From an uncultured Prochlorococcus sp. (GTDB lineage Bacteria > Cyanobacteriota > Cyanobacteriia > PCC-6307 > Cyanobiaceae): a stretch of 32,107 nucleotides of DNA. A model generated the notes under the pieces. It did not search any database and was not told the origin of the DNA. It saw only the letters and a list, made by a program, of their open reading frames with translations. Where the stretch lies: the NCBI GenBank assembly GCA_913048245.1, contig CAJWWR010000011.1, forward strand, positions 1 through 32,107, given 5' to 3'. Numbering within the stretch: position 1 is the first letter of the stretch; the number at the start of each line of letters is the position of its first letter. Below are positions 1 to 32,107 of this stretch, piece after piece. The position numbers were made by a program, and so were the translations under genes.

Positions 1-74
1 GGAAGAGATGATGCGATCAGAAAAAGAGTTATATAAAAAACCCGTCCAATATTGTTTATACAATTTCTTAACAT
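1..74 (-). CDS. 5' end of a signal-peptide or membrane protein (cut by window edge)
   Basis: An ATG at 72-74 on the minus strand overlaps the TGA stop of the nitrilase gene (74-76) by one base, in a TGATG junction. The frame stays open to base 1, about 24 codons. It begins MLRNCINNIG and continues RVFYITLFLIASSL, a short basic stretch followed by a hydrophobic helix, which looks like a Sec signal peptide or membrane anchor. The overlap suggests translational coupling with the nitrilase. From memory of related Prochlorococcus genomes, an N-acetylmuramoyl-L-alanine amidase may sit here, but nothing in these few codons proves that. The start codon, the overlap and the hydrophobic segment are seen directly; the function is unknown. 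Confidence 0.55.
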   Translation of the reverse strand, partial: MLRNCINNIGRVFYITLFLIASSL

Positions 75-901
75 CAGTTACTGAACAAGTTTGGCTTTGT
101 ATGTTTTAAACTTGGCATTTGCTGTCTTATTTTGTTAACACAATTTCTATCTGCAGGCGCAATAGCTGCCCCCTGTGATTTTCCTGCGTCAGATAACACG
201 GTCCCCCATGGATCAATTACCATTGCATGGCCATGACTTTGTCTCCTTCCATAATGATTTCCCGTTTGGGCAGGTGCTACCACATATGCAGTATTTTCTA
301 TGGCCCTAGCTTGAAGAAGTATTTGCCAATGATCTTTGCCTGTAAAAGCAGTAAATGCAGCTGGAATCATCAATAGTTCAGCACCCTCAGAAGATAAATA
401 TCTATACAGCTCAGGAAATCGTACATCGTAACAGATTGACAACCCTATTTTACATAACCCTGGGATATCAATAATGGGGGGCTTTTCAGATCCTGATAAA
501 ATCGTGGAAGATTCTTTATAAAGATTGCCATCAGGCAAATCAACATCAAAAAGGTGAATTTTGTCGTATTCTCCTAAAACTTGACCATCCTTTCCAAGCA
601 AAGAAGATCGATTAAATATATGAGTTCCATCTCCAGCAGGAACCGGAAATCCTCCCCCTAATAAAACTACTTGATACCTCTGGGCCATTGTTTTCAGAAA
701 GTTACTGCATTTGATAGATAAATCAGAGGATATTTTAAGCTTTTCCTCATCATCACCTAAGAAAGCAAAATTTTCTGGCAATCCAATTAATTCAGCTCCT
801 CTTCTTGTAGCCAATTCAATCTGCTCCTCAGCCACAGTGAAGTTCGCCTCTACATTAGAGGTACTCGTAATTTGTAATGCAGCCACCAAGAAATCAGTCA
901 A
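74..901 (-). CDS. Nitrilase-superfamily amidohydrolase (Nit1/Nit2-like)
   Basis: This is a single-domain carbon-nitrogen hydrolase of 275 residues, the usual length for the family. The catalytic triad is visible: Glu43 in GLPENF, Lys114 in EYDKIHLFD and Cys157 in LSICYDVRFPELY. The Cys context and the KIHLFDVD stretch resemble the Nit1/Nit2 branch, whose characterised members hydrolyse deaminated glutathione or omega-amides. That makes a cytosolic metabolite-repair amidase the best guess; the substrate is not certain. The start is a TTG at 899-901. It is supported by a GGAG Shine-Dalgarno on the minus strand (910-913, 8 nt spacing) and by a good family N-terminus, MTDFLVAALQ. The gene lies 31 nt downstream of the comB-like gene and overlaps the next gene by 1 nt, so it is probably in one transcript with both. 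Confidence 0.88.
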   Translation of the reverse strand: MTDFLVAALQITSTSNVEANFTVAEEQIELATRRGAELIGLPENFAFLGDDEEKLKISSDLSIKCSNFLKTMAQRYQVVLLGGGFPVPAGDGTHIFNRSSLLGKDGQVLGEYDKIHLFDVDLPDGNLYKESSTILSGSEKPPIIDIPGLCKIGLSICYDVRFPELYRYLSSEGAELLMIPAAFTAFTGKDHWQILLQARAIENTAYVVAPAQTGNHYGRRQSHGHAMVIDPWGTVLSDAGKSQGAAIAPADRNCVNKIRQQMPSLKHTKPNLFSN

Positions 902-932
902 GATTTTTACTCCAACATAAAATGCTCATAAT

Positions 933-1667
933 TTAAGAAGCACGGATAACATTTTCTTCAACTTGCATAGGAACGATATTTAAGCAATCAAGTTGAGCAC
1001 AACATCTAAAATCATCCTCAAAATCACCAATACTTGTCAATCTTTTGCCATGAGTTGTGGTTTTCAGACACTTTAATATATCTCCTTTCCAGAAATCCCA
1101 CAGTGCTAAAGCGGCATTTAATTCATCATTCATAATATTAATTGTGATATTACTATTCTCGACAAGATAAGATGCTAAAGCACCAGCGGCCAATGTATCC
1201 TCCAAAGAATAACTTCCTTCCCAGCCACTTCCAAGTATCAATATATTACTTTCATTAATAGATATAATCCTTTCTGCTACTGCCTTTCTATTGGTCAAGG
1301 CCATAGATAATAAAATTTTCTTATCTTTCACCTTTTCAAAAGCTCTTGTTCCATTAGTAGTACTCATGAATAATCTTTTCCCCGCGACCAATTCTCTTGT
1401 AACTTTTTTTGGGGAATTTCCAAGGTCAAAACCTTCCATTTTTTTTCCCCCTCTTTCTCCTAACATAAGTCGTTTATCTGAATTCCATTTCATTGCTTCC
1501 TTCTTCAGTAAAGTAAGATCTGAAAAAACTTGAATAGAATCGGCACCGTTAGTTAAGGCCCAAGCAATTGTAGTCGTTGCGCGTAAAACATCAATAACAA
1601 CAGCCACTTCAGAATCGTTTTGAGGAACTGCATGGGCTACATGATAATAAGATAGGTTAATAGTCAT
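933..1667 (-). CDS. comB: ComB-family phosphatase (probable 2-phosphosulfolactate phosphatase)
   Basis: The 244-residue protein matches the ComB family. Conserved blocks are VVIDVLRATTT (residues 23-33, with Asp26 and Arg29), LGERGG followed by EGFDLGNSP (69-86) and STTNGTRAF (102-110). In methanogens ComB removes phosphate from 2-phosphosulfolactate in coenzyme M synthesis and needs Mg2+. Cyanobacteria are not known to make coenzyme M, so the true substrate here is open; sulfolactate metabolism or another phosphate ester is possible. The start ATG (1665-1667) lies opposite the divergent aroA promoter region. A TATAAT-like -10 and a 9-bp inverted repeat lie just upstream. The family call is strong; the physiological role is inference. 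Confidence 0.88.
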   Translation of the reverse strand: MTINLSYYHVAHAVPQNDSEVAVVIDVLRATTTIAWALTNGADSIQVFSDLTLLKKEAMKWNSDKRLMLGERGGKKMEGFDLGNSPKKVTRELVAGKRLFMSTTNGTRAFEKVKDKKILLSMALTNRKAVAERIISINESNILILGSGWEGSYSLEDTLAAGALASYLVENSNITINIMNDELNAALALWDFWKGDILKCLKTTTHGKRLTSIGDFEDDFRCCAQLDCLNIVPMQVEENVIRAS

Positions 1668-1678
1668 AAATCTAACTG

Positions 1679-1705
1679 TTCAAATTATAGGAAAACTAAT
1701 TTGAA
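1679..1705. repeat. 9-bp perfect inverted repeat, operator-like
   Basis: TTCAAATTA (1679-1687) and its exact reverse complement TAATTTGAA (1697-1705) flank a 9-nt spacer. The left arm contains the comB-like -10 hexamer. The position and symmetry suggest a dimeric repressor site. An RNA hairpin is less likely, because the repeat lies mostly upstream of the expected transcription start. Chance occurrence in A+T-rich DNA is possible. Confidence 0.45.
1684..1689 (-). promoter_or_regulatory. Candidate -10 element for the comB-like operon
   Basis: The minus strand reads TATAAT here, a perfect -10 hexamer. It would place the transcript start about 10 nt before the comB ATG, an unusually short leader. 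No clear -35 hexamer is seen at normal spacing. The call rests on sequence match only. Confidence 0.35.
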
Positions 1706-1774
1706 TTTTGCTTTTGTTTTAGTTATAAAAATATTTTAATTTCACACATCACAAGAAATGTCGCAATGTTTAAT

Positions 1775-1783
1775 TGGTAATAT
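1775..1783 (+). promoter_or_regulatory. Candidate extended -10 for aroA
   Basis: TGGTAATAT (TGn plus TAATAT) forms an extended -10 about 47 nt before the aroA ATG, in the divergent gap. No convincing -35 is visible, which is common for extended -10 promoters. The match alone is weak evidence in A+T-rich DNA. Confidence 0.3.
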
Positions 1784-1829
1784 GAAGATATAAGCAAAGA
1801 AATCAGTTTCTTAAATTTAATTTTTCAAT

Positions 1830-3143
1830 ATGGGTAAAAATCGAGAAATAAAGGGGGGCGGCTATTTACAAGGAATTATTAAAGTACCTGGCGATAAATC
1901 TATTTCTCATAGATCATTAATTTTAGGAAGTATTGCAAAGGGAGAGACCCTAATTAGTGGTTTTCTATATTCTGAGGACCCTTTATCCACAGCAAGTTGT
2001 ATGAGGAAACTTGGTGTTGAAATCCCTGAAATTATCAAAGACAAACCATTCAAAATAAAGGGTGTTGGACTTGAGGGCTTAAAAGAACCATTAGAAATTT
2101 TAGACTGCGGAAACTCGGGAACAACGATGCGGTTATTAATGGGATTATTAGCAGGTAGAAATGGTAAAAGTTTTATTCTTATTGGAGATGAATCTCTTTC
2201 AGAAAGACCAATGGGTAGAGTTAGCAAACCCTTACAACTCATGGGAGGGCAGTTATTTGGTAGGGCCAATGGGGAAAAAGCTCCAATAACAGTTATCGGG
2301 AAGAACCTTAAAGGTTGTTTAGTAGGCACACCTGTAGCAAGTGCGCAAGTTAAATCTGCAATCTTATTAGCCGGTCTAACAGCTTCTGGATCTACTTCCG
2401 TTATTGAGCCAGCATCATCCCGAGACCATACAGAAAGAATGCTTAAAGCATTTGGTGCGAATATAGAAATAAGAGGCGAGTTCAGGCGTAATATTGTGAT
2501 TCATCCAGGGAAGGAATTAATTGGTCAAGAGATATTAATACCAGGAGATATAAGTTCAGCATCTTTCTGGATGATTGCAGCATCAATTATTCCTAACTCA
2601 GATGTAACTATAAATAATGTAGGTTTAAATCCTACAAGGACAGGGATTTTAAATATTATGGATTCTATGGGATGTGATTATAAAATTACAAATAAAAAAG
2701 TAATAGCTGGTGAGCCAATTGGAGATATTAATGTAAAGACAGCCAATAGACTTAATCCATTTATCATTGAGGGTGATATCCTACCAAGACTAATTGATGA
2801 AATCCCTATACTTACAGTAGCAGCTTGTTTTTGTGAAGGTATTTCTGAAATAAAGGATGCCAAAGAACTAAGAGTAAAAGAAACGGATAGATTAAAAGTG
2901 ATGGCAAGACAATTGAAGAGGTTTGGAGCAGAAATTAATGAGAAAGAAGATGGCTTAGTTATCAACGGAAATTCCAAATTTATAGGAACAGAAGTTGATA
3001 GTGAAACAGATCATAGAGTTTCTATGAGCCTTGCTGTAGCATCAATTATGGCTGAAGGGTCTTCAACAATATTTAGATCAGAAGCTTCTAATGTTTCTTA
3101 TCCTGGTTTCTGGGAAGATCTTACCAAATTATTAAAAAAATAA
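1830..3143 (+). CDS. aroA: 3-phosphoshikimate 1-carboxyvinyltransferase (EPSP synthase)
   Basis: EPSP synthase joins shikimate-3-phosphate and phosphoenolpyruvate in the chorismate pathway. The 437 residues are full length. Visible motifs are GDKSISHRS (21-29), [10 protein letters not shown] (92-101), SAQVK (171-175), RDHTE (198-202), NPTR (267-270), the catalytic Asp323 in LIDEIP, and RVKETDRLK (348-356). GDKS, SAQxK, RDHTE and NxTR are the four signatures used to define class II EPSP synthases. The N-S-G-T-T-M-R loop keeps a glycine where the bacterial CP4 enzyme has alanine, so no inhibitor phenotype can be read from the class alone. The start is the ATG at 1830. The methyltransferase gene follows 6 nt after the stop, so the two are very likely co-transcribed. 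Confidence 0.97.
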
Positions 3144-3149
3144 ATTATC

Positions 3150-4043
3150 TTGATAGATCTTGAAGAAATCACAACAAAAGATGGAACAATCTCCCTCAAA
3201 AGCACAAAATTTGATGAGAGTTTTCACTGTCATGGAGGGGCACTAAAAGAGACCCAAACTAAGTTTATTAATCCATCATTAATAGAGAGATATAAAAATA
3301 AGTCTATTAGAGTTTTAGATGTTTGCTTTGGACTTGGTTATAATTCTGCTTTACTTTTCAATAAAGTGATATCTCAATCAACAAAAATTGATTGGTTCGC
3401 ACTCGAAATTGATAAAAAGCCGTTGAATTATTGTTTAAGAAATAAGGCATATAGGGGACTGTGGGATAGAAAAGTTATCAAAATATTTGAGTCCTTAAGA
3501 GATAGTAATTACTATTCAGATGATTCATTCAATTGTAAAATTGTTTGGGGAGATGCTCGCAAAGGGATTGCAGAAATACCAGAGGATAAAAAAATAGATT
3601 TAATTTTTCTTGATGGTTTCTCCCCCCCCAAATGTCCAGAGATATGGACCTTAGATTTTCTGCACAAATTATCAATGAGAATGGACCCTGAGGGATATCT
3701 AATTACATATTGTTCTGCTGCTGCAGTAAGAAAATCATTAATTAATTTAGGCCTAAAAATCTTTAACATAAAACCCTCAATTCAAGCAAAAAATATATGG
3801 AGTAATGGGACCCTTGCGACGTTTAATGGTGAAAGAAATAATCAGTTTATAGAAAAATTATCTGAAATGGAAAAAGAACATTTAGATACTAAAGCATCAA
3901 TACCATATAGAGATCAAAATAATAATTCTTTTTCAGAAGAAATAATTAGACGAAGAAGGCAAGAACAATTTTCATCTAGGCTTTTGTCAACAAGCTACTG
4001 GAGAAAGAAATGGGGAATGACGAAATCAACCTTTACCAGTTAA
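3150..4043 (+). CDS. MnmC-type SAM-dependent methyltransferase (DUF752 / Methyltransf_30)
   Basis: The 297-residue protein has a SAM-binding loop LDVCFGLGYNS (56-66), an acidic post-beta2 motif EID (86-88), GDAR (134-137), and the family hallmark FLDGFSPPKCPEIW (153-166). That hallmark corresponds to DAFAPAKNPDMW in the methyltransferase half of E. coli MnmC. The MnmC domain makes 5-methylaminomethyl-2-thiouridine in tRNA wobble positions. Here the FAD-dependent oxidase half is absent, so this is a stand-alone methyltransferase. Whether it acts on nm5U34 is inference. The start is a TTG at 3150, chosen because it begins the open frame 6 nt after aroA and no ATG occurs before the conserved region. 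A C8 run at 3622-3629 encodes part of the SPP motif. glmU follows 26 nt downstream. Confidence 0.8.
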   Translation: MIDLEEITTKDGTISLKSTKFDESFHCHGGALKETQTKFINPSLIERYKNKSIRVLDVCFGLGYNSALLFNKVISQSTKIDWFALEIDKKPLNYCLRNKAYRGLWDRKVIKIFESLRDSNYYSDDSFNCKIVWGDARKGIAEIPEDKKIDLIFLDGFSPPKCPEIWTLDFLHKLSMRMDPEGYLITYCSAAAVRKSLINLGLKIFNIKPSIQAKNIWSNGTLATFNGERNNQFIEKLSEMEKEHLDTKASIPYRDQNNNSFSEEIIRRRRQEQFSSRLLSTSYWRKKWGMTKSTFTS

Positions 4044-4060
4044 ATTTAAGTATATAGATT

Positions 4061-4065
4061 AAGGA
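4061..4065 (+). promoter_or_regulatory. Shine-Dalgarno AAGGA for glmU
   Basis: AAGGA ends 4 nt before the ATG at 4070. It supports that start, at which the nucleotidyl-transfer loop begins within six residues. Confidence 0.6.
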
Positions 4066-4069
4066 TTTT

Positions 4070-5437
4070 ATGTTAGCCGTTGCGATATTAGCTGCAGGTA
4101 AAGGCACTAGAATGAAAAGTGAATTACCTAAAGTCTTACATAAGGTTTCTGGTAAAAGTCTTCTAAATAGAGTAATTAATTCTTGCTCAAAACTTTCCCC
4201 GGAAAAGATTTTTGTGATAGTTGGGCATAAGTCTGATGAAATCAAGAAATCTTTAGACTCAAATAATCACAGAAGGAAAATTCACTTTATTTTACAAGAG
4301 CCTCAAAATGGTACAGGACATGCAATTCAGGTCTTATCAAAAGAATTGAATGATTTCAAAGGAACATTGCTTATCCTAAATGGAGATGTACCTTTGATAA
4401 CGCCCGAAACACTTAAAGATTTCTTAGATAAAAATGCTGAGGAGAATCCTGATGTATCATTAATAACTACAAGAAAGGAGCGCCCTCTAGGCTATGGGAG
4501 AGTTTTTACGAATGGCAAATTAATTGAGAAGATAGTCGAAGAAAGAGACTGCGATGAAAAAGAAAGATTAAATACATTAATTAATGCAGGAATTTATTGT
4601 TTCAAATGGGAAAAATTATCAAAAATAGTCCACAAACTCAAAAACAACAATAAACAAAAAGAAATCTACTTAACCGATGCAATATCACTTTTAAAAACGG
4701 CATTTTCTTATGAAATCAAAAATTATGATGAACTTCAGGGTGTTAATAATAGGATACAGCTAGCTAAATGTGAACAGATACTTCAGAAAAGAATTCAAGA
4801 TTTTCATATGATGAATGGAGTAACAATAATTAATCCTGCCAGCTGCACAATTAGTGAGGATGCTGAGATCGGTATTGATGTCACTTTAGAGGCAAATACT
4901 CATATAAGAGGTGAATCTAAAATATCGGACAATTGCATTATTGGTCCTAATACTTTCATTGAGAATTCTTTTGTTGATAAAAATTGCAACATTATAAATT
5001 CAACAATTTTCAATAGTTCGCTCATGAAGGATATTAATGTAGGTCCTTACAGTCATGTCCGACCTGGGACTAAAATCTCTTCTAATACTAAGATTGGCAA
5101 TTTTGTAGAAATTAAAAACAGCCATATTGAAGAATCCGTAAAAATAAATCATCTGAGTTACATTGGTGATTCAGAAATTGGCCAGTCAACAAATATTGGT
5201 GCTGGAACCATAACTGCAAATTTTGATGGTTCAGAAAAACACACAACGACAATAGGAGCAAATTGTAATGTAGGAGCAAATAGCGTCTTTATTGCACCAG
5301 TAAATATTGAGGAATATGTCACAACTGCAGCTGGTTCAGTTATAAACAAGAATGTTGGTAAAGAGTCATTAGCCATTGCAAGGGCAAAACAAACTAATAT
5401 TAAAAACTGGAAAAAAAAGAAAAGGAAATCAAACTAG
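4070..5437 (+). CDS. glmU: Bifunctional GlmU: GlcNAc-1-P uridyltransferase / GlcN-1-P acetyltransferase
   Basis: GlmU acetylates glucosamine-1-phosphate and then forms UDP-GlcNAc, the precursor for peptidoglycan and lipid A. The N-terminal pyrophosphorylase domain shows LAAGKGTRM (7-15), Lys21, [10 protein letters not shown] (76-85) and the metal-site NGDVP (Asp106). From about residue 250 a left-handed beta-helix of hexapeptide repeats begins, with the acetyltransferase His361 in INHLSYIGD and the following [11 protein letters not shown] block. The length of 455 is normal. The C-terminus is very lysine-rich. The TAG stop shares a CTAG with the convergent murF stop. It is the third gene of a plus-strand run with aroA and the methyltransferase gene. 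Confidence 0.97.
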
Positions 5438-6807
5438 TCAATTGATGGGATTATCTTTTCAAGTTCCCAGTCGCGACTCCCTTTTATCAAAAGAAAGTCC
5501 CCTTTATTGGTCAATTTATTTAAGATTGGACAGATTAATTCTCTATCGGTAACAAAAAAAATTTTTTTTTCCAAATATTGATATTTTTCTTGCATTATTT
5601 TTTGTTCAGGGTCATGTAAAAAAATACATTTCTCAATGGTTGATGAATATATATAATTTAAAATTTCTATATGAAATTCATTAGACATATTACCTAGTTC
5701 TTTCATACTTCCAAAAACAAAAAATTGATTGCCATTTTGTTGAATCAAAATTTTGATACAAGCCTTTATGGATTCAGGAGAAGCATTATATGTTTCATCA
5801 AATATTGTCAGTTTTTTAGTTTTTAGAATATTATTTCTTCCATTCATAGGAACGAAATTCAATTCATTAAACTCTTCAAAATTAATTCCAAATTCCTTTG
5901 ATACAGCATAAGAAAACAAAAAATTTCGAGCATTATGTATTCCATTAAAAGAAATGCTGAAAGTTTTATTTTCAACTTTTATAAGATCTCCATGTGGGTC
6001 ATAAAAACCCACGACTAAATCATGATTACTTTCAATTTGTTGACAATCATTAAAAGAACTTAATAATTTAATTCTAATTATTCTTCCTTGCCATACTTTT
6101 TTTATGGCTTTATCTAATAGTTTATCTCCATAAGGAATAATAACTAAACCATCAGGATTGAGATGTTTAACTATTTCACACTTAGCTATCGCAATATTTT
6201 CTCTTGAGCCCAAAAGACCAATATGAGAAGAACCAATATTTGTAATAATTGCAATATCTGGTTCTGAAAATTTTGATAGATTCTCAATCTGTCCAAAACC
6301 TCTCATTCCCATTTCTAAAACAATAACTTTATGACTCGCATCAGTATTTATTAAGGTTAAACCCACACCCACTTCATTATTAAAATTAGCCTCAGACTTA
6401 TGAACTTTACCAAAAGTCTCTAAAACTTTACTTGTTATTTCTTTAGTTGTTGTTTTACCTACAGAACCAGTTATGGCAATAACAGGTAACTTTAATTTTT
6501 TTCTTTTCAAAAGGGCCAACTTTTGAAACGCCAGAAGTGTATCTGGGACACTCCAAAAAGGAAGTTTAGAAGGCAGTATATTTTCTGATCCATTTTTAAT
6601 TACGACAGCTTTGATACCCTTTGATATTGCTTCATCAACAAAATTAATCCCATCGTAATTATCACCTTTTATTGCAATAAAAAGTTCATCTTGAGATATA
6701 GTCCTGCTATCTATACTCACGGAATTGAATTGTAAATTAATCCTTTCTGAATCGTTCCAATTAATAAAACCTAAAATCTCATTAATTTCATCTAAGAAAA
6801 ACTCCAT
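5434..6807 (-). CDS. murF: UDP-N-acetylmuramoyl-tripeptide--D-alanyl-D-alanine ligase
   Basis: MurF adds D-Ala-D-Ala to the UDP-MurNAc tripeptide, the last cytoplasmic step of muropeptide synthesis. The 457-residue protein has an N-terminal substrate domain with SIDSRTI (31-37), the Mur-ligase ATP loop TGSVGKTTT (113-121), the [10 protein letters not shown] block (165-174), and NIGSSHIG (190-197). It ends in a C-terminal ligase domain with [14 protein letters not shown], equivalent to the KGSR motif near the end of MurF. It is the last gene of a menD-menB-glgA-murF run, 14 nt after glgA. An A9T8 tract falls in the EKKIFFV region near the C-terminus. Its stop overlaps the glmU stop by 4 nt. 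Confidence 0.95.
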
Positions 6808-6821
6808 TTAGATTTAGATTT

Positions 6822-8273
6822 TTATTTATTTTGCAAAGAAGGATCAGCTGATTGACCATATGAAAATTTCTCAATTTCCGATACATCTGGGGAAGGTTCT
6901 TTAATACCACAAACATCTTTATACATGATTTCATATTCACGAGCAGATTTCTCCCAACTAAATTCTTTACTCATTGCTCTAATTTGAAGTTCTTTCCAAC
7001 TATCCTTATGCCTAAATGCCTCCCAAGAGCGAACAAGTGCTGTATAAAAATCTATAGGTTCAAATCTATCAAAACAGAATCCAGTCCCTTTATTATTCTC
7101 AGGGTCATAAGGTGCAACAGTATCAACAAGTCCCCCAACACGTCTAACTATAGGAATAGATCCATACCTCATGGCTAGCAATTGACTGATTCCGCAGGGC
7201 TCAAACCTACTAGGCATAAGAAAAGCATCAGAACCTCCATAAATCAATCTTGACAAAGCATCATTGTAAGTAAGATAAACTGCAAATCTACCTGGATAAT
7301 CAACAGCAAGTTGCCATAATCCTGATTCAAGATAACGATCCCCAGTTCCTAAAACAGCAATTTGGGAATCAGTATAGGCTAATAATCTCCTTGCTACTTG
7401 TATTAATAAATCAACACCTTTTTGATCAACCAATCTTCCAACCATTCCTAAAAGATATTTACTTTCATCTACTTCCAATCCCATCTCTTTTTGGAGTATT
7501 TCTTTATTATTTTTTCTACCTTTTAAATTATTCTTATCGAACTTAGAAGGTAAAACATTGTCCATAGCAGGATTCCATTCATCTAAATCAATGCCATTTA
7601 ATATTCCTCTTAATTTCCCAGAAATATAATTCAAAAGCCCATCTAAGCTTTCGCCATATTCACTGGTTTTAATCTCATCAGCATAGGTAGGAGAAACTGC
7701 ATTGACCCTATCGGAATAAAGCATCGCAGCCGCCATTGTGTGGTCCCCATGCATATACCAAGGGCACCACGTCATCTTCTCAAGCTTCCACCTCCAAGGC
7801 CCCTGATATTTAAGATTATGGATAGTAAAGACTGTACTTATTTCTGGATCCTGATGCATCCATACAGGAATCATACCTGTATGCCAATCATGACAATGCA
7901 AGACTTGTGGTTTCCAGCAATTCCATGCAAACTCTGAGGTAGCACTTGCGAAGAAAGTGAAACGCCAATCTTCATCCTCACCTCCATAAATTCTCTCAGA
8001 GTCAAAAGATGGATGAGCTACTAAATAAATTTTATATTTATGAAGGGGATGAATACCCTCAAATACAGAAAAATCTGCTCCCATGGTATTAGCTTGAAAT
8101 ACAGGCTCATTTGAAATATCCATTAAGCTCCACAACTTACCGTAACCAGGAATTATTACTCTTACATCATGACCGAGTTTTAACAAAGAGGGAGGAAGTG
8201 AGCCAACAACATCTCCCATACCTCCGACTTTGATCATCGGAGCACATTCAGCTGCGGCAAGAAGTATTCTCAT
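6822..8273 (-). CDS. glgA: Glycogen synthase (ADP-glucose, GT5)
   Basis: GlgA extends alpha-1,4-glucan from ADP-glucose, so it makes the carbon store laid down in the light. The 483-residue protein is full length. Visible motifs are the N-terminal ADP-glucose loop [10 protein letters not shown] (15-24), HCHDWHTG (126-133), [11 protein letters not shown] (276-286), and the C-terminal catalytic block [11 protein letters not shown] (355-365) with Glu358. After that comes [10 protein letters not shown]. The start ATG at 8271-8273 places the KVGGM motif at the family's usual position. It sits between menB (45 nt upstream) and murF (14 nt downstream), so it may share their transcript although its pathway is different. 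Confidence 0.97.
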
Positions 8274-8318
8274 TACTATTTAGAAAGAAATTAACCATTA
8301 TTGAAAGATAATAAACGA

Positions 8319-9176
8319 TCAAGGTGTCCATTTATAATCTGAAAAATCTGGTTGACGTTTCTCAAGAAAGGCATTTTTACCTTCTTGAGCTTCATTTGTA
8401 CCATAAAATAATTGAGTAGCATATCCAGATAGTTCCTGAATACCAGCTATCCCATCATTTTCTGCATTAAATGATGCTTTTAATATTTGAATAGCTGTTG
8501 GACTGTTTTTTAAGATTTCCCTTGCCCATGAAATACCTTCTTTCTCTAAATTTTCAATTTTAGTAATAGAGTTAATCAATCCCATCTCTAACGCCTCTTT
8601 AGCATTATATTTCCTGCATAGGAACCATATCTCTTTAGCCTTCCTAGGGCCGACAATCCTAGCTAAATAACTTGAACCAAATCCAGCATCAAAACTCCCA
8701 ACTTTTGGACCTGTTTGACCAAAAATTGCATTTTCTGATGCAATACTTAAATCACAAATCAAATGTAAGACTTGTCCACCTCCTATCGCAAATCCAGGTA
8801 CTAAGGCAATAACGACTTTTGGTAAGCTCCTTATGAGTTTTTGCAATTCTAGAACGTTTAGTTGTTGTTTCCCTTTCTCATTTTTATAACCGCTGGTTCC
8901 CCTTACACTCTGATCTCCACCTGAACAAAACGAATATATACCTTTTTTGTCAGGGCCAGCACCAGTAAAGAGAACAACTCCTATTCCTTCATCAAACTTC
9001 ACCTTATTAAAAGCATCTATTAACTCCATAACAGTCTCTGGACGAAATGCATTTCTTAAATTTGGCCTATTAATTGCTATTCTTGCAATCCCATCATCGG
9101 TTTTATGCAAAAGAATATCTTCATATGAACTCCACTCTTTCCATTCTTCTATACTTTTGCCAGGTAAAATGTTCAT
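8319..9176 (-). CDS. menB: 1,4-dihydroxy-2-naphthoyl-CoA synthase
   Basis: MenB closes the naphthoquinone ring of o-succinylbenzoyl-CoA. In cyanobacteria the product feeds phylloquinone for photosystem I. The 285-residue crotonase-fold protein has the oxyanion-hole segments [11 protein letters not shown] (83-93) and [11 protein letters not shown] (127-137), and the MenB-specific [16 protein letters not shown] block (152-167) with Asp163. The N-terminal [12 protein letters not shown] is also typical of MenB rather than generic enoyl-CoA hydratases. It lies 27 nt after menD on the same strand, which supports the pathway call. Confidence 0.96.
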
Positions 9177-9203
9177 AAATTTAAATAAGATTGTGATACG
9201 GTT

Positions 9204-10970
9204 TTAATTTTTATTGATTCTATTAAGAATAGAACATCTAACATCCAATTCATATTCAAGGTCAATTTCAACTCTAACTATTGTTGATTTTTGCATAGAA
9301 AGACTCCATTCAATATCTTCTTTTAATTTCTTAAAATTTGATGCAACTCTATAAGGGATTGAATAAGTATCAGCTAATTTATCCCACGAAATTTTTTTGG
9401 GCATAGTAAATAACTTTTCTAGTTGTTCCTTAGTCAAGTTTTTCTTGTAAAGACCATTAAAAATATTCCCTCCCATATTATCTATTATCAAAATAGTTAA
9501 ATTCAGATTCTTACTGTTTTCAATAAGCCAACCATTAATATCATGTAAAAAAGCCAAATCTCCTGTTACTAGCAATAAGGGTGCATCAATGCGGACTAAT
9601 CCAAGTGCCAAAGATAATGTACCATCGATTCCAGAAGCACCTCGAAAACTAAAGCATCGTCTGGTTAAGGTCTTATTTGACGAAAAGGTAAGCCAATCTC
9701 TTATTGGGCTACTTGCTGAAATCATAATCGGATAATTAATCGGCCAAACATTCGGAATAAAATGAGCCAATAAACATTCTGTGATTTTTTGTTCTATTGA
9801 AAAAGAGTCATCCAAAACCGTACTTATTCTTTTACCTTCTCTAATCAATCTCTTAGCAAGTGGAGTTAAATCTTTTGCTAATAAATCTTTATGAGTTTTA
9901 TGTTTTATTAAATCTTCTACAAATCTTTGTATACCAAATTCATATTGAGTTGAATTATTTAAGGGATCTAAATTTCTGTAATCTTTCTCTTTAATAAGAT
10001 ATTGAGTCCCTTTAAAATCCTCTAAAAATTTTTCTAAATCATTAGAAGTTGACATAGGACCAATTCTTAAAAGCTGAGCACATTGCAGTTTTAACTGTTT
10101 TGTAGAGAGAATTATTTCCCAATTTTCAATTAATCCAGAAAGATCAAAATCAATTCCTGATATAGGATCTGCAAATACAGGCCATCCTGTTAATTGCTGT
10201 ATTTGCTTCAAGCCACGCTTATATTCATTTAAATCTTTTGGGGAGCCATAATAAGGGCCCACAATGATAATGCCTGATTCTAGTAAATTAAAATTTTCAA
10301 AGTTTTTTTTAAAATCAGATTCTTGATATGAATGGCTGATTTTTTTTAAAAGCTTTTTTTCAAATTTAGGTTTGTTTTTTTCAAATAAATTTAAAATTAA
10401 CTTTTTGTTTTCTAGAGTAATATCTAGTGGCTTCTCAAAAGGGATATTCAAATGTACTGGACCAGGCAAGAAGGAAAATGTTCTATATGCAGAATTGACG
10501 ATTACATCAACTTCTTGCTCATTCATTAAATGCAATCCCTTAGGATTAGTTGTAATAAATTTTCTACAAACACAACCTAAAAAACTTTCTTGTTGAACAG
10601 TTTGATTAGCACCACAATTCTTTAATCTTGAAGGCCTATCTGCAGTAACAAATAAAACTGTTTTGCATGATTTATCTGCTTCAACAGCTGAAGGTAAAAG
10701 ATTTGCAACTGCAGTCCCTGAAGTAGTAATTACGATGGAAATATTACCTGAGGCCGCAGTAATTCCAAGGGCATGAAATCCAGCTGATCGTTCATCTATG
10801 GAATTAAAAAGTTCTATGAAGCCTTTTCTGTATAGTTCTCCTGCGGCCATTGCTAATGGAGCTGATCTACTCCCTGGGCATAATATGAAGTGAGTTGCTC
10901 CAATTTTATTTAAACTATATAAAAGTTGTAGACTTCTTAAGAAATTTATTGATCCTGTAGACGATGCCAT
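9204..10970 (-). CDS. menD: SEPHCHC synthase (MenD), ThDP-dependent
   Basis: MenD joins 2-oxoglutarate to isochorismate, the first committed step of menaquinone and phylloquinone synthesis. The 588-residue protein has the N-terminal ThDP pyrimidine domain with CPGSRSAPLA (31-40) and the conserved Glu60 in SIDERSAGFHALG. The central domain is divergent. The C-terminal PP domain has FRGASGIDGTLS and the ThDP-metal motif VTGDLAFLHDINGW, followed by NMGGNIF. The length fits the family. The start ATG (10968-10970) faces lepB across a 51-bp divergent gap with no strong promoter match. menB follows 27 nt downstream. Confidence 0.95.
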   Translation of the reverse strand: MASSTGSINFLRSLQLLYSLNKIGATHFILCPGSRSAPLAMAAGELYRKGFIELFNSIDERSAGFHALGITAASGNISIVITTSGTAVANLLPSAVEADKSCKTVLFVTADRPSRLKNCGANQTVQQESFLGCVCRKFITTNPKGLHLMNEQEVDVIVNSAYRTFSFLPGPVHLNIPFEKPLDITLENKKLILNLFEKNKPKFEKKLLKKISHSYQESDFKKNFENFNLLESGIIIVGPYYGSPKDLNEYKRGLKQIQQLTGWPVFADPISGIDFDLSGLIENWEIILSTKQLKLQCAQLLRIGPMSTSNDLEKFLEDFKGTQYLIKEKDYRNLDPLNNSTQYEFGIQRFVEDLIKHKTHKDLLAKDLTPLAKRLIREGKRISTVLDDSFSIEQKITECLLAHFIPNVWPINYPIMISASSPIRDWLTFSSNKTLTRRCFSFRGASGIDGTLSLALGLVRIDAPLLLVTGDLAFLHDINGWLIENSKNLNLTILIIDNMGGNIFNGLYKKNLTKEQLEKLFTMPKKISWDKLADTYSIPYRVASNFKKLKEDIEWSLSMQKSTIVRVEIDLEYELDVRCSILNRINKN

Positions 10971-11021
10971 AATTTAGTTAATTAACAAGGTAAATTTCAT
11001 CATCATCAAATCAGTCTTAGA

Positions 11022-11606
11022 ATGACAAATAATCCAAAAAAATCAAATTCAATTCTAAAAGATCTAAGAAATCTTTTGATTTGGGTGCTAATTTCATTAA
11101 TTATACGATGGCAAGTAATAGAGCCTAGATGGATACCATCAGGTTCTATGCTTCCAACATTACATATAAATGATAAAATTCTTGTTGAAAAATTATCATT
11201 TAGATTAAATTTGATAGGTGATCCTAAAAATTTGAGAGATAAAATAATAATTTTTAAGGCTCCAGAACAACTAATCAACAATGGTTATGATCCTTCAACA
11301 GCTTTAATAAAAAGAGTTATTGGTATTCCAAAAGATAAAATCGAAGTCAAGAATGGTCAATTATTTGTTAACGATATACCTCAAAAAAAATATCTAACAG
11401 ATAATCATATTAACTATTCAATTGGGCCTGTAATTGTTCCCGAGCAATCACTATGGGTAATGGGAGACAATAGAAATAACAGTATGGATTCTCATATCTG
11501 GGGGTTCTTACCTTATGAACAAGTTATTGGCCAAGCAATTATTAGATATTGGCCTTTGGAAGTTTTTGGCCCAATAACTTTTCCAAAAATTGAAGAAAAT
11601 GCTTAA
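11022..11606 (+). CDS. lepB: Signal peptidase I
   Basis: Type I signal peptidase removes signal peptides from secreted proteins at the periplasmic or lumenal membrane face. The 194-residue protein has one N-terminal membrane segment (about 16-30), the catalytic Ser42 in PSGSMLPTL, and the general-base Lys97 in LIKRVIGIPKD. The box MGDNRNNSMDSH is also conserved. This short single-anchor form is common in cyanobacteria and Gram-positives. The ATG at 11022 has no clear Shine-Dalgarno, but the protein start is well placed before the anchor. It is transcribed away from menD and is followed 44 nt later by the DUF760 gene. Confidence 0.95.
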   Translation: MTNNPKKSNSILKDLRNLLIWVLISLIIRWQVIEPRWIPSGSMLPTLHINDKILVEKLSFRLNLIGDPKNLRDKIIIFKAPEQLINNGYDPSTALIKRVIGIPKDKIEVKNGQLFVNDIPQKKYLTDNHINYSIGPVIVPEQSLWVMGDNRNNSMDSHIWGFLPYEQVIGQAIIRYWPLEVFGPITFPKIEENA

Positions 11607-11614
11607 CTACAACA

Positions 11615-11623
11615 TGCTATTCT
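11615..11623 (+). promoter_or_regulatory. Candidate extended -10 for the DUF760 gene
   Basis: TGC followed by TATTCT is an extended -10 located 27 nt before the ATG. It would allow the small gene to be transcribed apart from lepB. No -35 is seen at normal spacing. Weak. Confidence 0.25.
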
Positions 11624-11638
11624 AACTTAGTAGTAGTT

Positions 11639-11643
11639 GGAGG
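11639..11643 (+). promoter_or_regulatory. Strong Shine-Dalgarno GGAGG for the DUF760 gene
   Basis: GGAGG lies 7 nt before the ATG at 11651. It is one of the best ribosome sites in this window, where many genes have none, and suggests high translation. Confidence 0.6.
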
Positions 11644-11650
11644 CAATTAC

Positions 11651-11989
11651 ATGTTCAATCCAGACTTTCTTGCCACTGAGAATAATGATCCCAATGAGGG
11701 GAATGATTTGATCCAATATTTGCAAAAGCAATCGCCTGAAGTTTTACAAAGAGTTGCCAAGTCAGCAAGCGACGATATACAAGAAATCATCCGTCATAAT
11801 GTTCAAGGTCTACTTGGGATGCTCCCATCAGATCAATTTGATGTAAAAATAAGTTCCTCTAAAGACAATATTGCAAATCTACTATCATCGGCAATGATGA
11901 CAGGATATTTCTTAAGACAAATGGAACAGCGAAAAGAACTTGAGCAGAATCTGAACCAAGATGAGAACATGAGCGTTGATTTAGACTGA
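11651..11989 (+). CDS. DUF760-family small protein
   Basis: This acidic protein of 112 residues resembles the DUF760 family, which is found in cyanobacteria and plastids and has no settled function. It has an N-terminal segment MFNPDFLATEND-like, then LIQYLQKQSPEVLQRVAKS (21-39), IQEIIRHNVQGLLGMLPSD (43-61), and a helix LLSSAMMTGYFLRQMEQRKELEQNL (77-101). The final residues are acidic. No membrane segment is seen. The strong Shine-Dalgarno suggests an abundant protein. It ends 4 nt before the stop of the convergent DUF4336 gene. Family assignment is by recognition of the pattern; the role is unknown. Confidence 0.8.
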   Translation: MFNPDFLATENNDPNEGNDLIQYLQKQSPEVLQRVAKSASDDIQEIIRHNVQGLLGMLPSDQFDVKISSSKDNIANLLSSAMMTGYFLRQMEQRKELEQNLNQDENMSVDLD

Positions 11990-11993
11990 CAAT

Positions 11994-13160
11994 TTAGAGT
12001 TCTAGGTTATTCGGGATAATTTTCAGATCATAAAGTTTCTTATATAAATTAATCAAGAATTTACTATTGGCATCATCTGTTTCCCAATTATCTGAATTTA
12101 TAAAATCTATTAATTGCGAAACATCTTCAATAGTAAAATTGACTGGCGCTGAATAATGAGCAGATATTAAATATTTCATATTTTTGAATTCTTTTAGAGC
12201 CATTAGCCAATTAATTAGGATCTCCTTAGATCTAGGGAAAATAAGTTTTTTTAAAACAGGTGCAATTTGAATTTTAACGTTCTCTTCAATGGTAATTTCT
12301 GAGAGAGAATCCTCCCAGTCATCAGCCCACAAAAATGGAAAAATCCCAAAATGAGATTTCTGATTACGGAGATCTTTTTTAAAAGAATTCTTTACTATTT
12401 CTTTTATACTTGGAATCTTCAATTTAGCTGGCTTTAAATAGGAAGAAAACAGAATTAATCTTAGCCATCCCTTTTTTCTTGCTTCTGGTGAATCTAATAA
12501 AGATTCGTCTCCACTTTCTCTTGAATGAAATAGCAATGGTGTTGGATCATAATCGAATATTCTAGGGGGATTACGATCAATACCAACAATTGCATCAGTT
12601 ACATGTAATGTTAAGGTTGGCTTATGAAAACAACTAATTTCTTGAAATCTTCCTAAGCCTAAATTTATAGGTCCCAGAGAATTCCAAACAAATTCATCTG
12701 AATATGGCGTTCCATCTTCAAAAAGTACTTTTGTTCTTTTGGAGGGTATTCCAATAAAATCCAAAGGAAGGTTAATTGGGAAACTCCATTGTCCAGGACA
12801 AACCCAAATATCAGCCTCTTTAAAAACTCTAGCCAATGCTGGTAAACCAATTTTGTGCTCTAAACCTGAGGCTGTAGGCAATACTATAGTTTTTACTCTG
12901 CCATGTATTAATGTTAGTTTTTTTATTTCTTCTATTAGTTCAGTTGTAGGTGGGAGAGGATTTATAAGCATCAATCCGTCGCTCACCTTTATAATTGTCA
13001 TTCGAATTGGAACAGCAACATAATATAGACCTTGTATTTGCTCTAATGACCAGATCTGATTTTCTAGTAATTCATTAAAAACAGTTTTCTTTTGACCATA
13101 TGGATACAAAGGAAATAAAGGCCACCATTTCCAAGTTTTGTTATTTATTTCTGTCTTCAT
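11994..13160 (-). CDS. DUF4336-family protein, possible degenerate metallo-beta-lactamase fold
   Basis: The 388-residue protein resembles the DUF4336 family of cyanobacteria and plants. The N-terminal half has a strand pattern VPIRMTIIKVSDGLMLINP (51-69), then VKTIVLPTASGLEHKIGLP (89-107) and DIWVCPGQWSFP (117-128). This is like the start of a metallo-beta-lactamase fold but without the HxHxDH metal motif. Later His residues occur in CFHKPTLTLHVTDA and in ISAHYSAP. It starts inside the mntB stop in a 4-nt ATGA overlap, so it is translationally coupled to the Mn transporter. No membrane segment is evident. The fold is inference and the function is unknown; the context hints at a link to metal supply. 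Confidence 0.75.
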   Translation of the reverse strand: MKTEINNKTWKWWPLFPLYPYGQKKTVFNELLENQIWSLEQIQGLYYVAVPIRMTIIKVSDGLMLINPLPPTTELIEEIKKLTLIHGRVKTIVLPTASGLEHKIGLPALARVFKEADIWVCPGQWSFPINLPLDFIGIPSKRTKVLFEDGTPYSDEFVWNSLGPINLGLGRFQEISCFHKPTLTLHVTDAIVGIDRNPPRIFDYDPTPLLFHSRESGDESLLDSPEARKKGWLRLILFSSYLKPAKLKIPSIKEIVKNSFKKDLRNQKSHFGIFPFLWADDWEDSLSEITIEENVKIQIAPVLKKLIFPRSKEILINWLMALKEFKNMKYLISAHYSAPVNFTIEDVSQLIDFINSDNWETDDANSKFLINLYKKLYDLKIIPNNLEL

Positions 13161-14038
13161 AACTCTTTCGATGAAGTTATCATTTGTCTAAATTTTAATA
13201 TCCCATAGCGTGGAGCAAACAAAAACGCAAAAAGAAAAATAAATGTTTGAACAAGTACAATTGAGCCGCCGGTCTCTATATCAAACCAGAAACTAAAATA
13301 AATACCAATAATGCTAGAAAAAATGCTACTTACTATAGCGATGATTGACATTCTATTAAATTTATCAGTCAATAAATATGCAGTTGCTCCTGGGGTTATT
13401 AACATTGCAACCACAAGAATTATTCCTACTGTTTGCAATCCAACAACTGCAGCTAAAGATAAGCACGTAAGCAATAAATAGTGTAAAAAAGAGACATTAA
13501 TTCCTACAGTTTTGGCATGCCTTGGGTCAAAGCAATAGAGAAGAAGATCTTTTCTAAAAATCAACAAGAGTATTACAACTAATATTGAAATTATTATTGT
13601 TTGTTTTATGTCTGTAAAAGAGATTCCAAGAGGACTCCCGAAAAGAATATGCATCAAATCTATATTACTTTTAATTTTCGATACCAAAACTATTCCTAAA
13701 GCAAAAAAACCTGTAAAAACCAATCCTATAACCGTATCTTCTTTGACTCTTGATTTCTCCTTTATGAAGCCTATTAATGCAACAGAGCCAACTCCAAATA
13801 TAAATGCTCCCAGAGAAAATGGTACTCCCAAAGCATAGGCTACGACAACTCCTGGCATTACGGAGTGTGAAACAGCATCTCCCATCAAGGCCCAACCCTT
13901 CAAAGTTAAATAACTTGATAAAAGGCCACAAACAGATGCAACTAAACAACTCATAAGTATAGCTTTTCTCATGAACTCATGACTTAAGGGCTCAGTTAAA
14001 AAAGATGCCAAATTTATTGATAAGAAATATAGATCCAT
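13157..14038 (-). CDS. mntB: Manganese ABC transporter, membrane permease
   Basis: This is the ABC-3 family permease of a metal importer, about 293 residues from the ATG at 14038. It has about eight hydrophobic segments. The family signature ALMGDAVSHSVMPGVVVAYALG follows the second helix, and LQTVGIILVVAMLITPGATAYLL marks the coupling region. The open frame also allows a TTG start at 14053, which adds five residues; the ATG is preferred because it directly precedes the first conserved segment. It follows the ATPase gene (stop at 14059) and overlaps the DUF4336 start by 4 nt. Mn rather than Zn specificity is taken from the binding protein in the same operon. Confidence 0.9.
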   Translation of the reverse strand: MDLYFLSINLASFLTEPLSHEFMRKAILMSCLVASVCGLLSSYLTLKGWALMGDAVSHSVMPGVVVAYALGVPFSLGAFIFGVGSVALIGFIKEKSRVKEDTVIGLVFTGFFALGIVLVSKIKSNIDLMHILFGSPLGISFTDIKQTIIISILVVILLLIFRKDLLLYCFDPRHAKTVGINVSFLHYLLLTCLSLAAVVGLQTVGIILVVAMLITPGATAYLLTDKFNRMSIIAIVSSIFSSIIGIYFSFWFDIETGGSIVLVQTFIFLFAFLFAPRYGILKFRQMITSSKEL

Positions 14039-14058
14039 TCCATTAAGATGCAAGACAA

Positions 14059-14823
14059 TTAAGATTCAGGGCCAAACAAAACATCAGGTGACATTCCACC
14101 GAAAGTACTAGTAATATTTTCTCTTGTAAATACTTCAGATGTATCGCCATATGCAACAACAGTTTTATTGATGAGTAGTACTAAATCACAAACTTCCCTA
14201 ACGTGCATCATGTCATGTGTAGAAAGTAGAATAGTTTTACTTTCTTGCTTGAATTCTATAAATAACTCTGATATCAATTTTTCTGTTCTTATATCTACGC
14301 CTGAAAAGGGTTCATCCAGCAATAACACTGTTGCTCTCTGAGCAATTGCTCTAGCGAGAAAAGTTCTCTTTCTTTGGCCACCAGATAAGTGTCCAATTGG
14401 AGTATCAATAAAATCAAGCAATTCAACTCTCTCAATTGCATTTTTAACTGCTTGCATATCAGATTCTCTTGGTGATCTAAATACATTCATTGATCCATAT
14501 CTACCCATCATTACAACGTCCCAAACATTAACAGGAAAGTTAACATCAATGCCTTCATTTTGTGGAACATAAGCAATAGTCTGATCTTTTTGAGCAACAA
14601 AAAGTGACTCGCCATTGATTCGTATTTTTCCTTTTGAGATATTGACAAATCCTGTAAGAGCATTAAAAAATGTTGTTTTACCAGCACCATTCATTCCAAC
14701 CAAACCACATATCTGTCCAGGACATAACTTTAAATTCGCATCATATAAGGCAACCTTTCCGTTATAGTCCACACATATATTCTCAGCTTCAATTCTATAT
14801 TTTTCGAATCCTAGAGTCTTCAT
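14059..14823 (-). CDS. mntA: Manganese ABC transporter, ATP-binding subunit
   Basis: The ATPase subunit powers metal import at the cytoplasmic face of the membrane. It has Walker A GMNGAGKTT (about residues 43-51), a Q-loop in AYVPQNEGIDVNFP, the ABC signature LSGGQRKR, Walker B VLLLDEPFSGVD, and the switch His in LLSTHDMMHV. The IDVNFPVNVWDVVMMGR segment is typical of the Mn/Zn/Fe importer ATPases. The ATG at 14823 starts 2 nt after the mntC stop. A TTG at 14829 that overlaps the mntC stop by 4 nt is the alternative. The length of about 254 residues is normal. Names follow the mntCAB order of Synechocystis. Confidence 0.93.
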   Translation of the reverse strand: MKTLGFEKYRIEAENICVDYNGKVALYDANLKLCPGQICGLVGMNGAGKTTFFNALTGFVNISKGKIRINGESLFVAQKDQTIAYVPQNEGIDVNFPVNVWDVVMMGRYGSMNVFRSPRESDMQAVKNAIERVELLDFIDTPIGHLSGGQRKRTFLARAIAQRATVLLLDEPFSGVDIRTEKLISELFIEFKQESKTILLSTHDMMHVREVCDLVLLINKTVVAYGDTSEVFTRENITSTFGGMSPDVLFGPES

Positions 14824-14825
14824 GC

Positions 14826-15740
14826 TCAACCTTCCTGATGGGTATGAAATGAATTTTTTATAGTTTCTAAATTGTATTCGAGAAGTTCAATATAAGTACT
14901 CGCGGGCCCACCTTCTAAAGATAAAGAATCAACAAAAAGATTTCCTCCAAAAATTGCCCCTGTTTCTTCAACTACAGTCAACTGTGATTCTGCACTTACA
15001 GTACTTTCACAAAAAACAGCAGGTATATCGTTCTCTTTAACAGTTTTGATCACTTTCGCCATCCTTTTTGGTGTAATTTGAGTTTCTGCATTAACTGGCC
15101 AAAGAAAAGCCTCTGCTAATCCATAATCATTTGTAAGATAAGAGAAGGCACCTTCACAACTTACTAGATACCTCTCATTTTTTTTCAATGTATTAATAAA
15201 AAGAGAGAATTCTTTATCTATTTGAGAGAGTCTATCTTTATAAACTTTTCCATTTTTGACAAATATTTCTTCACTTTCTGGCTTTAATTCAGTTAGAGCA
15301 AGAACAATAGCATCTATATAGATTTTGCCACGTTTTGGAGAGATCCATGCATGAGGATTTGGTTTTCCCGTATAAGCATCTTCTGTGATATAGATTGGTT
15401 CTAAATAATCAGAAATAGTTATCCTTTCTAGATTAAGGTTTGATAAAAATTTGTCGGACCATAATTCAAAGCCAAATCCATTTTCTATAAAAATCAAACC
15501 ATTAGAGGCTTTTATCAGATCACTAGGAGTTGGCTTATAGCCATGGACTTCCTCTCCTGGTTCAGTTATTGAATAAACATCAAATTCCTCTCCAGCTATT
15601 TGACTTACGATATCTTCAAGAATAGTAAAACTCACTATGATAGTATCTGCATCTTTTACTTCTGTCTTTTTAAATCTTGAACTTAAGTAAAATGAAAGTG
15701 ATAAAAAACTAAATACTAAAATTAATAATATTTTTTTCAT
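14826..15740 (-). CDS. mntC: Manganese ABC transporter, substrate-binding protein
   Basis: This is a cluster A-I metal-binding protein of 304 residues. The ligands expected from Synechocystis MntC are all present in register: His66 in EEVHGYKPTPSD, His130 in PNPHAWISP, Glu196 in SCEGAFSYL and Asp271 in GNLFVDSLS. The paired cysteines known from MntC also align, as Cys195 and Cys244. This argues for Mn rather than Zn. The N-terminus is a hydrophobic helix (residues 4-18) after two lysines. No lipobox cysteine follows, so it is probably anchored by an uncleaved helix or secreted to the periplasm. It leads the mntC-mntA-mntB order and starts 25 nt after the DUF697 gene. Confidence 0.93.
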   Translation of the reverse strand: MKKILLILVFSFLSLSFYLSSRFKKTEVKDADTIIVSFTILEDIVSQIAGEEFDVYSITEPGEEVHGYKPTPSDLIKASNGLIFIENGFGFELWSDKFLSNLNLERITISDYLEPIYITEDAYTGKPNPHAWISPKRGKIYIDAIVLALTELKPESEEIFVKNGKVYKDRLSQIDKEFSLFINTLKKNERYLVSCEGAFSYLTNDYGLAEAFLWPVNAETQITPKRMAKVIKTVKENDIPAVFCESTVSAESQLTVVEETGAIFGGNLFVDSLSLEGGPASTYIELLEYNLETIKNSFHTHQEG

Positions 15741-15765
15741 AAAAATTTTACATGAAATAAATTCT

Positions 15766-17046
15766 CTAATTAAATCTAAACTTCAAATCGGGGAATATTG
15801 ACATCCAATTTATTTTTTCACTTTCGAAAGAATCAGCAACTATTTTATCAGTGTTATTCTTTATAAAATCTAAGCTGGGTTCTGAAATACCCTTAGAAAT
15901 TGCCATAAAATCGGCTAGTGATCTGGAAACCACTCTAGTCAAATATGCTGCACTTACTGCTTGAAAAGTTCCAGCTATTATCCAATTTGGACCATGCAAT
16001 TTTGTCAAATTCAATAATGCTCGACTACTCCACTCAACAACCCCTTGGGCAAGTGCAGTTTTTATAATCTGCTTAGAAACTGATTCAATCATCTCAGGGG
16101 ACCACTCACAACCCCAAAGCGATTTAATTTCTTTGATCATTAAGGTATTGAGTACTGTCATTGAGAGGACATCTACTGATGGTACAGGCGAAGCAAAAAC
16201 TGTCGCTGCAACTAAAAGTTGATTTTTGTTCTGAATTTCTTTTAACTTAAGTCTTCTAATTACTTCTATTTCTTCTTGCCATTTTATATGCAAATCTTTA
16301 AGTAACCTTTTCTTAGTATTGTCTATATTTTGTTTTGGTCTAAATCCAAATTTCCGGAAAGAAATTGGTATATTTTTAAAGCTATTATTATGAGTGTCTA
16401 CATTCATAATCTTGTTTATGAATCTTTTCGGAATTTGAGACTTTAAGTCATCAAAATTATTTTTATATTCGGAAGATAAAGTTACAAGCCATATTGGCAT
16501 GTCTTCAGGGATTTTCTGGAGCCATAGCAGATCTTTTGCAGATAGTGGTAGTTCTAAATTATAAAGGATAGCTTCACTTTTAAGCCAATCTAAAGGTGCC
16601 TCATTATTTAAGTTATAAGTGGGCATATTTTTAACTGTTATGAGATCATATTCGCCACTCCTTAAATATTGATCAAGTAAATTATTAAATTCAATTTCCG
16701 ACTTTGAATTAAGTAGAGTTATTCTTTGTCTTGAAATATCTTGAAGTACCTCATCAAATCGAGTTGTTCTTGCAGAATTTCTTCTTCTTATATTATTTTT
16801 CTTTTCTAATTCGTCAAAAAACTTAAGATCCTGCTTACATAAATCAACCCAACCAATCAGATCTTTAGGCTCTTCAAATTTAGGAACATCTTTTTTCAAA
16901 TATAGATAGCCAAATAGGCAAAGAACTATAAATCCCAAAAACCCTCCGGAAAAATCAATTACATCACTTACAAACCATTCACCAAAACCTAATAGAAATA
17001 ATATTATAAGAAAATTCTTCTTTGGAAACTTAAGAAAATCCTTCAT
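15766..17046 (-). CDS. DUF697-family membrane protein
   Basis: From the ATG at 17046 the protein has 426 residues; a TTG at 17073 would add nine poorly placed ones. Two membrane segments lie near the N-terminus (about 11-47). The middle is charged and helical, with FDEVLQDISRQRITLLNSKSEI. The C-terminal part carries a DUF697-like block: ATVFASPVPSVDVLSM, then MIKEIKSLWG and a run of helices with small residues. This resembles E. coli YcjF and cyanobacterial homologues, some of which are linked to GTPases; no GTPase motif is seen here. It starts the minus-strand run leading to mntCAB and may share its promoter. The function is unknown. Confidence 0.75.
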   Translation of the reverse strand: MKDFLKFPKKNFLIILFLLGFGEWFVSDVIDFSGGFLGFIVLCLFGYLYLKKDVPKFEEPKDLIGWVDLCKQDLKFFDELEKKNNIRRRNSARTTRFDEVLQDISRQRITLLNSKSEIEFNNLLDQYLRSGEYDLITVKNMPTYNLNNEAPLDWLKSEAILYNLELPLSAKDLLWLQKIPEDMPIWLVTLSSEYKNNFDDLKSQIPKRFINKIMNVDTHNNSFKNIPISFRKFGFRPKQNIDNTKKRLLKDLHIKWQEEIEVIRRLKLKEIQNKNQLLVAATVFASPVPSVDVLSMTVLNTLMIKEIKSLWGCEWSPEMIESVSKQIIKTALAQGVVEWSSRALLNLTKLHGPNWIIAGTFQAVSAAYLTRVVSRSLADFMAISKGISEPSLDFIKNNTDKIVADSFESEKINWMSIFPDLKFRFN

Positions 17047-17101
17047 AAAATTTACTTGAATAAAATCCAACAAGAAAATAACCTAATACTTATGTCTACA
17101 C

Positions 17102-17121
17102 TTTAATCTAATTTAATCTAA
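17102..17121. repeat. Perfect tandem duplication of a 10-mer in the divergent gap
   Basis: TTTAATCTAA occurs twice back to back (17102-17111 and 17112-17121). Two copies spaced by one helical turn could form a binding site for a regulator of either divergent gene, or be a slippage relic. Nothing else in the 17047-17248 gap is clear: no tRNA, and only short A+T-rich hairpins such as TACAAA-N6-TTTGTA at 17136-17153. Confidence 0.5.
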
Positions 17122-17248
17122 GAGACAAAGCATATTACAAACTATTATTTGTATAGATCAAGAAAACTTTTTAATTTACCTAAAGACTTCTTGGATATCA
17201 AGATGCTAAATTTAAAGATTAAAGTAATCTCAAGAAAGAACTCAATTA

Positions 17249-17680
17249 ATGATGACAAATTCAAATTATGAAAATGCCCAGAAGCACAAAAACATTAGAG
17301 GGAACCATAACAGTGAAAGGGTTAACTCAAGAGGGCGATATGGGGGGAATAAAGACGGTGGAGGATTTAGAATAAGGCTTAGTGAAAATGAGATGAAGTC
17401 TGTTAAAACAATTCAAGAAACTTTTAATCTAAAATCAACAGTTGCAGTTCTTGGTTTTTCAGTTAGGACTTTAAGTGAAATGATTAATGATGAGCAGTTT
17501 AGTGAATTAATCAAAAAATATCTTTTAAAAAACAAAAACAGCTCTTTCCTAGAAAACAAAAATAATAGAGATGAGAACATAAATAGCTCTGCTCCTAACC
17601 CTTTTGCTCGCCCTCCTAAAATTCAGAACCCTAAAGGTAATTCATCTGAGGGTAAAAGTGAAGGTGGAGATGAGCAATAA
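17249..17680 (+). CDS. Conserved-looking small protein with ribbon-helix-helix-like core
   Basis: I do not recognise a named family. The 143 residues have three parts. Residues 1-39 are polar, Asn/Gly/Arg-rich and basic, probably disordered. Residues 40-95 are ordered: a strand FRIRLS, a helix ENEMKSVKTIQETFNL, a short turn LKST, and a second helix with SVRTLSEMI. This is the spacing of a ribbon-helix-helix (CopG/Arc-type) domain. Residues 96-143 are again polar with Pro/Lys/Gly and an acidic end. The start is the first of two adjacent ATGs. The gene ends 11 nt inside trpS, so translation of the two is probably coupled. DNA or RNA binding is inference. Confidence 0.7.
   Translation: MMTNSNYENAQKHKNIRGNHNSERVNSRGRYGGNKDGGGFRIRLSENEMKSVKTIQETFNLKSTVAVLGFSVRTLSEMINDEQFSELIKKYLLKNKNSSFLENKNNRDENINSSAPNPFARPPKIQNPKGNSSEGKSEGGDEQ
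17661..17669 (+). promoter_or_regulatory. Ribosome site that fixes the trpS start
   Basis: The purine stretch AAGGTGGAG lies immediately before the ATG at 17670. It sits inside the end of the upstream coding region and selects this ATG over the longer open frame that begins at 17604. Confidence 0.6.
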
Positions 17681-18677
17681 GAAAAGGATCTTATCTGGTG
17701 TTCAACCAACTGGGGACTTACATTTGGGGAACTGGCTCGGAGCTATTAGAAATTGGGTGGATCTGCAAAAAGAGAATGAAACCTTTTTCTGTGTAGTTGA
17801 TTTACATGCAATCACTGCAAATTATGAGCCTAAGGAGTTATCAAAAAACACCTTATCTACAGCAGCTTTGTACCTAGCCTGTGGAATCAATCCAGCAGAT
17901 AGCACAATTTTCATTCAAAGTCATATTCCTGCACATTCAGAATTATGTTGGATTTTAAATTGTATAACTCCAATAAATTGGTTGGAAAGGATGATTCAAT
18001 TTAAAGAGAAGTCAATCCAACAGGGAAATAATGTTTCAATAGGTTTGTTTAATTACCCTATTTTAATGGCCGCAGATATATTACTTTATCAGGCAGACTT
18101 AGTTCCTGTTGGTGAAGATCAAAAACAGCATCTTGAGCTAGCTAGAGACATTGCTCAACAGAGAATTAACGCGAAGTTTAGCAAAGATAAATCTATTCTA
18201 AAGGTGCCAAAACCAATGATAATGAAAGACGGATCAAAAATAATGAGTCTCATTGACGGCACAAAGAAAATGAGTAAAAGCGATCCTAATGAGAACAGCA
18301 GAATTAATTTACTAGATAGTCCAGAAATAATTACAAAAAAAATTAAAAGAGCCAAAAGCGATAGTCAGATTGGAATTGAATTTAATAATCCTGAAAGGCC
18401 TGAATCAAAAAATCTTTTAATGATTTATTCAATTTTAAGTGGCGTTGAAACAGGTGAGCTAGAGAATCAATTATCGGAAACCGGTTGGGGTTCCTTTAAG
18501 AAATTAATTACTGAACTATTAATAGAGGCATTAGAGCCATTACAAGAAAAATACAAAGTTCTAATTGACGATCCTTATCAAATCAATAAAATACTTCTAG
18601 ATGGGAAAGAAAAAGCTGAATCAGTTGCTAATTCAACACTCTCAAAAGTTAAAAAAGAATTAGGTTTCTTCAAATAG
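17670..18677 (+). CDS. trpS: Tryptophanyl-tRNA synthetase
   Basis: TrpRS charges tRNA-Trp. From the ATG at 17670 it has 335 residues, normal for the bacterial enzyme, and begins [20 protein letters not shown]. The class I signatures are HLGN (18-21) in place of HIGH, and KMSKS (200-204). The GEDQ motif (148-151) and the DLHAIT segment are also typical. The open frame extends upstream to 17604, but those residues are the shifted reading of the preceding gene and lack family similarity. It overlaps the RHH-like gene by 11 nt and is followed 7 nt later by thrS. Confidence 0.97.
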
Positions 18678-18684
18678 AAAAGAT

Positions 18685-20601
18685 ATGCCTGAAATTACTC
18701 TTCCAGATGGTTCAAAGAAATTTTTTGATAAGCCAGTTACAACTCTAGAAGTTGCTAAAAGTATTGGACCTGGATTGGCAAAGGCCACTATCGCAGGGAA
18801 AATAAATAATGTTTTGATAGACGCTACATTACCTATATTTGATGATTCAAATTTAGTAATTATCACAGCAAAAGATAAGGAAGGCCTCGAAATAATCAGA
18901 CATTCATTTGCACACTTGATTGGCCATGCCGTCAAACAAATTTATCCTGAAGTCAAAATGGCAATTGGTCCTGTAATAGAAGAAGGATTTTATTACGATG
19001 TTTTCTCTGAACGCAGTTTCACCCCAGAGGATCTACAAATAATAGAGGAGAGAATTACTAAACTTATCAAACAAAATTATGACGTTGGTATCAGCCAAGC
19101 AACAAAAAAAGAAGCCATTAATACTTTCAAGAATAGAAAGGAAAAGTTCAAATTAAGAATCATAGAAGATATTGAGAATGATGAACCTATAAATCTATAT
19201 ATTCATCAAGAGTATATAGACATGTGCAGAGGACCACATGTTCCTAATACTAGACATCTAAGATATTTTAAATTAACCAAATTATCTGGTTCATATTGGA
19301 GAGGTAATAGTGCAAATGAATCCCTTCAAAGGATTTACGGTACAGCTTGGACAACTCAGAAAGATCTTGATGAATACTTAAAAAGGATAAAAGAAGCAGA
19401 AAAAAGAGATCATAGAAAATTAGGGAAAAAACAATCTCTTTTTCATATTCAAGAAGAATCTCCGGGAATGATATTCTGGCATCCTAACGGATGGGTAGTG
19501 TATCAAATTCTGGAGAAATATATCAGAGAAATTTTATTAAAAAATAATTACTTAGAAATCAAAACTCCTCAGGCAGTAGACAAATCGCTTTGGGAGAAAT
19601 CAGGCCATTGGGAAAAATTTAGAGATGATATGTTTACCACAGCATCTGAAAACCGATTGTATGCTATAAAACCTATGAATTGCCCTTGTCATATCCAAGT
19701 CTTTAATCAAGGACTTAAAAGTTACAAGGACCTTCCAATTAGGCTGGCTGAATTTGGCTCATGCCATAGGAATGAGCCTTCTGGGTCCTTACACGGTTTA
19801 ATGAGGGTCAGAAACTTCACACAAGATGATGCGCATATCTTTTGTACTGAGGAACAAATCCAAGAAGAAGTATCCAATTTTATAGATCTTGTCTTTGAAG
19901 TTTATAGAACATTTGGTTTCGACGAAATAATTATTAAATTATCAACTAGGCCAGACAAAAGGGTAGGTAGCGAAGAAATATGGGACAAATCAGAAGAATC
20001 ATTAATAAGAGCATTAAATAATAAACGATTAACCTGGGAATTACAGCCAGGCGAAGGTGCATTTTATGGACCAAAAATAGAATTTTCCTTAAAAGACTGC
20101 CTAAATAGAGTTTGGCAATGTGGAACAATTCAAGTGGATTTCTCTATGCCTATGAGACTGGAGGCAACTTATGTGGATATTAATAATGAGAAGAAAAATC
20201 CAGTTATGCTCCATCGAGCTATATTAGGATCTTTTGAGAGATTTATAGGAATATTAATTGAAGAATATGAAGGGAAATTTCCTATTTGGCTTGCCCCGGT
20301 TCAAATAGTTATTTTAAATATAACTGATAGAAATTCCCAAACATGTATTGAATTTAATAACGAAATTAATAGAAATGGTTATAGATCCAAAGTGGATTTA
20401 AAAAACGAAAAAATAGGATACAAAATTAGAGAATCTACACTGCAAAGGATACCTTTAATCGGCGTAGTAGGAGATAAGGAGGAGGCAGACAGATCAATCT
20501 CGATAAGATCACTTGATGGATCAAATTTAGGCAATCACTCACTGGATCAACTTTTTAATCTAATGGAATCTTTGATATCCAAGAAAGGGAGAATTCAATA
20601 A
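18685..20601 (+). CDS. thrS: Threonyl-tRNA synthetase
   Basis: ThrRS charges tRNA-Thr and hydrolyses mischarged Ser-tRNA-Thr. The 638-residue protein has an N-terminal TGS domain (1-60) and an editing domain with His73 and His77 in [11 protein letters not shown]. Cys181 and His185 follow in [10 protein letters not shown]. The class II catalytic core has zinc ligands Cys333, His384 and His510, in register with E. coli Cys334, His385 and His511. A C-terminal anticodon-binding domain starts near 535. One oddity is NCPCH at 332-336, where E. coli has NCPGH, giving an extra cysteine beside the zinc ligand. It begins 7 nt after trpS, and glk starts 6 nt after its stop. Confidence 0.97.
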
Positions 20602-20607
20602 AATTTC

Positions 20608-21639
20608 ATGAAATTGCTTGCTTGTGATCTTGGAGGAACCAAAGTACTTATTGGTATCTTCCAACAAATGAAAAATGGGTCTCCTAAGCTACTTTCAAAA
20701 CAAAAATATAAATCTTCTAATTGGAATTCCTTTGATGAGATCTTAGATGATTTCATAAGGACTCAAAACTTAGACTCTTCATTATTAGTAGCTTGTTTTG
20801 CAATTGCAGGAGCAATAAAAAATAATGCTGGCCAAATAACAAATTTATCGTGGAAAATTTCTTCCTCGCACTTAAAAAATAAATATAACTTTTTAGACTT
20901 AGAAATAATTAACGACTTTGCAGTACAAATATATGGAATACCTTTTTTACGAAAAAATCAGTTTAAAAGCATACAAAATATTAAACTTAATCCTTCAATG
21001 CAAGAGAAAGATTTCCATACAATTGTAGGTGCAGGAACTGGACTTGGAATCTCACGAGGAATTATCAACAAAAAAGGTATTATAGCTTTGCCTAGTGAAG
21101 GGGGTCACAATGAGTTTTCGCCAAGATCATTAGAAGAATGGGAATTCAAAGAATGGTTTCAAAAACATCTCAAGATCAATAGGGTCTCTAGTGAAAGGGT
21201 TTTAAGTGGTCAAGGCTTATACTACATTGCAAAATGGAAGCTGGAATTATCTGATTTGCCTAATCATGAATTTAAAGACACTTTTAATAAAGTGTCAGAA
21301 AGTCCTGAATTAAAAACACATATTCCAGCACTAATTTGTGAAAAGGCCAACCTTAAAGATGAACTTATGACACAAGTTGTTAGATTTTGGCTTAATGCAT
21401 ATGCATCATTTCTTGGGGATATAGCATTGCATGAGCTTTGTTATGGGGGATTATGGATTTCAGGTGGTACTGCACCGAAACACCTTAAATATTTCCTTTC
21501 AGATAATTTCTTGAAACATTTTCTAAATAAAGGGAGGTTAAATAATATTGTTAAAACCATCCCTGTACGAATTATAATCGATGAAGAATTTGGAATGTTC
21601 AGCGCAGCGTGCAGAGCAAATATGATTAATCAAACATAA
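20608..21639 (+). CDS. glk: Glucokinase
   Basis: The 343-residue protein is an ASKHA-fold glucokinase of the Glk (Pfam PF02685) type. It phosphorylates glucose with ATP. Visible motifs are the phosphate-1 loop ACDLGGTKVLIG (5-16), the catalytic Asp103 in EIINDFAVQIYG, the phosphate-2 block VGAGTGLG (140-147), SEGGHNEF (163-170), and the adenosine segment GGLWISGGTAPK. Free glucose would come from uptake or from breakdown of the glycogen made by GlgA. It lies 6 nt after thrS and 12 nt before thrB, so it is probably part of the same plus-strand run. Confidence 0.92.
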   Translation: MKLLACDLGGTKVLIGIFQQMKNGSPKLLSKQKYKSSNWNSFDEILDDFIRTQNLDSSLLVACFAIAGAIKNNAGQITNLSWKISSSHLKNKYNFLDLEIINDFAVQIYGIPFLRKNQFKSIQNIKLNPSMQEKDFHTIVGAGTGLGISRGIINKKGIIALPSEGGHNEFSPRSLEEWEFKEWFQKHLKINRVSSERVLSGQGLYYIAKWKLELSDLPNHEFKDTFNKVSESPELKTHIPALICEKANLKDELMTQVVRFWLNAYASFLGDIALHELCYGGLWISGGTAPKHLKYFLSDNFLKHFLNKGRLNNIVKTIPVRIIIDEEFGMFSAACRANMINQT

Positions 21640-21651
21640 AAAACAGAATTA

Positions 21652-22596
21652 ATGGCTATTCCAGAAGTTGGCAAAAAAATAAACGTATCAGTCCCCTCAA
21701 CTACAGCAAATTTAGGGCCTGGCTTTGATTGCCTTGGAGCGGCCTTGGATTTGCATAACGAATTTATATTTACAAGAATTGAAGGAGGCGGAGATAGATT
21801 TGAACTAAAAATGGAAAGTACTGACGGTAATCATTTAAGGGGCGGTCCAGAAAACCTAGTATATAGAGCAGCTCAAAAAGTTTGGGCTAGTGCAAATGTT
21901 TCTCCCTTTGCTCTTGAAGCAAGAGTTAAATTAGCAGTACCTCCTGCCAGAGGATTAGGAAGCAGCGCAACAGCAATTGTAGCTGGATTGATAGGTGCAA
22001 ATGCGATAATGGATTCTCCTCTTCCAAAGGAAAAACTTCTAGAGTTAGCGATTGATATTGAAGGTCACCCTGACAATGTGGTCCCTTCTTTATTAGGTGG
22101 ACTTTGTCTGACAGCAAGGGCCTCCTCACAAAGGTGGAGAATTATAAGGTGTGAATGGCATCACTCTATAAAAGCAGTTGTTGCAATTCCAGCAATTAGA
22201 TTAAGCACAAGTGAGGCCAGACGAGTAATGCCTAAAAACATACCAATATCTGATGCAGTTACAAATATGGGTGCATTAACATTGTTATTGAATGGGCTAA
22301 AAACAGGTGATGAGGAATTAATCAAAGAGGGTATGTTTGATAAATTACATGAGCCGTATCGTTGGAAATTAATAAAAGGCGGATTAGAAGTAAAAGAAGC
22401 CGCACTTGAAGCTGGTGCGTTTGGTTGTGCAATTAGTGGAGCGGGACCAAGTATCTTAGCCCTTTGTAAAGAGGTTAATGGCAAAAAAATTAGCCAGGCA
22501 ATGGTTAAAGCATGGGAAAAAGTAGGTATTGCAAGCAGGGCTCCTTTTTTAAATATTCAGACAACGGGTAGTAATTTTAGATCTTATCCCGGATAA
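21652..22596 (+). CDS. thrB: Homoserine kinase
   Basis: ThrB phosphorylates homoserine on the route to threonine. The 314-residue protein is a GHMP kinase. It has the N-terminal VPSTTANLGPGFDCLGAALD block (14-33), the ATP loop PPARGLGSSATA (97-108), the EGHPDNVVPSLLGG segment, and the C-terminal motif GCAISGAGPSILAL. The length is normal. Its TAA stop lies in the left arm of a strong 9-bp hairpin, which probably marks the end of this transcription unit before ndhD. Placement after thrS puts threonine synthesis and threonine charging side by side. Confidence 0.96.
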   Translation: MAIPEVGKKINVSVPSTTANLGPGFDCLGAALDLHNEFIFTRIEGGGDRFELKMESTDGNHLRGGPENLVYRAAQKVWASANVSPFALEARVKLAVPPARGLGSSATAIVAGLIGANAIMDSPLPKEKLLELAIDIEGHPDNVVPSLLGGLCLTARASSQRWRIIRCEWHHSIKAVVAIPAIRLSTSEARRVMPKNIPISDAVTNMGALTLLLNGLKTGDEELIKEGMFDKLHEPYRWKLIKGGLEVKEAALEAGAFGCAISGAGPSILALCKEVNGKKISQAMVKAWEKVGIASRAPFLNIQTTGSNFRSYPG

Positions 22597-22612
22597 GTAC
22601 TTTTACTTATCC
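22591..22612 (+). terminator. 9-bp hairpin at the thrB stop, possible terminator or attenuator
   Basis: GGATAAGTA (22591-22599) pairs perfectly with TACTTATCC (22604-22612) around a 4-nt CTTT loop. The thrB TAA lies in the left arm. No T-run follows, so it is not a textbook intrinsic terminator; it may protect the 3' end or pause the polymerase. An upstream CTTATC (22583-22588) can pair instead with GATAAG (22592-22597), so two exclusive folds exist. Confidence 0.5.
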
Positions 22613-22629
22613 CCATAAAGTGTTATAGT
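22602..22629 (+). promoter_or_regulatory. Candidate ndhD promoter
   Basis: A -35-like TTTACT (22602-22607) and an extended -10 TGT-TATAGT (hexamer 22624-22629) are separated by 16 nt. They would start a transcript with a leader of about 43 nt before the ndhD ATG. The -35 falls in the right arm of the hairpin. Confidence 0.4.
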
Positions 22630-22678
22630 CTCATCCTAGAGAACTCTTTACTAGAATATTAGATATTATTCATTCAAT

Positions 22679-24217
22679 ATGAATCTAGAAAACTTCCCTT
22701 GGTTATCAGCAATAGTACTAATACCTTTATTTGGGGCTTCTATTATGCCCTTTTTAAATGCAAAAGATGAATCAGACAATTCCTTGCCAAGAAATTTTGC
22801 ACTGTCATTTTTAATCCTAGATTTTCTTTTAATTGTTTATGTACTTTTGTTTAGATTCGATAGTTCAAGTAGCAGTTTACAACTTGTTGAAAGAGTAAAT
22901 TGGTTGCCTTCCATAGGTCTTGAGTGGTCTCTGGGTATTGACGGTTTATCAGCACCTTTAATTGCTTTAAGCGGTTTAATAACTTTTCTTGCAGCCGCAG
23001 CAAGTTGGAAGGTTAAAAAAAAGTCGAATTTATACTTCGCACTACTTCTAATTCAAGCTTCTGCTCAAGGATTAGTTTTTTTATCTCAAGATTTTCTCTT
23101 ATTTTTCTTAGCATGGGAATTGGAATTAGTTCCTGTATACTTGTTAATTGCTATTTGGGGAGGAAAGAAAAGACTTTATGCCGCTACAAAATTCATACTT
23201 TATACTGCTCTAGCATCTTTACTAATATTAATAAGCGGATTGGCTTTAGCACTTAATGGAGATAACTTCACATTTAACTTAAGTGAAATAGCGACAAAAG
23301 ATATTAGAGGAAATCTAGCTTTATTATCCTATTTTGGATTTCTAATAGGCTTTGGTGTAAAACTTCCTATATTTCCATTGCATACATGGTTACCCGATGC
23401 ACATGGAGAAGCTAATGCGCCTGTATCTATGCTTTTAGCAGGCGTACTATTAAAAATGGGAGGATATGCTTTACTTAGATACAACGTCCAATTACTTCCT
23501 GAAGTTCATCTTCAACTGGCACCTGCACTTATAATACTAGGAATAATCAATATCATATATGGTGCTCTAAATGCTTTTGCTCAAGATAATGTAAAGAGAC
23601 GAATAGCATGCAGTTCTGTCAGTCATATGGGTTTTGTGTTACTTGGAATTGGAGCTGTTGATGCTTTAGGAATAAGTGGCGCGATGCTTCAGATGATTAG
23701 CCATGGCCTCATTGCAGCTGCAATGTTTTTTGTTACGGGCTCCTTCTACGAAAGAACAAATACCTTGTCAATTCCTAATATGGGAGGATTAGCTAAGGTA
23801 TTACCTATTACATTTGCCTTCTTTCTAGCAAGTTCCCTTGCCTCATTAGCTTTACCAGGAATGAGCGGGTTCATAAGCGAGATAACTGTATTTTTAGGGA
23901 TAACTAGCCAAGAGGGATTCTCTTCATTATTCAGATCAATCACCATACTCATTGCTGCAATAGGACTTGTTTTAACTCCTATTTATTTATTATCAATGTG
24001 TAGAAGGGTATTTTTTGGCCCTAGGATTCCTGCACTAGCAACTGTTCAAGAAATGAATGGTAGAGAACTTACTATAGGCCTAAGCTTAATCCTACCTACT
24101 CTTATGATTGGCTTCTGGCCTAAAATTGCAATTAATTTGTATGAATCTTCTACAAATGCCCTCAGTCAACAGCTAACAATCGCTAAATTAATAAGTACCA
24201 TAAACATATTCAGCTGA
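22679..24217 (+). CDS. ndhD: NAD(P)H-quinone oxidoreductase subunit 4 (NdhD)
   Basis: NdhD is an antiporter-like proton-pumping subunit of thylakoid NDH-1, which serves respiration and cyclic electron flow. The 512 residues form about 14 membrane segments. Conserved features are Glu147 in [12 protein letters not shown], Lys171, Lys228 in [20 protein letters not shown], and His235 and His242 in the same block. [14 protein letters not shown] and [12 protein letters not shown] follow. It resembles the NdhD1/D2 respiratory type; the CO2-uptake NdhD3/D4 type is not expected in Prochlorococcus. It is preceded by its own candidate promoter, and the M3 peptidase gene starts 2 nt after its stop. Confidence 0.95.
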
Positions 24218-24219
24218 AA

Positions 24220-26328
24220 ATGAGTAGTGTATTAGAAAAAGAAAACCCTTTTAAATTTGAGGGTTTACCCGATTTTGACAAATTTACTCCTGAAATAATA
24301 AACGAACAATTCCCAATACTAATTAAGCAAATAGACAAGGAATTCAATAAATTAGAAAATCATTTAAGAATAAATAATAAAGATACAAAATTAGAATGGG
24401 ATGAGGTGATGAGCCCAATTAGTGTTTTAAATGAAAAACTTAGATGGAGTTGGGGAGTAATAAACCATCTCAATTCAGTAAATAACTCAGAAGAGTTAAG
24501 AAATGTTTACTCTACTTTATTACCATTGGTAATAAATATTGGTAATAAATTCGGACAGAGTAGAATCATATACTTGGCTCTCAAAGAACTTAGAGAAAAT
24601 GTTCAACTTGATGAAGTAAGAAAAAGAATTCTCGATAAAGAAATCCTAGAAATGAAACATAGTGGCATCTCTCTCGAAAAAAAAGAGCAAAAGGAATTCA
24701 ATAAAATTTCTGAACGTTTAGGAGAATTATCTACAAAATTCAGTAACAATATTCTCGATGCAACAAATAGATGGTTTTTATTATTAGATAGAGATGATCA
24801 AGTAGCAGGTCTCCCAGATAGAGTGAAGGAATTAATGTCCGCAGGTGCAAAAAAACATTCAAATTCAAATGGAATTACTAATTGCCAAAAGGGTCTTTGG
24901 AAGCTTGGATTAGATGCCCCAACCTACACCTCTTTCATGACATATGCTGAAAACAGATCTCTACGGGAAGAACTATATAAAGCTTTTGTGAGTAGGGCAT
25001 CCAAGGACGATATTAACAATAATCCTATAATTGAGGAGATTCTGGAATTAAGATTAAAACAAGCCACTTTACTTGGATACAAAAATTGGGCAGAACTAAG
25101 TTTATCCTCAAAGATGGCATGTAAAATCACAAATGTCGAGAAACTTCTGGAAGAGATTAGAAAACCAGCCTTCGATACAGCAAAACTTGAATTAGCTAAT
25201 TTACAAGATTTTGCATATAAAAATGGATTCAATAATAACGAAGAACTGCAACCATGGGACATAAGTTACTGGTCAGAAAAATATAAACAAAAATCTCTGA
25301 ACCTGGACCAAGAAGCTCTTAGACCTTGGTTCCCATTAAATGATGTATTAATAGGTTTATTTAGGCTTAGTGAGAAACTTTTTAATATTAAAGTAGTTGA
25401 AGCAAATGGAGAAGCTCCCATTTGGCACGATGATGTACTTTTTTTTAATATTTTAAATAGCAATCAACAAAAGATTGCCTCCTTTTATTTAGATCCTTAT
25501 TCAAGACCTGAGACAAAGAGAGGAGGTGCATGGATGGATGAATGTCTTAACAAACGTAAAGCAGAGAATGAAAAAACTTGCATACCGGTTGCCTATCTCG
25601 TTTGCAATCAAACACCACCTTCAAATAGCAAACCAAGTCTTATGAGTTTTGATGAGGTTCAAACATTATTTCATGAGTTTGGCCACGGCCTTCAACATAT
25701 GCTCACAACAGTTGATTTGCCAGAAGTAGTCGGCATTAATAATGTTGAGTGGGATGCAGTAGAATTACCAAGCCAATTCATGGAAAATTGGTGTTATGAC
25801 AAAAATACTCTTTTGAACATTGCAAAACATTGGGAAACAGGCGAGGGACTAGCTATAGACGATTTTGAGAAACTATGTAAAAGCAGAACATTTAATTGCG
25901 GGTTAAGTACGCTTAGACAATTACATTTTGCCATTACTGATCTTCGACTTCACAGTAATCTATCAATTCATAAAGGTAAAAGCTCGGATCAAGTGAGAAG
26001 AGAAATATCCAAAAATACAAATGTTATTGAACCCATTGAGGAAGATCAATTTCTATGTTCCTTTAGTCATATCTTTGCTGGAGGATATTCTGCAGGTTAT
26101 TACTCTTACAAATGGGCAGAAGTTTTAAGTGCTGACGCTTTTTCGATGTTTGAAGAAGCTGGTCTTGATAATTACGAAGAGATAAAAAAAATAGGCAAGA
26201 AATTTAAAGATACTATCCTAAGTCTAGGAGGCAGTTTATCCCCTATGGATATTTTTATTCGTTTTAGAGGAAGAGAGCCAAAAACAGATTCTCTAATTAG
26301 ACAATTAGGTTTATCTTCTAAGACGTAA
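24220..26328 (+). CDS. prlC: M3-family oligopeptidase (oligopeptidase A-like)
   Basis: This zinc metallopeptidase of 702 residues degrades short peptides in the cytosol, including cleaved signal peptides in E. coli. The zinc site is visible: His485 and His489 in LFHEFGHGLQHM, with the third ligand probably Glu515 in WDAVELPSQF. The C-terminal FAGGYSAGYYSYKWAEVLSADAF block, with Tyr and Gly residues that line the substrate cleft, is also typical. No signal peptide is seen. The start ATG lies 2 nt after ndhD, so it is probably in the same transcript. Its last 11 nt overlap the 3' end of the convergent hydrolase gene. The gene symbol follows the E. coli oligopeptidase A. Confidence 0.92.
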   Translation: MSSVLEKENPFKFEGLPDFDKFTPEIINEQFPILIKQIDKEFNKLENHLRINNKDTKLEWDEVMSPISVLNEKLRWSWGVINHLNSVNNSEELRNVYSTLLPLVINIGNKFGQSRIIYLALKELRENVQLDEVRKRILDKEILEMKHSGISLEKKEQKEFNKISERLGELSTKFSNNILDATNRWFLLLDRDDQVAGLPDRVKELMSAGAKKHSNSNGITNCQKGLWKLGLDAPTYTSFMTYAENRSLREELYKAFVSRASKDDINNNPIIEEILELRLKQATLLGYKNWAELSLSSKMACKITNVEKLLEEIRKPAFDTAKLELANLQDFAYKNGFNNNEELQPWDISYWSEKYKQKSLNLDQEALRPWFPLNDVLIGLFRLSEKLFNIKVVEANGEAPIWHDDVLFFNILNSNQQKIASFYLDPYSRPETKRGGAWMDECLNKRKAENEKTCIPVAYLVCNQTPPSNSKPSLMSFDEVQTLFHEFGHGLQHMLTTVDLPEVVGINNVEWDAVELPSQFMENWCYDKNTLLNIAKHWETGEGLAIDDFEKLCKSRTFNCGLSTLRQLHFAITDLRLHSNLSIHKGKSSDQVRREISKNTNVIEPIEEDQFLCSFSHIFAGGYSAGYYSYKWAEVLSADAFSMFEEAGLDNYEEIKKIGKKFKDTILSLGGSLSPMDIFIRFRGREPKTDSLIRQLGLSSKT

Positions 26329-26917
26329 TTAATACTTGGATAATTTTATTAATGGCATTTGCCTGTTTAACTAAGTTCCTATGTTTCATAACATTTAATG
26401 ATATTTTCATCCCTTTTGGTAAGTGTGCCTTCCAACCTGGGAAAACCATCAAATCCCAAATTGTAAAAAAACTAATACATTGAATGTCTTTAAGAAAAAG
26501 ACTATCTTTTGCAAGCTCTCTCAACAAAAAACTATTTAATTTCATTTCTGAAATACCCTTAAAAAGGAAAGCAGGAACTAATTGGGCAGTCAGAGTCCCA
26601 TTATGAGGCGACCCGACGCTAATAAATCTAATTGTTCTTTTGTAACCATCCAGCTTGCTTATCCAATAATTTCCTATTATGCCACCCATAGAGAACCCCA
26701 AAATATCGATTTCTTGTTCTAAACCATATTTCTCAATAATGATTTGATTTAAATCAATGGCTAATTTTACAATTGAAGTCTTACCATACTTATGACTCAA
26801 TGTAGGAGCGAAATATTCAATGTTTTGCTCTTGCAATTTTGCTATGAGGTGCTTAAAGATATTTGAATTATTCCATAACCCATGAATCAGAATTAGTGGT
26901 CTTTTATGTGATTTCAA
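26318..26917 (-). CDS. Small alpha/beta hydrolase, lipase/acyltransferase-like
   Basis: The 199-residue protein starts with LILIHGLWNN (8-17), the oxyanion segment, and has the nucleophile elbow GFSMGG with Ser76. Likely triad partners are Asp155 in FTIWDLMVFP and His179 in NVMKHRNL. VGSPHNGT (101-108) is typical of PGAP1-like and LipA-type lipases. It is short for the fold and lacks a signal peptide and an obvious lid, so it is probably cytosolic. The substrate is unknown. The start is a TTG at 26915-26917, which directly precedes the conserved first strand; no ATG fits. It follows folB by 5 nt, and its 3' end overlaps prlC by 11 nt. Confidence 0.8.
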   Translation of the reverse strand: MKSHKRPLILIHGLWNNSNIFKHLIAKLQEQNIEYFAPTLSHKYGKTSIVKLAIDLNQIIIEKYGLEQEIDILGFSMGGIIGNYWISKLDGYKRTIRFISVGSPHNGTLTAQLVPAFLFKGISEMKLNSFLLRELAKDSLFLKDIQCISFFTIWDLMVFPGWKAHLPKGMKISLNVMKHRNLVKQANAINKIIQVLITS

Positions 26918-26922
26918 TTGCT

Positions 26923-27285
26923 TTACTTTTTATAAAATCTGGTTATGGAAACATTGCCATTAAAACCATTAATAGGAGGGTGACATTTCATTAGTATTAT
27001 TTTAATACGATCAGGATTAAAGCTTTCTATTAATAAATTAATAATTACGTTCGAGTATTTTTCAATTGTATAGCAGGAAAATCTTTCAGCATGCGATCTA
27101 ATAAGGTCAACAAGTATTGAATAATCAATTGTCTGACTAAGATCATCTTCTTCAACACATGAATCAAAATCTGACCATAAGACAACATCTAATTTAAATA
27201 ATTGGCCTGTAATTCGCTCATGTTTGAGGACACCAACTCTTGCCCAAATATCAATATTTTCAATCTTTATGTAGTCTTTCCCCAT
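26923..27285 (-). CDS. folB: Dihydroneopterin aldolase
   Basis: FolB cleaves dihydroneopterin to 6-hydroxymethyl-dihydropterin in folate synthesis. The 120-residue protein is full length for the tunnelling fold. It has the N-terminal IWARVGVLKHERITGQ (13-28) with Glu23, the DLSQTIDYSIL segment (48-57), and the catalytic Lys100 in ILMKCHPPI. The final RFYKK is also typical. The start ATG follows the proA stop by 1 nt, and the hydrolase gene follows 5 nt later, so the three genes are packed as an operon with proA first. Confidence 0.93.
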   Translation of the reverse strand: MGKDYIKIENIDIWARVGVLKHERITGQLFKLDVVLWSDFDSCVEEDDLSQTIDYSILVDLIRSHAERFSCYTIEKYSNVIINLLIESFNPDRIKIILMKCHPPINGFNGNVSITRFYKK

Positions 27286-27286
27286 A

Positions 27287-28603
27287 CTATTTAATTATAT
27301 TTTCGTGCTTAAATTCTTTAGCGCCTGAAGCAAATTCCTCAACTATTTGACCTTCACCTTTAAGAAAATACTTATAAGTCACTAATCCTTCTAAGCCAAC
27401 TGGTCCTCTTGGAGGCATTGCTTGAGTACTGATACCAACTTCTGCACCAAATCCATATCTAAATCCATCAGCAAATCTCGTAGAACAATTATGGAAAACG
27501 CCTGCACTGCCTACAGAATTCATAAATTTATTTGCATTATTAATGTCATTAGAAATTATTCCGTCAGTATGTCTTGAGCCATAAACCTCTATGTGTCTAA
27601 TTGCTTCGTCTATATCTTCAACAATTTTTATTGAAAGAATTAGATCAAGATATTCGGTACCCCAATCATCACTAATTGCTGGAGCCATTTCGACAAAACA
27701 TCTTGCTTTCTCGTCACCTCTTAATTGAACATTATTTTCCTTAAATAGAGGAGTAGCTTTGGTCAAAAATTCATTTGCAACATCTTTATGAATCAAGAGG
27801 GTTTCTATAGCGTTGCATGCTGCAGGATATTGAATCTTACTATCAAGAGCCACCTTAATTGCCATTTCAATATCACTATCGCAATCGATATACATATGAC
27901 AAATACCATCAGCATGACCTAGAACAGGAATCTTAGTATTTTCTTGTATGAACTTTACGAGTTCATTACTACCTCGTGGAATAATTAAATTTATTTCTTT
28001 CTCCAAATTCAACATTGCCATACTATCTTTTCTATTAGTTAGTAGACATATTGAATTTTCATCGATTGTGGATAATCTAAGTCCCTCTTTTAGAGCCTCG
28101 CAGATTTCTGTATTTGTAAGATTAGACTCACTACCCCCTTTCAAAATAACACAATTACCAGAACGTATAGCCAGTGCACTAATTTGCATCACGGCATCAG
28201 GCCTAGATTCAAAGATGACCCCAATAACCCCAATAGGAACAGTTTTTCTTTGTAAAATTAAATTATCTGCAAGTTCTCTGTGTATTTGCAATTGACCAAC
28301 AGGATCATTCAGTCTGCTTACTTCTCTGATACCCTGAATACCTTCTAAAAGCTTATCTTTTGATAATCTAAGCCTAGATAACAAAGCATTTGATATCGCT
28401 TTCTTTTGAGCCAATTGATAATCAAGCTTATTCGCCTCTAAAATCTTCTCCATATTGTTATGCAGAGCATCTGCCATTAGATTAAGAGCCTTTGCCCTAT
28501 CTTTATTGGCTATTTGAGAAGTTTTTAAAAATGCCTTTCGTACATTATTTACTTTAAATTTAAGAGAGTCGTCAGGCAATGGAACAACAAAACTATCCAT
28601 CAT
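27287..28603 (-). CDS. proA: Gamma-glutamyl phosphate reductase
   Basis: ProA reduces gamma-glutamyl phosphate with NADPH, the second step of proline synthesis. The aldehyde-dehydrogenase-fold protein has about 438 residues. Visible motifs are VPIGVIGVIFESRPDAV, LKGGSES, IIPRGSNELV, and the catalytic Cys263 in YPAACNAIETLL. The end has FGFGAEVGIST-like and PRGPVGLEGLVTYKY blocks. The frame is open to a TTG at 28609, but two ATGs follow at 28603 and 28600; the first is chosen. No strong Shine-Dalgarno is visible. The TamB-like gene stops 66 nt upstream on the same strand. No proB is in the window. Confidence 0.95.
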   Translation of the reverse strand: MMDSFVVPLPDDSLKFKVNNVRKAFLKTSQIANKDRAKALNLMADALHNNMEKILEANKLDYQLAQKKAISNALLSRLRLSKDKLLEGIQGIREVSRLNDPVGQLQIHRELADNLILQRKTVPIGVIGVIFESRPDAVMQISALAIRSGNCVILKGGSESNLTNTEICEALKEGLRLSTIDENSICLLTNRKDSMAMLNLEKEINLIIPRGSNELVKFIQENTKIPVLGHADGICHMYIDCDSDIEMAIKVALDSKIQYPAACNAIETLLIHKDVANEFLTKATPLFKENNVQLRGDEKARCFVEMAPAISDDWGTEYLDLILSIKIVEDIDEAIRHIEVYGSRHTDGIISNDINNANKFMNSVGSAGVFHNCSTRFADGFRYGFGAEVGISTQAMPPRGPVGLEGLVTYKYFLKGEGQIVEEFASGAKEFKHENIIK

Positions 28604-28669
28604 ATACAAAGAACATAATTAATTCTAATCATTAATACAAAATAAGAAAAGTTAAACACAATCTATTGA

Positions 28670-31600
28670 TTAATACCTTAGAAACAATTGCAGTTGTGCA
28701 TTCCAGTCGCCGTTTGAATCGAATGAGCTTAAGATTTCTAAATTTGGATTAGCTTGGAAAGTTAATATCCCAAGAGGGGGTATATCATCTCTATCCGGTG
28801 TGGTCTGAACTGCAAAGTTTATTTTATCTGTAATATCCAATCCAAATTCAGCAACCCATGCTTGAGAAGAGGAGTTATCGCTAGACTCATAGGAGGCATC
28901 TTCCAAATCCAAAGTATCTCCTGAAAATAAATTATTTATTGATTCATTATTCTCAATTAATGCGGGATAAAGAGATAGTTGAATTCTTTCACTGAAAGCA
29001 TTAAAACCATATAACTGAGATATTAAAGTCCTATTTATTAGATTTGCTGAATTACCTCCAATTAGACCTATAATTTGCGATCTACTATAGGCAGGAGTAC
29101 TCCTCAAAAGAATCTTTTGATTTTCATCTTCAAATGTTAACTGGTCTAAAAAACCACTATACGATGCCTCAATCCTTATGAATCTAGTATTACCAATACC
29201 TAAAGAACCAAAACTATTCTCATTAGCAATAATATTGTTTCCACCAGAAAAATTACTATCATTATTATTTTCAATTATTGGAATTATTGAGTCAGGAACT
29301 TTACTTATAAGTGAAAAGCTTATAAAAGGATTTATTCCTGCTCTTGAAGCAAAAACCAAGAAATTATCTGAATTATTGTCCAATTTAAAAGGAGTTGTAT
29401 ATAAATTGACTCTTGCTCTTAATATATTAATTTGCCCTCTGGCATTCAAATTATCTTGCACATTCCCATTTATTTGGAGTTCTTTTTCTGTATATAAATA
29501 AGCTTGTAGAATATTTCCGTAACCAACTCTAAATTCTGGACCAAGAATTAATTCTATATTCTGGAAACTGATATTATCCAGAAAAATAGGGAACTTCTCA
29601 TTAACCAAATTTCTATTTAGGATTGATTCGTTTGTAATAATTTCAATTTCCTCCTTTTTATTCCAGCTAAGTTCAGGCCATAGAGTATTAAGATCATTCT
29701 GCTGTTTGGTATTTGTATAGGTATTATCTTCTTTATTATTTCCTTTGAAATCAAAGTATCCGTTACTTAATGTTATTTCCCCTTCTATTAATGGACTTAG
29801 AAAAGAATTATTAACTTTTATATTAGAATTAAAAATAAAATCAAAATTCTTTCCTATTAATCTAAAGTCACTTGTAATAAAATTTATATAAGTATTCTCC
29901 TCTGATTTGTTATAAAACGGCAATGCTCCACTTAAGAATAATGAACCTGAATCATTATTCTTTGCAGAAAAATCAATTATGTCTAATTGATCAAAATCAA
30001 AGATAATTGTGGAATTAATATCTTTTAATGAATTCTCAAAGACTTGTAAATTTCCATCTCTCAAAAAGAAAAAACCGTTAGCTATTGGCTTATCTAAGTT
30101 TCCAGAGATAATCATTCTTAGATTTGCGTCACCACTATTAAAAGTAAAGTTATCATTAGTTAAATTACCTAAAAGATCAAGTATTCTCTCATCCCCATTC
30201 AATCTGACATTTAATTGGTTTTTTAGATCAATAGGGATTAATCCTACTATTTGAATTGGATTACCTGATTTATTTAACATCAGCGACAGATCTAAATTAA
30301 ACAAACTATCCTCATAATCAATTTGAGTTTTATCAAGATCAAGTTCATAGCCATTTATTGATGTGTTATTTGATGAGATAAAACTTATAAATTCCTTTTC
30401 ATTCAAGTCATAGTTAAGTTTGACATCTAATGATCCTTTAAAATCTTTTGGCTTATCAAAAAACAGATTAGAAATACTTAAAGGTAACCCTTCAATAGTT
30501 AATGTACCTTTATTCCTAAACAATCCTCCTTCTACATTCACAGAAAAATTACTTTCATAATTTTCCAAAGAATTAATTTCATTAAGATATCCTTTTAAAT
30601 CTGCTGTTATGAAATAATTGGAAATATCATTACCGAAAATCTCAATAGTTGCGTTATAGCGACCTTCAAGCTTATCTAGATAATTATTTAATCTTACTTT
30701 ACTAGGAGATATATCATCTTCCACCGATAATTGATTGATTAGAGTTAATTGCTCATCTAATGACTTCTCTTCAGTTGACAATTGTACATTTTGAAGATCA
30801 TTAAAATTTCCAGTGGAAATAATAATATTATTATTTAAGTTCAACACATCAAATGTGGTCAAAGCAGTCCATTTTGCGCTTATATCCTTAAAATTAAGAT
30901 TAACTAAATTATTATCGTTTGATTTATAAGCAATATCAATTTCTCCTCCATCAACAGGATAAAGTGAGGCATTGATATCAAATAAATTATTATCAATAGC
31001 AAATTCAAAGATTGAATTAGCTAATTTTATATTTTTATATTCCCCAAGAATCAATGAGAATCTTCCATCAACATATGATTGATCACTAGAAATTATCCCT
31101 GAGCCATCTATTGAGCCATTTACACTATCAAATTCATTATCTCTAAGCGATAACTCTATTTCGTTGAATGAGAAATTGGTTGCAGCCCATACAAAATAAT
31201 CATCTTTCTTTTCAATTATTAGACTTCCTATCTTTGAGTCAAATAACCTACTAAATTCCAAATTATTCATACGTAATTTTTCATCAAATTTAATTGATAA
31301 AAAAGATGGTATTGGAGAGGATCTATTATTCATAGTAAGGATGTAACCCTCTCCCTCATTTGTTATTTTCCCGTCAAAAATTTCTCTAATCCTTATCCCC
31401 TTGTAATGTGGATATTCAATATCAAAATCTATAAATGTTTTTGGGTTTGTTAAGTCACCAGTAATAAAACCTTTTGCAGTTATATAACCTCTTATTCCAC
31501 TATTTCTGAAAAAATTAAGATTTGATAGCTGGGTTCTATTTAAATTAAACTCCACTTCAAGATCACCAAAGTTAAATCCTTGATCATTTATCCAAAAAGG

Positions 31601-32107
31601 TAACAAACCTGATATTTTAATTTCCGGATTAGAACTGTTGAAATAACCAATTACGCCATCTAAGAGGATATTATTTGAATAATTACGCAAGGGTATATCT
31701 AGATTAAGATCGGAAATTAAAGTGCCATAAGTTAAATTATTTGTCTTGACTATTAGATTATTACCTTTACATCTGAAACCCAAATAATCCGTATTTATAT
31801 CTTCCGTTATTTGGGAGGAATTCATTTGAAAATTATTCAATGAGATACCTCCGGAGCATCGGATCTTATCTGATGATCTAAAAAAGCTTATATTTGAATT
31901 AAAGTTTCCATCATTAATAACAATATCTCTACCTAAAACTTCATAGTTAATTCTAGTAAGATCTAAATTCTTAGTACTTAATTTGAAACTTAATATCTGC
32001 TGATTAAATTTTGTATTGAATTTAATCCTTAGATGTCCTCTCTCACGAAAAAAAGAATTTAGGAATCCAAAAAATTGTTTGTTATTTGAATCATAAACTA
32101 ATTCGCC
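28670..32107 (-). CDS. TamB-like (DUF490) envelope protein, 5' end beyond the window
   Basis: The frame is open from the right edge to the stop at 28670-28672, giving at least 1145 residues. A TTG at 31838-31840 can look like a start, but about 89 in-frame codons run upstream of it without a stop to base 32107, so the gene continues outside. The sequence is an Asn/Ser/Asp-rich series of amphipathic beta strands, as expected for the long beta-taco groove of AsmA/TamB proteins that carry phospholipid or assist outer-membrane protein assembly. The last ~300 residues fit DUF490: GQINILRARVNLY, SFSLISKVPDS, RIEASYSGFLDQLTFE, SQIIGLIGGNSA, and a final strand ending QLFLRY. The N-terminal anchor is not visible. 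Confidence 0.85.
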   Translation of the reverse strand, partial: GELVYDSNNKQFFGFLNSFFRERGHLRIKFNTKFNQQILSFKLSTKNLDLTRINYEVLGRDIVINDGNFNSNISFFRSSDKIRCSGGISLNNFQMNSSQITEDINTDYLGFRCKGNNLIVKTNNLTYGTLISDLNLDIPLRNYSNNILLDGVIGYFNSSNPEIKISGLLPFWINDQGFNFGDLEVEFNLNRTQLSNLNFFRNSGIRGYITAKGFITGDLTNPKTFIDFDIEYPHYKGIRIREIFDGKITNEGEGYILTMNNRSSPIPSFLSIKFDEKLRMNNLEFSRLFDSKIGSLIIEKKDDYFVWAATNFSFNEIELSLRDNEFDSVNGSIDGSGIISSDQSYVDGRFSLILGEYKNIKLANSIFEFAIDNNLFDINASLYPVDGGEIDIAYKSNDNNLVNLNFKDISAKWTALTTFDVLNLNNNIIISTGNFNDLQNVQLSTEEKSLDEQLTLINQLSVEDDISPSKVRLNNYLDKLEGRYNATIEIFGNDISNYFITADLKGYLNEINSLENYESNFSVNVEGGLFRNKGTLTIEGLPLSISNLFFDKPKDFKGSLDVKLNYDLNEKEFISFISSNNTSINGYELDLDKTQIDYEDSLFNLDLSLMLNKSGNPIQIVGLIPIDLKNQLNVRLNGDERILDLLGNLTNDNFTFNSGDANLRMIISGNLDKPIANGFFFLRDGNLQVFENSLKDINSTIIFDFDQLDIIDFSAKNNDSGSLFLSGALPFYNKSEENTYINFITSDFRLIGKNFDFIFNSNIKVNNSFLSPLIEGEITLSNGYFDFKGNNKEDNTYTNTKQQNDLNTLWPELSWNKKEEIEIITNESILNRNLVNEKFPIFLDNISFQNIELILGPEFRVGYGNILQAYLYTEKELQINGNVQDNLNARGQINILRARVNLYTTPFKLDNNSDNFLVFASRAGINPFISFSLISKVPDSIIPIIENNNDSNFSGGNNIIANENSFGSLGIGNTRFIRIEASYSGFLDQLTFEDENQKILLRSTPAYSRSQIIGLIGGNSANLINRTLISQLYGFNAFSERIQLSLYPALIENNESINNLFSGDTLDLEDASYESSDNSSSQAWVAEFGLDITDKINFAVQTTPDRDDIPPLGILTFQANPNLEILSSFDSNGDWNAQLQLFLRY

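Follow-up and report, generated by a model that had tools for sequence, protein, structure and literature searches.

A small RHH-like protein gene paired with trpS in Cyanobiaceae, and the conserved DNA element upstream of it

The window (the whole analysed stretch of 32,107 nucleotides from an uncultured Prochlorococcus sp.) carries a small gene directly upstream of the tryptophanyl-tRNA synthetase gene trpS (Table 1). The program-made list of open reading frames gives it as a plus strand frame of 143 amino acids at 17249-17680. Codons 17249 and 17252 are both ATG and the start that aligns with the homologues is the second Met. Since the homologues begin there, the likely product is a protein of 142 residues. 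The thrS gene begins 7 nt past trpS, and is followed by a glucokinase-like and then by a homoserine-kinase-like gene (names given by reading). The divergent gene on the other side carries a DUF697 domain and is partly similar to the slr1306 family. Rfam gave zero matches in positions 16900-17800 of the window (E up to 1) and in five whole loci (gathering threshold).

Table 1. Features of the small gene-trpS locus (positions in the window)
Feature	Position	Strand	Basis or remark
DUF697-domain gene, divergent	15766..17073	-	profile match
Conserved upstream element (CTTCTTGGATATCAAGATGCTAAATT), candidate operator or promoter	17187..17212	+	conservation; 39 nt before 17252
Small RHH-like protein gene	17252..17680	+	conserved start, ORF, homologue alignments
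RHH-like core, residues 38-91 (GGFRIRLSENEM...): helices after an expected ribbon stretch	17360..17521	+	core profile match coordinates, model, conservation
PNPFARPPK codons, linear motif PF[AE]RP	17594..17620	+	kept in 111/111 sequences
AAGG, possible trpS ribosome-binding sequence within the small gene	17661..17664	+	rarely kept in the genus
Overlap of small gene and trpS, 11 nt	17670..17680	+	ORF coordinates
trpS, tryptophanyl-tRNA synthetase	17670..18677	+	next downstream gene in all loci examined
thrS	18685..20601	+	directly after trpS in several genera besides the window's own; farther away in the rest

The gene is real: its core is conserved far above chance, and a homologue is found in 268 of the 272 Cyanobiaceae genomes searched (genomes at least 90% complete, plus the window's own genome at 78%), covering all 34 genera. 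Among the 289 genomes of the class sample, the full profile gives 51 matches, every one in Cyanobiaceae, and the strong matches of the core profile (35 of 242 genomes) are confined to the same family. Weak short matches to the core profile in 17 genomes from outside the family (E 0.006-0.09) were treated as noise, and neither profile found a homologue in the other cyanobacteria of this sample. Absences were examined in ten match-free genomes and in one with a partial match (G209). Seven of these also have no trpS match and the remaining four of the 11 have trpS at a contig end, so that the misses examined are explained by contig ends or a missing trpS. Among the genomes examined, none has trpS with intact upstream DNA yet lacks the small gene. 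An apparent second copy in one genome (G107) is a single locus split by the assembly, both copies being nearly identical and lying at contig ends. Annotated phages gave no match to the small protein. A phage origin was rejected: 11 viral-contig stretches fitted a pattern, and none of them encodes a relative. The small protein probably binds DNA and has so far been met only in tiny ocean and lake cyanobacteria.

The association with trpS was followed in 111 distinct loci, which remain from sets L001-L110 and L131-L146 after removal of identical ORFs. The window's genus supplies 69 of them, including five named Prochlorococcus MAG loci, and 18 other genera supply the remaining 42. In all 111, and thus in 19 genera, trpS lies immediately downstream. 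A homologue away from trpS would have counted against the coupling proposed in the first-pass annotation, and none was found. The spacing between the two genes, which depends on script-chosen start codons, is -11 in 67 of the 69 loci of the window's genus; the exceptions are +1 (L044, with a premature stop) and +7 (L025). Outside this genus it ranges from -4 to +10 in 36 of 42 loci and reaches +32, +42, +61, +65, +66 and +66 in the other six. The pairing is therefore old, while the 11-nt overlap, confirmed at 17670-17680 as first described, is a trait of the window's genus. Across the genera examined it is thus the adjacency that is kept, and not the overlap itself. The suggestion that the small gene contains the trpS ribosome site holds in part: AAGG is present at 17661-17664 in the window, but a Shine-Dalgarno-like tetramer occurs at -16 to -4 of trpS in only 3 of the 67 loci with the -11 overlap, against 24 of the 44 others. 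The distance to thrS varies among the 111 loci. The DUF697 gene is divergent in all 104 loci where it was detected.

The core of the protein, GGFRIRLSxNEM..., is largely invariant among homologues. R41 and R43 are R or K throughout, with K exceptions seen in L068 and L016. A full-length AlphaFold model of the monomer, built from six sequences, has helices at residues 45-58, 63-78 and 81-101 (numbered from Met2), the first two being of RHH length and joined by a short loop. Ten-residue pLDDT means across residues 41-90 are 88, 88, 83, 79 and 79, and the tails are disordered (overall mean pLDDT 61, pTM 0.30). Of the strand-helix-helix core described in the first-pass annotation, the two helices are therefore recovered in this model. 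The strand is left unassigned by DSSP in both the full-length and the core-only monomer models, and the expected ribbon falls partly in a block with pLDDT 56 in the former. We infer a ribbon strand before the helices from the residue pattern, a conserved RIRL alternation at the expected place.

Structure comparisons of the full-length model lean the same way, at a non-significant level. Foldseek returns 42 weak matches (best E 0.22, prob 0.95; none reaches E 0.001), 38 of which we take to be RHH-type proteins. VIA gives Z values of at most 5.3 (rmsd 13.6 over 71), a level that the tool itself terms common, with tighter superpositions at Z 4.4-4.7 (rmsd 2.8-3.0 over 44-45). The core-only AF2 model is poorer (pLDDT 64, second helix broken); its best matches are UBA-like and homeobox domains, and the 11 RHH-like proteins among its 29 matches rank lower. 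Sequence profiles do not support the assignment: no profile of the RHH families matched the small protein in an HMM search, and Pfam, NCBIfam, PHROGs and PDB sequences gave no coherent RHH match, nor did PADLOC give anything coherent. Several isolated matches were dropped, namely Integrase_1 (E 0.0008, 1 of 19 members), DUF6290 (E 0.057, 1 of 12), MPN499 (E 0.0011, 1 of 12), Trypan_PARP (E 0.0017, 2 of 12, reflecting tail composition) and phrog_10282, whose function is not known (best E 0.0039, 4 of 19). We therefore call the small protein RHH-like; that it is an RHH protein is likely, a reading that rests on one medium-confidence model.

The core is flanked by tails of contrasting charge. RG dipeptides in the basic N-tail and linker number up to 8 (median 1), and the acidic C-tail spans 15-71 residues in the sequences measured. 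The PF[AE]RP motif is invariant; it and the basic, RG-bearing tails would fit the protein- and RNA-binding explanations considered below. In L020, L025, L027, L028 and L030 the acidic tail carries KEEIKEEI-type repeats immediately ahead of trpS; tail length differs between close relatives because the copy number of these repeats varies. Neither Trp nor Cys occurs in the 17,390 residues of the 111 sequences, a raw count unused as evidence.

Upstream of the small gene lies a conserved DNA element which is new here. In the aligned loci, the upstream regions from outside the window's genus have GATGCGnCACACTTGCgCCTGA in common. Column counts were made on 39 loci: 43 were entered, including L078 from the window's genus, and L068, L078, L131 and L135 were excluded for want of a match to the relaxed pattern. 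In 38 of the 39 loci having this relaxed 13-nt pattern, its end lies 22-26 nt ahead of the chosen start codon. The exact sequence ATGCGnCACACTTG is found exactly once per genome in 97 of 160 family genomes, representing 16 of 28 genera, while the reversed control gives 0 in 160. All 97 genomes belong to the 138 from other genera; none of the 22 of the window's genus has it. Of the 97 sites, 54 were checked, and every one of these is directly upstream of the small gene (20 by sequence, 34 by coordinates). The presence of ATGCGnCACACTTG in the aligned loci is partly circular because the pattern was derived there, which does not apply to its uniqueness per genome. Upstream conservation is much stronger here than at six neighbouring genes: the best shared 14-mer (up to 2 mismatches, within 100 nt upstream) is present in 28 of 34 loci for the small gene, against 6/32 for trpS, 5/23 for thrS, 2/9 for glk, 8/27 for the DUF697 gene, 3/9 for znuA and 4/11 for znuC.

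Allowing one mismatch to ATGCGnCACACTTG gives 82 sites in 61 genomes (31 exact, 51 differing at one position). At least 6 of the 51 lie again at the small gene and up to 45 elsewhere, compared with 18 control hits, so a few secondary targets are possible from the sequence counts. One such version, ATGCGAAACACTTG, occurs in three genomes of the same genus (G166, G171 and G192) near C1:29.4 kb, and also at G289:C1:1883867-1883880; it may be a second target.

In L063, L072, L140, L145, L146 and similar loci, a same-strand upstream frame ends in ...MRHTCA-stop with its last codons on the element. Other lineages lack this frame or have it end short of the element. The possibility that the element merely reflects these C-terminal codons was rejected, 7 of 31 loci being without a plus-strand frame of more than 60 aa over it. 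Analysis of dyads and direct repeats found no clear half-sites within the element. A GGCC-nnn-GGCC stretch (or GCC-nnn-GGC, or GGCT-nnn-AGCC), noted by eye, abuts the start codon of the small gene in many high-GC genomes; it occupies the last 12-15 nt before the start in L061-L063, L070-L072 and similar loci. A small hairpin over the ribosome site of the small gene could possibly form from it.

The window's genus keeps a wholly different block, CTTnTTGsnTAnnnnRRTGnTAARTT. It occurs once per genome in 79 of 121 genomes (control 0), and the element listed in Table 1 is the sole match to this pattern in the window's genome, which is 78% complete. Its position relative to the gene was compared by eye in the window and a few other genomes.

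The pairing with trpS, the predicted helix-helix core following a basic RIRL stretch, and the single element per genome in two clades are the observations to be accounted for. Autoregulation is the best-supported mechanism that the sequence comparisons suggest. We infer that the protein would act as a predicted RHH-type dimer binding DNA through an antiparallel ribbon, with the conserved element ahead of its own gene as the candidate bound site. Binding would alter, and presumably repress, transcription of the small gene and trpS as a unit, in response to some putative signal. Since little or no gap separates the small gene from trpS (an 11-nt overlap in the window's genus), such autoregulation would set the supply of tryptophanyl-tRNA synthetase. 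That the small protein is an RHH-type autoregulator setting the level of trpS, similar in working to the repressor TrcR and without detectable homology to it, appears to us somewhat better than an even proposition. The operon autoregulator suggested in the first-pass annotation thus gains a candidate site at the gene's own upstream region, to which the protein would bind. Among the points on the other side, the element is exact in only 16 of 28 genera and could be a plain promoter or the site of another factor, and one would not usually expect tails with RG dipeptides in a simple repressor.

These tails lead to the strongest of the alternatives, an RNA-binding regulator whose basic RG tails and arginine ribbon would bind RNA, for instance a tRNA or the leader of the operon, and influence how the two genes are translated. 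It would make use of the up to 8 RG dipeptides in the N-tail and linker, with the acidic C-tail, and of an element which, lying near the start codon, could fall in the 5' leader; the GGCC-nnn-GGCC-like stretch next to the start codon, seen by eye in many genomes of high GC content, would also suit it. We nevertheless hold it unlikely, since the median RG count is 1, a plausible -10 hexamer lies in the element (CACACT or TAAATT, by inspection) and Rfam found no match in the same part of the window (E up to 1) or in the five loci. Still less probable in our view is that the element serves simply as a conserved housekeeping promoter, or is bound by a different factor, and that the small protein acts elsewhere, for example as a nucleoid-associated protein or wider regulator. 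Much weaker upstream conservation at the six neighbouring genes argues against this, as does an exact element found once per genome and located at the small gene in every checked site (54 of the 97), although the clades differ in their element, the exact form is limited to 16 of 28 genera, and one-mismatch sites elsewhere (up to 45 in 61 genomes versus 18 in the control) allow for other factors or targets. The least probable explanation, a protein partner of TrpRS or the translation apparatus docking through PFxRP with gene order ensuring joint production, draws on the constancy of the motif and of trpS as the next gene (each 111 of 111), but gene order alone does not show interaction and the basic RIRL stretch and the conserved DNA element are left unexplained.

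Picocyanobacteria rank with the most abundant photosynthetic cells, and their set of transcription factors is small. In each locus checked they carry a core gene that lacks annotation, resembles a regulator and is tied to trpS, with a conserved element upstream; the small gene-trpS pair thereby allows a direct test of whether a protein controls a tRNA synthetase in minimal genomes. The open-licence literature yielded no account of the small gene, of its site or of an RHH regulator of a synthetase operon.

Many RHH antitoxins and repressors autorepress their operons. ParD, VapB, TacA, MazE-mt1, NikR, MatP and plant TCP domains are weak fold neighbours of the full-length model. RHH antitoxins and repressors differ from the present case, the small gene having no adjacent toxin gene, trpS downstream and no sequence match to them. 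FciC (55-67 aa) is an RHH-domain protein of marine Synechococcus, encoded in the island for chromatic acclimation (PMC3877281). The likeness lies in a small predicted RHH protein within picocyanobacteria, whereas locus and size differ and FciC is an island gene while the small gene belongs to the core genome.

The closest parallel is TrcR (All0854) of Anabaena PCC 7120, an RHH repressor whose operator, ATACTACACTTGTATTAC, overlaps the -10 box of its own gene, and which controls translation genes with a reported regulon (PMC10272220). No sequence homology to the small protein was detected by profile-profile comparison. TrcR relatives, read off beside TrcR operator sites, are without RG tails and differ from the small protein in their C-terminal part. 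They too score weakly against the Pfam RHH profiles (15.4 bits for the first relative, with a cut-off of 20.5 for RHH_1; best E 0.005 among 7 relatives). The TrcR operator (up to 1 mismatch) is found in 0 of 21 family genomes, against 51 of 173 others sampled. TrcR has a reported regulon, whereas one exact site per genome is seen for the element upstream of the small gene. A more ambitious proposal, which we regard as tentative and rather doubtful, is that the small protein belongs to a lineage-specific RHH family, confined to picocyanobacteria, which is a dedicated one-site DNA-binding regulator of a synthetase gene with RNA-binding-type tails, sensing tRNA or translation state, adjusting TrpRS and replacing the absent TrcR. 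The two proteins nonetheless resemble each other in the RHH core (predicted for the small protein), in an IRL stretch, in the link to translation and in a conserved site upstream of their own genes. Both sites contain ACACTTG; a shared 7-mer could come about by chance at an estimated few per cent. In this comparison the likeness to TrcR is one of working, as far as the analysis suggests, and not of family membership.
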